A stretch of 64,000 nucleotides of DNA. It comes from a virus. The notes below the pieces were generated by a model, which saw only the letters and a list, made by a program, of their open reading frames with translations, was not told the origin of the DNA and searched no databases. The DNA lies in IMG/VR virus record IMGVR_UViG_3300008111_000005, positions 1 to 64,000 of that record. One strand, given 5' to 3'. Positions 1-64,000 of this stretch are shown here, piece by piece; positions within the stretch are counted from its first letter, which is position 1, and every line of letters starts with the position of its first letter. The translations under genes were made by a program, and so were the position numbers.

Positions 1-1
1 C

Positions 2-160
2 TTCGAAGAGGCGGCGGAGATGACGGAGGAGTTCCGCGCGGAGTACTGCGGTGACGGCGAGCCCGAGGGTTCGTACGACCTGAGCGACGATGCCGAGGCT
101 CTCGCCTCCGCGGGTTTCGGGACGGATGAGGATTACGGATATTACGGAGATGATTTTTAA
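2..160 (+). CDS. 3' end of an acidic protein (partial)
   Basis: An open frame runs from the window edge to a TAA and gives the last 52 residues of a protein whose start lies outside the window. The tail is rich in Glu, Asp, Gly and Tyr and ends in a GYYGDDF-type sequence. Codon use is GC-rich like the next + strand genes. No family is recognised. A strong sigma70-type promoter begins 9 bases after the stop, so this gene ends one transcription unit. Confidence 0.6.
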   Translation, partial: FEEAAEMTEEFRAEYCGDGEPEGSYDLSDDAEALASAGFGTDEDYGYYGDDF

Positions 161-168
161 GAAGGGGC

Positions 169-197
169 TTGACACGTAGTACAGACTAGGTTATATT
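169..197 (+). promoter_or_regulatory. sigma70-type promoter
   Basis: TTGACA (169-174) and TATATT (192-197) are separated by exactly 17 bases. The site lies 45 bases upstream of the AAA ATPase gene and just after the stop of the preceding gene. It should drive the + strand genes from 243. Confidence 0.8.
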
Positions 198-242
198 AAA
201 AGACGTTCCCAAAACTTCCCAAAGTAAAACGGAGATTACAAC

Positions 243-1082
243 ATGGCTGGTATCAAGCTCGTGAAGCGCGGTCGTCCCTCTAAGGCGGACATCGCAGCTC
301 GTCAGACTAAGACGGTGAAGAATCGTAGTGACGCAGATATCCTTACCGATCTCACTGAGCGGTTCAAGATTCTGTCTTTGCTCACGCAGGGTACGGTTGC
401 GAAGAATGTTCGTGCAATGGTTGTGACTGGCGCTCCCGGCGTTGGCAAGACGTATACGGTCGAGCAGATTCTTGAAAAGTCTGGCGTTCAGCACGAGATT
501 GTTCGCGGCGCACTCTCCGCGGTGAATCTCTACAAGCTCGCGTATCGGAATCGTAAGGCGGGTAACGTGGTGGTGCTGGATGACGCAGACTCTATCTTCA
601 ATGATGAGGAGGCGCTCAATCTGCTCAAGGCGCTGAGCGATACGTCTAGTGTTCGTCGTGTGTCGTGGATGAAGGAATCGCAGGCGCTGGTGGGTGATGA
701 TGTCCCGCAGCAGTTTGAATTCGAAGGCGCGCTCATCTTTATCAGCAATCTGGATTTCCAGACTTTCGTGGATGAGGGAAAGAATAAGTACGCGCAGCAC
801 TTCGAAGCGCTGATGTCGCGGAGTCTGTATCTTGACCTCCGCCTCCACAATCGAAACGAGCTGGGTGTGTGGGTCGAGCACATCGCTAAGGCTGGAAAGA
901 TTTTCGAGCGAGAGGATATCGCCAAGGATACTGGGGTCGCTATCTTGAATTTCATTCGCGGCAATCGTGAATCGCTTCGAGAGTTGTCAATCCGCACGTT
1001 GCTCAAAACGTGTCAGCTCGCTAAGACGCACCCAGCGAATTGGGAGCGGATGGCAAAGGTTCTCTTGACCAAGGGATACTAA
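243..1082 (+). CDS. AAA ATPase with N-terminal AT-hook-like motif
   Basis: A 279-residue P-loop ATPase. Walker A is GAPGVGKT (residues 63-70) and Walker B is VVVLDDAD (about 109-116). A sensor-like ISNLD and a basic helical C-terminal domain follow. The N-terminus has KRGRPSK (residues 8-14), which resembles an AT-hook DNA-minor-groove motif. A role as a DNA-bound motor or loader is inference; the adjacent clustered DnaA boxes and iterons make an initiator/loader role worth considering. The start follows a GGAG-type ribosome site. The stop overlaps the next start as TAATG. Known relatives are phage AAA proteins of unknown function. Confidence 0.8.
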   Translation: MAGIKLVKRGRPSKADIAARQTKTVKNRSDADILTDLTERFKILSLLTQGTVAKNVRAMVVTGAPGVGKTYTVEQILEKSGVQHEIVRGALSAVNLYKLAYRNRKAGNVVVLDDADSIFNDEEALNLLKALSDTSSVRRVSWMKESQALVGDDVPQQFEFEGALIFISNLDFQTFVDEGKNKYAQHFEALMSRSLYLDLRLHNRNELGVWVEHIAKAGKIFEREDIAKDTGVAILNFIRGNRESLRELSIRTLLKTCQLAKTHPANWERMAKVLLTKGY

Positions 1083-1273
1083 TGCAAAACGAAATCCGCG
1101 ACCGCAATGGTCGGCTGTTGGGTACCTTGTATATCGGAAGTGATAACCAAGAACTACGGGACCGAAATGGTACGTATTGTGGGAAATATGAAAATAGAAA
1201 TAACGAAACGCGTGACCGGCATGGGAAGCTAGTTGGTAGTGGGAATCTTTTAATGACCCTCCTACCCAACTAG
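1082..1273 (+). CDS. Small protein with three RDRNG-type repeats
   Basis: A 63-residue protein whose ATG overlaps the ATPase stop (TAATG), so translation is coupled. It consists of three near-repeats of about 17 residues, each built on the pattern (E)xRDRNGxxxG (RDRNG, RDRNG, RDRHG). This is typical of small beta-flap repeat modules found in phage and bacterial proteins. No enzymatic motif is present. A hairpin terminator follows closely. Function unknown; the coupling suggests it may work with the ATPase. Confidence 0.7.
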   Translation: MQNEIRDRNGRLLGTLYIGSDNQELRDRNGTYCGKYENRNNETRDRHGKLVGSGNLLMTLLPN

Positions 1274-1294
1274 AGCCGGACCACGAAGCCGAGG

Positions 1295-1326
1295 CCCCTA
1301 CCCTTTCTCCGTTGGGTAGGGGTTTC
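1295..1326 (+). terminator. GC-rich hairpin terminator
   Basis: CCCCTACCC (1295-1303) pairs perfectly with GGGTAGGGG (1314-1322), with a 10-base loop and a short T run after it. It closes the ATPase/repeat-protein unit. Confidence 0.6.
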
Positions 1327-1342
1327 GCATGCCCACCTGCGG

Positions 1343-1362
1343 TGATAAAACAATGATAAAAC
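1343..1362 (+). repeat. Two TGATAAAAC iterons, 11-bp spacing
   Basis: TGATAAAAC occurs at 1343-1351 and 1354-1362. The start-to-start distance is 11 bp, one helical turn, directly beside the DnaA boxes. The same 9-mer recurs at 3013, 3063 (inverted), 3952, 4448, 4742/4753/4764 (inverted) and 5070/5091/5112. Confidence 0.8.
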
Positions 1363-1407
1363 TTATCCACATCACAAATATGTTATCCACAAATGTGATG
1401 TGGATAA
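1363..1407. other. Three DnaA boxes in a long dyad (candidate replication origin)
   Basis: TTATCCACA, the bacterial DnaA-box consensus, occurs at 1363-1371, 1383-1391 and, inverted, 1399-1407. The outer two lie in a perfect 14-bp inverted repeat (1363-1376 and 1394-1407); the third sits in the 17-bp centre. Two iterons precede and a promoter follows. Three perfect 9-mers within 45 bp are very unlikely by chance. The sequence supports binding of host DnaA; use as an origin or as a DnaA-controlled switch is inference. Confidence 0.75.
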
Positions 1408-1437
1408 CTTGTCAAGCCCTAAAATAACATTGTTACA

Positions 1438-1488
1438 TTGTAACGATTACTTGGGGGCGGTTGTGTTTCCCTATTATAAGCGTATATT
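1438..1488 (+). promoter_or_regulatory. Tripartite promoter (TTGTAACG / TTGTGT / TATATT)
   Basis: TTGTAACG (1438-1445), TTGTGT (1461-1466) and TATATT (1483-1488, 16-bp spacer), followed by ACAGTATA. The same three blocks with nearly the same spacing occur at 3088-3148 (+) and 4387-4437 (-). The TTGTAACG box is part of a GTTACA/TGTAAC palindrome here. It drives the GP88-like gene. Confidence 0.75.
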
Positions 1489-1519
1489 ACAGTATAACCA
1501 AAACGGAGAAAGAAACCGC

Positions 1520-2230
1520 ATGTCGATGTTCACCGCAGTCAATCCGAAGCTGAAGAAGGGCGAGTCTTTTGGATATATGTCTTTCGGTATTCATTTCGCC
1601 CCGCATACTCTGAGCGGGTATCAGGTCTGTTCATCGGCATCGGAAGGGTGCAAGGGTGCGTGTCTCTACACTAGTGGGCACGGACGTTTCACGCGGACGC
1701 AGGAAGCGCGTATCGCAAAGACGAAGCGTTTCTTTGAGACGCGCGAGCAGTTTCTCGCTGAGCTGGTGAAAGATATTCACGCGGCGATGCGCAAGGCGGG
1801 TCGGTCGGGCTTTCTTCCCGCTTTCCGTCTCAACCTGACGAGCGATGTTCGCTGGGAGACTATCCCTGTCGGCGGGTTCCGCAACATTATGGAAATGTTT
1901 CCTAATGTGCAGTTTTACGATTACACGAAGCACACGAACCGCAAGAACATTCCGGCGAACTATCACCTTACCTTCAGCCGTAGCGAGAGCAACGATAGCC
2001 AGCTCACGGCGATGTTCGACCGCGGCTTCAATGTCGCCATTGTGTTCGACACGCCGAAGGGTAAGAATCTTCCGACTACCTACATGGGCCGCGAAGTAAT
2101 TGACGGCGACGAGCACGACCTGCGGTTCCTCGACAAGAAGGGCGTGTGGGTTGGCCTCCGCGGCAAGGGTGAAGCAAAGAAGGGAACGCATAACGGGTTC
2201 GTGGTCCTTACTTACAACAAAGGAAACTAA
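1520..2230 (+). CDS. GP88-like phage protein
   Basis: A 236-residue protein. I chose the ATG at 1520 because it follows an AACGGAGAA ribosome site just after the promoter; an upstream in-frame extension would overlap the promoter. The hallmark is a Cys cluster near residues 37-48 (VCSSASEGCKGACLYTSG), as in the gene-product-88 family of actinobacteriophages, where the Cys may bind metal. The rest is basic and aromatic-rich. Family biochemical function is unknown. The family call is from memory of the motif. Confidence 0.65.
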   Translation: MSMFTAVNPKLKKGESFGYMSFGIHFAPHTLSGYQVCSSASEGCKGACLYTSGHGRFTRTQEARIAKTKRFFETREQFLAELVKDIHAAMRKAGRSGFLPAFRLNLTSDVRWETIPVGGFRNIMEMFPNVQFYDYTKHTNRKNIPANYHLTFSRSESNDSQLTAMFDRGFNVAIVFDTPKGKNLPTTYMGREVIDGDEHDLRFLDKKGVWVGLRGKGEAKKGTHNGFVVLTYNKGN

Positions 2231-2232
2231 AA

Positions 2233-2373
2233 ATGAAAACGTTTCAGGTTCCAGTGTGGTTCAACATTCAGGCCGAGACACAAGAGGAGGCTTGGCAGAT
2301 TGTGAATGACATGATGGGCATGCATGTGGACTATGTGGTGGAAGAGCCCGTAGAAATTGGCGAGGATAACTAA
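2233..2373 (+). CDS. Small acidic protein
   Basis: A 46-residue frame, MKTFQVPVWFNIQAETQEEA onward, starts 2 bases after the GP88-like stop. It ends in TAA followed at once by the next ATG (TAATATG). The sequence alternates hydrophobic and acidic residues, like a small beta-alpha fold. No family recognised. Spacing to both neighbours supports a real coupled gene. Confidence 0.65.
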   Translation: MKTFQVPVWFNIQAETQEEAWQIVNDMMGMHVDYVVEEPVEIGEDN

Positions 2374-2374
2374 T

Positions 2375-2554
2375 ATGCAAAACCGTGACAGTCTCATTTA
2401 CCAATTTGCCGAGTGCATGGTGCATGACATGGATGGCGACTCGCTTATGGTGTATGCACTGGAAAAGCTGCGGGAAGATTACTCGCAATACAGCGATGAG
2501 GTGCTACTCGCAGAAATTTCGGAATACTATCCCGAACTCCTAGAGGAAAACTAA
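2375..2554 (+). CDS. Small acidic helical protein
   Basis: A 59-residue protein beginning MQNRDSLIYQF. The start at 2375 is preferred over a further upstream in-frame codon because all genes in this row follow the stop-TATG pattern. It is strongly acidic (many Glu/Asp) and mostly helical, with no recognised domain. It sits in a row of short + strand genes that probably share one early transcript. Confidence 0.65.
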   Translation: MQNRDSLIYQFAECMVHDMDGDSLMVYALEKLREDYSQYSDEVLLAEISEYYPELLEEN

Positions 2555-2555
2555 T

Positions 2556-2765
2556 ATGCAAACCTATGTGGTCCTATATTACAGCCCACGTTTGTATAGC
2601 GAAACGTCACCACCAACAATTGGCCCACTGACGTTTAAGTGCGAAGCGGATGATGTTGAGCATGCAAGGGAACAAGTCATAGACGCAGAATTCGATGCGG
2701 ATATTGTATGGGTTGAGCAAACAGATGATGTAGGGATGGCACATAACAATTATTGGGAGAATTAA
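2556..2765 (+). CDS. Small hypothetical protein
   Basis: A 69-residue protein beginning MQTYVVLYYSPR, linked to the previous gene by TAATATG. It has a hydrophobic start, a Pro-rich middle and an acidic, Asp-rich end. The N-terminal beta strand and acidic helix resemble phage host-modifying small proteins only in general character. No family recognised. Confidence 0.65.
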   Translation: MQTYVVLYYSPRLYSETSPPTIGPLTFKCEADDVEHAREQVIDAEFDADIVWVEQTDDVGMAHNNYWEN

Positions 2766-2768
2766 CTA

Positions 2769-2987
2769 ATGCCTGCTGACAAGCGTACCTATGTGGGGCA
2801 AGTAACGTTGAAAGGAAAACCTGCTGGTAATGATATTTGGTATAAGGTAGAAGGTACGTCCGGTGCTATTCATCCTGTTTCTGCTATCGGTGCCACCGCA
2901 GCAGTGAAAGCGAAACTTGGCACGCCGTTTAAGCTTTATATTACGTCGAAAGGTATGGTTACCTATTACGAGCTCGAGCGTATTTAA
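2769..2987 (+). CDS. Small basic hypothetical protein
   Basis: A 72-residue protein beginning MPADKRTYVGQVTLKG, basic and beta-rich (VTLKGKPAGNDIWYKVEG), with a conserved-looking Gly/Ala centre. The fold may be a small beta barrel. It starts 3 bases after the previous stop. It ends the first row of small genes; the following 190 bases hold a promoter and two iterons. Confidence 0.65.
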   Translation: MPADKRTYVGQVTLKGKPAGNDIWYKVEGTSGAIHPVSAIGATAAVKAKLGTPFKLYITSKGMVTYYELERI

Positions 2988-3012
2988 GTATTTTTTAAAT
3001 ACGTTCGACCGA

Positions 3013-3071
3013 TGATAAAACTGCCCGAAGAAACCCCGAACCCCGAATCATCATAATCCGACGTTTTATCA
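3013..3071. repeat. Inverted pair of TGATAAAAC iterons
   Basis: TGATAAAAC at 3013-3021 and its complement GTTTTATCA at 3063-3071 flank a 41-bp spacer containing two CCCCGAA direct repeats. They lie between the stop at 2987 and the tripartite promoter from 3088. Confidence 0.7.
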
Positions 3072-3087
3072 CGCGGGGCCGGCGCAA

Positions 3088-3160
3088 TTGTAACGGAATT
3101 GTAACGGACAGTATAGGGGCTTGTGTTCCCATAATATAGGGGTATATTACAGTATACCCA
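3088..3160 (+). promoter_or_regulatory. Tripartite promoter with dyad over the -10
   Basis: Two TTGTAACG boxes (3088-3095 and 3099-3106, 11 bp apart), TTGTGT (3121-3126) and TATATT (3143-3148, 16-bp spacer). The -10 lies in a dyad, GGGTATATTACAGTATACCC, suggesting an operator. The downstream CCAAAACGGAGAA matches that of the 1438-1488 promoter, so promoter and leader seem duplicated. Confidence 0.75.
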
Positions 3161-3178
3161 AAACGGAGAACAAAAACG

Positions 3179-3475
3179 ATGAGCAACGAAACGTATAACG
3201 GCTGGACCAACTACGAAACGTGGCGCGTGAATCTGGAAATGCTGGACGGGATGACGCCGGAAGATTTCGGGTTCCAGCTGTATAACACGGATGCCGACAG
3301 CCTTGCCGATATGGTGAACGACCTGAAAATGAACCTAGAGGAGCACGTGTGGGAAATTGTTGGGCAGGACGCCAAGGGGTTCGCGCTGGACCTCGCGGAG
3401 AGTTTCCTCGCTCGTGTGGATTGGGAGGAAATCGCTGAGCATATGGTATCCGACTACGCAGCGGAGGTGGCGTAA
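3179..3475 (+). CDS. DUF7249-like protein (TNYETW motif)
   Basis: A 98-residue acidic protein beginning MSNETYNGWTNYETWRVNLE. The GWTNYETW start is characteristic of a family of small phage and plasmid proteins (DUF7249, from memory). The rest is an acidic helical domain. It starts after an AACGGAGAA ribosome site below its own promoter. Family function is unknown. It heads a three-gene unit ending in a strong terminator. Confidence 0.7.
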   Translation: MSNETYNGWTNYETWRVNLEMLDGMTPEDFGFQLYNTDADSLADMVNDLKMNLEEHVWEIVGQDAKGFALDLAESFLARVDWEEIAEHMVSDYAAEVA

Positions 3476-3476
3476 T

Positions 3477-3692
3477 ATGACAATGCATCCTAGCATTACC
3501 CTTGACACTATCCTCGCCGCGGTGCAGGATGATTATATCGGCATCTGCATCCGTTGTGGGCAGGAGCAGGAAGGCGTGGAGCCCGACGCCCGAAAGTATG
3601 AGTGCGACAGCTGTGGGGCCAACGCCGTCTATGGGGCGGAGGAACTGCTAATGGCTACCGGCGCTATCCAGTCTGTCGTGGGGGCTCGCTAA
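3477..3692 (+). CDS. Small zinc-ribbon protein
   Basis: A 71-residue protein beginning MTMHPSITLD; the start at 3477 follows the preceding stop as TAATATG. It has two Cys pairs, CIRCG (around residues 24-28) and CDSCG (around 44-48), separated by a short acidic loop, as expected of a zinc ribbon that binds DNA, RNA or protein. Its stop overlaps the next start (TAATG). Specific partner unknown. Confidence 0.7.
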   Translation: MTMHPSITLDTILAAVQDDYIGICIRCGQEQEGVEPDARKYECDSCGANAVYGAEELLMATGAIQSVVGAR

Positions 3693-3901
3693 TGTTGAAG
3701 CGTCAGCGGACAGTACGTAAGGGCTGTGTCTACCGGTGGGCAGGGTTCTCACCGTATAACCCTAAAATCAAAAAGGATGCCCTGCTTCGCGTGGTGAACA
3801 TTCCCGGCGGGAGCAAGGGTGGCGTCTATCGTAACGTAGAGGATATGCAGGGCAATATTCATTTCGTCCATATCGGCAACCTGAAGCCCCGAAACGCCTA
3901 A
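3692..3901 (+). CDS. Small basic protein, possible SH3-like fold
   Basis: A 69-residue basic protein beginning MLKRQRTVRKGCVYRW. The start overlaps the previous stop by one base. The lysine/arginine-rich N-terminus and predicted beta strands, with a GGSKGGVY turn, suggest a small nucleic-acid-binding barrel, but no family is recognised. It is the last gene before a strong terminator. Confidence 0.65.
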   Translation: MLKRQRTVRKGCVYRWAGFSPYNPKIKKDALLRVVNIPGGSKGGVYRNVEDMQGNIHFVHIGNLKPRNA

Positions 3902-3907
3902 TATAAG

Positions 3908-3945
3908 AAAACCCCACATGAATTTGTGGGGTTTTTTCTTTTTCT
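3908..3945 (+). terminator. Strong intrinsic terminator
   Basis: AAACCCCACA pairs with TGTGGGGTTT around an ATGAATT-type loop and is followed by a run of T (TTTTTTCTTTTT). It ends the + strand unit. An iteron (3952-3960) lies just beyond. Confidence 0.85.
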
Positions 3946-3951
3946 AAAAAA

Positions 3952-3960
3952 TGATAAAAC
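3952..3960 (+). repeat. Single TGATAAAAC iteron
   Basis: One exact copy of the 9-mer between the terminator and the converging - strand genes. Confidence 0.6.
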
Positions 3961-4006
3961 ACGGGCACACCTTGCCCTAATATTATATTATATAATAAAA
4001 AACTAC

Positions 4007-4186
4007 TTACCCGAAATCAATTTCGCCCCCCAATTGTTCTAGCTCACGAACTACGTCAAGCCGCTCCGATACGGCTTCGAAGATCCAATCATCTATCTGC
4101 TGCCGCTCATCCTTGAGCCGTTGGATGGTGGCGGTCAGCTCATCCCACTGCTCATTGAGCTCTTGTATCTTTTCCATATTAGCCAT
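4007..4186 (-). CDS. Small coiled-coil protein
   Basis: A 59-residue protein read from ATG at 4186 (MANMEKIQEL) or, less likely, from the ATG at 4177. It is almost wholly helical with heptad-like leucines and charged residues (EL, QR, LKDERQQ), so a short coiled coil is likely. Its start overlaps the stop of the upstream - strand gene by 8 bases (ATGGCTAA). No family recognised. The pair converges on the + strand unit. Confidence 0.65.
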   Translation of the reverse strand: MANMEKIQELNEQWDELTATIQRLKDERQQIDDWIFEAVSERLDVVRELEQLGGEIDFG

Positions 4187-4379
4187 TTTCCATAGGGGAA
4201 AGGGATGACACGCGGATCCAATAGTTTTCCAGTCCTGGAATGTTCGACGGGTTCACCACCGCGGCGTTGTGCACGCACGCCATCTGGACACCATTCCATG
4301 TGTCCAGCGCGAGAAGCGTGACGGGCTTCTGAAAGCCCGTGTCCATGAACTGCTTGCCGATATCGTTCGTAGTAATCAT
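4179..4379 (-). CDS. Small hypothetical protein
   Basis: A 66-residue protein beginning MITTNDIGKQF, beta-rich with a central ALDTWNGVQMACVHNAAVV stretch. It begins 8 bases below a perfect copy of the tripartite promoter, so it is very likely expressed. No family recognised. It is the only gene pair in the left 5 kb that reads on the - strand. Confidence 0.65.
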   Translation of the reverse strand: MITTNDIGKQFMDTGFQKPVTLLALDTWNGVQMACVHNAAVVNPSNIPGLENYWIRVSSLSPMENG

Positions 4380-4386
4380 ATACCGT

Positions 4387-4437
4387 AATATACCCTAATA
4401 TTATGAAAACACAAGGGCGGTCACGATTTCGTTACAA
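4387..4437 (-). promoter_or_regulatory. Tripartite promoter, - strand copy
   Basis: On the - strand: TTGTAACG (4437-4430), TTGTGT (4414-4409), 16-bp spacer, TATATT (4392-4387), then ACGGTATA. The block order and spacing match the two + strand copies, which argues that one regulator controls all three units. Confidence 0.75.
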
Positions 4438-4661
4438 ACTAAAAAAATGATAAAACACGCGCCTTCTTCACCCTATATGATCATAATACCAAGCCCCCAC
4501 AATATCAAGCCCTTATATACATTGTTACATTTCTTTCGGTGTTTCTTCGGGCAGCGTGCAGGTTTACATAATCTATATTATATGCACCGAACAAACACCG
4601 AAGCTAATGGGGGCAATGTCATAATGACGGGGCGGACTGTCAATATAACATATTATTAGAC

Positions 4662-4670
4662 TTTTCCACA
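4662..4670 (+). other. DnaA-like box TTTTCCACA
   Basis: TTTTCCACA, a known DnaA-box variant (for example in cyanobacteria), followed by a second partial copy TGTCCACA at 4671-4678. Confidence 0.5.
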
Positions 4671-4741
4671 TGTCCACATTTAGCTCAGTACTAAGGGAAG
4701 CATGTTATTCGGGATTGCTTTCGGTGTCTATACGGGCATGG

Positions 4742-4782
4742 GTTTTATCATCGTTTTATCACGGTTTTATCATTTTTCCACA
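4742..4782 (-). repeat. Three iterons at 11-bp spacing plus DnaA-like box
   Basis: GTTTTATCA (complement of TGATAAAAC) at 4742-4750, 4753-4761 and 4764-4772, each exactly 11 bp apart, then TTTTCCACA at 4774-4782. The iterons would lie on one face of the helix. Confidence 0.8.
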
Positions 4783-5069
4783 GCAATCAGATTTGTGATA
4801 TCTATTCCCCCGTGGCCCGTACGTGGCGACTTGGGCGTATATGGGGCGTGTATAGTATACGATGTGCGGGCCAGGCCCCTATGGCGCAAGGGGAATGGGG
4901 TGAATTTACAAGGCCTAAAAAAATTTGCTTGCGCGGCGAACACACTAGCGCCTTGCTCGGTTCTAATAATACTATGATATTACTATAATATATTATGTAT
5001 AACAATCTATTACTAAATTATTACCTTTTTATTCATACTTCGCGCTCATATTTCCCCATTATCGAAAAA

Positions 5070-5120
5070 TGATAAAACGAACCACAAAAATGATAAAACG
5101 ATTGTAGAAAATGATAAAAC
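5070..5120 (+). repeat. Three iterons at 21-bp spacing
   Basis: TGATAAAAC at 5070-5078, 5091-5099 and 5112-5120, exactly 21 bp apart (two helical turns), each preceded by a run of A. Phasing points to cooperative protein binding. Confidence 0.8.
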
Positions 5121-5178
5121 GGACCTTTCCTATATAGGGTACGATATGAGGTACTTTCTGGTATAATATAGGATATAA

Positions 5179-5216
5179 AGACAAAAACATCATGACTATT
5201 ATCATGATGCTTGTCT
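5179..5216 (-). terminator. Long hairpin at the end of the - strand gene block
   Basis: AGACAA and CATCATGA pair with TCATGATG and TTGTCT in a long, slightly interrupted stem. On the - strand it is followed by TTTATA. It lies about 25 bases beyond the last gene of the - strand block, as expected for its terminator. Confidence 0.6.
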
Positions 5217-5240
5217 ATACCTCTCTTGTATCTATATTAT

Positions 5241-5717
5241 TTATTGTTGGTGTGACCGATAGCTCTTCCTATACTTTACCGGTAATGCCACACTATATTC
5301 TTTCATACCTAATATAAGTTCTTTTTTAGATATGCCTGCATATTTCTTTAAGAGATAGATGTACTTCCCCACGAACCTACTATCATGATAATCATATCCT
5401 AATGCGTGGACCATTTCATGTATAAGGGTTATCATATCTCGTTGGGTAGGCGCTAGCTCTATGGTTTGACGATCACACCAGGAATAATAAAAGTTTTTCC
5501 CACGTGCTTGTGTATGATATATGCCTTTACCAAATCGTATTTCAGGAATTAAATACTTTCCATTTGACTCATTATCCCAGATGAGTTGACCCAAGGTACG
5601 GAGTCTAGTAATAGGTAATTGTTTAATAAATGGTTTATATTCCGGTTGGTAAAAGAACTCGCCCTCGAACTTATACAATCGTCGGGTATTAATCATTTCA
5701 CGATATTGTTTGTCCAT
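5241..5717 (-). CDS. SprT-like zinc metalloprotein
   Basis: A 158-residue protein. Residues 98-111 contain HEMVHALGYDYH: His100, Glu101 and His104 form an HExxH zinc site and His111 is a likely third ligand. This matches small SprT-like or minigluzincin proteins. The N-terminal half is basic and aromatic and may bind DNA or protein. It lacks a clear C-terminal zinc ribbon of full SprT. A protease activity is expected but not shown. It is the last gene of the - strand block. Confidence 0.65.
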   Translation of the reverse strand: MDKQYREMINTRRLYKFEGEFFYQPEYKPFIKQLPITRLRTLGQLIWDNESNGKYLIPEIRFGKGIYHTQARGKNFYYSWCDRQTIELAPTQRDMITLIHEMVHALGYDYHDSRFVGKYIYLLKKYAGISKKELILGMKEYSVALPVKYRKSYRSHQQ

Positions 5718-5811
5718 TCTCTTTTTGCTCCGCTTTCTTACAGAGTTGGTATTGATAGTATACTAACCAATAACCAATTCCTATTGATACTAACCAAGCA
5801 ATTGCCCACAT
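5698..5811 (-). CDS. Tiny membrane protein
   Basis: A 37-residue frame beginning MWAIAWLVSIGIGYWLVYYQ: one transmembrane helix (residues 2-19), then a basic/Gln-rich tail. It overlaps the start of the next gene by 20 bases. An AGAGAA sequence precedes the ATG. Function unknown. Confidence 0.5.
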   Translation of the reverse strand: MWAIAWLVSIGIGYWLVYYQYQLCKKAEQKENGQTIS

Positions 5812-5866
5812 AACATTCTCTATTAATAGGTGTGTTTATATGTATCACCGACCTCTATGATTATAT

Positions 5867-6019
5867 TCATAGATTTCCATCTACATCGTACCATTCAAAC
5901 TTGGTAATCTTTGGCTTCTTATGGGTATACACTTCTTTGTAATCTTTCTGACCTTTCTTATCAGATTTATCGTTTTGCTTCTTTGACCACTTGTTTTTAT
6001 CTTTCCACGTTTTACCCAT
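5867..6019 (-). CDS. Small lysine-rich protein
   Basis: A 50-residue frame, MGKTWKDKNKWSKKQNDKSD onward, with about a third of its residues Lys or Arg, ending FEWYDVDGNL. Such basic phage peptides often bind nucleic acid, but that is inference. The aromatic C-terminus is distinctive. No family recognised. Confidence 0.5.
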   Translation of the reverse strand: MGKTWKDKNKWSKKQNDKSDKKGQKDYKEVYTHKKPKITKFEWYDVDGNL

Positions 6020-6021
6020 AA

Positions 6022-6111
6022 TTAATCCTTGTGACGGCGTTTAAACCACTTACCAATACCCATCAGTAACAGACCAAACCCAAATACAAACAGTCCCCAC
6101 AGTTCGTCCAT
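6022..6111 (-). CDS. Tiny membrane protein
   Basis: A 29-residue frame, MDELWGLFVFGFGLLLMGIG followed by KWFKRRHKD: one transmembrane helix with a basic cytoplasmic tail. It starts 15 bases after the previous gene and ends 2 bases before the next. Function unknown. Confidence 0.5.
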   Translation of the reverse strand: MDELWGLFVFGFGLLLMGIGKWFKRRHKD

Positions 6112-6126
6112 ATTGTCATCGTTCAC

Positions 6127-6333
6127 TTAATTATCCTCGTCGAGCATAAGTTCGTCAGCGGTAAACTCCATTTCATACCCATCGTTATCCAATCGAACAT
6201 AGTATACATACTGACCAATATAATCACGATACTCATCCTCAGTGATTACCCCTGTCTTACCCTCATAGAAATCATCCACGGGTTCACTAATAATAACCTG
6301 CTCACCACGGTTAAACACTGGCGCCTTGGGCAT
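6127..6333 (-). CDS. Small acidic protein, possible SH3/KOW-like fold
   Basis: A 68-residue protein beginning MPKAPVFNRGEQVIISEPVD. The pattern RGEQVIISEP...YEGKTGVITE...YYVRLDNDGYEMEF resembles a KOW/SH3-type beta barrel, as in small phage proteins that bind nucleic acid or ribosomes. The C-terminus is acidic. A sigma70-type promoter lies 31 bases upstream. Confidence 0.65.
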   Translation of the reverse strand: MPKAPVFNRGEQVIISEPVDDFYEGKTGVITEDEYRDYIGQYVYYVRLDNDGYEMEFTADELMLDEDN

Positions 6334-6363
6334 TTGTTTCTCCTTACGGTTAGGGTTACCTGA

Positions 6364-6392
6364 AATATACTACATTGTTAAGTCTTTGTCAA
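6364..6392 (-). promoter_or_regulatory. sigma70-type promoter
   Basis: On the - strand, TTGACA (6392-6387) and TATATT (6369-6364) with a 17-bp spacer. It lies between the genes at 6411 and 6333 and should drive 6333 to 5241. Confidence 0.8.
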
Positions 6393-6410
6393 GAGAACAT
6401 TAAATATGAT

Positions 6411-6653
6411 TTATTTAGGATATACTTCTTCGTGACAATCTCTACATAGCTGACCAGACCCCTGTATATAATACAATCGTTCTTCTATTGGTGTTGATTT
6501 ATTAATAGCTATTATTGTATTACAAGATATACAGCGTTCTGAATTACTTATTGCTTTTACATATTTGTATTTTTGAATTTCAGTGTCACGAATAATATAT
6601 CCGATAAGGAAAACATATGTGACCGCGGTGGCGGCAATTAGTACGGTTATCAT
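6411..6653 (-). CDS. Membrane-anchored zinc-ribbon protein
   Basis: An 80-residue protein with an N-terminal transmembrane helix (MITVLIAATAVTYVFLIGYI) and then two Cys pairs, CISC (about residues 41-44) and CRDC (about 71-74), that can form one zinc site. The His after the second pair (CRDCHEE) could also bind metal. Function unknown. It follows the HExxH gene by 1 base and is probably in its operon. Confidence 0.65.
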   Translation of the reverse strand: MITVLIAATAVTYVFLIGYIIRDTEIQKYKYVKAISNSERCISCNTIIAINKSTPIEERLYYIQGSGQLCRDCHEEVYPK

Positions 6654-6654
6654 A

Positions 6655-7494
6655 TTACAATAAATGCTTTATTTGTTTTGCATCATAAAAGAAATCAGCA
6701 GTCCACTTACTCACACCCAACATTAATCGCTGACCCTGCGGGGTAAACTTACCCACCTTCCACAATTCATCAAGACACTTATCGAATCGTGACCCCCATA
6801 GTTGAGCTTTGTATCGTGACTCACCATTGTCTGGTTCATATTTTAGATTATGAATATGTGTATGTGCCACCCCGAGAAATGATAGGTAGGCGTGTAGTGA
6901 GGCAGACACAGGACGATTGGTAGGTTTGTTACCCACCGCAGGTTGTGCCGTGTTGGCGTAACTGTTTACAATAGACCAACACAATTCACTTTCGTGATTG
7001 AGGATAAACTCTTCTGTGGTAGGAAAGAATGTGTTTGCTCCCGTACCAAATCCCAACGCAACTAACTTCCAGTGCATCAGTTCGTGCACAAGATTAGCTA
7101 ACGCAGCAACGGGATTGTACTGGTCAATTGAAGTCATAATTGCCCATGCCCCAGGATGACCAAATTCATTACCATCGTGTTGACCACTATAATTCTGACC
7201 CACTTCAAGATTAGGAACGATTACATCTACCAATCCACGGACATTATTATATCCCAACGGCCACACTTGCTGATAAATGTTAGCGAACGATTCAAAGTCT
7301 AAGGTTTTAATCGTCTGATAATCTTGTTCAGAACGAGGAACGATTGCAACCTTTCCATGAAACTTTGTCATAGACGACGGATACTCAACAGGAACATATC
7401 CATTGTTCTTTTTAATCTTCGTGAATACATCTATGTCGTAACCATCTTCTTGTGGTTGTAAGATACGACTGTAATCAATATCGTGAAATAACAT
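6655..7494 (-). CDS. HExxH protein, paralogue of the 52.3-53.2 kb gene
   Basis: A 279-residue protein. The centre has LVHELMHWKLVALGFG (HExxH, His137 to His141). The start resembles IDYSRILQPQEDGYDIDVF, matched in the paralogue at 52308-53162. A later block (SIVNSYANTAQPAVG, RPVSASLHAYLSFLG) is also shared. The family may be a zinc or iron protein; I cannot name it. It sits next to a 2OG-Fe(II) oxygenase (7495-8070), transcribed just before it. Confidence 0.65.
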   Translation of the reverse strand: MLFHDIDYSRILQPQEDGYDIDVFTKIKKNNGYVPVEYPSSMTKFHGKVAIVPRSEQDYQTIKTLDFESFANIYQQVWPLGYNNVRGLVDVIVPNLEVGQNYSGQHDGNEFGHPGAWAIMTSIDQYNPVAALANLVHELMHWKLVALGFGTGANTFFPTTEEFILNHESELCWSIVNSYANTAQPAVGNKPTNRPVSASLHAYLSFLGVAHTHIHNLKYEPDNGESRYKAQLWGSRFDKCLDELWKVGKFTPQGQRLMLGVSKWTADFFYDAKQIKHLL

Positions 7495-8070
7495 TTATCT
7501 ACCCTCCGGATGCATCCATCCAATTTTCTTTGAAATTTTTTCTTTAACAATATGTTCCGGCACACATGCGCCTAAACTTAATACCACCCTTGGTCGGTTA
7601 CCAACAACAGGGGTAGAACCGTGCAACCATTCCGATGCGTAGTTCATCCAACATTCACCTTCATCAACCCAATATTCTTTTCCATCAATAATTGGATTAC
7701 CACCGATATCTGGTTTCTGTATCATGAAATTAAATCGTAAATGAATATTCCCATTACTGTCACGACTGTCTTGGTGTTCATGCACACTACCACCTGTTAA
7801 GTTGACACCGATAAAATTTCCAAACTGTGGTTCTGGTAAAATATTAGAGACACCGATTTGCTCGTATACAATTTCTCTATACGCGGATACTATTTGTGAC
7901 AGTTCCAGTTCTGGATATTTGGTAAGCATACAAAAGCGTCTGCTACACTTGGCAGCATCCGCTCGGGGGTCCATGTTATATTTAAAATATTCCAATCCAG
8001 AGTGTAATGCAAAATCTAGGATTTTATTTTTTATAAAGGTAGGAATGGTGACATTATACTTTGGATTCAT
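7495..8070 (-). CDS. 2-oxoglutarate/Fe(II) oxygenase
   Basis: A 191-residue protein; the ATG at 8070 is chosen because GAGG lies just upstream. A double-stranded beta-helix oxygenase pattern is visible: HEHQD gives the HxD pair (His99, Asp101), and WLHGSTPVVGNRPRVVLSLG gives the distal His150 and the 2-oxoglutarate-binding Arg161. It should hydroxylate a protein, nucleotide or small molecule. The substrate is unknown. It lies directly before the HExxH protein with adjoining ends. Confidence 0.8.
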   Translation of the reverse strand: MNPKYNVTIPTFIKNKILDFALHSGLEYFKYNMDPRADAAKCSRRFCMLTKYPELELSQIVSAYREIVYEQIGVSNILPEPQFGNFIGVNLTGGSVHEHQDSRDSNGNIHLRFNFMIQKPDIGGNPIIDGKEYWVDEGECWMNYASEWLHGSTPVVGNRPRVVLSLGACVPEHIVKEKISKKIGWMHPEGR

Positions 8071-8120
8071 AATAACCTCATTACATTGTACTTCAATACA
8101 TATACTCAAACGAACGGGAA

Positions 8121-8148
8121 TACGCCCGTTACCGTAGTAACAGGCGTA
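8121..8148 (-). other. 12-bp hairpin between genes
   Basis: TACGCCCGTTAC (8121-8132) pairs with GTAACAGGCGTA (8137-8148) with a single wobble and a 4-base loop. It lies just past the end of the MoxR-like gene. No T run follows on the - strand, so it may be a processing or stability element rather than a clear terminator. Confidence 0.5.
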
Positions 8149-8166
8149 CCCACTATCACGTTTCCC

Positions 8167-9327
8167 TTAAACGTTAGAAACGAAGTCAGCTTGCTCCCAC
8201 GGTACACTAGCGGTAATGTTGGGGTTCACAAAGTACTTCTGCACCACTTGCCGCATGTACGTGCGTTCCGAATCATTACCACCAGCGGGAGAGAAGAAGG
8301 GATAGACACACGCCTCAGCAGCCTCTGCGAGAGTGAACCCATCATTCAACAGACCAGCCATCTCTACCGTCATACGTGATGAGATAGAAGTAGTAACCTT
8401 TGGATCTTCGCTACGAACCTGCGTACGAGTGTGGTCTGCAATCTCTGCGATTGCACGAAGCGCATCGGGATTAACCTCTGGATACGTCATCGTGAGAAGA
8501 GAAAGTTCATCGTCCCTGTTAAGCGGTTCCATCTCGACCACCGAAGCAAATCGGTCCATCATCGCTCGGTCAAGGACACGGGTGGCGGTGTACTCACTAC
8601 CGATATTTGCCGTAGCGATAAACGTTACACCCCTCGCCACCTTAATCGTCGGCGTGTCTGGCATCTCATCAATGCGAAGGTAACGCTGGTTCTCATCAAG
8701 AACCGTCATCAGAATGTTCCAGGCGTCAGCGTGTCCACGCGTCAGCTCGTCAAGAAGAATGATGGCGTTGTCATCCTGAATTGCCTTGACGAACAGAGCC
8801 TCAGCCACGAACGTACCCTTGTCCTTGCTGAAATGGGTATTACCGATAAGCGTGGAGCGGGGATCCTGTGTAGCGCCGAGGTTGAAGTAGTAGAACCGCC
8901 GGCCATCCAGCACGTTTGCGATAGTCTGTGCGGCGAGAGTCTTACCACAACCAGAAGGACCAGTCATCATAATGTTCTTACCACGAAGTACCGAACGCAT
9001 CAGATATCGCCACTTCAACGAATCCATAATCAGATGCGAGGGCTTGAGAGTTTCACAGTTCTTCAAAAACTCTACCACATCATTTTCCAGTTCATTTTTC
9101 ACATTCTCTACCTTCTTGGAGGGAACCGCAGTCTTGCGGAGAGCATCGTAGTCTGCCATATCAGTATCACGCCACTGCGTACGACCAGTCTTGGTGTTCA
9201 ACATACGGAGTGCAGTACCGTTTGCGTTGGCTCGCTTTCGAGCGTGGAGTGGAATATCAACAGTCATGTCATTGCCATGCTGGTCAATTGCCGTGAGATT
9301 ATCCAGAACCTTTACAAGAGTGGTCAT
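8167..9327 (-). CDS. MoxR-like AAA+ ATPase
   Basis: A 386-residue AAA+ protein. Walker A is GPSGCGKT (residues 123-130), Walker B AIILLDE (about 188-194), then TANIGSEYT and DRFASV sensor/arginine-finger segments typical of MoxR/CbbQ-type ATPases. MoxR proteins act with VWA-domain partners to remodel target complexes. Such a partner lies upstream at 11198-13450. Two unrelated genes lie between, which is unusual for this pair. A promoter lies 44 bases upstream. Confidence 0.85.
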   Translation of the reverse strand: MTTLVKVLDNLTAIDQHGNDMTVDIPLHARKRANANGTALRMLNTKTGRTQWRDTDMADYDALRKTAVPSKKVENVKNELENDVVEFLKNCETLKPSHLIMDSLKWRYLMRSVLRGKNIMMTGPSGCGKTLAAQTIANVLDGRRFYYFNLGATQDPRSTLIGNTHFSKDKGTFVAEALFVKAIQDDNAIILLDELTRGHADAWNILMTVLDENQRYLRIDEMPDTPTIKVARGVTFIATANIGSEYTATRVLDRAMMDRFASVVEMEPLNRDDELSLLTMTYPEVNPDALRAIAEIADHTRTQVRSEDPKVTTSISSRMTVEMAGLLNDGFTLAEAAEACVYPFFSPAGGNDSERTYMRQVVQKYFVNPNITASVPWEQADFVSNV

Positions 9328-9370
9328 AATTCCTCAGAGAGTGTAGTTGGTCGTGAACTTCATACTCTGT

Positions 9371-9407
9371 AATATAATACGGGGACTCATCATAAGACAA
9401 GTCCCCG
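9371..9407 (-). promoter_or_regulatory. Promoter with hairpin over the -35 (MoxR gene)
   Basis: On the - strand, TTGTCT (9400-9395), 18-bp spacer, TATATT (9376-9371) followed by ACAG as in the tripartite promoters. An 8-bp inverted repeat CGGGGACT/AGTCCCCG (9380-9387 and 9400-9407) encloses the -35. The hairpin may be a terminator for upstream transcription or an operator. Confidence 0.6.
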
Positions 9408-9453
9408 TACATTAGGATTCCATTAATGTTACAATTGTATTAAATAGTATTTA

Positions 9454-10824
9454 TTAATATACTTCTGTCCATGATAAGGTACACCCAACATCGGTACTGG
9501 TTCCTGTCATATTCTTCATAGCGAGTATATAAATTTCGCTATCATTACTAGGAATATTTTGTGAGATGAAATTTACTTTTTGGTTGACCACAGGGGTTTG
9601 TTGTTGACCTGCCACATTGTTTCCACCACCAACACCACCTGCGAAAATAAATCCACCAGAAAGTTCTTGACCACCAGTATAGGCTGTTGCAGTGACATTG
9701 TATTCTACCACCGAGTTAGGATCAAAAGACACCCAACTACCACCTGTTAGTGACGAGGATTGTGGCAGTTTAACTAATTTGTATTGGCAGGTTTGGTCCT
9801 CAGTAAATGCACTCGCGGCGGTAACTCTAACGAATGCACGATTTGGTACACCACTATATGAATTCTTTAAACGGATTGCCATCACTGGTAATGTAGATCC
9901 AGATGATACTGGACGTAACGCAGGGCTACCAAATGCAAAACTGATACCTTGTTCTTCGTATCCACCATCACTCAACACGGTAGAACAAATCTGCTCCATA
10001 CTACCTGTTGCGGCAGGTGCGGATGTATTCACAATTTCACATCGTACTGGAAGGTTTGGATTTGCCATATATACTACGTCTGTTGTGTTTGAGTGGTCAA
10101 AGGTGTGACAGATTACGGTAATACCTTTGTGTACAAATCCACAACGAACACGACCAACACCTAACCATTGAAAGTCGGTGTAGAATAGTTGTGTTTTGGT
10201 AACATCAAACGTAAACGGACCAGATAATAAATTATTAACATTCCAATTTTCTTGTTTAACACGATTTTCTACTATTGACCCAGTTCCATTGGTAGATGAA
10301 CGAATAACAAATTGTAAACTTCCAGTTTGGTCCTGTTCTACGAAAATACCATTAAAATCATCAAAATAACCCGTACGTTTTACTACACCAGGTTCTGCGG
10401 TACCGAATATAAAACTACTGAGAATAGTCTGGCTTTTTCCAGGTAAATAATTGTGATACATTTTTGTTTGATGTATCGCTCGGCTACCGGATGTTAAACT
10501 GGTTTTTAGTGTGACCGATGCTCTGTTCACATTGAAAGTTAAGGACGCTGCACTTGATGTAAAATCTACGAAATTTTTGTCAATGGAATAAATGTGTTTG
10601 TAGTCATTGAGAGTAAATGGGATTGCTACACGTTGACGACCGAATGCATCATACAACGGGTCTACTGAACCACTGCTCAGTGTTCCACCTTGTGAAGATT
10701 TGAACACACCAAGATTATTGTACAAATGTAATAATTCCCATCCATCCTTACCCTTTTCATTCATATTATCCAATGCGTTTGGTAATAATGATGGAAGTTG
10801 GTCTATTTTATATTGTATTGACAT
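9454..10824 (-). CDS. Virion structural protein
   Basis: A 456-residue protein starting MSIQYKIDQLPSLLPNALDN at 10824 (a longer frame would run into the upstream leader). It has the blocks VDPLYDAFGRQRVA, NRASVTLKTS, HNYLPGKSQTIL, TGYFDDFNGIFVE and FQWLGVGRVRCGFVHKG. These recur in a family of putative structural proteins of large marine phages. The long beta-rich sequence and Gly-rich C-terminus suit a virion surface or fibre protein. It starts 27 bases after an ACTATTTATA element (candidate late promoter). Confidence 0.75.
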   Translation of the reverse strand: MSIQYKIDQLPSLLPNALDNMNEKGKDGWELLHLYNNLGVFKSSQGGTLSSGSVDPLYDAFGRQRVAIPFTLNDYKHIYSIDKNFVDFTSSAASLTFNVNRASVTLKTSLTSGSRAIHQTKMYHNYLPGKSQTILSSFIFGTAEPGVVKRTGYFDDFNGIFVEQDQTGSLQFVIRSSTNGTGSIVENRVKQENWNVNNLLSGPFTFDVTKTQLFYTDFQWLGVGRVRCGFVHKGITVICHTFDHSNTTDVVYMANPNLPVRCEIVNTSAPAATGSMEQICSTVLSDGGYEEQGISFAFGSPALRPVSSGSTLPVMAIRLKNSYSGVPNRAFVRVTAASAFTEDQTCQYKLVKLPQSSSLTGGSWVSFDPNSVVEYNVTATAYTGGQELSGGFIFAGGVGGGNNVAGQQQTPVVNQKVNFISQNIPSNDSEIYILAMKNMTGTSTDVGCTLSWTEVY

Positions 10825-10850
10825 GTATATTACCCAGAGAAAGTCCAGTA

Positions 10851-10860
10851 TATAAATAGT
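10851..10860 (-). promoter_or_regulatory. Candidate late promoter ACTATTTATA
   Basis: On the - strand ACTATTTATA precedes the ATG at 10824 by 26 bases. The 10-mer occurs at similar distances upstream of the starts at 15654, 19207 and 39444. Its reverse complement contains the T4 late-promoter octamer TATAAATA. Promoter function is inferred. Confidence 0.55.
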
Positions 10861-10875
10861 ACAAATGTAAAGAAA

Positions 10876-10906
10876 ATCCCCCGCCAACTCTGACGGGGGA
10901 TTTTTT
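10876..10906. terminator. Bidirectional-looking terminator
   Basis: ATCCCCCG (10876-10883) pairs with CGGGGGAT (10894-10901). T/A runs lie on both sides (TTTTTTATTTTT on +, TTTTC on -). It lies at the end of the 97-residue gene (stop at 10905) and would separate that unit from the structural gene. Confidence 0.75.
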
Positions 10907-11198
10907 ATTTTTCTGCCGTTATATTTAAACTATTTTGTACTCTGTCAATCAATCCTTTGGCGAGTTGTTCCAGTTCACCAATACAGTAATTATTCTTTCG
11001 AACTTTCCACGGTTTATTCAAATCGGCATATAACTCACTGACTTCACCGGTTTGTGTGTTGTAATGTAAATACAACCCATACATCATTGCACCCAAATTC
11101 CCTGAATCGTGTTTCCGTTTTCGATACAAATATTTCGAGAAACGATTTAGATGCTCCGCCAATGTCTCATTGCCGTGTGGCCAACTGATATGTGTCAT
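10905..11198 (-). CDS. Hypothetical protein
   Basis: A 97-residue protein beginning MTHISWPHGNETLAEHLNRF, with helices, a basic RKRKHD segment and a C-terminal helix. The start abuts the end of the VWA protein gene (TAATG), so both are probably co-translated. No family recognised. It could be an accessory of the MoxR/VWA pair by position only. Confidence 0.65.
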   Translation of the reverse strand: MTHISWPHGNETLAEHLNRFSKYLYRKRKHDSGNLGAMMYGLYLHYNTQTGEVSELYADLNKPWKVRKNNYCIGELEQLAKGLIDRVQNSLNITAEK

Positions 11199-13450
11199 TA
11201 GGACTTTTTGAGTAGAAGGTTATTCATAGTACGAAGTACCTCAGTTACATTCTGCACATTCACAAACACAGCGTTTTCACCATACATCTTTTTGAAAGCG
11301 ATATGCGAATAGCTGTGGGGTCTGCTAGTTACGTACTCAGAAATGAAATACGACATAACCTTGACACCAGCATCACGCATCGCTTGTACCTGTCGCCGTG
11401 TATGATTGAATGCTTCCTCACCACCATAACTACGATATTCACCACCACGACGAACAGATGTACCAGGTTCACCATCCGAAAAGTTAATGAAGTACGTATC
11501 GTATTCACCAGAGCATTCCGTAATAAGGTCTAGCGTTGCGTTGAAGCACAATCCCTCAGGAGTAGAACCTGTCGGACACAGAGAAGGAAAGAGGTTACGA
11601 ACCTTTTGGAAATTATCAACTCGACTGTCATGCACCACAGCGACCATAGGAATTTCACTATCACCACGAATCGTAACAACAACTTCAATATTACGAATTT
11701 TACTAGCGACATAGGACAATGCAGTAGCCACGGTAATACACTGTTCCCACTTCCTGCCACTCATAGAACCAGACGCGTCCAGAGACAGATGGAGCATCGC
11801 AGGCTTAAAGTTTTCAACCGTGGTTCGCTTGAACACACTCTCAATATCCATACCCAGCTGAGCGAGGATACGGCGGTCAATACGACCGTGATCCTGACGG
11901 GTAAATGTTGTTACAACAGGATCGTTACGAACCTGCAACCTATGCACAAGAACCTGACCCATACGAACACCAGATACCACTGCATTCTTGTTACGTTCAG
12001 TAGAGTACAGAACCTTTTCACCCTTATGATGCGTAACATGCGAAAATGGGAAGAACTCCGACTGCATAATTTGTTTATTAATTTTACGTGTAACAAGACA
12101 CGGGAACATACCGACAATCTTATCACCAGCCTCAACAATCTTCGCATCTGCGGATTCGAGATGCTGAATGTCAGCCCGTTCCTTCGCCTTCAACTTCTTA
12201 CGACGATTCTGACCACGCATTACCTGCTCCATCTTCTTCATCGCATCCAACGCCTTCTTCTCATTGAACTTACCAGGAACAACCGATGACTGCGTGTTGC
12301 CAATATCAAGATTTTCCAAGCCATCCAAATTCATATCAAACTGCACACCATCCATCTGAATCTGCACAGTTTGTGTGGACGTATCCGAGTTAGCCTTTTG
12401 CATCTGCTGTTCATAATCGCCAATGTGCTTCATAATTTCATACAGTACATCATTGGCAACAGTCCACAACGGTGGGAGGGTTTCGTAATCCAACAACGTA
12501 ATATACGAAGGGCCGCCCGAATATGATTTACTACCACCATTGATATACCAGTTTTGCCAAGGAGAATTGGTGAACGAAAAACTCCACTCAGCAAAACGTT
12601 CTGGCATCCGCTTAGTAATATCAAATCGGCGGATATTCTTCAAATCAATCATACCGACCATCTTAGACAGCCCGGGCAGTGCATTGCGGTCAAAGTTCGG
12701 ATGAAAAATATTAATCAACCAGTTCGTGTAATTCTGAAACGTAGGAGTACGCCACGATGGATTGTGCTTCAAGTTTTTGGTAACTTCGGTATTAAAGAAA
12801 TACTTGGTATACATCGCATCGTAATAAGGACGATACCCCGATGCGTTCTTATACACATACGAATCAATACGACGATCTTCGATTACGTTCATAATAACAC
12901 CCAACATCTTCTGCATCGCCAGCACCTGCAAACGAATTTTGTTGAGGCCGATATCGTTACGATTATAATCAATCTGATAATCGGGATGAAGCAGACCACG
13001 GAGTTCAGGACTCAACGCAATGTAGCACTGCTCCCAATTCTTCTCAGTAATCAAATGTTCCAACATATTGAAATCCGAAAGGAGACAATGTGACCCCTCG
13101 TGTAGTGCAAGACCCACCATAGAATCGAAATGTTTCGAATCATCTTCAGCAGCAATTACAACACGCTTACCATCGGTATACGAATCCTTGCCGGAAGAAA
13201 AAGCCACTTCAATCGTTTCATCGTTGGTGAGAATACGAACAAAATTAGCAATAGCTCGACGAACAGAGGCAAGCTTGACAATACGCTCTGGATTTATAAA
13301 GTCATCTTTGATTGTAGATGTGGTGTACTCATCATCATCAAAATCCATCCAATACGAACTGTAATTAGTAGCCTGCTTCTTCTTAACACCTGTCCGCGTG
13401 TTAAGTGTCCACAGAGTTTCTTGTTCATATGTGTCGTAGTATCTTGACAT
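11198..13450 (-). CDS. VWA-domain protein with HExxH domain (MoxR partner)
   Basis: A 750-residue protein starting at ATG 13450 after an AAAGGTGATT ribosome site. Near residues 115-121 it has ALHEGSH, an HExxH motif, followed by a long helical middle. The C-terminal 200 residues are a von Willebrand A domain with the MIDAS motif DASGSMS (about residue 555) and a FSDGEP acidic loop. The layout fits the DUF2201/CoxE-type proteins that pair with MoxR ATPases, here at 8167-9327. Target unknown. Confidence 0.75.
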   Translation of the reverse strand: MSRYYDTYEQETLWTLNTRTGVKKKQATNYSSYWMDFDDDEYTTSTIKDDFINPERIVKLASVRRAIANFVRILTNDETIEVAFSSGKDSYTDGKRVVIAAEDDSKHFDSMVGLALHEGSHCLLSDFNMLEHLITEKNWEQCYIALSPELRGLLHPDYQIDYNRNDIGLNKIRLQVLAMQKMLGVIMNVIEDRRIDSYVYKNASGYRPYYDAMYTKYFFNTEVTKNLKHNPSWRTPTFQNYTNWLINIFHPNFDRNALPGLSKMVGMIDLKNIRRFDITKRMPERFAEWSFSFTNSPWQNWYINGGSKSYSGGPSYITLLDYETLPPLWTVANDVLYEIMKHIGDYEQQMQKANSDTSTQTVQIQMDGVQFDMNLDGLENLDIGNTQSSVVPGKFNEKKALDAMKKMEQVMRGQNRRKKLKAKERADIQHLESADAKIVEAGDKIVGMFPCLVTRKINKQIMQSEFFPFSHVTHHKGEKVLYSTERNKNAVVSGVRMGQVLVHRLQVRNDPVVTTFTRQDHGRIDRRILAQLGMDIESVFKRTTVENFKPAMLHLSLDASGSMSGRKWEQCITVATALSYVASKIRNIEVVVTIRGDSEIPMVAVVHDSRVDNFQKVRNLFPSLCPTGSTPEGLCFNATLDLITECSGEYDTYFINFSDGEPGTSVRRGGEYRSYGGEEAFNHTRRQVQAMRDAGVKVMSYFISEYVTSRPHSYSHIAFKKMYGENAVFVNVQNVTEVLRTMNNLLLKKS

Positions 13451-13462
13451 AATCACCTTTCG

Positions 13463-13512
13463 TTTAGGGTATACTATAAAGATATATCCCCCTCACCGAA
13501 AAGGAAAGGGGG
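13463..13512 (-). promoter_or_regulatory. Hairpin plus promoter-like leader of the VWA gene
   Basis: CCCCC (13488-13492) pairs with GGGGG (13508-13512). The - strand then reads ATATATCTTTATAGTATACCC toward the VWA gene, giving a TATAGT-type -10. This is the same hairpin-then-TATA order seen at 9371-9407 and 43680-43715. Confidence 0.5.
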
Positions 13513-13547
13513 ACATCATTACGTTTTGATTAATATTGTAATAAATA

Positions 13548-14453
13548 CTATTTAACAAATATACATTGTTTATTACCTTTTTTAATTACCTTGTAAGGTG
13601 TTGCCGTTACATCAGTTAACGTATGTATGGTAAATACTGGTGTATCAATTGTGGCTACACCATATTCCGCGGTCCACGTTATTTCCCAATCCAACATCTT
13701 ACATAACATATTATATTCGTATCCATATCCATATTTCGTTGCAATACCAAGATTTTCCAATGCAATTCGTTTAGATTCGGTACAATTAAATGAACACGGT
13801 AAATGTGTAACTAACTTTAACCCAGCCCATCGAAGAAGATTACTAGCCCAGATTGGTGTTGTTTCAGGTAATTCGATAGCATTATATTCACCAAGAATAT
13901 TTTCTGCTTCAACATAATCGGATGTATTGGTAATTGTACAGGCTGCTTGTTGCCACGTTGTATCAATACCACCTCGTCGCATCCACACTTCCGTAAAATG
14001 CTCTGAACAACAATGTGGGTATCCTAATCCACGACCAATGAGATATTCTCCCATAAATACATCACGTTCACGAGTTTTCCAGATGTCATTCCACTTGGAA
14101 ACCAATTCTGGTTTGGTTACAATAGAACGCCATACAAATTGTGCCTGTCCATCCCACGGAAGTGAGTGATTACCGTAGTTACCACTCATATTGTCTGCTT
14201 CTTTGTTTAGTAAAACAATCTCCAATCCATATTTACGAAATTCTGCACGTTTTTGTTCAACATCGGCGGGTCGAATAAACAATAAATGTGCATCACGAGT
14301 TCCTTCAATTACCGAAAGATATTCAATGTGGTTGAATACGCCAACGATATTAGACATTAATTTTCTGTATTTATCCGCGTCTTTTTCATATTCTTGTTTA
14401 AAAGAAATATTAGTAAAGTTTGGACGTTCAATGTCTGTTTTTATAATCTGCAT
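13548..14453 (-). CDS. DUF483-like protein
   Basis: A 301-residue protein starting MQIIKTDIERPNF at 14453 (a TTG 9 bases upstream is the alternative). Cys-rich blocks GYPHCCSEHF and THLPCSFNCTESKRIA match the pattern of the DUF483 family, which has GYPxCC and PCxxNC motifs and is found with archaea, bacteria and phages. The Cys may bind metal. Function of the family is unknown. It starts 2 bases after the upstream glycosyltransferase-like gene. Confidence 0.65.
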   Translation of the reverse strand: MQIIKTDIERPNFTNISFKQEYEKDADKYRKLMSNIVGVFNHIEYLSVIEGTRDAHLLFIRPADVEQKRAEFRKYGLEIVLLNKEADNMSGNYGNHSLPWDGQAQFVWRSIVTKPELVSKWNDIWKTRERDVFMGEYLIGRGLGYPHCCSEHFTEVWMRRGGIDTTWQQAACTITNTSDYVEAENILGEYNAIELPETTPIWASNLLRWAGLKLVTHLPCSFNCTESKRIALENLGIATKYGYGYEYNMLCKMLDWEITWTAEYGVATIDTPVFTIHTLTDVTATPYKVIKKGNKQCIFVK

Positions 14454-14455
14454 AA

Positions 14456-15475
14456 TTACCAATTACCCAACTGTATGAGGTCTATTAATTTCGGAATAAC
14501 TGTCTTTGGCGATGCTTGTTCTAATATTCTACGTTGTCCATTATAAGCAATATTATTTAGTCGCCATTTATTACTAGGTTTAATCCATTCTCTGTGTGCT
14601 TTAATTATCTGGTCGGCTGCTCTCATTGGATTGGAAGCCATACCAATAGACAGCCGTGAACCAACAGGTACGGCAATATAATGATAGTTGGGTATTAAGT
14701 CAATAGCCAGATGATGCGTGTGTTCATATAACATAACGGGAAGTCCCAATGTCCACAATTCATGTTCACGGGAACACCACTGATGTCCTGGTAGTCCTAG
14801 ATTAATTGTATGCGTCGCTGCTTTTCTAAAAAAGTCTTGCATTGGAAGTTTTTTCTCTGTACTACCAACACAAACCTCATCGGGATATTTGTATTCCAGT
14901 GCGGATATTACTTCTCTAATTTTAACCCCATCGTGTAAATAATCATCACGATTATTTCCAAAGAAAAATACTCTATCGTCCAATTGAGATGAATTTCTAA
15001 TATCTTGAATTTCTTCAATCATAGATTCAACAACATTTGGATAATATGGGAAATAAACAAATGGTAGTAATTTCGTAAAATCTAACCACGGATTTTCGTG
15101 ATGATAACGTTCCAGCGAATACTGACCAAGTAACGACATGACATAACCTGGAAGTGTTTGTAGATACCGCGTCACAGATGGAGCGTCTTGTAAATCTACA
15201 ATAACAAAATTTTTTGTTTCGTCGTTAACTATTATAAACCATAGGGAGTCAGGTATATACGGTCCATTTGAACTTACATTAATATCCACTTCTGGAATGT
15301 ATAACACCTTATTGTCTGCACACAAATTAATATAGGTAATATTTGCTTCGTGTCCCATATCAAACAGTACAGTTTTTAATTCATACGCCAGAAGTTCGGT
15401 GAAATATGTGTTGATACCAACTGGACTTGGATTATGTCCCTTATGTGCTGGATGATATATTGTGTAACTCGCCAT
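14456..15475 (-). CDS. Glycosyltransferase-like protein
   Basis: A 339-residue protein beginning MASYTIYHPAHKGHNPSPVG. The C-terminal half (LPGHQWCSREHELWTLGLPVML, then YHYIAVP) resembles the donor-binding half of GT-B glycosyltransferases, where such a loop holds the nucleotide sugar. The N-terminal half reads as a Rossmann-like domain. The exact family is not certain. It sits near many other glycan genes. A DUF483-like gene follows at once. Confidence 0.55.
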   Translation of the reverse strand: MASYTIYHPAHKGHNPSPVGINTYFTELLAYELKTVLFDMGHEANITYINLCADNKVLYIPEVDINVSSNGPYIPDSLWFIIVNDETKNFVIVDLQDAPSVTRYLQTLPGYVMSLLGQYSLERYHHENPWLDFTKLLPFVYFPYYPNVVESMIEEIQDIRNSSQLDDRVFFFGNNRDDYLHDGVKIREVISALEYKYPDEVCVGSTEKKLPMQDFFRKAATHTINLGLPGHQWCSREHELWTLGLPVMLYEHTHHLAIDLIPNYHYIAVPVGSRLSIGMASNPMRAADQIIKAHREWIKPSNKWRLNNIAYNGQRRILEQASPKTVIPKLIDLIQLGNW

Positions 15476-15483
15476 AAATACCT

Positions 15484-15654
15484 TTATTGTTTTTCTTCTA
15501 CATAGTCGTCATCATGCCCGAAATCCATTCCCATCGCCTCATAATACATCTGGACATTCCATTCACGGAGGTCATTCCGTGTAGAGTCCCGATGAGAAAC
15601 TTGACGAGGAGTTGATTCTTGCACGAATTCCCGTAACATTTCGTTTTCGGACAT
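15484..15654 (-). CDS. Small hypothetical protein
   Basis: A 56-residue frame, MSENEMLREFVQESTPRQVS onward, ending in an acidic Asp-rich tail. A good GGAGAA site lies 7 bases before the ATG, and an ACTATTTATA candidate late promoter lies about 33 bases upstream. No family recognised; expressed late if the motif is real. Confidence 0.6.
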   Translation of the reverse strand: MSENEMLREFVQESTPRQVSHRDSTRNDLREWNVQMYYEAMGMDFGHDDDYVEEKQ

Positions 15655-15686
15655 CGTGTTTCTCCAAGTTTAATTGTGAAAGGGTA

Positions 15687-15697
15687 TTATAAATAGT
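15687..15697 (-). promoter_or_regulatory. Candidate late promoter ACTATTTATA
   Basis: - strand ACTATTTATA, reading toward the ATG at 15654. See the matching elements at 10851, 19233 and 39468. Confidence 0.5.
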
Positions 15698-15715
15698 AAA
15701 ATAAAATTTTAAAAT

Positions 15716-16387
15716 TCATCTCCCCAATTCACGCAATATTTCGTCTTGGAGATTACGGATGTCGGACTGATGTTGGTTGACCGTTTCCTCTATTTCGGCA
15801 TCCTCCACAGGATCCATAGAATCTGTTGGCTTAGGTCCGTCATCCTTTTGTTTCTTGGCGTGTTCTGGGTCAGTTAAACTAGTTTCCACATACTTCTGGT
15901 GGGCCACCCACGGTGCGCCGGTAGTCAAAAACATACAATTATAACATAACAGATGTAGGTTATCTCTTGAAAAATCTCCCATCTTGTCTTTGAAAGTTAA
16001 CATCAACGGGGATTTACCATCTGACAATCGTTTCTCATTAAATCCACACAGACCACATTGTTCATTTAACATATGACGAGCTACCATACGATATTTTAAT
16101 CGTATCATACTATAATCCGTATGCTTGTTGGCAAATATGTCTCGTAGTGGAATACTTTTCGGATTCTTTGCAAATCCCTTGGTGGTACCTAATCCAAGAG
16201 GATTTGAATGCTGGTCATACAAATTATATATCTTGGCGTAACGTCGGTAACGAGGTTCACTGACACCCAACCATTTCGCAGCCTGTCGGTTACTGTTGGT
16301 GTTTCGTTGTGCCTCTTCTATTTCAGATTTCAATAAGGGTATAGACTTTCTACCCGTGTTGGAACTACCTACCTGTTTTTTCGCCAT
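15716..16387 (-). CDS. HTH plus HNH-like zinc protein
   Basis: A 223-residue protein. The N-terminal part (RQAAKWLGVSEPRYRRYAKI, about residues 34-53) looks like a DNA-binding helix-turn-helix. The middle has CGLCGF and, about 35 residues on, DNLHLLCYNC: the Cys pairs of an HNH-type zinc fold. The usual catalytic HH pair is not evident, so nuclease activity is uncertain. The tail is acidic and helical. It may be a diverged homing-type or regulatory DNA-binding protein. Confidence 0.6.
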   Translation of the reverse strand: MAKKQVGSSNTGRKSIPLLKSEIEEAQRNTNSNRQAAKWLGVSEPRYRRYAKIYNLYDQHSNPLGLGTTKGFAKNPKSIPLRDIFANKHTDYSMIRLKYRMVARHMLNEQCGLCGFNEKRLSDGKSPLMLTFKDKMGDFSRDNLHLLCYNCMFLTTGAPWVAHQKYVETSLTDPEHAKKQKDDGPKPTDSMDPVEDAEIEETVNQHQSDIRNLQDEILRELGR

Positions 16388-16509
16388 AATTTATATATAA
16401 AACTGGAAATTTCTATTAATATCATTGCGGTCAGACACACCATTAAACAAACTATGGCAACGAAGGTAAATAACGACCAACCAAAAATATTAAAGAGTAA
16501 GGTGAGCAT
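16369..16509 (-). CDS. Small membrane protein
   Basis: A 46-residue frame, MLTLLFNIFGWSLFTFVAIV onward: very hydrophobic, one or two transmembrane spans, ending in a basic KLWRKNR. Its ATG overlaps the stop of thyX (TAATG). Its end overlaps the next gene by 19 bases. Function unknown. Confidence 0.5.
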   Translation of the reverse strand: MLTLLFNIFGWSLFTFVAIVCLMVCLTAMILIEISSFIYKLWRKNR

Positions 16510-17174
16510 TAGTGTGTAAAATTAGTAATCAATGGAAATAATTTACCAATGGCTTCGGCACATGCTATAGCAATTTCCCGATGTTCTTTCTGCGTTGCTT
16601 CATCACTTCTGATATCAATATAATGAATCCAACTACGAATCGTTCCATTCACATACATACGTGACATTGTAAGTCCTTCCGGAAGAACGGCACGTGCCAC
16701 TTCCTTGGCGATACCTTTATCCAACGCCCATACATAGGCGTCCAACGCTGCATCCCATGCTTCAAGCTGCTTTCGTTGCCACTGTGATTGTAGTGAAGAA
16801 TCCGTGGTTACTATACTTGCCTGACGATTCTTAACGTCTTGTAAACGTGCTTCCCGTAGACATGGTTTCATATCCAATGATTCTACCGAAGCGTATCGTT
16901 GACTGAATTCTTGAAACGTGAAACTACGATGCCTGAGAATCTGTCGGGCAATGTCACGGGTTGTTTCAATTTCAAGTGTAAGATTGGCCATCTCAAATGG
17001 TGACCAATGTTTATGTTTAATCAGATAACTAATAAGTTTATCTGTTGTGTCGGTATTTGTTTGGTTGCTCGGATTACTTACACGAGCACAAAATGCTATT
17101 AAATCAGTAAGGTCACTGTCTGGACCTAACTCTTCGACACACGGAGTTGTGTACGAAACCAATTTGACTTTCAT
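16509..17174 (-). CDS. thyX: Flavin-dependent thymidylate synthase
   Basis: A 221-residue ThyX, which makes dTMP from dUMP with FAD, NADPH and methylene-tetrahydrofolate. The signature RHRSFTFQEFSQRYA (residues 81-95) matches the ThyX motif. The length is normal. Phages carry it to supply dTMP for replication. Here the dCMP deaminase at 44.2 kb makes its substrate. Its start overlaps the stop of the upstream gene (TAATG). Confidence 0.9.
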   Translation of the reverse strand: MKVKLVSYTTPCVEELGPDSDLTDLIAFCARVSNPSNQTNTDTTDKLISYLIKHKHWSPFEMANLTLEIETTRDIARQILRHRSFTFQEFSQRYASVESLDMKPCLREARLQDVKNRQASIVTTDSSLQSQWQRKQLEAWDAALDAYVWALDKGIAKEVARAVLPEGLTMSRMYVNGTIRSWIHYIDIRSDEATQKEHREIAIACAEAIGKLFPLITNFTH

Positions 17175-17410
17175 TAATGATCACCGTAAATGCTAAATGT
17201 TGGAATTTCTGGTTCGGGGTCTTTCTCTTGTCTGACCATATATATCTTCCCTTCACCCGCATCAAAGAAGTATTGTTTACATTTGGTCTTTTGGAACATA
17301 TATTCTAATGCGGCAGTGAGTGTAGGAAATATACGCGTCCCGTCACCATTAGTTTCACGCCACCTATCACCAGGTGGAACTCTCTTTAAAATTTCTTCTC
17401 GTGTTTCCAT
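17174..17410 (-). CDS. Small hypothetical protein
   Basis: A 78-residue protein beginning METREEILKRVPPGDRWRET, with a helix then a beta segment (KCKQYFFDAGEGKIYMVRQ). It lies between the 597-residue protein and thyX with a one-base overlap to thyX. No family recognised. Confidence 0.65.
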   Translation of the reverse strand: METREEILKRVPPGDRWRETNGDGTRIFPTLTAALEYMFQKTKCKQYFFDAGEGKIYMVRQEKDPEPEIPTFSIYGDH

Positions 17411-17413
17411 AAT

Positions 17414-19207
17414 TTATCGTATCTTTGTATAAAAGTCAATATCCTTTTGCATTTCCATTCTTTCTTGTTTGGTAAGTGAAGGATTTTTTGATTGCAATTC
17501 TAAGAATTTAATAGTACTTTCTGCATGTTTTTTACGTTGCTGTGGTGTCCAATCCGCTGGGTTAGGACTTTTACTTGCCAGTGTATACGTCCAAGATTCA
17601 TGCTGATATAATTCAAATGCCGCGGCAGTACTCAAGCCTCGTGCTCGCAATGCCAACGTTGCAATAGTTGGATAATAATAGTTTGGTGGTGGAGTTTTAT
17701 TGGTGATGCGTAAACGAATCATACCAACACGTTTATCTGATTCTGGATCAATAATGAATCGTGTACGTAATTCTTTCAATGCATCTTCCGAACTCACCGT
17801 TTTACTAATACCGAATGTGTCTCTTAATGATTTGTCGTTGACATACATGGGGATTGGATTCCCGTCACTGTCAATATTTCCTTCACCGTACACAGTCACT
17901 ACCTTATCAACACCTTCGGTTGGCGTATCAGACAACATCTGAGGAATATCCAATGCATCCAACAGATATCTGGTAGTAGCTTCACGTACAGCTCTGTCAG
18001 ATTCTATTGTATTTAAAAATTGTTTTGTGGCTATGTTATCTACATTTCTAATAGAATCCATCACCTTTTTTATTGATGGATAATTCTTTTTTATACCTTC
18101 CAACGATTTTAATAAAGCTTTAAATTCGTTGGAGGCTAATTTCTCACCAGAAGTTGCTCTACTTAAAAACTGTTTATTGAGAGTACCGTTTGGATTAAAA
18201 TAAGCATCATACTTAGGACTACTCAAACTCTTAATACCAGTACGATTAAATGTTGACAACGCACTACGTACTTCCTTTTGATTTGCTTTTAAGAATTTTG
18301 AAAGTGCAACAAACGCCTTGTCAGCTTCTTGTTTGTGTAGTTTTTTCAACGCTTGAATTTTGGTTTTTGCTTTTGTGTCGTCGGTAAATGTTTCAATGGT
18401 ACCGATAATTTTGGCATACCCTTGGTTTGCCAAAAATATATTTCCACTCTTCTTTAACGAAACACCAATCACATCACCAGATACAGTTCGTATATACAAA
18501 TCAGATCGGTCATTCATGTCCTTACCTTTTGGTAATCCCATGTTTGCACGACCTTCTGCATTATCCCAGACTAATGAATCTATACGACCATATTGCTTTT
18601 CTGTTTGTGACAGAGTTGCCACGATTTGGGCTTTGACACTTTTTGTCCAATCTTGTGTAAGTTTCGACCCTTTCATTGATGATAATTGTGATATCATTTC
18701 ATCTATCAATGCATCGTTATTACGTAGATACGCGTCCATGTCACCCTTGAAGGATTTACGTCCCTGCAATAACGTGTTGGAAACTAGTACAACTGATGCT
18801 TCAGCAGCTCGTGACTCAGGTGTTCCGGCACCAGCACTACCCTTATCAGTCACACCAATAATAGCATCATACACACCCTTACCACCAGGTAACTTCCCTA
18901 TGGATTGTGCAACATTGACTGTCCCTTTTCCAGATACTCGTGGTGTAGAAGGTTTTGTTGCTGATACCGATTTCTTTTGTGGGGTGGTTGGTTTGCCAAC
19001 AGGTTCTTGTTTGGGAGCAGATTTTTGTCTACCTCTGGCAAATACATCTGCTGTCTTTTTATCTTTAAAATAATCTGTATTTCCCACTTGATTTTTAGCA
19101 CCAAATCCACCTTTGGTTCTCCAAACATCACCTGGGTTATGAGTTGCGGGAACTGCTTCCGACAACGATAATATATCAGTTATAAATTCTTTTAATAATT
19201 CTTTCAT
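17414..19207 (-). CDS. Large hypothetical protein, possible virion-associated nuclease-like protein
   Basis: A 597-residue protein. The N-terminal 90 residues are Lys/Pro/Ser-rich and disordered. A central SDLYIRTVSGDVIGVSLKKSG (about residue 235 on) resembles the D...xSLKK core of restriction-endonuclease-like folds, but no full PD-(D/E)xK motif is visible. The remainder is helical and basic. An ACTATTTATA element lies 26 bases upstream, consistent with late, virion-type expression. Identity uncertain. Confidence 0.5.
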   Translation of the reverse strand: MKELLKEFITDILSLSEAVPATHNPGDVWRTKGGFGAKNQVGNTDYFKDKKTADVFARGRQKSAPKQEPVGKPTTPQKKSVSATKPSTPRVSGKGTVNVAQSIGKLPGGKGVYDAIIGVTDKGSAGAGTPESRAAEASVVLVSNTLLQGRKSFKGDMDAYLRNNDALIDEMISQLSSMKGSKLTQDWTKSVKAQIVATLSQTEKQYGRIDSLVWDNAEGRANMGLPKGKDMNDRSDLYIRTVSGDVIGVSLKKSGNIFLANQGYAKIIGTIETFTDDTKAKTKIQALKKLHKQEADKAFVALSKFLKANQKEVRSALSTFNRTGIKSLSSPKYDAYFNPNGTLNKQFLSRATSGEKLASNEFKALLKSLEGIKKNYPSIKKVMDSIRNVDNIATKQFLNTIESDRAVREATTRYLLDALDIPQMLSDTPTEGVDKVVTVYGEGNIDSDGNPIPMYVNDKSLRDTFGISKTVSSEDALKELRTRFIIDPESDKRVGMIRLRITNKTPPPNYYYPTIATLALRARGLSTAAAFELYQHESWTYTLASKSPNPADWTPQQRKKHAESTIKFLELQSKNPSLTKQERMEMQKDIDFYTKIR

Positions 19208-19231
19208 AATATAACGTGGTTAAATATACTG

Positions 19232-19242
19232 ATATAAATAGT
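19232..19242 (-). promoter_or_regulatory. Candidate late promoter ACTATTTATA
   Basis: - strand AACTATTTATA, 26 bases before the ATG at 19207. See matching elements at 10851, 15687 and 39467. Confidence 0.55.
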
Positions 19243-19256
19243 TGATAGGTACGAAG

Positions 19257-19463
19257 TTATTCCTTATCTGGACGTTTCTGATGTTTCAAACTGTTCTTCT
19301 TTTTTCCACCCTTGTGTTCTTCTTCCGAACGTCTGGGGTGACGGATTTTCTCAAACCCCTCGTAGTTATCTTCCAACCCGAACTCTTCCTCATAATAGTC
19401 AAGTTCGTCATCATAGAATTCATCATCGTCATCAAACACAACATCACCTTGCCACTTTGGCAT
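19257..19463 (-). CDS. Small protein with acidic front and basic tail
   Basis: A 68-residue protein whose first half is very acidic (DDDDEFYDDELDYYEEEFG) and whose second half is basic (HKGGKKKNSLKHQKRPDKE). This charge split is seen in nucleic-acid-mimic or assembly proteins, but nothing more can be concluded. No family recognised. Confidence 0.6.
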   Translation of the reverse strand: MPKWQGDVVFDDDDEFYDDELDYYEEEFGLEDNYEGFEKIRHPRRSEEEHKGGKKKNSLKHQKRPDKE

Positions 19464-19489
19464 CGTACAATCTCCTAAATATTATAAAG

Positions 19490-19876
19490 TTATTTTGCCC
19501 ACTTACCACGCTTGACCAACTGACAGATAACCCCGTAAACCGATAGGTCTTGAAAGGTGTCGTCTATCGCCTCTCCTACATTGTCCTTCTTACCTAATAC
19601 GACCAACTGCTTCAACCGTTGAATCTTATCATTCATACGAAACCACAAACCAGTTAACGACAACTGAACATCATCAGGTGTTGATAACGAAGTCCCAACA
19701 GAAATATTACTTGGTCCATAGTTGGACTGTTTGACACAAAACGTTTCGTATTGCTCCATCATAATATTCCAGTATTCTTTGGTCATCTCTGGATATTCTC
19801 GTTCAATCTGTGCAACTATATCGGGTTTTTTATACACTGTTAAGTTGCCTGTAATACGATGTGACTCAATTTGCAT
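19490..19876 (-). CDS. DUF1599-like (Nmad1/MazG-like) helical protein
   Basis: A 128-residue protein. The pattern KQSNYGPSNISVG, then RMNDKIQRLKQL and EAIDDTFQDLSVYGVI, resembles the DUF1599 nucleotide-modification-associated domain, an all-helical fold related to MazG-type nucleotide pyrophosphohydrolases. Such phage proteins are linked to nucleotide pools or base modification. Acidic metal ligands are suggested by EAIDDT. Exact substrate unknown. The C-terminus of an upstream glycosyltransferase overlaps its start by 11 bases. Confidence 0.6.
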   Translation of the reverse strand: MQIESHRITGNLTVYKKPDIVAQIEREYPEMTKEYWNIMMEQYETFCVKQSNYGPSNISVGTSLSTPDDVQLSLTGLWFRMNDKIQRLKQLVVLGKKDNVGEAIDDTFQDLSVYGVICQLVKRGKWAK

Positions 19877-20666
19877 GTAACCCTCTTATAGTAGACGAAT
19901 CCCCGTTTGGGAATTTTGTATTGTTAAGACCATTGTGTGGAGGAACACCCCACTTATAGTAATATTGTTGCATTGCGAATTGTTCTCTTTCTCTGAACTT
20001 CTGTGCTTCCGAATTCTTCTTTGTTGATACAGAACCAAAATGATACGAATGTAAGAAATGTGTACGTGATCTGGTAAGACCAGGTATCAATTCTAACTTT
20101 GCGAAGAAATCCCAATCACAAAGATTTGGAGAATTGTAAAAGGTGTCAAATCCACCAACTGCCATATACCATTTCTTGTTTATCAAGAATGGAAATATAT
20201 TTCCATCTGGTGTTTTCTTATTGGTAGACAATCTCCGTTCTTCATCAATGAACTTTTCCATATCAAATGTTTCAACCGTTTGTCCACAATCCATTACCGG
20301 AAAGTTAAACATTCCAGGACCAGTAGGTTCTATTTGATTGACTGTTAAGATTTCATTTGGGTCGTACTGCGACTCCAATTTCTTATCCCAATTTGGTGCG
20401 AACACATTATCATCGTTGATGATGAATATCTTTTCGTTGTTTGCATTCCACACACCCATGTTTAATGCGTGTTGCATCCCTTTATTTTCGGGAAGAGTGA
20501 TAACGTCAATACCTTTGTGTTTGTTTATTACGTATTCACTTTCTTCTGCATATCCATCCAAGATAACAATTATTTCGTTACCATTATGTTGTCCCCGTAA
20601 CAATGAATGTAAACACAAATCCAAATATTTTGGATTACGATACGAGGGAATAATAACCGAAATCAT
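19866..20666 (-). CDS. Family 2 glycosyltransferase
   Basis: A 266-residue GT-A fold enzyme, MISVIIPSYRNPKYLDLCLH onward. The start is the classic GT2 donor-binding strand, and IINDDNVFAPNWD has an acidic DD-type metal motif. FLINKKWYMAVGGFDTFYN matches the GT2 acceptor loop with GGFD. It transfers a nucleotide sugar to an unknown acceptor. It is the last of a row of sugar genes starting at 24065. Confidence 0.8.
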   Translation of the reverse strand: MISVIIPSYRNPKYLDLCLHSLLRGQHNGNEIIVILDGYAEESEYVINKHKGIDVITLPENKGMQHALNMGVWNANNEKIFIINDDNVFAPNWDKKLESQYDPNEILTVNQIEPTGPGMFNFPVMDCGQTVETFDMEKFIDEERRLSTNKKTPDGNIFPFLINKKWYMAVGGFDTFYNSPNLCDWDFFAKLELIPGLTRSRTHFLHSYHFGSVSTKKNSEAQKFREREQFAMQQYYYKWGVPPHNGLNNTKFPNGDSSTIRGLHAN

Positions 20667-20667
20667 A

Positions 20668-21711
20668 TTAGTTTTTAAGTTTAGCTGTCTTGGCTTCCTG
20701 CACTAGTACATCGGTTTTCCAGAAGGGATAAATACCTTTTTCTACTTCATACTTACTCCACACTTGTCGTGGACGTTCTGGTTGTACTCGTGCCCATTCC
20801 CACATCTTCTTCAATCCTTCATATAAGTCTGTCTTGTGTTCGAATCCAAGAACATCAACCGATTTCTGCCAAGTAGGATATGCATATTTCACTTCGTGTC
20901 GTGGGGGAAGATGTTTGATTTCACCACCACCCATCACATCAATCAATGTGTCTGCTGCTTCGTTGATACTATATTCCTTGATACCACCCAAGTTAATAAT
21001 TTGCTTGGATGCCTTCGGGTCGGTTCCTGCTCTCCACAAAGGTTCAAGAGAATCATCAATACAGCTAAATGCACGAACCTGATTACCATCACCGAAGATA
21101 GTTAATGGTTGATTGGTTAGCTTCTTATACATCCAGATACCTAACACATTACGATAGCTGTCCCAAATATTCTGGTTCGCACCGAATACGTTGTGTGGTC
21201 GGATAATACACCAATCTAATCCATGCTGGACACCGGCGGTTTCAATATCCATTTCACACGCTGCCTTCGCAATACCATACGAATCAATAGGTGCACGTGC
21301 CATATCTTCGTGGAATGGTGGTTCACCAGCACCAAATCCATACACACCCATCGAAGAAGTGAATACCAATCTCTTTACACTGTGCTTAATACACTGGTTG
21401 ATAACTCCCGCAGTTGCGAGAAGATTATTGGTGTAATTATACTGTCTGATGAATGGGGACAACGCTTCCGCTGCGTATGCTGCAAAGTGATACACGATAT
21501 CAATTTGATGTGCATCGAAAACATATCCACAGTTCTGCGTGCCCAAATCAATATTATAAAACTTTACCTTTGGATTAATATTTTCTTTATACCCACCACT
21601 AAAATCGTCAATACCAATAACGTCTACATCGGGTTGGTTTTCGATAATCCAATCAGCCAATCGTGATCCTAGAAGTCCAGCAACACCAGTGATTAATACA
21701 GTTTGTTTCAT
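20668..21711 (-). CDS. NAD-dependent sugar epimerase/dehydratase (GalE-like)
   Basis: A 347-residue extended short-chain dehydrogenase. GVAGLLG (about residues 9-15) binds NAD, FTSSMGVYGFG and DSYGIAKAACEMD give the catalytic Ser and YxxxK (YGIAK). The pattern fits nucleotide-sugar 4-epimerases or related dehydratases. It converts an activated sugar for nearby glycosyltransferases. The actual sugar is unknown. A sigma70-type promoter lies just upstream (21742-21770). Confidence 0.8.
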   Translation of the reverse strand: MKQTVLITGVAGLLGSRLADWIIENQPDVDVIGIDDFSGGYKENINPKVKFYNIDLGTQNCGYVFDAHQIDIVYHFAAYAAEALSPFIRQYNYTNNLLATAGVINQCIKHSVKRLVFTSSMGVYGFGAGEPPFHEDMARAPIDSYGIAKAACEMDIETAGVQHGLDWCIIRPHNVFGANQNIWDSYRNVLGIWMYKKLTNQPLTIFGDGNQVRAFSCIDDSLEPLWRAGTDPKASKQIINLGGIKEYSINEAADTLIDVMGGGEIKHLPPRHEVKYAYPTWQKSVDVLGFEHKTDLYEGLKKMWEWARVQPERPRQVWSKYEVEKGIYPFWKTDVLVQEAKTAKLKN

Positions 21712-21741
21712 TGTAAAGTAATTGTTAAAGGTTCATTAATA

Positions 21742-21770
21742 AGTATAACATCGTGACTGCTCTACGTCAA
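21742..21770 (-). promoter_or_regulatory. sigma70-type promoter
   Basis: On the - strand TTGACG (21770-21765), 17-bp spacer, TATACT (21747-21742), ahead of the epimerase gene at 21711. Confidence 0.75.
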
Positions 21771-21773
21771 GTA

Positions 21774-22520
21774 TCAAATATCTTCCCACGAGTCAATTGA
21801 AAGACCAACCGTGGGTGCTTCATATCCTTTTAAACAATGTGTTGCTAATGACGGTAGTGGTTGTACTAATGCACGACCTTTTTCACGAAGTTTAAGAAAG
21901 ATTGCAAAATCTTTTGTATTAATTAAATCTTCCGTTCCCCACATCCATACATCCATATCGTTCTTTATGGTACCAACAGTTGTTGCGAACGTATTGGTTG
22001 TAGAATTTGTTATCATCCAAAAATGGTCCTTCGTCTTAATAACTTGCGTAGGTTCCGATACATTTTCCATAGGAGTATACGGATTCCCACCACGAGAGGG
22101 ATCCCAAAACTTATCAGGATGTAAGTATCCAGTTGCGTAGTGTGCATAATTCAATGCCTCAATAATTTTATGTTCGGAACCAGGAAGATATAAATAATCA
22201 TCTTCTTGAAACAAAACAATTTCTTCATCATTTGTAATCTTTTGCACTTCGTCTAACAATACTCGCATAGACTTAGCATCGGACCCAGCCTGTATCTTGA
22301 CGAGATTAACTCGTTCCGTTGCATCCGATAATTCATTTAACCATTTCCACGTTTCATCGGTGATGGAATCCACGAATATCGTAATCTCCGCCGTGGGGAA
22401 ACAATTCAATGTATTCAACAAACACCGTTGTTTAGTGGCGTTTGGTAACTTCACCTGCCACGTTCGTTGTTGTGCATGTTGTGAATTACTGGACTCACTT
22501 ATTCTGTAAAATATTTTCAT
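21774..22520 (-). CDS. Glycosyltransferase-like protein (GT-A type)
   Basis: A 248-residue protein with a GT-A-like pattern: MKIFYRISESSN start, FPTAEITIFVDS (nucleotide-sugar strand), then IVLFQEDDYLYLPGS with an acidic EDD that may bind the metal-nucleotide. Acceptor unknown. Its start overlaps the end of the upstream glycosyltransferase-like gene by 26 bases, so the two are translated together. Confidence 0.65.
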   Translation of the reverse strand: MKIFYRISESSNSQHAQQRTWQVKLPNATKQRCLLNTLNCFPTAEITIFVDSITDETWKWLNELSDATERVNLVKIQAGSDAKSMRVLLDEVQKITNDEEIVLFQEDDYLYLPGSEHKIIEALNYAHYATGYLHPDKFWDPSRGGNPYTPMENVSEPTQVIKTKDHFWMITNSTTNTFATTVGTIKNDMDVWMWGTEDLINTKDFAIFLKLREKGRALVQPLPSLATHCLKGYEAPTVGLSIDSWEDI

Positions 22521-23409
22521 TATAAAACCGTTCTAATTCTTTTGGAAAGTGTTGTGTTGCAATTTGTCTAAACTCATCTTTACGATCAATACTGGACACT
22601 AAATCATTTAGGTATTTGTTGTTTTGTTGATGATTCTCACAAACTAATATACCGTCCAATACATACTGCTGCACAGGAAGTTTTTTGGATTCTCGTAACA
22701 CTTGTGCACAAGTTAATACATAGGTATCTTCCAATCCGTAGTGACCGAATGATTCGGGTATTCCTGTTACTTTCAACAGTTTATTACTGATAACGGTTCC
22801 CCACCCACCAGCAGCTTTAAATGTATTGATTGGTCGAACCGCAACCCCAGTATCTCGTAATCCCAGATCAAATACATTTGCTGTTAGATTATCATTTAAT
22901 TCTCTGGACAATAAATCGTCATGTACCAACACATCCCACGTAGTGTCCCACTGTCGTGTTATCTGTGGAGTTACTACATAGTAATCCACTCCACTATTTT
23001 TTATGGCTTTTACTGCATTACCAAGGTATCCAAGAAATCTGTCACCGAAGAATAAATCATTGTCCATCCACAAAGTAAAATCGTAATCATCTACATATTT
23101 TAATGTATGTCGTCGTTGCGAAACACAGCCAAGTATTTCTGATTTGTATTCTATTCTAAATGTACTATCTGATGATTCCCAGGTACATAACGAACTTACT
23201 ATATCAGAGAATTTATTAGCAAAATAAACTTGTGGTAGTTTTGAAGTTGACCAATCAATCATTTCATCACTTAAACATAATGTGATATCAAATGTGTATT
23301 CCACATCCTCTGGTATCCATTCCGCGTTACGACGAAGATTATATAAAGTTAGATGTAAATTATCAATTTCGTGTGGTAATACAAAAATAGAAATTAAACC
23401 TTTGGTCAT
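22495..23409 (-). CDS. Glycosyltransferase-like protein
   Basis: A 304-residue protein. The start at 23409 is chosen because it overlaps the methyltransferase stop as ATGA; an upstream in-frame codon would extend into that gene. FTLWMDNDLFFGDRFLG has an acidic DND typical of GT-A sugar-nucleotide sites, and AAGGWGTVISNKLLKVTG and GLEDTYV are GT2-like acceptor segments. Likely a family 2 type glycosyltransferase. Confidence 0.65.
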   Translation of the reverse strand: MTKGLISIFVLPHEIDNLHLTLYNLRRNAEWIPEDVEYTFDITLCLSDEMIDWSTSKLPQVYFANKFSDIVSSLCTWESSDSTFRIEYKSEILGCVSQRRHTLKYVDDYDFTLWMDNDLFFGDRFLGYLGNAVKAIKNSGVDYYVVTPQITRQWDTTWDVLVHDDLLSRELNDNLTANVFDLGLRDTGVAVRPINTFKAAGGWGTVISNKLLKVTGIPESFGHYGLEDTYVLTCAQVLRESKKLPVQQYVLDGILVCENHQQNNKYLNDLVSSIDRKDEFRQIATQHFPKELERFYNENILQNK

Positions 23410-24065
23410 ACCTTTATTCTCTGAACCACACCCACTCCCCAATCAGCTTCTCCACGACCAAACCATTCAACTGAGAAAATATCTGTGTCAATTGCATCTA
23501 ACAATGCCACTGGACCTGGGTGGTAGTTTGTATCGTGGAATGCCATCACTCCGTTTGGAATCATCTTTTCCCAATACTTCCATTCTTTGATTACTTGATT
23601 GACAGAATGCCATCCATCCACGAACATAAAGTCAATTTGTTCATGACCGTACCATTCCATCAATTGATACAAGCTTTCATAGTTGGCGGAATCACCTTGA
23701 ATTGTAAATATATTATTTTCTATACTATTCAAATATGTTTTGGGTTTAAGATCCATTCCAACATACATGCAGTCTGTTGGTTTGATACTGAGTAATGTGT
23801 TCGTGGAGGAAACACCACCACATTCATCTACACCAATTTCAACTATTAATTTAGGTTGGTGGGGTAATTTATTAAATGCATATTTTAATGCTTCGTGATT
23901 AAGTGACGAAAAATGTACATTGGGTGAAGCATCAAAGTCACCTAACCAATCGGTATCATTGGAAATGCTAGGTTCCAGAGAGGGAAGATATTTTAGTCCA
24001 TAAATATCTGTGGGTAACTTGGTTACCTTTGATAAAATATCATTCGTTCTGTCAAGTAAATTCAT
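23406..24065 (-). CDS. Class I SAM-dependent methyltransferase (MethylT_24-like)
   Basis: A 219-residue protein. IVEIGVDECGG (about residue 74) is the SAM-binding motif I; YVGMDLKPK, and the conserved FMFVDGWHSVNQVIKEWKYW with FHDTN, match the CmcI/CalO-type O-methyltransferase pattern. It probably methylates a sugar or other small acceptor. It follows the RuBisCO-like gene by 9 bases and overlaps the next gene (ATGA), so it belongs to this glycan operon. Confidence 0.75.
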   Translation of the reverse strand: MNLLDRTNDILSKVTKLPTDIYGLKYLPSLEPSISNDTDWLGDFDASPNVHFSSLNHEALKYAFNKLPHQPKLIVEIGVDECGGVSSTNTLLSIKPTDCMYVGMDLKPKTYLNSIENNIFTIQGDSANYESLYQLMEWYGHEQIDFMFVDGWHSVNQVIKEWKYWEKMIPNGVMAFHDTNYHPGPVALLDAIDTDIFSVEWFGRGEADWGVGVVQRIKV

Positions 24066-24074
24066 AGTATTCTC

Positions 24075-25304
24075 TTAGAAAATTCTGTATTGTAAATCAG
24101 CGTTGACTGCTTTGTATCCCCACTTTTTAACAGCTGCGTCATATTCTGCTCCGTGGTTACCATCAATTGCTTGACGCATTGCCAATCCACCGGCGAGTGT
24201 ACCCATTGGATGTCCATGCATTGCACCACCAACATTTGCCATCCAGTTATGACTATCAAGTAATCCGTTAATGTGCTGCACCAATCCAGGATGCATTCCA
24301 CAACTGAGTGCGGGGATAACATTGTAGTTCCACAACACCTTCAAGGCGTCTTGTAGTTCTGTGTCATCCTGATTCATATACCCACCAATCATACCTGCGT
24401 GGATAGAGTCTGCACCAGACCACCCTGCAATCTTACAGATAACGGGCCAGTAGATATGATTCGGAGCACGACGGTCAGTGAAGAATTTATCCCCAGACTT
24501 CTGAAAGTGAATCCACAGATTAGGATTCTGTTTACGGATTGCACGATATGCACCCAACCCACTCCACACATTAATATGAACACCCAATCCACCTTCATCC
24601 GAAACGAATTGTGCTCGTTGTAGTGCGTACGGACTGTCACCATTAATACAGAATGTGTACATTACATTCGGGGCGTTATTCGCCAACCAGTTGGTGATAA
24701 GTGGAACTCTCTTTGTCAACGGACAATGTGCCGGACTACCAAGGAGTTCATCTTCTTTAATAAAGTTTACACCACCATATACCATTTCCTTCACGGCTTC
24801 TAACAATACTTCTGGACTCATTCCAACCTTGGGTTTGATAATACCACCGAAGAATGGTTTGCCCTCGACACCATTAAACTTACGGAATCCATCAATACCA
24901 TATGCTGGTTTCAATGTAAACTGTTGTTCAATATGTGCAGGTAGTGTTACGTCCAATACATGACATTGCTCAATTTCCAGAATGTCTACTTGACCACCGG
25001 CGATGTGGCAGAGGATTTGTGAGATACCATCTTCTTCTAAGTCTAGATTTTCTAGTGGAAATGCGATATCAACTTCACCGGAAAACTTCGACTTTAATTC
25101 ATTTTCATCAGCGAGAACAAAACAACTGTGGTCACGAAACATCTGGTCAGTTTCCCATACACTACGATTGTTTGGATTACCGATGCTTTGACCAATTGCC
25201 AAATTCCACGCGGCATCTCGTAGTGAAGTTTTCCCTGCAAGGAAGTACTTAACTATAAAATATTTGGATAAATCAATATCTCTTGTAAAAATATTTACGC
25301 TCAT
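24075..25304 (-). CDS. RuBisCO-like protein (form IV type)
   Basis: A 409-residue protein of the RuBisCO large-subunit superfamily. The metal-site lysine and acids are kept: FIKEDE gives Lys183, Asp185 and Glu186 (RuBisCO Lys201, Asp203, Glu204). The KPK (157-159), His266, His302, Ser334 and a GG (359-360) are also kept. Residues needed for carboxylation of ribulose bisphosphate are lost: the loop-6 Lys is Tyr309, and the usual Arg after His266 is Phe. It is therefore a RuBisCO-like enolase/isomerase-type enzyme, not a true carboxylase. The start overlaps the upstream cupin gene (ATGA). Confidence 0.85.
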   Translation of the reverse strand: MSVNIFTRDIDLSKYFIVKYFLAGKTSLRDAAWNLAIGQSIGNPNNRSVWETDQMFRDHSCFVLADENELKSKFSGEVDIAFPLENLDLEEDGISQILCHIAGGQVDILEIEQCHVLDVTLPAHIEQQFTLKPAYGIDGFRKFNGVEGKPFFGGIIKPKVGMSPEVLLEAVKEMVYGGVNFIKEDELLGSPAHCPLTKRVPLITNWLANNAPNVMYTFCINGDSPYALQRAQFVSDEGGLGVHINVWSGLGAYRAIRKQNPNLWIHFQKSGDKFFTDRRAPNHIYWPVICKIAGWSGADSIHAGMIGGYMNQDDTELQDALKVLWNYNVIPALSCGMHPGLVQHINGLLDSHNWMANVGGAMHGHPMGTLAGGLAMRQAIDGNHGAEYDAAVKKWGYKAVNADLQYRIF

Positions 25305-25633
25305 TGTTTGTCTGTGACCTCGTATTTGTCGCCTATGACGGACGGTAATTTAACAACAATTAATTCACAATCTTCTAAAAATTCTGGGTCTGCTATTTCA
25401 TACGGAAATATAGTAAATATATCTCCTGTTGTCAATAGCTGTCCTTGTATTCGCATCTTGCCACGAATTAAATAGTTAATTTCTATAGCCCTCTTGTGAT
25501 AATGCTTACCCCAGATTTCACCTTTTTTATGACGAAGATATCCGACTTCAAAATCACTGGTCATCAATACGGATGGTGTAAAGTTTCCAATAAACCATCC
25601 ACGAGTCATATCTTCAATTCTTTTTATTTCCAT
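25301..25633 (-). CDS. Cupin-domain protein
   Basis: A 110-residue single cupin. The ATG at 25633 is preferred over the upstream TTG. HKKGEIWGKHYHKRAIEINY holds the first cupin box (His-rich), and GDIFTIFPYEIADPEF the second. Such small cupins can be sugar-phosphate epimerases or isomerases, or metal-binding regulators. It overlaps the gene before (nucleotidyltransferase) by 20 bases and the RuBisCO-like gene after by 4, so it is a core cassette member. Confidence 0.7.
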   Translation of the reverse strand: MEIKRIEDMTRGWFIGNFTPSVLMTSDFEVGYLRHKKGEIWGKHYHKRAIEINYLIRGKMRIQGQLLTTGDIFTIFPYEIADPEFLEDCELIVVKLPSVIGDKYEVTDKQ

Positions 25634-26345
25634 ATAATGCTCTGTATCGTTCAATATCTTCCAAGGTTCCTACTGCATAGTGTTCGGACGGAGTTATATC
25701 GTATACTCGTTTAGTTCCGTCCAGATAGTTGTATGAGGGACCAATATAATATTCACCATTAACAGTGTCTTTCACTTGTTTCATAGTATTCACCGAAGAT
25801 GCGAAATCTTTGCCATACTTCCACCAGTGAATACCATTCAGTGAATAGTTACTAATCACTTCCTTTTCTTTTACCATTGTGAATTTTGGATATTTGTGTT
25901 CTACATTAGCCACCAACGCGTAACTATTTTTAGGCGTGTTAGTTTCGTAGGTCACCACCGCACCAATAGCATCGGTGGTTTTGGTAAACTCAATAAACTT
26001 ATCGGCGTCCCAATGCATGATTTGGTCACAGTTGGTAACTAATAAATCAGTTTCTCCAAAAAATAATTGTGGAGCATGTAACGCCGAAATGGCTGGACCA
26101 TCGGTAAGATAATCAATTTCTACTACAACAGCCTGACCAACGGTTTTACGAATCGCATCACGAAGAGCCACATTCCAATCTTGATTGTTGTATCTACGAA
26201 CAATGAAACAATAATGGCCATCTATGTTCAACGATTCCAATGCCATTTCAATCATAACTTTACCTGGTAATACTTCTACCAGTGGTTTGGGGACCGTGCT
26301 TTTTACACGAGTCCCCTCACCAGCCATTGGAATAATAATATTCAT
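25614..26345 (-). CDS. Sugar-phosphate nucleotidyltransferase 1
   Basis: A 243-residue nucleotidyltransferase. MNIIIPMAGEGTRV...VPKPLVEV is the nucleotide-binding signature (GxGxR...KPL) of GlmU/RfbA/LicC-like enzymes, with LLVTNCDQI providing the metal-binding Asp. It should transfer a nucleotide to a sugar or polyol phosphate. The substrate is not readable. It is one of two such enzymes in the cassette (the other is at 27620). Confidence 0.85.
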   Translation of the reverse strand: MNIIIPMAGEGTRVKSTVPKPLVEVLPGKVMIEMALESLNIDGHYCFIVRRYNNQDWNVALRDAIRKTVGQAVVVEIDYLTDGPAISALHAPQLFFGETDLLVTNCDQIMHWDADKFIEFTKTTDAIGAVVTYETNTPKNSYALVANVEHKYPKFTMVKEKEVISNYSLNGIHWWKYGKDFASSVNTMKQVKDTVNGEYYIGPSYNYLDGTKRVYDITPSEHYAVGTLEDIERYRALYGNKKN

Positions 26346-26349
26346 TTAA

Positions 26350-27243
26350 TCAAGCAACTGTTGAAGTAGTAAACTGTATGTCTGCGTGCTCACCCAATGA
26401 TTCTGCCGACTTGGTACGCATGAATTCTTCATGTAGTGATTGACCCAACTGGTCCATTTGATTGAAGAACTGCTTACTCAAATCAAGATTCTTGTCAGTT
26501 ACTAATGGAGTATAATCTGCTTGTGGGAAGTCAACCACCGAGTATGTATAATTCCAGTATGAAGCAAATTCCTCCCAACGATTTTCTGCATCAATTAAAT
26601 CCCAAACACGACTACCGATTGTTGGTACGGTGTGATAGTAAATAGATCTCTTTAAGCCATCAAGTGTTCTCATACTACCAGCGATAATGTTTTGGTGACG
26701 TTGGATTTGTTGGTTTGCCAAATATTCCAAGTGTGCATCTGCATCAATTCCAACTTCTTCCATACGTCCTGGAATGATACTAGCGAAGAACACACTTTGA
26801 TAACTCAAAGACTTAATGATGGTATTTGCATCAGAAACACCTGTTACATTTAGATATAACTTACGAAGTTCTGGTGCGTCGGCGATTCGAAGTACATAAC
26901 TGAAATGTGGAATCTTCAATGCCATAGCTGCACCATTACCGTTGAACTGGTCAACATATTGTGCCCATCGAATAATATCTTCTTCTTCCATAACTGAATT
27001 AGGGACTTGTACATATACTAATCCTTCTGGACCTTCACCACGAAGTTCTCCAACAAGTGAGGTCATCTGTGGAACAAGTGTTTCAAATTTATCCAATGTA
27101 TCGCAGTTGACCTTTGCCAATGCGTTTGGATTGGTAGTAATACCAATTACGGAACTACCGTCAATATACTTACCCAACTTGTCCCAAATCTTACGGATAT
27201 AGTCGGTGTCTGCTGTGTCAAAAAAGAATGTTGGTTGTGACAT
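26350..27243 (-). CDS. Transaldolase-family enzyme
   Basis: A 297-residue protein. FFFDTADTDYIRKI and GITTNPNALAK (residues 36-40 TNPN) are hallmarks of the transaldolase family; MALKIP holds Lys110, the expected Schiff-base lysine. The family joins or splits sugar phosphates by aldol chemistry (sedoheptulose/fructose/fructose-6-P). In this cassette it could extend the C4 product of the adjacent DHBP synthase or a RuBisCO-like-protein product, which is inference. Its start overlaps the HAD phosphatase gene as TAATG. Confidence 0.8.
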   Translation of the reverse strand: MSQPTFFFDTADTDYIRKIWDKLGKYIDGSSVIGITTNPNALAKVNCDTLDKFETLVPQMTSLVGELRGEGPEGLVYVQVPNSVMEEEDIIRWAQYVDQFNGNGAAMALKIPHFSYVLRIADAPELRKLYLNVTGVSDANTIIKSLSYQSVFFASIIPGRMEEVGIDADAHLEYLANQQIQRHQNIIAGSMRTLDGLKRSIYYHTVPTIGSRVWDLIDAENRWEEFASYWNYTYSVVDFPQADYTPLVTDKNLDLSKQFFNQMDQLGQSLHEEFMRTKSAESLGEHADIQFTTSTVA

Positions 27244-27623
27244 TATGGATTCTCCACGGTTCTTGGTCCTTTGTTTATTCTATCTTTTATTGCTAAGATT
27301 GAGGTTTCCCAATCTGTATGTCTGTGTACCGCATCATCTATTATTAAATCGGCGTGAGGTTTACTCCACCAAATTTCATCATATGGAATATCCCATTTTT
27401 CTAACCAATCAAACAATACTTTACCTTGTAACTTTAATACCCTTCCTTGATTCCCACCACCAGTTTTCATATGTCGTGCCGTATGAAGAATAATGGTGTG
27501 CCCTTCTTCTTTTAACCATCGTAACGTTTCTAATGCTTCTGGAAACGGCTTGACATCTGCGTAGGTCATATCACCAGTTTTATTTTCACAGATAGTATTA
27601 TCTATATCAAAACAAAATATCAT
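27243..27623 (-). CDS. HAD-family phosphatase (capsule-biosynthesis type)
   Basis: A 126-residue small HAD enzyme. FDIDNTI gives the catalytic Asp6 and general acid Asp8, TGDMTYADVKPFPEAL and HTARHMKTGGG give motif II, ADLIIDDAVH the acidic end motif. It removes a phosphate from a small phosphorylated compound. Such HADs typically lie next to nucleotidyltransferases in surface-sugar gene clusters. It overlaps both neighbours (ATGA upstream, TAATG downstream). Confidence 0.8.
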   Translation of the reverse strand: MIFCFDIDNTICENKTGDMTYADVKPFPEALETLRWLKEEGHTIILHTARHMKTGGGNQGRVLKLQGKVLFDWLEKWDIPYDEIWWSKPHADLIIDDAVHRHTDWETSILAIKDRINKGPRTVENP

Positions 27624-28390
27624 AATGTACCCTCAAAGGCTTTTACATCTGCTGGTGTACCAAGAGGTACAACATCAGTAACGGTATGTACATATACTGG
27701 AATCCCTATACTCACATTATACGAGGCCACCATACTCATATAATACTCTGCGTTTCCATTAAACTCAACTGGTTTGTTAAATTCCATAATAAACTTTGCA
27801 TAGTTTGTAAAGAATTGTGTTTGACCAAAGTAGAATATACCAATCATCGTAGGATGGTGAACCCACGAATCATTCTTCTCACGAATACCCACAGCCTTTC
27901 CATCTTCAATTATAACGTTCGACCATTTATTGGGTAGTGATTTGTCTGGATTATCAAAGCATGCTACTGCGACTGCATTACTCTTAAATTTAATACCACG
28001 AATAAAATCATCAACACCATTATGATTATATTTGTTATCGGAATCAAGAACCAATAAGTCATCAGTTTTGTGCCACATACGAGATGCTGCTTGTCTTGCG
28101 GTGTCTAAACTTCCCGAAGTAATTTCTTTAAACGGAATGATTTCTATGTTACGACCGTAAATGGAATATAAAAATTTATCCAATCCAGCATCCAAATGTT
28201 CTTGCAAAACTGCAAAATATAAATGAATGTTACTCGACTGTCCCTTTCCATCGTGACGAATATATGGACATGATTCCGTTGTCCATTGTAAGATTGTCTT
28301 ACCATTTATTTGAATTAATGGTTTGGGGTCTTTGTATCCTTCGTTTACAAAACGTTGACCCCTACCAGCCATTAACACTAAGACGTTCAT
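27620..28390 (-). CDS. Sugar-phosphate nucleotidyltransferase 2
   Basis: A 256-residue enzyme of the same family as the one at 25614. MNVLVLMAGRGQRFVNEGY with KDPKPLI is the nucleotide-binding signature; DLLVLDSDNKYN supplies the metal-binding acids. Two nucleotidyltransferases in one operon suggest two activated precursors or sequential steps. It overlaps the kinase gene (ATGA). Confidence 0.85.
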   Translation of the reverse strand: MNVLVLMAGRGQRFVNEGYKDPKPLIQINGKTILQWTTESCPYIRHDGKGQSSNIHLYFAVLQEHLDAGLDKFLYSIYGRNIEIIPFKEITSGSLDTARQAASRMWHKTDDLLVLDSDNKYNHNGVDDFIRGIKFKSNAVAVACFDNPDKSLPNKWSNVIIEDGKAVGIREKNDSWVHHPTMIGIFYFGQTQFFTNYAKFIMEFNKPVEFNGNAEYYMSMVASYNVSIGIPVYVHTVTDVVPLGTPADVKAFEGTL

Positions 28391-29373
28391 AATTCCAATG
28401 CCTCGTTTAATAATCTTATACCTGTGAGGTACATTGCTCGTTGTCTTTCCAGACTATCATAATGACGAGCACACATCCCAATAAAGATGCAGCCTTGGAT
28501 AATTTTTATTTCCTTCTTATTAAACATTGGAAAGAAAATATATTCAAACTCATTCAATGCCCAATCAAGTTCACCGTCATTCTTAATGTCCAATTGATAC
28601 GCATTGCCATTTGCTGTAACCTTAAACTTATCAGTAATAAATGCTTCATACGTTCCATCCAATGAATGATATAGTTTAGCTATATCGTATCGAATATCAC
28701 CGTAATTTCCAAGTTTACCAAATGAACCACGAGGATCTATGAAACGAATAATATTTTTATCTTCACCATATAAAATATTACTAAAACAACAATCACCGTG
28801 TATAAGTGATGGAGTAAAAGTTAACATATTTTGTTCGATGTAATTCTTAATCTGTGGCCAGACTACTTCGAACATGGAGTATTGTTTATTGTTAATGTAT
28901 ACTGAATGTGCACGAACTTGGTCAATAAACAACGAATCAAACTTATCGTGCCACCCAGAATAAAAATTACGGTACTCACGTTCTGTTTTTGTGATGTACA
29001 TATCGTACGCTGCATTACGAATTTCTTCGTCAGTCCACTTAACTCGTGGACTGATGTTAGACCACGACACAAGAATGTTTCGTAAATTAAGGAAAAATTC
29101 AGACCACGACGGCATAATTTTGTCACCAAACAAATAATTACCAACGTTTGGATAACTATACAATTCCAAATCCATCCAAAAGTCTGCTATTAACGGTTCT
29201 ACGTGATCGAGTAATCTTGGAAAAAATACTGCTTGTGATGGATGATACTTTTGTAATTTTACATAATATAATATCTCATCACGGAGTCGTTCGGTGGAAC
29301 TTAATTTCCGAACAACTCCTCGCGTTTCATCTACTTCAAATCTATTGTATGCTCGTGTGACTAATTTTTCCAT
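28387..29373 (-). CDS. Aminoglycoside/choline-kinase-like phosphotransferase
   Basis: A 328-residue kinase-like protein. SLIHGDCCFSNILYGED gives the catalytic HGDxxxxN motif and IIRFIDPRGSFG the Mg-binding DPRG, as in APH/choline kinase enzymes. It probably phosphorylates a sugar, polyol or amino alcohol that the nucleotidyltransferases then activate. It overlaps nucleotidyltransferase 2 and lies just downstream of ribB. Confidence 0.75.
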   Translation of the reverse strand: MEKLVTRAYNRFEVDETRGVVRKLSSTERLRDEILYYVKLQKYHPSQAVFFPRLLDHVEPLIADFWMDLELYSYPNVGNYLFGDKIMPSWSEFFLNLRNILVSWSNISPRVKWTDEEIRNAAYDMYITKTEREYRNFYSGWHDKFDSLFIDQVRAHSVYINNKQYSMFEVVWPQIKNYIEQNMLTFTPSLIHGDCCFSNILYGEDKNIIRFIDPRGSFGKLGNYGDIRYDIAKLYHSLDGTYEAFITDKFKVTANGNAYQLDIKNDGELDWALNEFEYIFFPMFNKKEIKIIQGCIFIGMCARHYDSLERQRAMYLTGIRLLNEALEL

Positions 29374-29376
29374 AAA

Positions 29377-30012
29377 TCATCCCACTTGGAATGGTGGTTC
29401 CCATCCTGTTTCGTTACAATATTCAATGACTTCATCAATAGAAATCGTATTCAATGCCCATCGTTCTGCGTAGGGAATGAGGTCTGGGACTCGTGCCATA
29501 CTACCATCATCATTCATAATCTCACAGATGATTGCAACTGGTTTCGTTCCAGCCATCATAGCAAGTTGAACAGATGCTTCGGTATGACCCTGCCGTTCCT
29601 TCAACAAACCAGGACGGGGACGGAGTGGAAACAAGTGACCTGGGTATGCAAGTTGTTCTGGTTTGGTATTTTCATCTAGTACCAATCCAATCGTGACCAT
29701 ACGATCTTCTACACTTACACCAGTAGTGACACCATCACGTGCGTCAATACTGACGGTGAATGGAGTCGAAAACTTATCGTTATTGTTAGATGGACTCATA
29801 GGAATTTCTAAACGATCTAACATAAACTTTGGTGTAGGAATACACATGATACCTCGTGCTTCCTTTGCGATAAAAGCCAGTGTTTCTGGTGTTGCTTTTT
29901 CCGCTGCAATCATCAAGTCACCTTCATTTTCTCTATCGTAACTATCTACGACGATGATTGGTTTTCCGTTGCGGATATCTTCTAATACTGTTTTAATTTT
30001 TTCTGATAACAT
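29377..30012 (-). CDS. ribB: 3,4-dihydroxy-2-butanone 4-phosphate synthase
   Basis: A 211-residue RibB. It makes L-3,4-dihydroxy-2-butanone 4-phosphate and formate from ribulose 5-phosphate. DRENEGD (residues 26-32), FTVSIDARDGVTTGVS, GHTEASVQLA and CEIMNDDGSMAR are the conserved active-site blocks, so the enzyme looks intact. No other riboflavin gene (ribA, ribD, ribE, ribH) is here, unlike a riboflavin operon. I infer that its C4 product feeds the sugar cassette; riboflavin supply to the host is the alternative. Confidence 0.85.
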   Translation of the reverse strand: MLSEKIKTVLEDIRNGKPIIVVDSYDRENEGDLMIAAEKATPETLAFIAKEARGIMCIPTPKFMLDRLEIPMSPSNNNDKFSTPFTVSIDARDGVTTGVSVEDRMVTIGLVLDENTKPEQLAYPGHLFPLRPRPGLLKERQGHTEASVQLAMMAGTKPVAIICEIMNDDGSMARVPDLIPYAERWALNTISIDEVIEYCNETGWEPPFQVG

Positions 30013-30024
30013 TTACCTTTCCCC

Positions 30025-30894
30025 TTATACGATTTTACAAATGTCGAAGTCTAATGAATTTATGTCTAACCACGGATACCAATCAATCTCTTCTTCGGTT
30101 GGCCCGTTTACGAAGTTTTCAAACGTGTTTGGTGACTGTCCTCTCCACTTTCTATCATTCCAAGTCAGCTTCTCAAACTTTTGTGTTTTTGCTCCGCACT
30201 GCGGAACTACATGCTTACTTGCTCGTGTCCAGTATTTATCCAACCCTACATCATTCCACCTAAGATATGGGAATCCATCTCCATATTCAGCGTGTCCAGT
30301 TTTACAAATCGGACTAACTATTTGACCCTCTACGTTTATTTGTTCGGGCCAATTATGCCATGCGTGATAATCAACCAACGATGCTCTGTTGTGTCCTAAA
30401 TCTCTACGTAATGCTCGTGTACTGAAATCCAGTTCGTGGTTTCCGTTTGTAGCGTATCGTTCATCCCACCATCCGAAAAATCGTAATCCTTCCAATGTCA
30501 TTAAGGTAACTTGGTCACCTTGTGGGGCCATATATAAATCATAATCGGTTTGCTTGATAATGTCAACCCACCCATCCTTAATAATCATATTGTCGTGAGC
30601 AGTTATACAATATTTTTTACCGGAAAGAAAAGTGTGAACATATGCTTGATTGTAGTTTTCAACCATAGGACCGATTGCGTAATCGTGTCTCATCACATTA
30701 TTCCAAATCTTAACACGAGATTTAATATCATCTGCGAAGTCATCAATGGTGACTGATGAATGATTGGTAATGATGTTGACTCGTTCAAAGTCAAAGGTAT
30801 TTAACCACTCACGTGCAAATCCATCCATCAACTCCTTTCTTCGCCAGTTGGAAATCCAAAGTTCAACGTTATCTGGTGTAAAATCTGTTCTCAT
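30025..30894 (-). CDS. Glycosyltransferase-like protein
   Basis: A 289-residue protein with a GT-A-like pattern: VELWISNWRRKELM start, CITAHDNMIIKDGWVDI (acidic DN motif where the sugar nucleotide sits), and FFGWWDERYATNGNHELDFS (galactosyltransferase-like end loop). The specific sugar is unknown. It is next to ribB in the same operon direction. Confidence 0.6.
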   Translation of the reverse strand: MRTDFTPDNVELWISNWRRKELMDGFAREWLNTFDFERVNIITNHSSVTIDDFADDIKSRVKIWNNVMRHDYAIGPMVENYNQAYVHTFLSGKKYCITAHDNMIIKDGWVDIIKQTDYDLYMAPQGDQVTLMTLEGLRFFGWWDERYATNGNHELDFSTRALRRDLGHNRASLVDYHAWHNWPEQINVEGQIVSPICKTGHAEYGDGFPYLRWNDVGLDKYWTRASKHVVPQCGAKTQKFEKLTWNDRKWRGQSPNTFENFVNGPTEEEIDWYPWLDINSLDFDICKIV

Positions 30895-30895
30895 C

Positions 30896-31678
30896 CTATC
30901 CTCGCGTCAATTCTAAATGATTTATTACTGTATTGTATGGTAGTCCCATATGTTTTACGTAAAAAAATAATAATGTATGTGGATTCAAAAACCTATCTAC
31001 ACCTGGTATCTCTACGTTATTCCCTGCCGAACGTGTTGGTTTTTCTAGTTCTAGTACAGATTCCATCTCTTCTATATGATTATACAAGTTATTGTATACT
31101 TTCATATTATCAAAATTACCCACCGCATAGTAATCGTGTGGTTCTGAGTAGTGTTCCTTTGTTGAGTTATACCACGGCCAATTAATACATTCCAAATCTA
31201 TATCGTCTAAATTAAAACTGTCTTTTAATTTAATATCTGGTCTACATTTTATTACCAAGTCATAATCTGTACTGTGTGACTCTAATAACTCAAAACATTT
31301 TAATGCTTTGTACCACATAGAGTATAGATGCGTTACTCGTCGAGTTGTCCAATCTATACTGTTTTGTGATACACCTGCCTCGTTTCGTAGTTTTCTAACT
31401 CTCTTACTTTTATCTAAAAATTCTTGTAAAGGTTCTTCGTAAGGTTGTATTACTACATCGGTAAGATTATATTTTTGTTTTAACTCTGTTTCTGTATGTA
31501 TTAATTTGTCTCGGTTCTCTACAACATGTACATCATCTGATTTTTTACGATTTCCCATCACATCCCACGTATGTAAAAATACATCACAGTCGTGTTTTGA
31601 GAATAATAATTTATCCCAAGAATCGTAATTATAATCAAAATTTCTATAATGTCCAGATAAACATACTCCTATCTTCAT
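30896..31678 (-). CDS. Glycosyltransferase-like protein, CLSG family
   Basis: A 260-residue protein beginning MKIGVCLSGHYRNFDYNYDS. It shares this start, the YSMWYKALKCFELLE helix and DLVIKCRPDIKL with its upstream neighbour (31675-32445), so the two are paralogues. CLSGH and CRPD-type proteins belong to a bacterial/phage glycosyltransferase-like group (WaaZ/DUF7796-like, from memory). Acceptor unknown. Confidence 0.6.
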   Translation of the reverse strand: MKIGVCLSGHYRNFDYNYDSWDKLLFSKHDCDVFLHTWDVMGNRKKSDDVHVVENRDKLIHTETELKQKYNLTDVVIQPYEEPLQEFLDKSKRVRKLRNEAGVSQNSIDWTTRRVTHLYSMWYKALKCFELLESHSTDYDLVIKCRPDIKLKDSFNLDDIDLECINWPWYNSTKEHYSEPHDYYAVGNFDNMKVYNNLYNHIEEMESVLELEKPTRSAGNNVEIPGVDRFLNPHTLLFFYVKHMGLPYNTVINHLELTRG

Positions 31679-32445
31679 GCGTACTGCTTTTCCAATTCTT
31701 CTATATTGTTGATATTTACTACACGATGCATGATTTCGTAGTTGAACGGAGCACAGTATGCTTCAATTCCACCCATTACTCGTACACGATATCCGATATA
31801 GTTTTCACCATATGGAATCTGAATCTGTGAATGAATAAAGGAAAAGTGTGGATAGGTATCACAGAACACATCCATATTCTTTGATGTGGAGAATGCGAAT
31901 ATATCCGTCATCGTATATCCACCTTGATGAAAGTTTGGGTCATTACGAATCCCCTGAAACTTATCCGCGGTGACGATATGTGTTCGTGATTGTTCCAAAT
32001 AATCCATTACATTGATAGGATTCTCGTACCACAAATCATATCTTGCACGAATCACCAAATCATATTCAAATCCATTTAACAGTTCGTATCGCTTCTTCAA
32101 CATATTCGCTGTATAGATTGAATAGAAGATACTAGCCATACGTTCTTGATTTGCTTCTGGTGGTGATGTGAACCTACGTGCGAATGGAAATTCCTTCTGT
32201 GGTTCAAAGATATAATCTTTTGGATTAAGACTGAGTAACATCTCTTCCGTTTGTGGATGAACCAATCCTACTCTACCTTGTTGATGTGCTTGCGCACTAT
32301 CGTATGGTTGACCAATAGTATTTGGGTCAAACCATGCGTGTAAGAAGATATCCATATCTTCTATACCAACGAGGTTTGCCTTTAACATTTTTAATGACAA
32401 AGGCAATCCACGAGGTTGACCAGATAAACAAAGTGCTATTTTCAT
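31675..32445 (-). CDS. Glycosyltransferase-like protein, CLSG family
   Basis: A 256-residue paralogue of the gene after it. MKIALCLSGQPRGLPLSLKM start, FLHAWFDPN, YTANMLKKRYELLNGFEY and DLVIRARYDLWYEN mark the same family. The stop overlaps the next start by 4 bases (ATGA). A tandem pair suggests two successive sugar additions. Confidence 0.6.
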   Translation of the reverse strand: MKIALCLSGQPRGLPLSLKMLKANLVGIEDMDIFLHAWFDPNTIGQPYDSAQAHQQGRVGLVHPQTEEMLLSLNPKDYIFEPQKEFPFARRFTSPPEANQERMASIFYSIYTANMLKKRYELLNGFEYDLVIRARYDLWYENPINVMDYLEQSRTHIVTADKFQGIRNDPNFHQGGYTMTDIFAFSTSKNMDVFCDTYPHFSFIHSQIQIPYGENYIGYRVRVMGGIEAYCAPFNYEIMHRVVNINNIEELEKQYA

Positions 32446-32446
32446 A

Positions 32447-33046
32447 TTAATTAAAGAACTGTATTATAATCATCACATCATCTGCGAGTCCGTTCGGACG
32501 CATGTGTTGATCTAGTATGGTTACTGCATAGTTACGGTCGGGTATCATATATACACCACGAGTTAAATAATCAAATAGATTTGGTAAGTACATATCCTCA
32601 CAGATATAATATCCACCTGGTTTTACAAGTGCGTGGTATTTTAATATTGCTTTGACTTGGTTATCAATATCATGTGCACCATCTTCAATAAACACATCTT
32701 GCTTCGGTAAGTTCTGTACTAGATAGTTACCATTATCTTCATTGTATGCGTCACCAAATATCATATTAACATTAGGTAACGTTGAAAGATAATCCTTTCG
32801 TACAGGTTCTACAATATCAAGTCCGGTAATTATACCCTTTGTAAAATATTGCGACCACATCAACAGACTTGCACCAGATGCAATACCCAATTCCATCAAT
32901 TGAACAGGTTCGTCTTTCCATGCAGAGAATAATGCATCGTACGTATCAATATAAAAATGCTTATGTAACGGATGCCTATCTCCTTTGTCAGACAAACCAA
33001 TATCAGGAATATCTTCCATTTGGTAGTAAAATTCTTTTAGTCTCAT
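32447..33046 (-). CDS. Class I SAM-dependent methyltransferase
   Basis: A 199-residue methyltransferase. The start at 33046 overlaps the upstream stop as ATGA; a longer start is possible. LMELGIASGASLLMWSQYF is the SAM-binding motif I, ITGLDIVEP motif II, and DVFIEDGAHDIDNQVKAI the catalytic end. It resembles sugar O-methyltransferases of antibiotic and surface-glycan clusters. Substrate unknown. Confidence 0.7.
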   Translation of the reverse strand: MRLKEFYYQMEDIPDIGLSDKGDRHPLHKHFYIDTYDALFSAWKDEPVQLMELGIASGASLLMWSQYFTKGIITGLDIVEPVRKDYLSTLPNVNMIFGDAYNEDNGNYLVQNLPKQDVFIEDGAHDIDNQVKAILKYHALVKPGGYYICEDMYLPNLFDYLTRGVYMIPDRNYAVTILDQHMRPNGLADDVMIIIQFFN

Positions 33047-33879
33047 ATCCAAAACCATTCACTTGGTAGAAGGTCTATAATACTGTTATGACGAAGGTTT
33101 GGTCCGAACCACTGTGACGGTGCGGTTACAATCTTCTTGGGGTTTGGATTTAACCATGCTCCCCACCAACTAAACGAACTATTTGCAATGATGTGATGGT
33201 CACACATACTCATCATACACATTTCTACATATGAGTTATTGATATCTACAATATATCCACCTTCGAACATTTCCTTACACCATTCTGGATCATCGGAGAA
33301 TACTACAAACCGATAAGGTTCTTTCGAGAAGAACTTGTTGATAGCCTCCGCATAGTATTCCATTCCAGTGACCGTATGGTTTGCAGAGTTTGCCACATAA
33401 TCTCCACGACGAACGTGGATAGATACTCGTGGTGCATCATCCTTTACCTTTGCCAGTTCTAATTCAGCTTGCTGTCGAATTTCTGGACGAAAGGTAAATA
33501 CTTCACGGACTTTTTGTTCTGCATGTTTGAAATATTTTTCACTTTGAAAGAACCCAGCAATATCAATATTATCTGGGATATCTAATGCTGCACCATTAAA
33601 ATGAAAGAATTGTTCTTGATATCGTTGCTTGACAACATCTGAAATTTCTGCCATTGGTGCAAAGTAACTGTCGGGAATAAGAAATGGTCTACGAAGTTCC
33701 ATACCAGTTGGTTCTGCTTGCTGCTTTGCCAAATCATAAAATACGAAGTTATCACCAGTATTTTCTATTGGAATTTTTACATCATATCCGTTCTTTTCTG
33801 CGATACCAATGAGTGCAGCCATTTGAAACATTTGGTTACCAAATCTCCCAGAGTTTCCTATACCGACATGCGTAATCAT
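33043..33879 (-). CDS. GT11 fucosyltransferase-like enzyme
   Basis: A 278-residue glycosyltransferase of family 11 (alpha-1,2-fucosyltransferases). The signature VSIHVRRGDYV and the later IIANSSFSWWGAWLN with a WFGP end match GT11. The family moves L-fucose from GDP-fucose. The neighbouring GDP-mannose 3,5-epimerase-like gene would make GDP-L-galactose, a close analogue, so the donor here may be GDP-L-galactose (inference). It overlaps its neighbours by 4 bases. Confidence 0.85.
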   Translation of the reverse strand: MITHVGIGNSGRFGNQMFQMAALIGIAEKNGYDVKIPIENTGDNFVFYDLAKQQAEPTGMELRRPFLIPDSYFAPMAEISDVVKQRYQEQFFHFNGAALDIPDNIDIAGFFQSEKYFKHAEQKVREVFTFRPEIRQQAELELAKVKDDAPRVSIHVRRGDYVANSANHTVTGMEYYAEAINKFFSKEPYRFVVFSDDPEWCKEMFEGGYIVDINNSYVEMCMMSMCDHHIIANSSFSWWGAWLNPNPKKIVTAPSQWFGPNLRHNSIIDLLPSEWFWI

Positions 33880-34895
33880 ATAGAGGTAACCTGTTCGTTA
33901 ATCCAGTGATATGTTTTGGTAATGCCGTCAACCAATGGAGAATTTGGCTCCCAATTGAGGTGTTGACGAATTAACCGATTGTCAGAGGAACGTCCACGAA
34001 CCCCTAACGGACCTGGAATATGATTAATAGTTAACTTCTTACCAGCGATTCCCATAATCATATAAGCAAAATCGTTAATTGAAATCATTTCTTCCGAACC
34101 GATATTAACAGGACCAGTAAAATCTGAATGGGTTAACCGTAAGATGCCTTCGACACATTCATCTACATAAAGGAATGAACGGGTTTGCTTTCCGTCACCA
34201 AACATATCAATTGAACCACCTTCTGGTGTCTGCGCAATCTTTCTGCACATCGCAGCGGGTGCCTTTTCACGCCCACCTTCCCATGTCCCTTCTACACCAT
34301 ATACATTATGGAAACGAGCAATGCGTGGTTCTATGCCGAAGTTACGCTTGTACGACATATACAATCGTTCACTGAATAATTTTTCCCACCCATATTCACT
34401 ATCTGGGTTTGCTGGATATGCTGAACTTTCTTCACAGTTTGGATTATCTGGGTCTAACTGGTTATGCTCTGGATAGATACACGCCGATGACGAATAGAAT
34501 ACTCGTTTTAATCCCAACGTCACCATTGCTTTCAATGTATTTAAATTGATTAACGCCGAGTTGGTCATTACATTTGCGTCATGCTCACCAGTAAAGATGT
34601 ATGATGCTCCACCCATATCAGCAGCTAATTGATATACTTCGACATCGGTACGGCCCAAACTTAATGCGTTCAAGCATGTTTGATAATCCGATAAATCTCC
34701 GTGTACAACATCGTCTGCAAATGTGTTTACATCACAATGTTCTGGAAGTTTAATATCTGCCACACGAACCCAGTAACCTTCTTTCTGTAATCGTCGTGCG
34801 AGGTGGTGGCCTATAAAACCACAACCACCGAGTACCACAGCGACTTTATCCGCTGTGCTCAGTGGTTTTTTACTAACGTTACCTTCTTCTGTCAT
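33876..34895 (-). CDS. GDP-mannose 3,5-epimerase-like enzyme
   Basis: A 339-residue extended SDR. GGCGFIG (residues 23-29) binds NAD. AADMGG, SSACIYPEHNQLDPDNPN (Cys139) and EYGWEKL (Tyr168, Lys172) match plant GDP-mannose 3,5-epimerase. RFHNVYGVEGTWEGGREKAP and the HIPGPLGVRGRSSDN tail also match closely. Plant GME converts GDP-mannose to GDP-L-galactose and GDP-L-gulose. This activity is expected here. The product would feed the adjacent GT11 enzyme. Confidence 0.8.
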   Translation of the reverse strand: MTEEGNVSKKPLSTADKVAVVLGGCGFIGHHLARRLQKEGYWVRVADIKLPEHCDVNTFADDVVHGDLSDYQTCLNALSLGRTDVEVYQLAADMGGASYIFTGEHDANVMTNSALINLNTLKAMVTLGLKRVFYSSSACIYPEHNQLDPDNPNCEESSAYPANPDSEYGWEKLFSERLYMSYKRNFGIEPRIARFHNVYGVEGTWEGGREKAPAAMCRKIAQTPEGGSIDMFGDGKQTRSFLYVDECVEGILRLTHSDFTGPVNIGSEEMISINDFAYMIMGIAGKKLTINHIPGPLGVRGRSSDNRLIRQHLNWEPNSPLVDGITKTYHWINEQVTSI

Positions 34896-34919
34896 GTAAC
34901 CCTTCCTATTGTATTAGTT

Positions 34920-35066
34920 TTATTCTTTTGCTACTGCTACGTGCTTACCAGTACAGATGTAGTACCAAACAGTCCACCATTCTTTTTCTGGTATATATCT
35001 TTTTAAGTTTATTCTATCTTGTTTTGATTCCGTTAATGGGTGTTCTGTTATAACATTATTCCCCAT
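34920..35066 (-). CDS. Small hypothetical protein
   Basis: A 48-residue frame beginning MGNNVITEHPLTESKQDRIN and ending WWTVWYYICTGKHVAVAKE; aromatic-rich end. Its ATG overlaps the end of the gene before it by 11 bases. No family recognised. Confidence 0.5.
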   Translation of the reverse strand: MGNNVITEHPLTESKQDRINLKRYIPEKEWWTVWYYICTGKHVAVAKE

Positions 35067-35439
35067 ACATATTCTCCGTTACTTTTTCTTCTGTCTTTAA
35101 CACAGTTTTCTTAATGAATACTTCACGTAACGTAGATATCTTCGTTAATAAATAGGTTCGATAGGGTCTGTCACCAACGAAATTTGAGTTTTTGAAACGG
35201 TCGTAAATTACCTGAGTATCAGTTTCATCACCAATCAATTTAAATATTTGACCAAGTTTTTCTGGTGTTAGAGAACCCAGTGACAAAGCGTGCATTTTAC
35301 CTTCCCAATTGGGATTGAGTACGAGTGCATATTTCTGCTCATTATCGTAGGTAAACTGCACCACTTTGCCAGTAGTCAAATCTTTTTGAGAAACGAAAGT
35401 ACGAACACCTAATGTACCTTTATACCCTTCTATTGCCAT
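35056..35439 (-). CDS. Hypothetical protein
   Basis: A 127-residue protein beginning MAIEGYKGTLGVRTFVSQKD, with KVVQFTYDNEQKYALVLNPN suggesting a beta-barrel segment. Similar short proteins occur in T4-like phages, but I cannot name a family. It is coupled to the GT4 gene before it (TAATG). Confidence 0.6.
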   Translation of the reverse strand: MAIEGYKGTLGVRTFVSQKDLTTGKVVQFTYDNEQKYALVLNPNWEGKMHALSLGSLTPEKLGQIFKLIGDETDTQVIYDRFKNSNFVGDRPYRTYLLTKISTLREVFIKKTVLKTEEKVTENMYGE

Positions 35440-36746
35440 TAGTTAATCTTCTTTAATGTTGGAAGAACCAATTTAGTTTCAACGGAAAATTGTGGAACAT
35501 ATTTGTCTAACAACTCAACTGTTCTGTTAAAAATAGTTTGATACGAGAACTTCTTAACATTTTGTTTTGCTAACAACTGTGCCTTCTTTTTAAAATTACT
35601 GTAATTCTTAAATACGGCGTACATTGCGTTTGCTGATTGGTTCATATCAGGAGCGAACCACGTAGACTCCCGAATCAATACACCGTCCCACACAGAACTT
35701 TCGTGGATAGGTTTGAGTTCACCACCAATTAGTAATGAATTGTCTTTATCCAAGAAATCAAGTTGACCACTCCATCCAGATGCGATTACGGGTTTGCCAC
35801 TAATTGATGCTTCAAGTAATGGTCTACCAAACCCTTCACCCTTGGTTAAACTTACGTGTGCTTTTACCTTTGAGTGGTTATATAAAGAATTCATTTCTTT
35901 GTCTGTTAACTCACCATGCAATAAATAAATATTCGGCATGCTCTGTCCAACGTTCAAAGTAACAGATTTCTTGATTTGTTCTATTTTCTTTAATATATCT
36001 TCTCTGTCCAAGATAGAAAATCCAGCACTACTAGTTTTTAAAATAAGCGCAGGCTTTTCTTTTTCTGGAATTTGTCGGAATGTTTCAAGGAATATTTTCA
36101 CCAACAGTGCAACATTCTTACGGTCCTCTCCAAATTCACCACGGAGCCAGTGACCAACGAAAAGATAACAGAACTTCTCTGGGATGCTATCCAATGTTTC
36201 TCGTATTTTTGGCTCTAAATTAAAATCATATTCGATTTTTTTAAATATGTTATTGTCAATACAATTGTGTAATACTTCAATTGGTTTGGTGACTGCTAGT
36301 TCACCAATGATATTACCTTGTTGATTTTGCTGTGAGTACTTTGAGAAATGAAAAACATTCTTTGAGTGTTCGGAAATAGTCAGTACTAAATCCATTTTAT
36401 TACATGCTTGTATCCATTCAGCAGAAGCCACGGTGGTTTCAATGCCGGCGGTTATACCGATATTGTACTTTCCTAACGGTTCAAATTCTGTTGGGATGGT
36501 AATTGTAACATACAATGATGGTTGTGGTAATTGTCCACCACGAATGATTCTATCCAAAATCATTTTGTCCTTTGGATTAGTTTCATCCAGTGCATTCATA
36601 GGAGTATCACCCCACGGTACACTGTGCACCTTCACATCAAACTTATCCCATTCAATGATGTGACGGATAATGTCTCTACTCATATCACCATAACCAGAAC
36701 GAGTCTGGCATGGTGCTCTAACTATACATAACGGTTTGCCTGTCAT
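35439..36746 (-). CDS. Family 4 glycosyltransferase
   Basis: A 435-residue GT-B retaining glycosyltransferase. LCIVRAPCQTRSGYGDMSRD is the acceptor-side N-terminal domain; KGEGFGRPLLEASISGKPVIAS is the classic donor-binding EGFGxxxxE region. Sugar and acceptor are unknown. It is one of two such large enzymes in tandem. Confidence 0.8.
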   Translation of the reverse strand: MTGKPLCIVRAPCQTRSGYGDMSRDIIRHIIEWDKFDVKVHSVPWGDTPMNALDETNPKDKMILDRIIRGGQLPQPSLYVTITIPTEFEPLGKYNIGITAGIETTVASAEWIQACNKMDLVLTISEHSKNVFHFSKYSQQNQQGNIIGELAVTKPIEVLHNCIDNNIFKKIEYDFNLEPKIRETLDSIPEKFCYLFVGHWLRGEFGEDRKNVALLVKIFLETFRQIPEKEKPALILKTSSAGFSILDREDILKKIEQIKKSVTLNVGQSMPNIYLLHGELTDKEMNSLYNHSKVKAHVSLTKGEGFGRPLLEASISGKPVIASGWSGQLDFLDKDNSLLIGGELKPIHESSVWDGVLIRESTWFAPDMNQSANAMYAVFKNYSNFKKKAQLLAKQNVKKFSYQTIFNRTVELLDKYVPQFSVETKLVLPTLKKIN

Positions 36747-36747
36747 A

Positions 36748-38148
36748 TTATGCCTTCACCAAAGTAAAACGTTCCCGTGGGGTCCAATTATCCCACGCAT
36801 TTTCCATATGTTCGATAAATAATTCACACATACGTTCTGCCGTAAATTGTCCAGCTCCAAGTGCGTATTGACGACCCAACTCACCACGGCGTTTACGTTC
36901 CTCACGCGACATCTTATACACTTCCATTATCTTCTCCGCTGCTTCTTCCCACGAACAACGGTCATCAAAAATGTACGGGGTCAACGGAGAACCTTGTAAA
37001 GAACGACTTACTGGAAATAATGGGAATGCCCATTCACCGTGATTCTTGAAACGTCCATCGTGATTACTACCCCAATCATAATTGAAATCACGTTCAGGGT
37101 CAAGGTACTCACCTTCATCATTTGTGAATCCACACTGGTCTTGCAATCCACCCGTGACATTAACAATGATTGGTGTACCAGCAACTAGACTTTCACACGT
37201 ACCCAAACCAAAACCTTCATTACTAGACATATTAATGGTAACGTCTGCGATGTTATACAGAATGTTGATATGCTTCGATTCGATGCGTTCGTTTGAGAAA
37301 ATAACATACTTTTCTAATTCTGGCATTACGTCACGAATCACCACAGGTAAGTCAGTACCGTGTTCATCAACGGGTTGTGTATGTAATACAAGACGGCACT
37401 TTGAACGTTCTTCTTCTGGTAGCTTTTTCATAAACGTGTTAAATGCCAACAGAATATCCGATGTCATCTTTCTACGAATATTTCTACTATTGTAGAACAC
37501 TACATATTTAACGTCTTGACCGTTAAACAATCGTTCACGAACTTCCAAGAGTTCTTTGTCATCTTCTGGTAGTGGATGGAACTTCTTTGTATCAATTCCA
37601 TGTGGAATGTAGGATAGTGACCACGGAGCACGTGGTTCCTTTCTTGATACGTGCTTTACGATATTGTAGGTTTGTTTACTAATACATCCAATCCAATCAT
37701 CGGAACGATAATAATTTTCATTATAGAATGGATACGGAAGGTCATCCCAAATAGCGTAGAAGAACATAGGAATCTTTTGACGAATCTCATGCTCAATCTG
37801 ATATAACCAAATCCAATATCTTGGGTCTGTGAAATGGAGAATAGCATCTGGCTTTTCTAATTCTATTAACTGACGAATCAATCTACTGTCACCGTATCCA
37901 TTATAGGGAACAATCTTAACACTAGCGTCAGTCAATCCAACTTCATTATTAATTGCGTCGGACATATCAATCATTTTACCGGCCTCAGGATGAGAAACCG
38001 CTGCACCTACCTGTACCCAATTAAATCTATGCGAAGTTCCTTCAATTATTTCACGGGACATAACACCAACACCTGATGTTACTCGCATATCGTCTGAGAG
38101 GAATAAAATCTTCTTACGTTGTTCTTTTGGAATATAACCGTGTTTCAT
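36748..38148 (-). CDS. Family 4 glycosyltransferase
   Basis: A 466-residue GT-B enzyme. KILFLSDDMRVTSGVGVMSR starts the first Rossmann domain, and SSNEGFGLGTCESLVAGTPI is the donor-binding site of family 4. It lies directly before the second GT4 gene (1-base gap) and after the fibre gene, which suggests that the fibre or another virion part could be a glycosylation target (inference). Confidence 0.8.
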   Translation of the reverse strand: MKHGYIPKEQRKKILFLSDDMRVTSGVGVMSREIIEGTSHRFNWVQVGAAVSHPEAGKMIDMSDAINNEVGLTDASVKIVPYNGYGDSRLIRQLIELEKPDAILHFTDPRYWIWLYQIEHEIRQKIPMFFYAIWDDLPYPFYNENYYRSDDWIGCISKQTYNIVKHVSRKEPRAPWSLSYIPHGIDTKKFHPLPEDDKELLEVRERLFNGQDVKYVVFYNSRNIRRKMTSDILLAFNTFMKKLPEEERSKCRLVLHTQPVDEHGTDLPVVIRDVMPELEKYVIFSNERIESKHINILYNIADVTINMSSNEGFGLGTCESLVAGTPIIVNVTGGLQDQCGFTNDEGEYLDPERDFNYDWGSNHDGRFKNHGEWAFPLFPVSRSLQGSPLTPYIFDDRCSWEEAAEKIMEVYKMSREERKRRGELGRQYALGAGQFTAERMCELFIEHMENAWDNWTPRERFTLVKA

Positions 38149-38172
38149 CTAAACTCCTATAATATTTTTATT

Positions 38173-39270
38173 TTAAAATGCTATAATTTCACTGCCACCA
38201 CCACCTCCACCGCCACCACCACTATCTCCGTGTTGTATGTAGGTATCTGTGTGTGGAATTATTTCCGTATCGGAATGAGGAATGTCTGAGTGTGGTACAT
38301 ATGTGTCATTATGAACTGGTGTATCCGTATGCTGTGTGTCGGTGTGTTGCACCTGTGTATCATTATGCACCGTATCGTTGTGTGATGTATCTGCGTGTGT
38401 TGTGTCGTTGTGTGTGGTATCCGCGTGTTGAACAACAACGGTATCTAAATGCCCAGCTGCTCCATCAGCACCAGGCGTCCCTGCTGCACCGGCAGGTCCT
38501 GGTGGACCTGGTGGACCTGGGGTCATAGCCCTATCCAACGCTGCTTGTGCTGATTGTGCCGCTGCAGCTGCGGAAGCCGCTGCAGCTTGAGCCGTTGCAA
38601 GGGCTTGTTGTGCTAATGCACGTACAGGAGCAACTTGTGATTCTACGTACGCTACAATTCTACGCCAATACGGACCATCAAGATATTCATAAATTGGTGT
38701 ACCGACATCTTCTGCAAATATTCTGTTACCTTTTTTTGCCGTAGAATCTTCACGGGTACGTTGTGCTTGTGGAACGAATTTCGCATTTAAATGCGTTTCA
38801 ATCATATCATTCAATTCGTTATTTGTTCTGAATAATTGACCCGTTGCCTGTGTTAACGTAGGTGTTTGTGGTGGTGTAACCGTTACCGGAGTAGTATCCG
38901 TTACGGGTTGTGGTATTTCTTGTGCAGGTGTAAACGATTGTGGTGGATAGAAATTGGCACCAATACCCTTGTCAGGCAACAATCGTAGGTATACACCACC
39001 TGGAGCGATTTCATCATAATCACCAGTGAACAATCCACTTCTGTATGCATTGAATAGTTCCTCTGCATCAACATAGTCTGGATTAATGAACACCCAACCA
39101 CCCGAAGTTGTTGCGGTACTTAATACGTTGGCTGGTAAATTATTTAATTTACGAGTTTCCTCTGCACGTTCTGGTGTAATTACTATACGGCTGTATTTGC
39201 CAGAATTAAATTCGGCTACATCCCCGGCTCCAGCCGCAAAATATATATCTTGTTTTGTTGGTATAGCCAT
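38173..39270 (-). CDS. Collagen-like fibre protein with His-x-Asp-Thr repeats
   Basis: A 365-residue modular protein. N-terminal about 200 residues: a mixed domain. Then an Ala-rich coiled coil (VRALAQQALATAQAAAASAA), a short collagen stretch of Gly-Pro-Pro type (GPPGPPGPAGAAGTPGADGAAG-like, trimer forming), and a region with twelve HxD motifs, mostly HxDT (for example THNDT, THADT, SHNDT, VHNDT). It ends in poly-Gly and EIIAF. The layout is that of a phage fibre/adhesin. The His-Asp array may bind metal (inference). Confidence 0.75.
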   Translation of the reverse strand: MAIPTKQDIYFAAGAGDVAEFNSGKYSRIVITPERAEETRKLNNLPANVLSTATTSGGWVFINPDYVDAEELFNAYRSGLFTGDYDEIAPGGVYLRLLPDKGIGANFYPPQSFTPAQEIPQPVTDTTPVTVTPPQTPTLTQATGQLFRTNNELNDMIETHLNAKFVPQAQRTREDSTAKKGNRIFAEDVGTPIYEYLDGPYWRRIVAYVESQVAPVRALAQQALATAQAAAASAAAAAQSAQAALDRAMTPGPPGPPGPAGAAGTPGADGAAGHLDTVVVQHADTTHNDTTHADTSHNDTVHNDTQVQHTDTQHTDTPVHNDTYVPHSDIPHSDTEIIPHTDTYIQHGDSGGGGGGGGGSEIIAF

Positions 39271-39279
39271 ATAATTCTC

Positions 39280-39444
39280 TTATAAAGTGATACTACCGGA
39301 CATACTAGAAGAAATAAAATTAGACCATAACTTTTCTGTAATGGTACTTGCAACAAACCCGTTAAGTTTACAAAACTCACGAATGTGTTGATTTATTTCT
39401 TTCGTAATTTGCACGGTAGTATATGAATATTTATCTTTTCTCAT
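39280..39444 (-). CDS. Small ribbon-helix-helix-like protein
   Basis: A 54-residue protein, MRKDKYSYTTVQITKEINQH onward. The beta strand TTVQITKE followed by two helices (INQHIREFCKLNGF and STITEKLWSNFI) is the Arc/MetJ ribbon-helix-helix plan of DNA-binding repressors. It lies between a candidate late promoter (39467) and the fibre gene, so it may control or accompany late genes. Confidence 0.6.
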   Translation of the reverse strand: MRKDKYSYTTVQITKEINQHIREFCKLNGFVASTITEKLWSNFISSSMSGSITL

Positions 39445-39466
39445 GTTTGACCTTTTCTATAACCTT

Positions 39467-39477
39467 CTATAAATAGT
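39467..39477 (-). promoter_or_regulatory. Candidate late promoter ACTATTTATA
   Basis: - strand ACTATTTATA, 24 bases before the ATG at 39444 and upstream of the fibre gene. See matching elements at 10851, 15687 and 19232. Confidence 0.55.
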
Positions 39478-39479
39478 GG

Positions 39480-40157
39480 TCAAACTGCCAAAAGTTCGTT
39501 TATATCCAAAATTCTATATGTCATTCCCTTAACAACCCTATGCATATGTCCTGAATAAACCATAGGTGTTCCCAGTGCATGCCATAAAGTTTCAATCTGC
39601 TTCTGCGTCGGATCTTCCCAATCCAATCCCACATCAAATTGAAGTTTTGCGGAGTTATCAAAATGTTCTTCGATAACACTGTTGGGTGGGCAATGCGTAA
39701 TAAACATATCAATAGTCTTACCCTCTGCATTATTCAGCATACGAGTATATTGTTCATCACTGATAAGTTCGTTTTCATCCCAATGCATTCCGTCCGCCAA
39801 TCTCCACTTTTTGTCAATGGATGCTGCACCACCCATAAATGCGATGGTCCGACCATCCAACTCCATTACTGTTCCACGAGGAATATAATAGAATGGAATG
39901 TCTGGATATACTTGTGAGACTTCCGTGTAACTAATCCAACGGGTGCAATCATCGTGGTTACCATCAATAAAATACACGGGAACTGATGACCTATTCAATA
40001 CATTTTTAAATTGCTCTTCATTATCCATTCCATGTCCACGGAACAAACAAAAATCACCGACTTGAATAATGGCAGCGGCACCGACTTGTCCAGCTAAATC
40101 AATAGCTCTCTCCATTACTTTGTAATCACCGTGAATATCACCTAATAGTAAAATCAT
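39480..40157 (-). CDS. Calcineurin-like metallophosphoesterase
   Basis: A 225-residue phosphoesterase. GDIHGD (residues 6-11), VGDF, GNHDD and THCPPNS, and SGHMHR are the five metal-binding blocks of the calcineurin-like family. It hydrolyses phosphate esters; phage relatives include serine/threonine phosphatases and nucleases of the ser/thr-phosphatase type. Substrate unknown. Confidence 0.8.
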   Translation of the reverse strand: MILLLGDIHGDYKVMERAIDLAGQVGAAAIIQVGDFCLFRGHGMDNEEQFKNVLNRSSVPVYFIDGNHDDCTRWISYTEVSQVYPDIPFYYIPRGTVMELDGRTIAFMGGAASIDKKWRLADGMHWDENELISDEQYTRMLNNAEGKTIDMFITHCPPNSVIEEHFDNSAKLQFDVGLDWEDPTQKQIETLWHALGTPMVYSGHMHRVVKGMTYRILDINELLAV

Positions 40158-40159
40158 AA

Positions 40160-40519
40160 TTACCGTCCGTATCTGTCTTTTATTCGTACCAAATCATCCA
40201 AATGATTTGTAGATGCTTCTAATACTTGCATATCTTCAAACGCTTCAACGGAATGAACTTGTGTTGGTGGGATATGAATTGAATCTCCTGGATTCATAAC
40301 ATATACTGCTGTCAACACGGGTACGTTTTCTTCCATTGTATAAAATTTAACAATACCTTTACCAGACAACACATACATAGTTTCGTCTTTGTGGTGATGA
40401 TATTGAATACTCAAAGATTCACCACCGCGAATATTTAAAATTTTTCCTACATAATGTTCCGTATGTGCCCAAATGGTTTCACTTCCCCAGGGTTTATTTA
40501 TAAACTTAACTTCATTCAT
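40160..40519 (-). CDS. Cupin, type II mannose-6-phosphate isomerase-like
   Basis: A 119-residue single cupin. NKPWGSETIWAHTEHYVGK is the PWG start of type II phosphomannose isomerases. HHHKDETMYVLSGKG and GDSIHIPPTQVHSVEA are the two cupin metal boxes. It may isomerise a sugar phosphate to the mannose series, which would suit the GDP-mannose epimerase nearby (inference). Confidence 0.75.
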   Translation of the reverse strand: MNEVKFINKPWGSETIWAHTEHYVGKILNIRGGESLSIQYHHHKDETMYVLSGKGIVKFYTMEENVPVLTAVYVMNPGDSIHIPPTQVHSVEAFEDMQVLEASTNHLDDLVRIKDRYGR

Positions 40520-40721
40520 CTTTGTTTAACTCATTTTCATAAAAGTAATTTACTACTGCATCATTAAATGCATCTTCGTCAAATGTCAGTCCCACCATCA
40601 AGGTTTTAAATGCCTCGAACACTTCATTTGAAGTACTATCCATAGGAATTTCAATACTGATTTTTCGATTGTAACTTGATGCCGTCAAAGTCAGTTCATT
40701 GTATTTATATTTTTCATACAT
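40512..40721 (-). CDS. Hypothetical protein
   Basis: A 69-residue protein read from ATG 40721, which overlaps the end of the gene before it. Upstream alternatives are GTG 40754 and ATG 40739. It is beta-rich (ELTLTASSYNRKISIEIPMD). No family recognised. Confidence 0.5.
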   Translation of the reverse strand: MYEKYKYNELTLTASSYNRKISIEIPMDSTSNEVFEAFKTLMVGLTFDEDAFNDAVVNYFYENELNKDE

Positions 40722-40950
40722 CGGATTTAATATCTCCATTTCGGACGAGTTCACTGAACAAATTCATCGTACTATTAAACTTCTGATTATATAGTGTACG
40801 CATCCCAAACAACATATTCAACAACTGGTCTTGATGTACTGGTGAAATATCACTGTCTGCAATATACTCAGAAATCGTATCCATATCATCCGTCACATTC
40901 CAACACTGCATAATTTTCTGTTCCAGTAGAAATCGGTCACGCTTTTCCAT
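40714..40950 (-). CDS. Small T4-like conserved protein
   Basis: A 78-residue protein, MEKRDRFLLEQKIMQCWNVT onward, after AAAGGAGAAAAAC. The opening IMQCWNVTDD with following acidic residues occurs in a hypothetical family of T4-like cyanophages (from memory). Mostly helical. Function unknown. Confidence 0.6.
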   Translation of the reverse strand: MEKRDRFLLEQKIMQCWNVTDDMDTISEYIADSDISPVHQDQLLNMLFGMRTLYNQKFNSTMNLFSELVRNGDIKSDV

Positions 40951-41197
40951 TGTTTTTCTCCTTTGGTAGATACACGGTGCCACCACACTCTTCAATAAAA
41001 GTAATAAACTCTTCAAGACTTGCTCCTGCAAACAACGCTTTGTCAGGCCACTTCGTCAACCACATAATCTTATTCCACTGCCACATCTGCCGAATGAAAT
41101 TGAAACATCCATCGGTATCCTGCCACGGCCAGGTCTTAATCAGTTCCAATGCATGTTCCGTAGGATATCCTTCTTCGTCATCATATTGTATCCGCAA
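40937..41197 (-). CDS. Hypothetical protein with TTG start
   Basis: An 86-residue protein, with TTG as its start, beginning (M)RIQYDDEEGYPTEHALELI. Trp-rich in its centre (TWPWQDTD, MWQWNKIMWLTKWPDK). A Trp-rich segment may form a protein-binding surface. No family recognised. It overlaps the cytidylyltransferase stop. Confidence 0.5.
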   Translation of the reverse strand: MRIQYDDEEGYPTEHALELIKTWPWQDTDGCFNFIRQMWQWNKIMWLTKWPDKALFAGASLEEFITFIEECGGTVYLPKEKNNGKA

Positions 41198-41576
41198 TTA
41201 GTTTTTTAAATTTGGTTGTTGACCAACCGTGGTCACGGTTAATCCAATAGACAGGACAAAATCCCTTACCAGTATAATTCTTGTCTTTATAATCTTCACC
41301 AAGAAATCTAATAGAAGGATTGTATAAAATCAATAGCCTCCACAAATCGTGTTCTGTATTATAAGGTACTATTTCATCAATATATCTAATACCTTGTAAT
41401 ATCTCTGTGCGTTCCTCTACCGATAAAATAGGCTTAATCTTTTCTGGTCGTTCAATAGTAGGGTCTGTATGAAGGAATACCATAAACTTATCACAGTTTG
41501 CCTTACACTCCTTGAACATCTTCATATAACCAGGATGTATGATGTCAAAGTTTCCGGCGATTACTCCCAACCTCAT
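41181..41576 (-). CDS. Cytidylyltransferase-like nucleotidyltransferase
   Basis: A 131-residue protein starting at ATG 41576 (ATGA overlap with the SpoU gene). GNFDIIHPGYMKMFKECK gives the HxGH-like HPGY site and GWSTTKFKKLI the end motif of TagD/glycerol-3-phosphate-cytidylyltransferase-like enzymes. It should form a CDP-alcohol or activate a phosphate compound. The HIGH site reads HPGY rather than HxGH, so the activity needs testing. Confidence 0.7.
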   Translation of the reverse strand: MRLGVIAGNFDIIHPGYMKMFKECKANCDKFMVFLHTDPTIERPEKIKPILSVEERTEILQGIRYIDEIVPYNTEHDLWRLLILYNPSIRFLGEDYKDKNYTGKGFCPVYWINRDHGWSTTKFKKLIADTI

Positions 41577-42184
41577 AGATACATCTCCTTGACATAATCC
41601 CATACGATAATATTCATTGCGGCACTGACGTTGAACGACCTGAGGACTCCGCGTTGCGGAATACTGACTTTATAAAAATGTTCGTTGTTCACCACTACTT
41701 CTGGAAGTCCGTGACTTTCACTTCCGAACACAAACAACGGACGGTCTACTTCCTCTTTGTAGAGTTGCTTAGTCCGATATGAACCAATCTCTCGACCACC
41801 GTGTTCACAGAGTATCACACTATTCCATTTCAGCAAATACTCCAATCGTTCGTTGATTTCGGTATCCGCGTGTATCGGGTCATCAAACGTATACTGGACG
41901 ATATTAATATATTTCTCAGCCCCTACTGTGGACCGCTTATCGAATTTCTTTCGTCCAAAGATATAGAAGTTCTCTGCACCCAATAGACACGCAGACCGAA
42001 TCATCATTCCGATATTGAGTTCACCCGTAATATTGATACATCCCACGGAGAACCTACGTTGTTCACTAAGCGTTATAGCAACATTCTGTTCATAGGTATT
42101 GGTCTTGTATTCATCTCGAACATTAAAGTGATTACTCGCGGTATCTGCGATAATTTTACTATAATTGACCATTGGATTATCCAT
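41573..42184 (-). CDS. SpoU-family RNA 2'-O-methyltransferase
   Basis: A 203-residue SPOUT-fold enzyme. NIGMMIRSACLLGAENFYIF (motif 1), VFGSESHGLPE (motif 2) and SIPQRGVLRSFNVSAAMNII (motif 3) mark the TrmH/SpoU group that methylates ribose 2'-OH in tRNA or rRNA. A phage copy may protect its own or host RNA, or alter translation. The start overlaps the nuclease stop by 8 bases. Confidence 0.85.
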   Translation of the reverse strand: MDNPMVNYSKIIADTASNHFNVRDEYKTNTYEQNVAITLSEQRRFSVGCINITGELNIGMMIRSACLLGAENFYIFGRKKFDKRSTVGAEKYINIVQYTFDDPIHADTEINERLEYLLKWNSVILCEHGGREIGSYRTKQLYKEEVDRPLFVFGSESHGLPEVVVNNEHFYKVSIPQRGVLRSFNVSAAMNIIVWDYVKEMYL

Positions 42185-43085
42185 TCAACACCTTTGCTTT
42201 TTTGATTTTGTAAAATGATTCAGAACAATACGTTTCCTTATCGTTATACACACAATACTTACAACTATCTTTACTTGGTGTCGCGGTAATCAAATCCGTA
42301 CGATAGTTTCCTTCACCATCAAAACACTCATTCAAGAACTTTTCAATATGTCCCCATGCACGGTTAACCGAAGGTTTTCCGTTAGACGGTTCGAAGGTGC
42401 TCACACGAGGAATGGGATATGGACTGTTCTCACTAATAATACGCTTGAGAATAATAAACTCCGTCCCAATCATTTCGAGTGGAGTATTAAACTTTTCAGA
42501 GATGAACTTCTTGTACAACAAAATCTGATTCAGTTTAATATGGTCACTCTTCTGTGCCTGCGTCCATCCAGACCGTGAGGTTTTCAAATCAATAATTGTA
42601 ACCTTGCCCGTCTTTTCATTCTTGGTAATGATATCCACATACCCAATAAAGGTCACACCAGGACGAACTTCCGTTTCAATAGGATATTCAATACCCGCAA
42701 GTACGGTGTCTTTTGACGGGAAAATCTTATTACGATGTTGCTGTACATACGACAGAATCTCACACCCTTGATTGTAAAACTCCATTAGGGTTTTCTTATC
42801 ACACAAGAATACTTTATTCCCGTTTGCATCAACCGTAGTGTTTTCTTGGAACAATGTAATGAACTTTGTTTTGAGGGGTTCACTGAGGTCCACACTCTTT
42901 GCAAGATTGTCCTTACCCGCATATACCGTAGTCTCCAACCATTCTTGGATAACTTCGTGCATGGCAGTACCGAACACGGTGTTAATTGATGCGTCATCAA
43001 ATCGGACACCATCAACGTACTTCAACTTCCACGAGAGTGGACAGTTTGCCCACAACGAATACTGCGAGTAGCTAATCTTATTCAT
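42177..43085 (-). CDS. PD-(D/E)xK nuclease, Cas4/RecB-like
   Basis: A 302-residue nuclease. LAGIEYPIETEVRPGVTFIG and GYVDIITKNEKTGKVTIIDL with KTSRSG are the GxVDxI...IDLKT core of the PDDEXK/RecB fold. An N-terminal NCPLSW and C-terminal CKYCVYNDKETYC give four Cys, possibly an iron-sulphur cluster as in Cas4/AddB. It likely degrades or processes DNA in phage recombination. It precedes the SpoU gene by 8-base overlap. Confidence 0.8.
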   Translation of the reverse strand: MNKISYSQYSLWANCPLSWKLKYVDGVRFDDASINTVFGTAMHEVIQEWLETTVYAGKDNLAKSVDLSEPLKTKFITLFQENTTVDANGNKVFLCDKKTLMEFYNQGCEILSYVQQHRNKIFPSKDTVLAGIEYPIETEVRPGVTFIGYVDIITKNEKTGKVTIIDLKTSRSGWTQAQKSDHIKLNQILLYKKFISEKFNTPLEMIGTEFIILKRIISENSPYPIPRVSTFEPSNGKPSVNRAWGHIEKFLNECFDGEGNYRTDLITATPSKDSCKYCVYNDKETYCSESFYKIKKAKVLNG

Positions 43086-43318
43086 TCGATACCATCCAAG
43101 AGTTTCTGCATAGTTTTCTGTTCACGTTTATCGTAAGAGTTTACGGGCGTTTTATTGTTTGTGTGGTCTAGTATAACTTGTACAGCATCCTTCACCACTT
43201 GTAAATCATTCACTCGAAATTCAAGTGGTCCATGTCCTTCTAACTCAATAAGGATACTCATTTTACCTGTGAACTTCAAGTTAAGTTCTTTTTCTGATTT
43301 AGTTTTCTTCTTCGGCAT
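43082..43318 (-). CDS. Hypothetical protein
   Basis: A 78-residue protein beginning MPKKKTKSEKELNLKFTGKM. I prefer ATG 43318 over ATG 43324 for spacing to GGAAAT. It has a basic start and beta-rich middle (MSILIELEGHGPLEFRVNDL) and overlaps both neighbours. No family recognised. Confidence 0.55.
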   Translation of the reverse strand: MPKKKTKSEKELNLKFTGKMSILIELEGHGPLEFRVNDLQVVKDAVQVILDHTNNKTPVNSYDKREQKTMQKLLDGIE

Positions 43319-43652
43319 CGTCATTTCCGTGTGTAAGGTCACCAGGTTTTGCGTGTTCAACACACGATGTATAATACCAACCTTTACCTCGTACTTCACC
43401 AGGTTTGCCGCAGGTTTCACAAATTTTAACACTTTCATATCCCACTTCACGAATTACTTGATCAAGTTCATCATTACCATAATCTGTGTAGATACGAAGT
43501 CCTCCAAACTTTTCCTTGACCTGTACAATCTTTACCGTACCTTTAATAGATTCCAGTACATCGTATACACGATTAATTAGGCCAGCCCACCCAGCACCAA
43601 CACTTGCAAGTGCATCTTCTCTGGTATATCCTTTATATTTCACAAATGACAT
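43299..43652 (-). CDS. Zinc-binding phage protein
   Basis: A 117-residue protein starting at ATG 43652 after GAGGAAACT. KEKFGGLRIYTDYGND and the Cys/His end CETCGKPGEVRGKGWYYTSC with VEHAKPG suggest a zinc site (two Cys pairs plus His). This pattern of KFGGLRIY + GWYYTSC occurs in hypothetical proteins of many phages. A promoter/terminator element lies just upstream. Confidence 0.65.
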   Translation of the reverse strand: MSFVKYKGYTREDALASVGAGWAGLINRVYDVLESIKGTVKIVQVKEKFGGLRIYTDYGNDELDQVIREVGYESVKICETCGKPGEVRGKGWYYTSCVEHAKPGDLTHGNDDAEEEN

Positions 43653-43679
43653 AGTTTCCTCGTGGGTAGATACATTTAA

Positions 43680-43715
43680 AATATAACAAAAAACCCACTC
43701 AAAGTCAAGTGGGTT
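43680..43715 (-). promoter_or_regulatory. Overlapping terminator and sigma70-type promoter
   Basis: - strand: the hairpin AACCCACT...AGTGGGTT (43715-43708 / 43699-43692) is followed by a T run, an intrinsic terminator for the gene ending at 43714. Its loop contains TTGACT (43708-43703), 17 bases before TATATT (43685-43680). So one 36-base stretch ends one unit and starts the next. Confidence 0.75.
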
Positions 43716-43941
43716 ATGCAATAATATCTATTTTTGAACCTATTGGAAATCTATTATATAACTCCTGTTCCAGTAATAATATATTATTATCTAAAAATTC
43801 TATGCTTGGTGGATTTTCAAAACCTTCGTATATTACGAAATCACCTTTACCAACACTTATGTGAAACATATTATTTTCTTGAAGTATAGAATACCAACAT
43901 CCAGTGTTAGTCGTTCCCTTTTTCTTCCCGTAATGTGTCAT
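43714..43941 (-). CDS. Small hypothetical protein
   Basis: A 75-residue protein beginning MTHYGKKKGTTNTGCWYSIL; mixed beta-alpha, with an acidic helix (NNILLLEQELYNRF). It overlaps the gene before it by 35 bases, more than usual for this phage, so the start could lie further downstream. No family recognised. Confidence 0.55.
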   Translation of the reverse strand: MTHYGKKKGTTNTGCWYSILQENNMFHISVGKGDFVIYEGFENPPSIEFLDNNILLLEQELYNRFPIGSKIDIIA

Positions 43942-44215
43942 ATAATCCCGTTAATTGTGATTCTTTGCTAAGTATGGCCAGTTTCCATCTTGCTTGGTCT
44001 TGGTTCCAATCACCAGTTAACCCAGGAAATAATTCCCAGAATAATCCAGAGGCAAGTAGTTCTGTGTATTCTTTATCAACATCATCATAACTTGCTGTGT
44101 GTGGGAGTCCACTATACTCACAGATGGGTGTACCGAAGGCACGTTCCCAGTTATTTGCGAATGTTTTTTGATCTACACTTAATGGTCTTGGGGAGTCACC
44201 TTTTCCATTACTCAT
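43907..44215 (-). CDS. Hypothetical phage protein (GKGDSPRP start)
   Basis: A 102-residue protein beginning MSNGKGDSPRPLSVDQKTFA. The GKGDSPRP plus NNWERAFG pattern is seen at the start of small conserved phage proteins of unknown role. The remainder is helical and Trp-rich. It precedes the dCMP deaminase gene end by 8 bases overlap. Confidence 0.6.
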   Translation of the reverse strand: MSNGKGDSPRPLSVDQKTFANNWERAFGTPICEYSGLPHTASYDDVDKEYTELLASGLFWELFPGLTGDWNQDQARWKLAILSKESQLTGLYDTLREEKGND

Positions 44216-44690
44216 AATAAAGTACCTCTACACCTGCTTCACTGAACATAATCATACTTCGTTTAATACTTTCTTCCCATATTGGGCCCTTTGCTCCATC
44301 TTGACTAAAATGCTCAATATAAATTTTCTTAATGCCGGCGTTTATAATTCCACGTGCACAATCTGCACACGGCATTCCACACGTAAGATACATTGTACAA
44401 CCTGTTGTAGATACACCAATTCGTGCTGCGTTGTATATCGCATTTCGTTCTGCGTGTTCAAACCAAAAATACTTCTCAGGACGTTCTTGCCGTTCAAGAA
44501 CATCATCGTTAATACCACGAGGAAACGAATTGTATCCAGTAGAAACAATTTCATTATCTTTACCAACAATCACCGCACCGATTTGTGTATACTTGTCTTT
44601 TGACTTTTGTTTTACATGCCCAGCAATTCCACGAAAATATCTGGCCCAACTCAGGTTAACCATTTTTATAATTTCCTCTGTTGTTGTCAT
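44208..44690 (-). CDS. dCMP deaminase
   Basis: A 160-residue zinc deaminase that turns dCMP into dUMP, the substrate of ThyX. FEHAERNAIY gives the zinc-binding His79 and catalytic Glu81; CGMPCADCAR gives Cys108 and Cys111. It matches T4 cd-type enzymes. Supplying thymidine nucleotides for phage DNA is the likely job. It is coupled to the clamp-loader gene before it (ATGA). Confidence 0.9.
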   Translation of the reverse strand: MTTTEEIIKMVNLSWARYFRGIAGHVKQKSKDKYTQIGAVIVGKDNEIVSTGYNSFPRGINDDVLERQERPEKYFWFEHAERNAIYNAARIGVSTTGCTMYLTCGMPCADCARGIINAGIKKIYIEHFSQDGAKGPIWEESIKRSMIMFSEAGVEVLYYE

Positions 44691-45166
44691 AGTTTAGCCT
44701 TCTTGATTACTTTTTCTTCCGTTCCGTACATTTGACACAACTTTCGTAATTCTTCTTTGTTGTGCTTGTAGTAGATTTCGAGGTAGTCTGTAGCTTCTGC
44801 TGCGCTAATGTCATAATGTTTCCTAACCAAGTCAACCATCCACGACTCATATACCGACTCCTTTTTACTCTTAATGTACTTATTAAACTGTCGCCCTTTC
44901 GGAATAACTCGGCTGAAGAAGGCGTAGTGTATATCATTTGGTAATGTGTATTTCTGCATCTCGTTCACGAACGGAGATTGATGCGGATTCATACTCAGAA
45001 ATTTATTGACCATATACACACTGTATGATTTCTTATCAGCATCGGACAATGTATCAAAATAGTCTGGATTCTGCCCAACATAAATTTGCTCTATGTGGTC
45101 AAACAGTCCCTTCGTTTTCGATTGATTCGTTTCCTTCGTCTGTGCTTGTTTCTTCTTCGGTGGCAT
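44687..45166 (-). CDS. Clamp-loader small subunit (gp62-like)
   Basis: A 159-residue protein. GLFDHIEQIYVGQNPDYFDTL, YMVNKFLSMNPHQSP and FFSRVIPKGRQFNKYIKSKK fit the T4 gp62 family, the small partner of gp44 in the clamp loader. The basic N-terminus is disordered. It acts with gp44 (47.6 kb) to open gp45 (50 kb). Its N-terminus overlaps the sulfotransferase-like gene by 68 bases, an unusually long overlap. Confidence 0.75.
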   Translation of the reverse strand: MPPKKKQAQTKETNQSKTKGLFDHIEQIYVGQNPDYFDTLSDADKKSYSVYMVNKFLSMNPHQSPFVNEMQKYTLPNDIHYAFFSRVIPKGRQFNKYIKSKKESVYESWMVDLVRKHYDISAAEATDYLEIYYKHNKEELRKLCQMYGTEEKVIKKAKL

Positions 45167-45845
45167 TGGTTAGCTCTCGTTTAATTTCTTCTATTACATC
45201 ACGAAGTTTGTGGGCTTCAATGAAGGGTGTATAATCAATATACGTTGGATTTGAAATTTTGTCAACATCTTCTTGTGTAAAATCAATCCCCAAACGTTCA
45301 TTTAACTCTGGTAGATATTCCGTAGATGGTTTCTGCATCATTTCGTGGTCAACCATACTAACGTGTAATCCAGACTTTAATAAATGTGGTTTAATTACAT
45401 CGTAATAATATAGAATAGTTTCCAAAATATACTTTAATAAACTTCTGTCAAGTGGAATATTTTCGGGTGTTTCCAATTGCTCAGTTAAAAACTCTACCAG
45501 TGCTGCGTGTTCACCATTACCATTTTCCTGTGCATACGACAATAGTAACCAACTTGCAGCTTGTTGCGTGATATCCAATCTTTCGGCCAAAACAATTCTA
45601 TCAAATGCATGCCACGGAAATGTCTGGTAATCTAATATATTTTTATAACTTGTCAATGTGGTACTGGTAATCTTAACAGAAAAATCATCCGTGTTCGTCA
45701 TCATGTCTAATTTTTCTTCCACGGATTTTACAATCGGACCTTCGGAAAACAATTCCGAATAATCTGTTAAATTAAACTTTGTAGAGAAAAGTGTTCCCAA
45801 CATACTTGAACACGTACGTGGGGTCGAAACAATAGCTACTCTCAT
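45099..45845 (-). CDS. Sulfotransferase-like P-loop protein
   Basis: A 248-residue protein starting MRVAIVSTPRTCSSMLGTLF at 45845 (ATGA overlap). The VSTPRTCSSML sequence is the PAPS/phosphate loop of sulfotransferases; a later DRIVLAERLDITQQAASWLL resembles their 3'-phosphate region. It may move sulfate from PAPS to a sugar or peptide. Two similar genes lie at 59-61 kb with an APS-kinase-like gene nearby. Confidence 0.65.
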   Translation of the reverse strand: MRVAIVSTPRTCSSMLGTLFSTKFNLTDYSELFSEGPIVKSVEEKLDMMTNTDDFSVKITSTTLTSYKNILDYQTFPWHAFDRIVLAERLDITQQAASWLLLSYAQENGNGEHAALVEFLTEQLETPENIPLDRSLLKYILETILYYYDVIKPHLLKSGLHVSMVDHEMMQKPSTEYLPELNERLGIDFTQEDVDKISNPTYIDYTPFIEAHKLRDVIEEIKRELTNATEEETSTDEGNESIENEGTV

Positions 45846-46669
45846 ACATTCTCCTTCAATTCTACTTTCTGAGGTTTCCACCCATTATCTACACCTTGAA
45901 TAACTTCGATGTTTTCCACAACTCCATCGGTAACAGTGACCTTTTGAATCAACTGTACGTATTCTTTAATATCGTTATATGGTATGACTGGAATTTTTAA
46001 GTTTTTCATCATACGCTTCTTTTCCTTCTTGTCACAGAGAAAATAAATATACCGATGTTTGGCTGTTTCCTCTTTTCTCCAAAACGTACGACCAATTCGT
46101 TTTGCTAGATTCTCCACGGATTTATTACCAAACTTTGCCCCCACTGTTCGTGAGTGCATCCACAATCCTCCTTCCTCTAAGAGAAGTGAGAAATCAGGCA
46201 TCAACTTGGAATATCCACATCCCTGATATATCCAATTCGTTGCTCGGTAAATACCACCCGTGTGTGATTGTTCTGGGTCTGCGTAACTGACCAATACTTT
46301 TACTCGTGAATCATTATCTCTCATCCAGTGGAAGGATTGTGCAATAGAATAACTTTCAATATTCTTTCCATACCCATCAAGAATAACCAATCTGGTGAGT
46401 TCTAATACTTCGTCTAGTTCTAATCCGTCTACAATACTATCAACCGTTCTATTACTTACAGGATGCCCATAAGTCATACAACCAATCAACTGTTCGTTTT
46501 CACCGGCAAAGAACATATGTTCAGTTTCCTCACGATAAAAAATCCCTAGGGCATATCGTGTGGAACTGAACTTATGTGTGTAATGATGCTTTTCGATAAA
46601 ATCCCGTGCCACAGCTTTACTAATTTCTCTAACTGAGACACGGGACTTATCAACAAACGTTTGTTCCAT
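45842..46669 (-). CDS. Mom-like DNA-modification protein
   Basis: A 275-residue protein resembling phage Mu Mom and related GNAT-like proteins. YALGIFYREETEHMF, CMTYGHPVSNRTVD, VLELTRLVILDGYGKN, ESYSIAQSFHWM, and SYADPEQSHTGGIYRATNW match the Mom pattern (ELTRLV, SFADxxxxHxGxIYxAxNW). Mom alters adenine bases to resist restriction. A second Mom-like gene is at 53530. The ability of these proteins to modify DNA is inferred. Confidence 0.7.
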   Translation of the reverse strand: MEQTFVDKSRVSVREISKAVARDFIEKHHYTHKFSSTRYALGIFYREETEHMFFAGENEQLIGCMTYGHPVSNRTVDSIVDGLELDEVLELTRLVILDGYGKNIESYSIAQSFHWMRDNDSRVKVLVSYADPEQSHTGGIYRATNWIYQGCGYSKLMPDFSLLLEEGGLWMHSRTVGAKFGNKSVENLAKRIGRTFWRKEETAKHRYIYFLCDKKEKKRMMKNLKIPVIPYNDIKEYVQLIQKVTVTDGVVENIEVIQGVDNGWKPQKVELKENV

Positions 46670-46672
46670 ATA

Positions 46673-47260
46673 TTACTTGATGTCCTGTACCTTATCACAG
46701 ATTTTATATTTCAACGCTTCCTGCGGAGCTAACCACACATCCTGCGGTGGAAGAAGTCGTTCACGAACAACCTTTTCTGCCAATCCAGTACACTTCTTGT
46801 AATGATTAATCATACGAATCGTAGTCAACTCAAACTCACGCATCGTTGCGATGAGTTCGTGCTCCTTACCTACCTGTCCCCACGACCACTGATGTGAGAG
46901 AATACTCGTATTCGGCGTAATGATACGATGTCCCTTCTCACCAGAAATGAATGTTAACAACCCAGCCGATGCGATACATCCAAGACCAATCGTACGAACA
47001 GGGATTGCACTACCTCGCATTACGTCAATAATAGCGAATGCAGCTGACAAGTCACCACCATAACTGGTAATCATCAATGTAAGATGGTCATGCTTCTTAC
47101 TTTTCTGAATGTTTGAATCTAGTATCCACGTAACGACATCTTTTGCTACATTGGTATTAAACTCATCACACAAGTAATAAATTCCAGCATCTCGCATAGT
47201 TGTTACTGGTGCTGCTGGTGCCGATACAATTGGTGCTACTGCGTTAGTAGTTTTTGACAT
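46673..47260 (-). CDS. ClpP-like serine protease
   Basis: A 195-residue S14-family peptidase. The catalytic Ser98 lies in IGLGCIASAGLLTFIS and His123 in NTSILSHQWSWG; the Gly-rich TSYGGDLSAA holds the oxyanion region. It lacks a long N-terminal hydrophobic presequence. Phage ClpP-like enzymes often help prohead maturation, but this one sits among replication genes, so its substrate is unclear. Confidence 0.85.
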   Translation of the reverse strand: MSKTTNAVAPIVSAPAAPVTTMRDAGIYYLCDEFNTNVAKDVVTWILDSNIQKSKKHDHLTLMITSYGGDLSAAFAIIDVMRGSAIPVRTIGLGCIASAGLLTFISGEKGHRIITPNTSILSHQWSWGQVGKEHELIATMREFELTTIRMINHYKKCTGLAEKVVRERLLPPQDVWLAPQEALKYKICDKVQDIK

Positions 47261-47261
47261 A

Positions 47262-47579
47262 TTACTTCTCTAAAATGAGTGAGGGCTTGCTCGGAGCCTT
47301 TTCCACTTCGGTTGCTGCTTCCTCTTCCATTCCCTTGGGAATTACAGGAAGAAATGACTTATTAATATGACCACATGCATTACACGAAAAGGTAGGAATG
47401 GGTACAATTGCTTCCTTACCAGTTGGTGAAATAAGTGCAGACATCCGCTTCATCAACATCACTTGTTCAAAGGTGTAATTACCACAACGTTCACAGGAAA
47501 CATCGTCTGCCTTTGACAAATCCACATTCAACTGCGGCTGTTGCGGTGGTGGTCCACCAAATCGGTTATTCTTTGACAT
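47262..47579 (-). CDS. Zinc-ribbon T4-like protein
   Basis: A 105-residue protein. CERCGNY (about residues 30-36) and CNACGH (about 70-75) form a zinc ribbon. Basic and disordered ends surround it. Similar proteins lie beside clamp-loader genes in T4-like phages (from memory). It may contact DNA or the replisome. Function unknown. Confidence 0.65.
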   Translation of the reverse strand: MSKNNRFGGPPPQQPQLNVDLSKADDVSCERCGNYTFEQVMLMKRMSALISPTGKEAIVPIPTFSCNACGHINKSFLPVIPKGMEEEAATEVEKAPSKPSLILEK

Positions 47580-47585
47580 AATTCC

Positions 47586-48500
47586 TCAACCATTTAAAAT
47601 GTTATACAACGCTGCTACAAAATTAATTTCCTTATCTACTACAAAACTATCACGATACTGTCCCTCTGCGATTTCTCGGATAGTATGTGGTACTTTTGCC
47701 GGTGCGTAATCAGTTACCTTATCAAAGAGTAATCTATACAGTTCAGCAAAATCCTTTACATTACTATCTGCCACAATCTGTCTTATTTCATTAACCTTAT
47801 CTTTCAATGGAAGATTACTCATCAAGACATCTAACACCTTCAACTTGTAATCCCCAGCGATTACTTCCTCAACGTTGAGTTCCAGTCTACCGCCACTTGT
47901 TTGATTTTGCGAAGTATTAATAATCCGGCGAATGTCTGGGTAATATGCGTTAACCAGGGTTGCGATAACAGACTTATCAAATCCAACATGTTCCTTCTCC
48001 AAAATTTTCATTAAGTGAACTGCCACCTCTTTTTTAGATGGTGGGGTCAACTTGAATACTTGTGCTCTACTAATCAGAGGATCAATAATACGTTCCACAT
48101 AATTACAGGTCAAGATGAAACGAGTATTCTTACTGAACACTTCCATCAAGTTACGAAGTGCTGCCTGTGCCTGTGGGGTAATGTAATCCGCCTCGTCGAG
48201 TACGATAATCTTCAAGGGTTTAAAACTCATTGTTGCTGCGAAGTTCTTAATCTTAGTACGAATCGTATCTACGGAGTTTTCATCCGATGCATTGATAAAC
48301 AAGTAATCACAATCAATATTCTTGACCAGAATCTTTGCTGCGGTAGTCTTACCAGTACCAGCTGTACCGCAGAAGAGTAGATGCGGTACATCTTGCTCTG
48401 CGATAAATTGAGTTAATTTGTTCTTTACGTGTTCGTTACCAATGTAATTCTCCAACGTATCAGGCCGGTAGCGTTCTGCCCAGATTGTATTATCAATCAT
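47586..48500 (-). CDS. Clamp-loader large subunit (gp44-like)
   Basis: A 304-residue AAA+ ATPase. Walker A is CGTAGTGKT (residues 44-52), Walker B/DEAD is VLDEAD (about 100-105), and the SRAQVF arginine-finger region follows. It matches T4 gp44, which with gp62 loads gp45. It is immediately downstream of the DruA-like gene (1-base overlap). Confidence 0.9.
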   Translation of the reverse strand: MIDNTIWAERYRPDTLENYIGNEHVKNKLTQFIAEQDVPHLLFCGTAGTGKTTAAKILVKNIDCDYLFINASDENSVDTIRTKIKNFAATMSFKPLKIIVLDEADYITPQAQAALRNLMEVFSKNTRFILTCNYVERIIDPLISRAQVFKLTPPSKKEVAVHLMKILEKEHVGFDKSVIATLVNAYYPDIRRIINTSQNQTSGGRLELNVEEVIAGDYKLKVLDVLMSNLPLKDKVNEIRQIVADSNVKDFAELYRLLFDKVTDYAPAKVPHTIREIAEGQYRDSFVVDKEINFVAALYNILNG

Positions 48501-49936
48501 TATCTTCCAACCTCATTCAAGTAAGTGTTCTTGGTTTCATCCCAAGTCATCTGAACCATTTTACGATAATATAATGTTTCACCATTTAAACGGTTATTAT
48601 CAAATAGATTCAAATATCTTTTGATTGCTTTATCTCTCCACCATAACATAACACTCTCAACATCATTTGTCAACTTCTGTGATAATATTAGTTTATCTTC
48701 GTTGATTTCTCCACGAAGAAATTCACGAGTATTTTCATAGACAGGTGCGAAGTATACACCACGTTGAAAACCATGCTCATAATCACTTGCTTTAATACCT
48801 AATATCTTAAACAACAATAACATCGTCTGTTGCTTTGGTCCCGTTGGTGGGAATTTGTGTCGTGATTTTTTATCGTATACTTCACCAGATGTATGAACAG
48901 AATAATTGTCTGCTTCTAATTTAGCAATCAATTCTTCTTTGGTGGTTGCAGTGATACGGATAAACTCGTCCGCACATACCCATTCTTCACCTTCTTGTGT
49001 AATATCTGCGACATACGGAATTGTTGCTTTATCAAATCCTTCCGAATGATTAACTTTTAGATAGTTTGCCCACTCTTGGAAAATATCATCGTCTGGTTTC
49101 AATGCAATCTTACCGGCGGTAACTCCTAATTCTTTCCAGAATGGAATTCGTTGGTACATACTGTGTGAACCATACAACGATGTGGTGGTTAATCCCACAA
49201 GGATGTTTCCAAATTTAGAATTCCAGTAATCACGGACAGACTTCGTTGCCAACAACGATGCAACCAATTTACCACCAAGGAAATTATACCCAAACGGTTG
49301 TGTTGGTACGATGGTGGTTCCGATTGATGTTGAGTTGAGTAATCCATCTTCAAATTTATTCTCCTTAGTCCATCCAATCCATTTATCACGAACACCAACA
49401 GAGGCAACATCAGAACCCAATGCACAAACGCCAAGGTACTTACCAGAGTTCTTGTCACGAATAAGAATACGAACAAGACGACCTGGATTTGCCGTAAACT
49501 CAAACGTAGAACACATAACACGAAGATATTTCCAATCACTAAATAACGAAGTATTATCGGGTTCAACAATAACAACTTCTGGATCTAATTTATTGATTTC
49601 TTCAACAGTTAAATCTTTGTTGAGAATATCTGTTGGCCGCCATATTTTGGCTTCAACAATTTGTGCAAGCTGAATATCTTTTGTATTATTAAAATCCGTT
49701 GTTAGTTCTTTCCACTTCTTATACAACGTATTTTCTTGCACCGATTGATTTTTCAACATACCCATATGTTGAACAAACTTATTTTTTTCTACATCAAAAT
49801 CAAACGATGTACCTTCACCACTGAAAAAATCAGTGGCACTGGTGTTCAAGACAACACCACCCTTCGGCGGTTTCTTCGCAGAAGGGGGTGTATACTGTGC
49901 TTGCTTTGGAGTATCGTTGAACTCAAAGAATGACAT
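48500..49936 (-). CDS. DruA-like (DUF4338) protein
   Basis: A 478-residue protein. NPGRLVRILIRDKNSGKYLG, VCALGSDVASVGVRDKWIGW, TTIVPTQPFGYNFLGGKLV and YQRIPFWKELGVTAGKI match the DUF4338 family, which includes the DruA protein of the Druantia anti-phage system. The N- and C-terminal regions are unlike DruA. It lies between gp45 and gp44, so it may be a replication accessory rather than a defence gene. Function unknown. Confidence 0.7.
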   Translation of the reverse strand: MSFFEFNDTPKQAQYTPPSAKKPPKGGVVLNTSATDFFSGEGTSFDFDVEKNKFVQHMGMLKNQSVQENTLYKKWKELTTDFNNTKDIQLAQIVEAKIWRPTDILNKDLTVEEINKLDPEVVIVEPDNTSLFSDWKYLRVMCSTFEFTANPGRLVRILIRDKNSGKYLGVCALGSDVASVGVRDKWIGWTKENKFEDGLLNSTSIGTTIVPTQPFGYNFLGGKLVASLLATKSVRDYWNSKFGNILVGLTTTSLYGSHSMYQRIPFWKELGVTAGKIALKPDDDIFQEWANYLKVNHSEGFDKATIPYVADITQEGEEWVCADEFIRITATTKEELIAKLEADNYSVHTSGEVYDKKSRHKFPPTGPKQQTMLLLFKILGIKASDYEHGFQRGVYFAPVYENTREFLRGEINEDKLILSQKLTNDVESVMLWWRDKAIKRYLNLFDNNRLNGETLYYRKMVQMTWDETKNTYLNEVGR

Positions 49937-50655
49937 TAGGAAGCTGTCTGAATCTGAACGAGGTAGTAGTCGGTGTTGTAATCAGTGACACCAAACTTGA
50001 CATATGCCAATCCCTTACTACTAACCTTCAAGACACCACTAGCTGCTTCCTTATTGGCAGCGATGATTTCCTTGAAGTATCGTGCAGAGAAATTGATGGG
50101 AGTAATCTTTGCATTCTTTGTAGTTTCTACATCAAGAGTGATACGATTGGTATTCATATCAGAATATCCAAGAACAATCTGTGCAGAATCACCATCACTA
50201 AGGACGGTAAAAGTTTCTACATCGGACAATGCACCACGAGCCTTCAAGAAGGTATTCATCACCTTCTGGTCCAGCTTGATTTCAATATCAAATGCGGGGA
50301 GTTGCTTCAAATCAGGCGCAGCGGGGATAACTGCGGAATCCGCCAATACGTAATCAACCTTTGCGTTACTATCGGTGAGGTGGATAGCAGAAACTCTATC
50401 ACCGACCTTCTTAGTGGTAATCGTAACAGCTTCACCAAGAACTGATAGCATTGATGACAACTGCTTAGTATCAAAGATACCATAGTCACCTTCGTCCAGC
50501 TTGGCGTCCTTAACCGTGACGATACCAAGTACATTCTTGTCGTCGGAAATACACTTTACGGTGATATCATTACCGTCCGACTTCCACAACACACTTTCAC
50601 AAGAACCACCAAGAGAATACTTACTAATGAACTTTTCTAACTTTGTCTTTTCCAT
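49936..50655 (-). CDS. Sliding clamp (gp45-like)
   Basis: A 239-residue protein read from ATG 50655 (MEKTKLEKFISKYSLGGSCE); longer in-frame starts run into the upstream gene. Two repeated halves of PCNA-type beta-alpha-beta folds fit a trimeric clamp. The terminal VQIQTAS shows no clear C-terminal motif. It anchors the polymerase to DNA and, in T4, activates late transcription, which is relevant to the candidate late promoters seen here. Confidence 0.85.
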   Translation of the reverse strand: MEKTKLEKFISKYSLGGSCESVLWKSDGNDITVKCISDDKNVLGIVTVKDAKLDEGDYGIFDTKQLSSMLSVLGEAVTITTKKVGDRVSAIHLTDSNAKVDYVLADSAVIPAAPDLKQLPAFDIEIKLDQKVMNTFLKARGALSDVETFTVLSDGDSAQIVLGYSDMNTNRITLDVETTKNAKITPINFSARYFKEIIAANKEAASGVLKVSSKGLAYVKFGVTDYNTDYYLVQIQTAS

Positions 50656-50674
50656 AACCGTTAACCTCTGTTGT

Positions 50675-51343
50675 TTAATTAAAACCAAACCAATCACCGT
50701 AATGTGATGGGCGTACCGTACCAAAATCTGCACTTATACTTGCTGACAATCGTTTACTTCTTGGAATACACTTATGATACCTTCTGTATGGAATATACAA
50801 CACATCCCCAGGATGTAAAGTGTACACCAAATCTTTTTTTAATAAATCATCATTTAAACAAATAACTTCATTTGGATTTCCGTTCCAAGTTTCTGCGTAT
50901 ACTGTCCAATCGGAAATTCCATCTAATTGTAATATTAACACATATTGGGAATCTGCGTGTGCGTGGAATGACTTGGAAGTATTTTTCAATCCACCGTAAA
51001 TATTTGTACTGACATATCTATTTTGTATCTGTGAAAATATATTTGATGCGTAGAATAGTCCTTTGGTATACCGTTCCATTGCATTTAATATAAATGATTT
51101 ACCATCATAAATTTCAGAAGCTATAGTTTTAGTAGGTGTACTACTTGTTTCTGTACTTCTGTATGTTTCTATTTTTGATTTATTATCACCAATAATAACA
51201 ATATCGGAATTGTGGTAATTATCATTTATATAACTTTCTACATTACTCCACGTAAATATAGATTTGGGTGTACAAGAATTGGTAAGAACAAATGTACGTT
51301 CTTTATCTTCAATAATTTTTTCAAAAACTACATCGTTTACCAT
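50675..51343 (-). CDS. JmjC/cupin-type oxygenase
   Basis: A 222-residue protein. SFHAHADSQYVLILQLDGIS holds the first iron-binding box (His129, Asp131 by HxD), and LHPGDVLYIPYRRYHKCIP the distal His190. The order fits JmjC/cupin-8-type 2-oxoglutarate oxygenases that hydroxylate proteins or nucleic acids. Substrate unknown. It is one of three probable 2OG enzymes in the window. Confidence 0.75.
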   Translation of the reverse strand: MVNDVVFEKIIEDKERTFVLTNSCTPKSIFTWSNVESYINDNYHNSDIVIIGDNKSKIETYRSTETSSTPTKTIASEIYDGKSFILNAMERYTKGLFYASNIFSQIQNRYVSTNIYGGLKNTSKSFHAHADSQYVLILQLDGISDWTVYAETWNGNPNEVICLNDDLLKKDLVYTLHPGDVLYIPYRRYHKCIPRSKRLSASISADFGTVRPSHYGDWFGFN

Positions 51344-51699
51344 CTATCCCACTCCCGCATCCACAATCTGTCAAGTTTACCATAACTAAATCGTGCGAAG
51401 TAATCGTATTTTTTCCCGTCTATCGGAATACCATTGTAAAATCTAATATCACCGTGCAAATCTGTCAAGTAGTCCCTGCGATAAGTACCTTCTACTTTTT
51501 TTAAATATCCTTTTACAATAGGTCGTGTTTCATCGTCTACCCATTCATAATCCCACTTCTCACAATATATCTGACCCTTTGCAGTAATAACATATTGTTC
51601 CATAACATTATCAAATGATTTTGTTTGGAATTCTTCGTTAGTAATAAAGGAATATCCCGGTAATTGTATTTCACATTTTATATAATCAAACATTCCCAT
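51337..51699 (-). CDS. Conserved phage protein (MGMFDYI start)
   Basis: A 120-residue protein beginning MGMFDYIKCEIQLPGYSFIT. This start is common to small conserved proteins of many phages. The remainder is mixed with many aromatics (WDYEW, YDYFARFSYG). Function unknown. It overlaps the oxygenase start by 7 bases. Confidence 0.6.
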   Translation of the reverse strand: MGMFDYIKCEIQLPGYSFITNEEFQTKSFDNVMEQYVITAKGQIYCEKWDYEWVDDETRPIVKGYLKKVEGTYRRDYLTDLHGDIRFYNGIPIDGKKYDYFARFSYGKLDRLWMREWDRW

Positions 51700-51702
51700 A
51701 CT

Positions 51703-52308
51703 TTACTCCTTTACAAAAGCAGTTTCTTCTGGATTAATTCCTATACTTTCTACATAATATATTTTGTGATTCACTTTTAATTTTATTGGTAATTTCCAAT
51801 TAGTGAAGCTATCTTCCCACCATCGTACCCGATTGTTTGGCATGGCTGCGAGATACCCCTCTTCCGACACCAACATATTAAAACTTTTATCTTGTTGTGG
51901 TGCGTTGGAATAACCATCATCATAAAATTCGATTGCCCATCCCAATCCACGGCCGGAAAATTTGTTACCGTGCGAATCCACCCACTCAGCACTTAATCCT
52001 TTGGAAAACTTCATATCTATAATACCAAATTCTGCACCGAAGCATCCCCACACTTGATGAGTATGTAAATTTTTTGCAGGAGGTATTTGTTTGGTGGTAT
52101 CTTGTCCAATAACAAGTCCGTGAATGGGTACACCACGATATTGTGCACCATTTTCCAATAACACAGAAAATGTCAACGCTTGGGTGGGTCTAACTGAGAC
52201 TGCATGAATAATACAATTATCTAGTCCAGTGTCCGTTCCATTGGTAATAAATTCACGACGAACTTTACCATATAAGTGATACGGAAGAGATGCGGTCAAC
52301 GAATACAT
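51703..52308 (-). CDS. Hypothetical protein
   Basis: A 201-residue protein beginning MYSLTASLPYHLYGKVRREF. It has an HTHQVWGCFG stretch and a C-terminal beta-rich region ending NPEETAFVKE. No family recognised. Its start abuts the HExxH paralogue stop. Confidence 0.6.
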   Translation of the reverse strand: MYSLTASLPYHLYGKVRREFITNGTDTGLDNCIIHAVSVRPTQALTFSVLLENGAQYRGVPIHGLVIGQDTTKQIPPAKNLHTHQVWGCFGAEFGIIDMKFSKGLSAEWVDSHGNKFSGRGLGWAIEFYDDGYSNAPQQDKSFNMLVSEEGYLAAMPNNRVRWWEDSFTNWKLPIKLKVNHKIYYVESIGINPEETAFVKE

Positions 52309-53162
52309 TACATTAATTTGGATAATGTTTTAAGTGTGTCTTTATATTCTTCTTGATAATCACGAGTCCATCGGTACAATCCAAGAAGTAATTGTGCTCC
52401 CTTTTCCGTGGTATGTGCCTTTAACATCAAAGCCTCCAAGGATTCGTTCAATCTGTCTCCCCACTTCTTCGCGTAACCCAACCAATGGTAATGTGCTTTA
52501 AAATCGTGTTGTACGAAACGTAGAGATACTTCAGCTTCACCTAAGAATGAGGCATATGCATGAAGTGACGCACTAATGGGACGGCCTGATGCTTTGTGTC
52601 CAACAGCAGCTTGTGCTGTGTCATCATAACTATTCACAATAGAGTGATGTAGTTCTTCAACTGGATTTAAGACAAATTCATTATTGTGATGTAACATATC
52701 GAATACTTCTGGTGTACATCCCTTTCCAAATCCTAGTGCTGTAAATTTCCAATGAATCATTTCGTGATACATGTTTCGAACCGTAACCACTGCATCACCA
52801 GGAAGAGGAGCCATAACAATCCAAGAATTTGGATATTCAACTGCCGCCAACTGACATGAGAATTCGTTCCTATCGGCTGCAAGTTCGATTGGAGTGAATA
52901 CATCCACTAAATTTGTTATGGTATTCCATATAGTAGGTACTGCTCGTGGAGCAATTTGTGCCAATGTATTTAAGTGAGAATCGTTATTGGCAAATGAGGT
53001 GGGTAATGTAGATGGATTAAAAGAATGAACATACATACCAGAAACTTTCTTATATGGAAATTCTTTTTTAACAAATCCCTTTTGCAACTTAATTTGTTTA
53101 AACACCTCTACATCATAACCATCGGGTTGTGCTTGGATAACCCTACTATAATCTATTGTCAT
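52308..53162 (-). CDS. HExxH protein, paralogue of 6655-7494
   Basis: A 284-residue protein read from ATG 53162 (ATGA overlap, AAGAGG site). It shares IDYSRVIQAQPDGYDVEVF, MYHEMIHWKFTALGFGKG (HExxH) and SIVNSYDDTAQAAVG, RPISASLHAYASFLG with the gene at 6655. The His/Glu set suggests a metal site. The two copies flank different oxygenases (7495 and 50675, 1 kb away). Function unknown. Confidence 0.65.
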   Translation of the reverse strand: MTIDYSRVIQAQPDGYDVEVFKQIKLQKGFVKKEFPYKKVSGMYVHSFNPSTLPTSFANNDSHLNTLAQIAPRAVPTIWNTITNLVDVFTPIELAADRNEFSCQLAAVEYPNSWIVMAPLPGDAVVTVRNMYHEMIHWKFTALGFGKGCTPEVFDMLHHNNEFVLNPVEELHHSIVNSYDDTAQAAVGHKASGRPISASLHAYASFLGEAEVSLRFVQHDFKAHYHWLGYAKKWGDRLNESLEALMLKAHTTEKGAQLLLGLYRWTRDYQEEYKDTLKTLSKLM

Positions 53163-53533
53163 AAAACCTCTTCCCATGCATACTGGGCGTTTAATTTAAA
53201 GGTACCGACATATCCACCCCAGAACGCTTGAGCAGGATTTACCAGTGATATAAAAGCAGATCCATTTTGCTTCTTATATAGATAGTAAGTATCCCCAATA
53301 TTCGGCTTAAAACTTATTGAACTTTCATACAACATTTTATTGATAGAATATTCTCGTACCAACTTTTCATAATCCCGTACAACAACATCATACCGTTCTT
53401 TAAAATAATGTTTAAACGTGGGAGACACTTCTGCTTTCCAAGTATCAACATCAACTGGATGAATTGTTGCTGGTGCGTTAGGTGTGATTCCATACGTTAA
53501 TGCGTTTGGATTTTTATTTTCATCATCGTTCAT
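53159..53533 (-). CDS. DUF2452-like protein
   Basis: A 124-residue protein. FKPNIGDTYYLYKKQNGSAF, SLVNPAQAF and GGYVGTFKLNAQYAWEEV match the DUF2452 pattern (YYLY...SLxxP...GxFKLNxxxxW). Family function unknown. It overlaps the Mom-like gene before it and the HExxH gene after it (ATGA), so all three are translated together. Confidence 0.65.
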   Translation of the reverse strand: MNDDENKNPNALTYGITPNAPATIHPVDVDTWKAEVSPTFKHYFKERYDVVVRDYEKLVREYSINKMLYESSISFKPNIGDTYYLYKKQNGSAFISLVNPAQAFWGGYVGTFKLNAQYAWEEVL

Positions 53534-54114
53534 AATGCGTAGGTATAGATGTGTTTTGGTTTGGTTTTTATTACCTGTACGCCTGGGTCACCACGTTTGT
53601 ATCTGTTATTGATTTCCACCCCGTATGGTCTATCCACCATAGTAAGTGTGCGAACGTGGAACGATTTTCCGTCTACCATCAATGTAGTTCCTGGCGCAGT
53701 CATACCTTCGTATTTAAAGTTTGCTGCTTTATAAATAATACCTTTGTGTCCTTGCTGTTCGTCTGCATAGCTGACTACGAATTTCCACTCACTATTTTTT
53801 CGTAACCATTTTAATGTCCTACCTACAAAAAAACTTTCAGCGTTCTTTGGCGTGTCATCAATTAAACATAATCTACGAAGTTCTAAACATTTGTCAGGAT
53901 TGGTGGGATAATATTTCTGTGCCGCAGAAGCACCTGCTGGACGGGTATAAACGCAAACACCCACCAATTCTGGCAGGAATGTTCCTTCGCGAAATAATCC
54001 AAATGTTTCTTTTTCTTGTATATTCACATAATCCGAATAATGCCAACGACGAAGAAAATTTCTAACTGTTTCCGAAAAACTGATATGCTCTACAAAATAG
54101 TTTTCTAATGCCAT
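53530..54114 (-). CDS. Mom-like DNA-modification protein
   Basis: A 194-residue protein, MALENYFVEHISFSETVRNF onward (GAGGTGATT site). CLELRRLCLIDDTPKNAES and SYADEQQGHKGIIYKAANFK match the Mom motifs, like the gene at 45842. It is shorter than its paralogue. It may add an acyl or other group to adenine. The tRNA-like gene lies just upstream. Confidence 0.65.
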   Translation of the reverse strand: MALENYFVEHISFSETVRNFLRRWHYSDYVNIQEKETFGLFREGTFLPELVGVCVYTRPAGASAAQKYYPTNPDKCLELRRLCLIDDTPKNAESFFVGRTLKWLRKNSEWKFVVSYADEQQGHKGIIYKAANFKYEGMTAPGTTLMVDGKSFHVRTLTMVDRPYGVEINNRYKRGDPGVQVIKTKPKHIYTYAL

Positions 54115-54127
54115 AATCACCTCATAG

Positions 54128-54244
54128 TGGCGGTGGGGGATTCGAACCCCACATAGGTTTCCCTAAGTCCTTGGCTAGCGTAGTAAAAGATATAACGAGT
54201 AGCGAGCCCAATTTACTACCGTCGTCCCGACCGACTGCACCGCC
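54128..54244 (-). tRNA. tRNA-like gene with an enlarged middle
   Basis: The ends fit a tRNA: GGCGGTG (54244-54238) pairs with CACCGCC (54135-54129), the discriminator is A (54128) and the T loop reads GTTCGAATC. No CCA is encoded. The total of 117 bases is too long for a usual tRNA. The middle holds GTAGTAAA ... TTTACTAC (8-bp stem with a 24-base loop) and a small TAGG/CCTA hairpin with a GAAA loop. The T stem has only 4 G-C pairs. An intron, a long variable arm or a degenerate gene are possible. The anticodon cannot be read. Confidence 0.5.
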
Positions 54245-54250
54245 TGTATT

Positions 54251-55351
54251 TTAAAAGTCTCCCAATTCTCTAATACCGACTCCCACTGGGAAGATGGGTA
54301 TACCATCTCTGGATAATTCTTGATACCTCACAGTCACATATAAACCAATCAGTTTAGAGCGGTTCTTGTAAAGTTCTCTACGATTTTCTTGTGATCCTTC
54401 CGGACGGCAATTAAAATGCTGTCCATCATCGGTTTCGAGAATAAATATGGCGAGATTCTTATCGCTTCCATCACCGTCAATAATATCAACAATACGATAT
54501 TCAGCATCAATAAAATCCTTTAATTTAAGTAGTGAATATGACCGTTTTCCAATTTCATACTGCATATCTGGATTTCGAATCATCGTTCCTTCAAACCCAT
54601 CACGAGTGAATGACTTATGCCAGACCAACACATCCGCCTCATTGAAAGCTTCCCACGTAGGAACACGAACAACGTTGGGGGGAGCATCGTGGAGAATATC
54701 ATGAATAATCTGCTGACGTTTCGCATAAGGAAGTTCACTATCCACAATATCATATACGTGATATAAAAGATTTGGTGACAATTCTGGACGATATTTCTTG
54801 ATTGCCGTCATACTCTCCTGCAACAGTACGTTGTTCGGCAACATCAGCTCACCATCAAGAATAAACCCGCCTGCATCAAACTTCAAGTGCTGAATCACTT
54901 CGGGAATGACTTCCTTGTTTCCCCGACTCCAACCGTTCTCACCATCGAACAGCATTCGCATCCCGTTCAACTTGGGCTGAACGTAAACAGGAAACTCCAC
55001 CTTTCCCTTGTGGTCGGAGAACTTATGGGCGAGCATCGGCATTGGACGAACATCTTTCCGTTCACCCTTTGCACGGAATCCCTTGTCACGTTGCTTCTTG
55101 ATAACGGCATCATACTCAAAGTCTGCCTGCTCTTGGGAATTTCGTTCATTTGCACGACCAACGTTCGTGGGAGCAGCAAAGTATGGTTCGGAGGTCTGAC
55201 GTTTCGTTTCACGACCAGTCTTACTAATCTGGTACCATTCAGTCTGCGTGTAATAGTCTGCACCGTCCTTGACGATGTGTAAACGCCAGAACTTTTCACC
55301 ACCATTCTTGTTTTCGGAAATTAACCATTCACTTGACTTGACGATTTTCAT
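54251..55351 (-). CDS. ATP-dependent DNA ligase
   Basis: A 366-residue ligase read from ATG 55351, which overlaps a tiny upstream gene (ATGA). VQPKLNGMRM has the AMP-binding Lys127 (KLNG form of KxDG). LDGELM (motif III), EGTMIR (IV) and LLKLKDF (V) follow, with a C-terminal OB-type part. It seals nicks in DNA repair and lagging-strand synthesis. The length matches T4-type phage ligases of the shorter kind. Confidence 0.9.
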   Translation of the reverse strand: MKIVKSSEWLISENKNGGEKFWRLHIVKDGADYYTQTEWYQISKTGRETKRQTSEPYFAAPTNVGRANERNSQEQADFEYDAVIKKQRDKGFRAKGERKDVRPMPMLAHKFSDHKGKVEFPVYVQPKLNGMRMLFDGENGWSRGNKEVIPEVIQHLKFDAGGFILDGELMLPNNVLLQESMTAIKKYRPELSPNLLYHVYDIVDSELPYAKRQQIIHDILHDAPPNVVRVPTWEAFNEADVLVWHKSFTRDGFEGTMIRNPDMQYEIGKRSYSLLKLKDFIDAEYRIVDIIDGDGSDKNLAIFILETDDGQHFNCRPEGSQENRRELYKNRSKLIGLYVTVRYQELSRDGIPIFPVGVGIRELGDF

Positions 55352-55431
55352 TTGATAACCCTGTCGAGGATGAACATAATGATTAAAGAAATCAGAAACA
55401 ACTTTGCACCGAATAACCAGTCCCATGTCAT
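55348..55431 (-). CDS. Tiny membrane protein coupled to the ligase gene
   Basis: A 27-residue frame, MTWDWLFGAKLFLISLIIMF onward, with one transmembrane helix and a short basic end. Its start overlaps the previous tiny gene and its stop the ligase start, both as ATGA. Function unknown. Confidence 0.45.
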   Translation of the reverse strand: MTWDWLFGAKLFLISLIIMFILDRVIK

Positions 55432-55550
55432 GAAATATCCCTCTCCGAATCCATCTTCATAATAGCATAACTGATATGGGCATATATTGCACTAATCAAC
55501 ACGAAGATTGCGAACAATCCCACAATGATAACACTGGTTTTGAATAGCAT
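55428..55550 (-). CDS. Tiny membrane protein
   Basis: A 40-residue frame, MLFKTSVIIVGLFAIFVLIS onward: one transmembrane helix, then SERDIS. A GGAGATT site lies 4 bases before the ATG. It is the first gene after the promoter at 55581. Function unknown. Confidence 0.5.
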   Translation of the reverse strand: MLFKTSVIIVGLFAIFVLISAIYAHISYAIMKMDSERDIS

Positions 55551-55570
55551 GTTAATCTCCAAGGAATAGG

Positions 55571-55609
55571 GGATGTATGAAATATATCACACATCCCACA
55601 AAATGTCAA
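55571..55609 (-). promoter_or_regulatory. sigma70-type promoter with dyad over the -10
   Basis: - strand: TTGACA (55609-55604), 17-bp spacer, TATATT (55586-55581). GGGATGT (55597-55591) and ACATCCC (55576-55570) form a 7-bp inverted repeat around the -10, suggesting an operator. It drives the two tiny genes and the ligase. Confidence 0.75.
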
Positions 55610-55624
55610 GTCCTTTATTAAATA

Positions 55625-56887
55625 CTATTTAAGAACTTCTAACTTAGGTTTAGTATTTTCTAATTTATAAGTACCCAAAATTTCTTCACCCAAACTAATA
55701 TCTTTTAATGCTTTTCCTGTGTTGGAATCCACGTTACCATTTTCTTCTGCGGTGTTCATATACACATAGGGATTAGCTAAGTTAAAACAACCGTCTTTAT
55801 GTAACTTGAACCAATAGAAATTTTCTTTGGTATTTTCATACGATTTCAGAATAATATTCTGCACGTATGTTGGCAATGCATTAAATTCTTTTGGGGTTAC
55901 ACCATATGTACCACTTTCACCCGTCCATTTTGGAAATACTTCTTCACCTTTTTTAATATCACAGAGAGCAAACGTCCCGATACCATGAATTGGACTTGGC
56001 GCTGTATCGGTTTTGATACAGTCTCGTACATACTCGTATGCTGTCTTTTTCACTTCATTTACATTGACAAACGTATCGGTGTGATTGTGATTATATTGGG
56101 TGTTAGTTACGATAACAGTGTTGGACACCAATTTTTGATCTTTGGGATCAACCAAGTTTAATTTGATAGCGTGTCTGTCCTCACCGATTTCCGTATTATT
56201 TCCTACTTCCATTCCATTAAAATAATGCCGCTGCCAATCCTTGTTATGCTTTCCAGCTTTTTTATCTGCACTGAATTGCATACGTGAATTATTATACGTA
56301 TGAAATTTTTCATACAACTCAGGATTTTCATCCAAATGTTTGATTTCAAAATCAAACGTTTCCGCATAATTGTGTGGAATTGGTTGAATGAAACAGATGG
56401 GGTCACCCTTTTTAAACTTTACAATTTTATTTATTTCTGTAACACGCCAGTTCATTGTAAATGTGTAGTTTAACCAATCTGTTTCAACTACACCCTCCAA
56501 AGGATGTGCCCCATCAATAAAGAAATTCGGTGCACCACGAACCAACATATTAACTTTTTCGTTTGTTTTAACTAAGAAATCAAATTCAAACGTGATAACT
56601 CCGCCAACAAAATGACACTTCACCCACTGATTTGATACGTTATATTCTGGGTCCAACCAAAAGTGCATAGAACGTTTGTCTTGTCCACCAAACCAAACAG
56701 CACTGATGTCACACGGACATTCAATAACCCATCCGTTTTGATTTGCGATAGTCATTGGAAGGCATCGGTACATATGCTTATACTCGTCCATCCACGTTCT
56801 TTTTGGTGATGCAGAACGAACGTTCCACCCAGGGATTAACTTATTTCTTTGATTTCTATAAAACGTAATCTTGTTTGGTCGTTCCAT
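55625..56887 (-). CDS. DUF6065 plus SET-domain fusion protein
   Basis: A 420-residue protein. The N-terminal 250 residues (YRCLPMTIANQNGWVIECPC, then SMHFWLDPEYNVSNQWVKCH) resemble DUF6065. The C-terminal 130 residues have APSPIHGIGTFALCDIKKGE, YMNTAEENGNVDSNTGKALK and DISLGEEILGTY. These follow the SET-domain plan, whose members methylate lysine in proteins. The usual NHS motif reads VYMNTAEENGN, so activity is uncertain. The fusion in a phage is unusual. Confidence 0.6.
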   Translation of the reverse strand: MERPNKITFYRNQRNKLIPGWNVRSASPKRTWMDEYKHMYRCLPMTIANQNGWVIECPCDISAVWFGGQDKRSMHFWLDPEYNVSNQWVKCHFVGGVITFEFDFLVKTNEKVNMLVRGAPNFFIDGAHPLEGVVETDWLNYTFTMNWRVTEINKIVKFKKGDPICFIQPIPHNYAETFDFEIKHLDENPELYEKFHTYNNSRMQFSADKKAGKHNKDWQRHYFNGMEVGNNTEIGEDRHAIKLNLVDPKDQKLVSNTVIVTNTQYNHNHTDTFVNVNEVKKTAYEYVRDCIKTDTAPSPIHGIGTFALCDIKKGEEVFPKWTGESGTYGVTPKEFNALPTYVQNIILKSYENTKENFYWFKLHKDGCFNLANPYVYMNTAEENGNVDSNTGKALKDISLGEEILGTYKLENTKPKLEVLK

Positions 56888-56896
56888 AATAACCTC

Positions 56897-59419
56897 TTAG
56901 AATGAAAAGAATTCATCTGCTTTTTGATTGACATCAGTAGGAAGAAGTCCCCATCCTAATGCACTGTAAAAATCTTCTAGTTTTGTTTTTAATTCGTTCA
57001 CAAACAATGCCTCGTAATCAATATACTGCGAAGCGATATCCGTAATTTCCTTCGGGTCATTGTATCCCTTTACGGCAATGGTTTCTAGATTCCACGGATT
57101 TGTTTTGAGATACACATACTTAATCTTTTCACCGTCTGAAATTTTTTCATACTTGTTTTGTATGTTAAAATGACGCAACATTCGGTTGTATGTAATACAC
57201 GCCTTTACGTGTGCGGGAGTTCCCTTCTTAAACTCACCCAATTGTTTACCAGCACCCTTTTCATATTCTGAGATGTTTTTAACCGATGTGTTTCTAGCAA
57301 CGTTGATATAGTTCTCATTATCCAACGCGACACGAAAATCTAATACTTTTTTATCCATATCACCCTTGGTGATGCCACCTAGTACGTCCTTCAATACCCC
57401 ATTCATAAACGTACGGAATGCCGGCGGAAATGTTGACCGTACTACATCCAATCCCTTAATCTTGATTTTATTATCAACATCTAGGTTAGATTCCAAATCA
57501 TACACCGCGTTCATAGCGTATCGCTTCTTAGCAATCCACACACCCTTACTGGCGACAGACTCACCCTTAATATAGAACCTGTGCTTATCACAGAAAAACA
57601 ATTCCTTCGACATTACGTTATAGTAGTCGTTCAACTTGTTTTCCACCGCACGAGCCAATTTAATAGTAAAGTCCTTTGGTTCTGCGTTTTCTGGTAGTAG
57701 TGCTTTGGATGAAAAGTATAACGAGTCGGTATCAATATAGATACAATAATCCTTATCGTCTTTCAGTCTGTCGTTATACAAATTATTTGCAAACTCTGCA
57801 CTATTCTTAATAACATCTTGTCCCGTTGCTGTAACGGCCAATGCGTTGTCAATGTCAAAGAAACGGAAGATAGGAAGTCCAAGAACACCATACAAGGAAT
57901 TCAAGAAAATCTTCTGAATGTGTTGACGACGATCGTAATAGTCTGCCAACTCTGCGTTACCTTCGTTCTTATACTTCTTCATCAAATTCTTATATTCTAC
58001 TCGTTCTGCGAACCAACGGTCAAGTACTTCTGGAATAATACCCGTCTTGTTAGCATCATACAATACACCATTAGAACTGATGTACATATTTGCCGTGTTC
58101 ATAAACTTAATAAAGTTTTCACGAGGCAAACGAGTAATCGCGTCCGTGTCCTTATCACGTACCAGATAGATATCAATTTCACCCTTACGGTGCTTCTCAA
58201 CGTCCCAATTCGTCACAAACCCGCGTTTAGTCTCTGGACTAATATTGAGACTCATAATGATACTTGGGTATAGTGATTGCAAGTCGAGTGAATAAATCCA
58301 ATCGTACAAACCTGGTACAGGAGGTTTCACGTATGCACCAGAGAATCCTTCATCATTATTCTCTACACGGTCATTCATCAACTGCCGACCATCGGCAGGC
58401 TTGTTGCTTACCACCAATCCCTTGCGGTGTAGATAGGTAATGATTGTTCCTTCGAGGAACTTGGAGCTGTAACAATAATCTTCGTATTGTACATGACCAA
58501 CGTGACAAATACCACGAACCAACTCAATCAACTTCATTTTCTTGTCAATTTCCACGATGATACGTACGTCTTGCACGTTATAATCAATAAACTTATCAAG
58601 GTCATTTTCAAACAGGTCATCAAGTGACCCTTCGTATTCTACCTTACCCATACCAACTTCAATACGACCAATCGTATCCAGACGGTAGTTTTGCTGTTGT
58701 CCGTAGGTGAACTTCTTATAAAGGTCAAGATAATCCAGTGATGTCACACCGGCAATCATCCACTTCTTTCGAAACTTGGAATACTTCAACTTTCCAATAG
58801 GGGACAGTCGGTTTGCAATACCGTTTCCACACTGTTGCTTTAACCGATTGTAAAGATAAGGTACGTCAAAATAATCACTATTCCATCCCGTAATAATAGT
58901 GGGACCGATAGCTTCATATACATCAATGAACTTGTAAAGTAAGTCTAGTTCGTTATCAAAGAAGTACGTGTCAATATCACCCTTCTTATAGTTTTGTCTA
59001 GACCCTGTTTTGTCTAGTACCAATACCGTATATTCCTTCGTGACATTATCATAAAGGGTAACGGCGGTAACTTCATTGTTCGGGTTTTCAATATTCGGAA
59101 TACCATTTTCCATTGACACCTCAATGTCAAAGAAAATAACTTTGTGACCCTTTGATGGTTCGTCACTATCCAAATATAAATCTGTGATTACACGAGTTTC
59201 ACGGGGAATATCACTTTCAAATAAGGTTGGGTCATCCCACTTATACATCTTGGTTTTACTAACACGAACACCTGTCATACTCAACTTAGACCCATTACGG
59301 TCAGCCTTATATGCATAATCAAACTGTGAAAACGGCAACGTGGTATAGCCTTCCTGGTCATCCCAGAGATGTACTATACCACGACCTTCACCATCTTCAA
59401 TAAAAATATTCTGATACAT
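56897..59419 (-). CDS. Family B DNA polymerase (gp43-like)
   Basis: An 840-residue polymerase from ATG 59419 (AAGGAG site). Proofreading exonuclease motifs: FFDIEVSMENG (Exo I), ITGWNSDYFDVPYLYNRL (Exo II), YNVQDVRI (Exo III). Polymerase motifs: YSLDLQSLYPSIIM (A), KIFLNSLYGVLGL (B), CIYIDTDSLYFSS (C), all with their acidic residues. It is the replicative polymerase, working with gp45, gp44 and gp62 in this window. Slightly shorter than T4 gp43. Confidence 0.95.
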   Translation of the reverse strand: MYQNIFIEDGEGRGIVHLWDDQEGYTTLPFSQFDYAYKADRNGSKLSMTGVRVSKTKMYKWDDPTLFESDIPRETRVITDLYLDSDEPSKGHKVIFFDIEVSMENGIPNIENPNNEVTAVTLYDNVTKEYTVLVLDKTGSRQNYKKGDIDTYFFDNELDLLYKFIDVYEAIGPTIITGWNSDYFDVPYLYNRLKQQCGNGIANRLSPIGKLKYSKFRKKWMIAGVTSLDYLDLYKKFTYGQQQNYRLDTIGRIEVGMGKVEYEGSLDDLFENDLDKFIDYNVQDVRIIVEIDKKMKLIELVRGICHVGHVQYEDYCYSSKFLEGTIITYLHRKGLVVSNKPADGRQLMNDRVENNDEGFSGAYVKPPVPGLYDWIYSLDLQSLYPSIIMSLNISPETKRGFVTNWDVEKHRKGEIDIYLVRDKDTDAITRLPRENFIKFMNTANMYISSNGVLYDANKTGIIPEVLDRWFAERVEYKNLMKKYKNEGNAELADYYDRRQHIQKIFLNSLYGVLGLPIFRFFDIDNALAVTATGQDVIKNSAEFANNLYNDRLKDDKDYCIYIDTDSLYFSSKALLPENAEPKDFTIKLARAVENKLNDYYNVMSKELFFCDKHRFYIKGESVASKGVWIAKKRYAMNAVYDLESNLDVDNKIKIKGLDVVRSTFPPAFRTFMNGVLKDVLGGITKGDMDKKVLDFRVALDNENYINVARNTSVKNISEYEKGAGKQLGEFKKGTPAHVKACITYNRMLRHFNIQNKYEKISDGEKIKYVYLKTNPWNLETIAVKGYNDPKEITDIASQYIDYEALFVNELKTKLEDFYSALGWGLLPTDVNQKADEFFSF

Positions 59420-59456
59420 TAACGAGTTCTCCTTGATAGTCTCTCTTAATATATCC

Positions 59457-59675
59457 TTAGTCGGCGTCTTTGTCAACTCCGAATTTTATCCATCTATACC
59501 AAACTCTCTCGTGAATATAATATTGTATTGGTTTCCACAATAATTCTGCTATACCAAACGCAGCACCAACTTTTATAGATCCACTAACAACCCATATAGT
59601 AAAAAATCCAATAGTAGTACTAAGAATTCTATAACTTATTGTTTTTGCTATATGTCGTTTTGGGTGAATCATCAT
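59457..59675 (-). CDS. DUF2061 membrane protein
   Basis: A 72-residue protein starting MMIHPKRHIAKTISYRILST at 59675 (ATGA overlap with the sulfotransferase). Two transmembrane helices (TIGFFTIWVVSGSIKVGAAF and the AELLWKP segment) and a RHxxKTxxYR start match DUF2061. In bacteria DUF2061 genes may lie beside sulfate-assimilation genes (from memory), which would fit its position here. Confidence 0.7.
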   Translation of the reverse strand: MMIHPKRHIAKTISYRILSTTIGFFTIWVVSGSIKVGAAFGIAELLWKPIQYYIHERVWYRWIKFGVDKDAD

Positions 59676-60400
59676 ATCACATCCTTGTATATAGAACAAT
59701 ATTTGTTCCAGTTTTTATTAAATTCATCTATATTTGTTATTTTAGCTACTAAATTATTATCTATCGTTTTTTGAACTACTTTGGAATAATTATCTAATTC
59801 TGGTAAATCTAAATATTTTAACAATTTTTCTGGATCGTTTACATAATCTTCAATATAAAACACATAATCCGTTAATTGTTTTATTCTGTGTAATCTGCAC
59901 AACCACTCAAACCACATAGTAAACATATCTTCGGAAACATATATGCCCGACATCATCTGTCTTTTTTGGTGTATGATATGTGGATCTCCGTGAAATGTTT
60001 TTGTGTACATAGACAAAATAAAACTTAAAAATTGTTGTCGCAAATCTCGTCTTAGTAGGGTTATAGTCTTGTATCTTTGGTTTTTTATAAATTTATTTAT
60101 TATGTTATACGACTTACCAACTTTTAAATTAATTATTGGGAGTGGTGTAGTGTCAATTATCTGCTCATACAGTACATACGGACTGATTTGTTCATATACC
60201 GAATTTTCTCTATGTAATATATTTTCTACACCAGCTTTATATTCAAATATTTCTATACTTTTTTGAAAAATTTCAGGAGTAGTATTTAATAAATTATCAG
60301 CATATTGTTTGTATTCCGGATACTTTATACTCAAACTTTCTAATATCCACGAATGTATTGCAACACTGCTTGCCCTTGGTAAGCTTATAATGCAGAACAT
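59672..60400 (-). CDS. Sulfotransferase-like protein
   Basis: A 242-residue protein. MFCIISLPRASSVAIHSWIL is the 5'-phosphosulfate loop (LPRxxS) and KTITLLRRDLRQQFLSFILS the 3'-phosphate region (RRDxxxQxxS) of the sulfotransferase family. It would transfer sulfate from PAPS. The start overlaps a tiny 24-residue gene (TAATG). Acceptor unknown. Confidence 0.65.
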   Translation of the reverse strand: MFCIISLPRASSVAIHSWILESLSIKYPEYKQYADNLLNTTPEIFQKSIEIFEYKAGVENILHRENSVYEQISPYVLYEQIIDTTPLPIINLKVGKSYNIINKFIKNQRYKTITLLRRDLRQQFLSFILSMYTKTFHGDPHIIHQKRQMMSGIYVSEDMFTMWFEWLCRLHRIKQLTDYVFYIEDYVNDPEKLLKYLDLPELDNYSKVVQKTIDNNLVAKITNIDEFNKNWNKYCSIYKDVI

Positions 60401-60474
60401 TATAATTGCAGTTGTTTAGGAATATTTATTGCGGAAATAATTTCAATTTTATCATCTAATTTAACATGTACCAT
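60400..60474 (-). CDS. Tiny coupled open frame
   Basis: A 24-residue frame MVHVKLDDKIEIISAINIPK onward, with AAGGATA before the ATG and a TAATG overlap with the sulfotransferase start. Too short to assign; it may only help to couple translation. Confidence 0.35.
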   Translation of the reverse strand: MVHVKLDDKIEIISAINIPKQLQL

Positions 60475-60509
60475 TATAAAATATCCTTATGTCGCTTTGG
60501 ATGAACCAT
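60474..60509 (-). pseudogene. Fragment like the DUF2061 start
   Basis: An 11-residue frame, MVHPKRHKDIL, resembles the start of the DUF2061 protein (MMIHPKRHIAK). It may be a duplicated or broken copy of that gene's 5' end. It ends with TAATG to the next tiny frame. The match is 6 identical residues, so chance is possible. Confidence 0.3.
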
Positions 60510-60511
60510 AA

Positions 60512-61174
60512 TTAATCAGTTAAATAATTTAATGGGTAATTAAATGTAATAAAATCTTCGTGGAACAAATGCTCCGCCAACTCAATAAATTCAGGGTCAG
60601 TAAAGTCTAGGTTATTCAAAGGATCGGTTTCTATCAAGTCCAATGCTTCAAGTTTACTGATGTCATATGTAAAATTATTTGTTATCCAGTTATTAAATTC
60701 AGATATGTTTTCATATTTAAACACAGTGATTTCCGAACTGCTTGCCCAGAACTTTTGTGTTTTAAAGAATGCACCAATAAACCATTCAGATTGCGTATTA
60801 AATATTTCACTTAATGTGTTTCCTTTTGGTTGACAATTTCTATTGAAATTTTCATAGAAAAAAGTAACCATATTGTGAATAGTATCATGTGGAAGCACAA
60901 AAGAAATTCGCGGGTCTGTTGCTTTACGTTCAAACATATAACGTAAAGAAGAAATAAATCTATCAACAGGATTTCTAACTACTGTGAAGTACTTAACAGA
61001 ACTATCATTGACTGTTGATAATATACTGTATGATGAATGACCCAGTGGATAAAATTTATTAGCTTTCAATTCACTTGCAAATGATTCATCAAATAAACTG
61101 TTATATGCTTTCGTACCAGTTCGTGGTATTTTTACATAGCACCACTGGTTACCGTTCGTATCATTTATAATCAT
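60512..61174 (-). CDS. Sulfotransferase family protein
   Basis: A 220-residue sulfotransferase. WCYVKIPRTGTKAYNSLFDE is the 5'-phosphosulfate loop (KxPRTG), and KYFTVVRNPVDRFISSLRYM the 3'-phosphate motif (VVRNPxxRxxSxxR), both typical of the sulfotransferase-2 group that sulfates carbohydrates. It lies next to a nucleotidyltransferase and an APS-kinase-like gene, which supports a sulfation role. Confidence 0.75.
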   Translation of the reverse strand: MIINDTNGNQWCYVKIPRTGTKAYNSLFDESFASELKANKFYPLGHSSYSILSTVNDSSVKYFTVVRNPVDRFISSLRYMFERKATDPRISFVLPHDTIHNMVTFFYENFNRNCQPKGNTLSEIFNTQSEWFIGAFFKTQKFWASSSEITVFKYENISEFNNWITNNFTYDISKLEALDLIETDPLNNLDFTDPEFIELAEHLFHEDFITFNYPLNYLTD

Positions 61175-61527
61175 ATTCCGAGTTCCTTACGAATTTGGGT
61201 TGCACTAATTGATTCAATTTCATCATCCAACTTAATTTGTTCGACTTTATAACCAACATCACGACCATAGTATACACCAGAAATATTTGGCAATTGCCAA
61301 ATGGTATACTTACCTGCGTAATCTTGTTCTAAATCTTCGTGGATTCTAGAAATAACATCTTCGATTGGCAATGGGTCTTTTTCGGTTGTTCCGTGAGTAT
61401 CACGAACGCCGATACATACTTGTCCGGCAATAGACAAAATCTTTTCAAATAGAGCACGATGACCTCTGTGCCAGGGTTGATATCTTCCCACCATAAGTCC
61501 AGTGGGTGCTTTGGGGTTAAACTGCAT
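61171..61527 (-). CDS. Cytidylyltransferase-like nucleotidyltransferase
   Basis: A 118-residue enzyme from ATG 61527 (GAGGTGAAC site; a GTG 6 bases upstream is possible). GRYQPWHRGHRALFEKIL is the HxGH-type site, and YYGRDVGYKVEQIKLD with ISATQIRKEL is the end motif. Related small proteins stand beside or fused to APS kinases in phages (from memory). It could activate a nucleotide for sulfation or another metabolite. Confidence 0.7.
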   Translation of the reverse strand: MQFNPKAPTGLMVGRYQPWHRGHRALFEKILSIAGQVCIGVRDTHGTTEKDPLPIEDVISRIHEDLEQDYAGKYTIWQLPNISGVYYGRDVGYKVEQIKLDDEIESISATQIRKELGI

Positions 61528-62179
61528 GTTCACCTCTGTGTTTTTTCTTTAAGGTTTCACTAATTTTTCTTTTCGTTTCTTCCGATACATGTTTTGTTTT
61601 TCGTTGCCCACTTTTCCATGCATCTTTTTGTTTTTTTCGCATCATTTCTTTATTTTTTGGATTGCTCCAAAATTCTTTAATTTTTTCTGATCGTTTTTGT
61701 ATGGTTTCATCACTCTGTTTTTTTCCAGTTAAACTATCAGATATTTTATTTTTCCAATCTTCGGTTCTTCGTAAATTTGCTTCTTTTATTTTTTCACGAG
61801 TTTCCAGTGAATGTTTGTAATTTTTACTCAATCTACTTTTAGTCACTTTTTCAATATGCTCTTTTGTTTTGTATTTCATAGCATATGTTAGATTACCAGT
61901 TCCAAAACACCCTTCATTCAGCCAATTTGTGTTATGTATTAAATTACATTTCTTTATTAATTTTTGTTCCCACGCAAATGCTTCTTCTGGGGTATCAAAT
62001 AGTTTTCTAACCTCTGCTATAAAACTATCCTTACCATATGATTTTATTAAATCTTTTACTATTTTAGAACTTGAAAAATAAGTAATCCATAAATTTTCTG
62101 GATGTGAGTTTTTACCGTATTTTACACCATAGTATCGTTTTCCAGTGGGTATGTGAGTTAATAAATAAGTATAAGCCAT
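61517..62179 (-). CDS. GIY-YIG homing endonuclease
   Basis: A 220-residue endonuclease from ATG 62179 (TGGAGATACAC site). The N-terminal TYLLTHIPTGKRYYGVKYGK is the GIY-YIG-like module; EAFAWEQKLIKKC follows. The long basic tail contains repeated NUMOD3-type elements (SKNYKHSLETREKIKEANLR, SLTGKKQSDETIQKRSEKIK, SEETKRKISETLKKKH) that bind DNA. It is inserted between the APS-kinase-like and nucleotidyltransferase genes, as expected of a mobile gene. Confidence 0.85.
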   Translation of the reverse strand: MAYTYLLTHIPTGKRYYGVKYGKNSHPENLWITYFSSSKIVKDLIKSYGKDSFIAEVRKLFDTPEEAFAWEQKLIKKCNLIHNTNWLNEGCFGTGNLTYAMKYKTKEHIEKVTKSRLSKNYKHSLETREKIKEANLRRTEDWKNKISDSLTGKKQSDETIQKRSEKIKEFWSNPKNKEMMRKKQKDAWKSGQRKTKHVSEETKRKISETLKKKHRGEHAV

Positions 62180-62254
62180 GTGTATCTCCAAAAATACCAT
62201 ATACTTATACTTATCATTAAGCCTCTCAAAAACACCGATTTTTACAAAAAATCA

Positions 62255-62692
62255 TTAACACTGTTGATGCTTTAGAATTAAATTGCATATTCTCTGTGCC
62301 TCTTCCTCTACGGGATTAAATTGTGTAATACGATCGTTATATTCGTTATCAGTAGGTACTTGCCACACTTTGTTAGTATCTTCAAACCGACCCTCTGTAA
62401 TAGTGTCCATCCATACTGCAAAGTGTGGTTCGTAGATAGCACGGAGTTCTGCGGTTGGGGCCACGAAATCAGATACTACATATTGCACCCGACCCTCTTC
62501 CAAAATATTGTCGGACATGGTTCTCATACGAAGTGCTTGTCGTGCTCGTCCGGCAGGACTAAAATCCCAATCTTCAAATGCTTTACGGATGGCGTCTGCG
62601 TTCAGATGACCTGCGTTTGGAAGTAACTTAACCAACTCTTGTGCTAATGTAGTTTTTCCAGAACCAGGTAAACCAAATAGTAAAATTCTCAT
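62255..62692 (-). CDS. APS-kinase-like P-loop kinase
   Basis: A 145-residue kinase. MRILLFGLPGSGKTTLAQEL has Walker A (residues 7-15). HLNADAIRKAFEDWDFSPAG, RMRTMSDNILEEGRVQYVVS and DFVAPTAELRAIYEPHFAVW follow the plan of APS kinases (CysC), which make PAPS. Small adenylylsulfate-kinase-like genes occur in marine T4-like phages. Substrate remains to be shown, since other kinases share parts of this pattern. Confidence 0.7.
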   Translation of the reverse strand: MRILLFGLPGSGKTTLAQELVKLLPNAGHLNADAIRKAFEDWDFSPAGRARQALRMRTMSDNILEEGRVQYVVSDFVAPTAELRAIYEPHFAVWMDTITEGRFEDTNKVWQVPTDNEYNDRITQFNPVEEEAQRICNLILKHQQC

Positions 62693-63075
62693 GACCCCTC
62701 ATCTAATTTAATATGTTTCTTTATTTTTGATTGAACAATTTTCGGATTATTTCTAATGTCATTTTCCCATAAACATAAAAATTTAAATCCCATCTGCTCA
62801 AATTTTTTCTTTCGTTCATTATCACGTTGCCAAATTTCTTCGGCTGTCTTTTTCTTACCTTTATTAAAATAGGAAGAAGTATATTGCTGCGGGTTACAGT
62901 GCCAAAAGTCACCATAACATTCCACGATATATTTTTTATTTACCAAAAAATCAACGGTGTATCTATCCACCGAAACTTGTTCTTCAAAAGGAAGATTAAG
63001 TCTTGTTAATATTGTAGAAACCGTTTGTTCAATTTTATTACTTGTACACTTAGTTTCTTTTTTCTTACGACTCAT
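62689..63075 (-). CDS. Vsr-like homing endonuclease
   Basis: A 128-residue endonuclease. DRYTVDFLVNKKYIVECYGD and FWHCNPQQY give the catalytic Asp and His of the Vsr (very short patch repair) fold; WQRDNERKKKFEQMGF and CLWENDIRNNP follow. Free-standing Vsr-type homing endonucleases are known in phages. It overlaps both neighbours (ATGA). Confidence 0.75.
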   Translation of the reverse strand: MSRKKKETKCTSNKIEQTVSTILTRLNLPFEEQVSVDRYTVDFLVNKKYIVECYGDFWHCNPQQYTSSYFNKGKKKTAEEIWQRDNERKKKFEQMGFKFLCLWENDIRNNPKIVQSKIKKHIKLDEGS

Positions 63076-63644
63076 AAGTTATATTGTGTATTGAAACTCA
63101 ACGTAATTCTCATATTGGTTTTATTTGGTGGAACGTAATGTTGAACCCAACTTGGAAATAATACTAACTGTCCTGTTTTCGACTCCACGTTTTCTATATT
63201 AGATGTATACATACCAGGTGCATCTTTTCTTGTATGCTGTACGTCCAACATTCTAAATCCTTCCGTTGCACTTACAAATGTAATTGGTGCGCTTCCTTCG
63301 TCCACATAAGGATAATATGCTCCACTAATTACACTATCATAATGTCTATGAACACCAACAGAACCATTCATACTTAGAATATTCATCCAGCTTTCATAAA
63401 TATAACTGGTGTGAATTCCAATTCTATTTGAGTACTCGTCAATACACTCTTGGAATTTATTGTATAATGGTTTTAGTGCGGGTATCTTACTTGGGTCTGC
63501 GTCACCACGAATTCCATCTACTAAACTATTCGTTGTGTATCCAATATTTTGTAATGCGTGGTTTACATCATCGGTGACGAAATCCGATAAATTAAAAATT
63601 GCTACTGGTGTGGAAAATAACCATAGAGTATTTATTTCTGTCAT
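63072..63644 (-). CDS. 2OG-Fe(II) oxygenase (TIGR02466-like)
   Basis: A 190-residue oxygenase. GSVGVHRHYDSVISGAYYPY gives the HxD pair (His101, Asp103), and VLFPSWVQHYVPPNKTNMRI the distal His169 and Arg179. The pattern fits the TIGR02466 family common in T4-like marine phages. It probably hydroxylates a protein or small molecule. Substrate unknown. Confidence 0.8.
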   Translation of the reverse strand: MTEINTLWLFSTPVAIFNLSDFVTDDVNHALQNIGYTTNSLVDGIRGDADPSKIPALKPLYNKFQECIDEYSNRIGIHTSYIYESWMNILSMNGSVGVHRHYDSVISGAYYPYVDEGSAPITFVSATEGFRMLDVQHTRKDAPGMYTSNIENVESKTGQLVLFPSWVQHYVPPNKTNMRITLSFNTQYNL

Positions 63645-63653
63645 ATAGATTTC

Positions 63654-64000
63654 TTATGCGGAAAAACTACTTCCACATCCACATTTAGCAGTAGCGTTTG
63701 GATTTTTAAAGGTAAACCCAGATCCCATCATGTCTATGACATAATGAACCAATGTACCATTTAAGTAAGAGCTGGAAAAGGGGTCTATGACAATCTTCAA
63801 TCCATTTTCCTGCTCTACAACAACATCATCCTCTTCTGGATTATCAATGATATTGAAGTTATACTTAAATCCCGAACAACCACCAGGTAATACCGAAATA
63901 CGGAAATATTCACTATTTTCCGCTTCGGAAAACTTTTTCATTTCACCCAATGCCGCGTTGGTGAAGGTAATACTAAAATCAGCCGCCTGTTGAACCGAAT
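63654..64000 (-). CDS. A-type iron-sulphur carrier (IscA/ErpA-like), 5' end beyond window
   Basis: The last gene, open to the window edge on the - strand; at least 115 codons are visible, with TFTNAALGEMKKF as the usual IscA start region. GGCSGFKY and CGCGSSFSA at the end hold the three Cys that bind iron-sulphur. Such carriers hand Fe-S clusters to target proteins; phage copies may support Fe-S enzymes such as the Cas4-like nuclease here. Confidence 0.8.
   Translation of the reverse strand, partial: SVQQAADFSITFTNAALGEMKKFSEAENSEYFRISVLPGGCSGFKYNFNIIDNPEEDDVVVEQENGLKIVIDPFSSSYLNGTLVHYVIDMMGSGFTFKNPNATAKCGCGSSFSA

Follow-up and report, generated by a model that had tools for sequence, protein, structure and literature searches.

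Why would a virus carry a relative of RuBisCO in a tightly packed run of genes for sugar-phosphate and nucleotide-transfer enzymes, and do these genes serve a single pathway? The locus lies in a window of 64,000 nucleotides, the whole stretch analyzed here, covering positions 1 to 64,000 of the IMG/VR record IMGVR_UViG_3300008111_000005. We found that its eight genes are two separate modules that adjoin in the window's own lineage (five IMG/VR contigs) rather than one conserved cassette. On an evenly balanced judgment, both would be nucleotide-sugar modules feeding glycan decoration, one through a RuBisCO-like protein (RLP) acting as an enolising pentulose-phosphate isomerase or epimerase and the other by way of DHBP.

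An earlier note had described eight genes on one strand, mostly overlapping, and this description holds in the open reading frames, their coordinates, their order and their spacing. All eight lie on the minus strand, with 3 bases between RibB and the APH-like kinase, overlaps of 4 bases on either side of the nucleotidyltransferase NTP2, an overlap of 1 base between the HAD phosphatase and the transaldolase, 4 bases between the transaldolase and the nucleotidyltransferase NTP1, an overlap of 41 bases between NTP1 and the cupin (20 if the cupin is counted from its internal ATG at 25633), and an overlap of 4 bases between the cupin and the RLP. Comparison with two relatives indicated purifying selection (dN/dS 0.03-0.16 in all 15 computable comparisons), supporting that the eight reading frames are real, selected genes. 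RibB and the RLP are strong family matches, and the other six genes are weaker yet supported. The set is not the self-contained unit it had been taken for: close-packed genes on the same strand extend beyond both of its ends, and relatives carry an extra gene between RibB and APH (228 aa in contig L005, 113 aa in L003).

What we call module B consists of NTP1, the cupin and the RLP. NTP1 (25614..26345, 243 aa) and NTP2 (see below) match phrog_3980 with E-values of 1e-37 and 2e-28; NTP1 belongs to a family shared with cyanophage nucleotidyltransferase domains fused to RpiB and RibB, and its sequence is closer to 4evw than to IspD-type enzymes. The small cupin (25301..25654; 117 aa from a TTG, with a possible ATG start at 25633) matches phrog_24762 (E-value 1.5e-35; AF2 pLDDT 93) and resembles phosphomannose isomerase and KdgF cupins, with H51, H53 and E58 invariant, as in the metal-binding type. 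The RLP (24075..25304, 409 aa) is discussed further on.

Module A consists of RibB, the APH-like kinase, a nucleotidyltransferase, the HAD phosphatase and the transaldolase. RibB (3,4-dihydroxy-2-butanone 4-phosphate synthase; 29377..30012, 211 aa) exceeds the curated cutoff of TIGR00506 (214.6 against 177.5 bits). The APH/choline-kinase-like sugar kinase (28387..29373, 328 aa) has intact, invariant HGD....N and DP motifs, and a search for solved relatives found none for it or for NTP2 (27620..28390, 256 aa), which forms a deep separate line in the nucleotidyltransferase tree and probably belongs to this module. The HAD phosphatase (27243..27623, 126 aa) is EcbF/BcbF-like at the level of a HAD relative only, scoring 61.7 bits against a cutoff of 162 for the capsule phosphatase family TIGR01689. 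The transaldolase/fructose-6-phosphate-aldolase-like protein (26350..27243, 297 aa) is a divergent relative that falls below the gathering score of PF00923 (17.7 vs 27 bits), with a profile match to solved transaldolases at an E-value of 6e-9 (3r8r) and with the Schiff-base lysine K110, the catalytic D9 and the phosphate-binding R160, S190 and R192 all invariant. The earlier note had doubted that riboflavin making was the aim of this RibB, and we likewise rejected it as unlikely, since GTP cyclohydrolase II, lumazine synthase and riboflavin synthase (PF00925, PF00885, PF00677) gave no match in the 104,871-base record, itself possibly a fragment, in a search whose positive controls gave matches. 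A RibB match in Staphylococcus phage UPMK_1 sits in a riboflavin operon next to host-type genes and is not comparable.

The two modules occur independently of each other. The RLP is present in at least 88 IMG/VR stretches, and of 57 representatives (RLPs below 92% identity), 41 have the nucleotidyltransferase, cupin and RLP genes in immediate succession and 51 have both partners nearby. RibB, transaldolase, APH and HAD jointly accompany the RLP only in contigs L001-L005; module B stands by itself, free of the other five, in dozens of phage contigs of diverse kinds as well as in SAR11 and a cultured soil bacterium, Azospirillum oleiclasticum. A fourth, GDPD-like gene is usually part of the set but is missing from the window, and a search throughout the whole record found none. 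Azospirillum holds the complete four-gene set (GDPD-RLP-cupin-NTP) at an RLP identity of only 36%, which favors an old functional unit. Conversely, module A without RLP or cupin is found in cyanophage S-SKS1 and its relatives, where a nucleotidyltransferase and RibB make up one fused protein (identities to the window of 52% for RibB, 39% for APH, 47% for HAD and 37% for the transaldolase), and in 10 further contigs; contig G001 also has it alone, in a third gene order and with RibB unfused. The window's lineage carries two nucleotidyltransferases side by side. NTP2 belongs to module A only probably: in the nucleotidyltransferase tree the RibB-fused proteins of S-SKS1 group with NTP1-type rather than NTP2-type proteins, so that NTP2 is assigned to module A solely by its position.

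These distributions bear directly on the proposal of the earlier note that all eight genes form one pathway, in which RibB, transaldolase and RLP would act in series on ribulose-5-P before activation by kinase, phosphatase and nucleotidyltransferases. The order of the genes and their close overlap, in the window as in L001-L005, speak for such integration, as does the single branch shared by RibB-fused and RLP-linked nucleotidyltransferases, from which the modules may use related substrates. With the RLP module found apart from the other five in dozens of contigs, those five found apart from the RLP in S-SKS1, the 10 contigs and G001, and genes inserted after RibB and before APH in both L003 and L005, we regard a single pathway as improbable. 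The suggested search for the block in other phage contigs gave a divided answer: the eight genes are scattered in relatives, so the single-pathway reading fails, and each half is still kept as a conserved unit.

Further evidence on the role of the RLP comes from sister operons with matching nucleotidyltransferase, cupin and GDPD-like genes, in which there is no RLP and the nucleotidyltransferase carries a fused ribose-5-phosphate isomerase B (RpiB) domain, as in Bellamy and its relatives. Thirty contigs with this fusion have the cupin in 29 cases, the GDPD-like gene in 26 and the RLP in none; all 32 sister records examined, among them NTP-RpiB contigs and three cyanophage genomes, lack the RLP, and RpiB occurs in only 2 of 49 RLP records. 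RLP and RpiB are nearly mutually exclusive in these operons. The replacement of the RLP by RpiB suggests that the RLP may work by enolisation, isomerising or epimerising either a pentulose phosphate or the nucleotide-linked form of it. On the other side, a common operon slot does not prove a common reaction: a third version of the operon, with a PfkB-like kinase and a KdsC-like HAD protein, shows that this position is open to other chemistry. The RLP-linked and RpiB-linked nucleotidyltransferases also form different branches of the tree.

The RLP belongs to the RuBisCO superfamily and is form IV-like (PF00016, 115.8 bits against a gathering score of 30.1; Foldseek TM 0.80-0.83 to 2d69). Literature searches turned up no phage RLP module; viral rbcL-like genes occur there only as listed auxiliary genes, tabulated under CO2 fixation (PMC12607003). 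The fold, the PF00016 match and this listing would suit an auxiliary metabolic gene for a CO2-fixing RuBisCO. Across 23 aligned sequences, the carbamate lysine and Mg ligands K201, D203 and E204 and the base lysine K175 are kept as invariant K183, D185, E186 and K157. The phosphate-site glycines of the RLP are retained. The carboxylation and P1 residues, however, are replaced in all or nearly all members (E60 by G38, T65/W66 by N43/P44, N123 by G104, H294 by Q268 and K334 by Y309), and the type III RuBisCO cutoff is missed (153 vs 497 bits). Judged by its residues, the RLP is not a carboxylase; on the strength of these replacements we rejected CO2 fixation, whose probability we consider negligible. 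The substrate loops also differ from those of RuBisCO (NPN for TWT, QKSGD for HRAMH), and the substrate may differ greatly as a result, which tells against the isomerase reading.

Two other kinds of RLP chemistry were weighed against isomerization. The RLP could supply different substrates from its slot, making not an isomer but a sugar phosphate of branched or oxo type through decarboxylation, an aldol-like reaction or transcarboxylation, in the manner of OiaX on 3-oxo-isoapionate-4-P; OiaX is its third-best NCBIfam match, and a slot that holds a kinase and a HAD protein in some contigs need not require one reaction. Membership in the OiaX/apiose type was rejected on scores (115 vs 700 bits) and tree position, the RLP lying in a clade separate from that of OiaX and the four-carbon-acid-sugar-kinase RLPs, and the module has neither an oxidoreductase nor an acid-sugar kinase as a constant member, leaving OiaX-like chemistry unlikely. 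A methionine-salvage-like pathway would use RLP and cupin as in the MTA-isoprenoid shunt of Rhodospirillum rubrum (methylthioribulose-1-P isomerase and methylsulfurylase), and the pairing is alike in kind (PMC5893883). We rejected this pathway as very improbable because none of the 11 viral RLP records tested has a member of the MtnA family; in addition, the MtnW cutoffs are missed (71-95 vs 409-514 bits), the RpiB fusion and the nucleotidyltransferase and GDPD-like partners do not fit, and the cupin resembles other cupins, as noted above.

Returning to the two adjoining nucleotide-sugar modules, we infer the reactions, their order, the nucleotide and the end use as follows. Module B would yield a derivative of a pentose or pentulose activated with a nucleotide, probably in CDP-linked form: the RLP, in the place of RpiB, would be a carbamate-metal-dependent enzyme that isomerises or epimerises, by enolisation, either a pentulose phosphate or the nucleotide-linked equivalent, the cupin would perform a further metal-dependent isomerization or elimination, and the nucleotidyltransferase would activate the product. 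In module A, RibB would turn ribulose 5-phosphate into DHBP, a C4 methyl ketone phosphate, an aldolase of FSA type would then build a sugar phosphate, and the kinase, phosphatase and nucleotidyltransferase would activate it in the way known for heptoses, with a 1-kinase, a terminal phosphatase and a nucleotidyltransferase. Neighboring glycosyltransferases could use both products for virion or host surface glycans. More tentatively, the RuBisCO-fold enzyme might act directly on a nucleotide-linked pentulose (e.g. CDP-5-ribulose) as an isomerase or epimerase and, with the cupin and the short GDPD-like phosphodiesterase, lead to an activated sugar not yet described, destined for glycans on the surface of phage or host. 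What survives of the earlier note, without its single eight-gene pathway, is the idea that C4/C5 sugar-phosphate enzymes feed nucleotide-activation enzymes within glycosyltransferase blocks, as supported by the NTP-RibB fusion in S-SKS1 and the NTP-RpiB fusion in Bellamy and relatives.

In the data searched, this RLP clade is borne mainly by phages, and its operon is largely fixed. It represents a family new to the phage isolates searched, and a BFVD search with the RLP model found no viral protein of RuBisCO fold. A clade previously without an assigned function thereby gains a testable one. Viral rbcL-like genes labeled as CO2 fixation genes, a likely misreading, may instead serve glycan making. 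If the proposal is true, a RuBisCO relative gains a role in nucleotide-sugar biosynthesis, which to our knowledge would be the first such case.

Among known systems, RLPs elsewhere are known as pentulose phosphate isomerases, and in one such pathway a cupin catalyzes the following step (PMC5893883). That RLP-cupin pair of R. rubrum and Rhodopseudomonas palustris (rlp1, DeepYkr clade) resembles module B in both respects, but no nucleotidyltransferase, GDPD-like or RpiB partner is described there (PMC5893883); the phage records lack MtnA, and the phage RLP, scoring below the curated cutoffs of named RLP families, is not classed as a member. For the nucleotidyltransferase step, it is already known that CTP can activate a ketose phosphate through the phosphate at its end (PMC10918830), and precedent is given by CDP-ribitol synthesis and by the CDP-6-D-glucitol/CDP-mannitol pathway of Campylobacter HS:5 and pneumococcus 35A, in which a cytidylyltransferase acts on the terminal phosphate of a ketose or polyol phosphate for surface glycans (PMC10918830). 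The CDP-glucitol/CDP-mannitol pathway uses a reductase instead of RLP, RpiB or cupin. For module A, Synechococcus phage S-SKS1 has homologs of NTP-RibB, APH, HAD and transaldolase in a row (SWZG_00042-00039), differing from the window in the fusion of NTP and RibB and in the absence of an RLP from its 208-kb genome. In the ADP/GDP-heptose pathway (GmhA-HddA-GmhB-HddC), a kinase, a HAD phosphatase and a nucleotidyltransferase act on a sugar phosphate from pentose-phosphate-type enzymes; module A shares this logic, with an APH-fold kinase, RibB and an FSA-like aldolase replacing the heptose kinase and the sedoheptulose-7-P isomerase. A IV-GOS clade of RuBisCO-like proteins was reportedly recognized by Tabita in 2007. 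By their description as marine metagenomic RuBisCO homologs of unknown function, the IV-GOS clade and the novel GOS RuBisCO groups (PMC1821046) resemble the phage RLP, and the phage RLP and IV-GOS may be one clade.

Reading ORFs from the window confirmed the eight genes on the minus strand at 24075-30012 in the order claimed by the earlier note: RibB, an APH-like kinase, a nucleotidyltransferase (NTP2), HAD, transaldolase, a second nucleotidyltransferase (NTP1), a cupin, and a RuBisCO-like protein (RLP). Intergenic gaps in transcription order are +3, -4, -4, -1, +4, -41, and -4 bases, the NTP1/cupin gap of -41 becoming -20 if the cupin starts at an internal ATG at 25633. All eight family assignments were upheld, some weakly: RibB scored above its curated cutoff and RLP above the PF00016 cutoff, and APH, HAD, NTP1, NTP2, transaldolase, and cupin were assigned through weaker or profile matches. 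Against L003 and L005, two contigs of the window's own lineage, dN/dS of the eight genes was 0.03-0.16 (15 computable comparisons; one saturated). Their record, a viral contig of 104,871 bases, also encodes DNA polymerase, DNA ligase, a clamp loader, and structural proteins of the virion; an ATPase at 8167-9327 of the window matches phrog_249, a phage family annotated as 'porphyrin biosynthesis' (CobS-like).

With the window RLP as query, IMG/VR yielded at least 88 relatives, and 50,697 phage isolate records yielded none. The eight genes are not conserved as one block: RibB, APH, NTP2, HAD, and transaldolase all accompany RLP only in L001-L005, which are closely related to the window (RLP identity 88-100%), and elsewhere two modules occur apart. 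The earlier note is thus right in its theme of sugar activation, and its single eight-gene pathway finds no support.

Among 57 representatives (RLP below 92% identity), the cupin lies directly upstream of RLP in 45, NTP-cupin-RLP are consecutive in 41, and NTP and cupin are both near RLP in 51. A fourth gene, of about 149 aa, is near RLP in 47 of the 57 and immediately follows it in 25. Its GDPD-like product shows HRG, E, E.D, and HD motifs without variation across 15 sequences and has a relative of solved structure in 3i10 (E 2.8e-5); the window's record does not contain the gene. We take NTP-cupin-RLP(-GDPD) as one unit, module B. HAD-NTP fusions of about 457 aa occur at L103:4631-6004, L105:2299-3684, L106:1782-3167, and L025:8301-9674, in the last directly ahead of cupin-RLP; cyanophages B23, S-CAM9, and DSL-LC03 carry the fusion with a GDPD-like gene.

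The RLP position can be filled differently. In Synechococcus phages Bellamy and SynMITS9220M01, a module B-type cupin comes after a fusion protein that joins the module B NTP, as its N-terminal half, to ribose-5-phosphate isomerase B (RpiB; PF02502, E 4e-32 in Bellamy) as its C-terminal half. Thirty IMG/VR contigs with this fusion have the cupin in 29, the GDPD-like gene in 26, and RLP in none; none of 32 whole sister records, among them three cyanophage genomes, has RLP either, and RpiB occurs in 2 of 49 RLP records, unfused in both. Scanning with the cupin (541 relatives) added 79 new best loci, of which 69 have RpiB and 10 lack it. Five of these 10 were read and had, ahead of NTP, a PfkB-like kinase and a HAD of KdsC type, both recognised by eye through their motifs rather than by profile search. 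From these counts, NTP, cupin, and the GDPD-like gene form the constant part, and the variable place is taken by RLP, by the RpiB fusion, or by kinase plus HAD. This phage-borne RLP operon, with RLP exchangeable for RpiB, goes beyond the earlier note and is the better-founded system. In Synechococcus phage S-SM2 (L104:969-4696) and in Bellamy (L102:10060-13362), another cyanophage sugar module adjoins the GDPD-like gene; its consecutive genes encode a fusion of two NTP domains, a GT61 protein, an aldolase of class II, and a HAD phosphatase.

Among species genomes, the RLP scan hit 11 bacterial contigs, from SAR11, an alphaproteobacterium, Crocinitomicaceae and Patescibacteria MAGs, and Azospirillum oleiclasticum; in SAR11 it is rare (2/297 genomes, E 1e-60). 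A phage origin is possible for some of these contigs; RLP has host-type genes around it on the Azospirillum contig and on the longer of the SAR11 contigs. The Azospirillum RLP is only 36% identical, yet four module B genes stand in a row (GDPD 3936-4403, RLP 4396-5643, cupin 5647-5958, NTP 6018-6704). Four SAR11 loci (L096-L099) carry a variant of module B, a row of GDPD-like gene, NTP, RLP, and second NTP, in which no cupin was found and whose neighbours resemble HflK/HflC.

RibB, APH, NTP, HAD, and transaldolase make up module A. Synechococcus phage S-SKS1 encodes NTP and RibB as a single protein, whose RibB part shares 52% identity with the RibB of the window; APH (39%), HAD (47%), and transaldolase (37%) come next. 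Ten further IMG/VR contigs share this order, and the stretches read contain neither RLP nor cupin nor a GDPD-like gene. In G001 (L147, L238), an unfused RibB precedes APH-transaldolase-HAD, and an S-SKS1-type NTP lies some kilobases further on; module A is thus conserved in three arrangements. In a quick tree with long branches, the RibB-fused NTP of S-SKS1 falls with the NTP1 type and not NTP2, so either NTP of the window may be the one that serves module A. L003:5635-5976 encodes a 113-aa repeat protein between RibB and APH (about 20 residues per repeat, 'YKG...GSP...DN' type), and L083:4320-7659 (Staphylococcus phage UPMK_1) holds a riboflavin operon and genes of host type, a stretch that may be host DNA in the assembly. 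RibB enzymes convert ribulose-5-phosphate to DHBP and formate, and module A RibB would do the same, with kinase, phosphatase, and NTP presumably acting by the logic of heptose pathways. The transaldolase-like protein keeps K110, D9, R160, S190, and R192, and has Q79, a position that is Gln in fructose-6-phosphate aldolase and Glu in transaldolases, which hints at aldolase use.

In a 23-member alignment with solved RuBisCOs (RuBisCO residues in spinach numbering), RLP retains the carbamate lysine, the two acidic metal ligands, K175, K177, H327, S379, and the P1 glycines; equivalents of E60, T65/W66, N123, H294, and K334 are lost, and R295 is replaced by K269. This combination fits an enolising RLP. 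An AF2 model (pLDDT 87) is RuBisCO-like (TM 0.80-0.83 to 2d69), and a BFVD search with it found no viral proteins of RuBisCO fold. All members of this RLP family cluster together, separately from OiaX-type RLPs and from form I RuBisCO (SH-aLRT 99, in a quick tree with few references).

A literature search with little subscription-journal coverage found no paper describing the RLP operon. GOS left RuBisCO groups unplaced (PMC1821046), and viral rbcL-like genes are listed under CO2 fixation in a table of a landfill virome study (PMC12607003). The RLPs whose function is known either enolise or isomerise pentulose phosphates; in R. rubrum, a DeepYkr-clade RLP yields 1-methylthio-xylulose-5-phosphate, which a cupin takes on (PMC5893883). 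MtnA is absent from 11 viral RLP records, so an R. rubrum-type RLP and cupin pathway is unlikely here. The NTP family has 4evw as its nearest solved protein (E 4e-30), and CTP has been described to activate fructose-6-phosphate at the terminal phosphate (PMC10918830).
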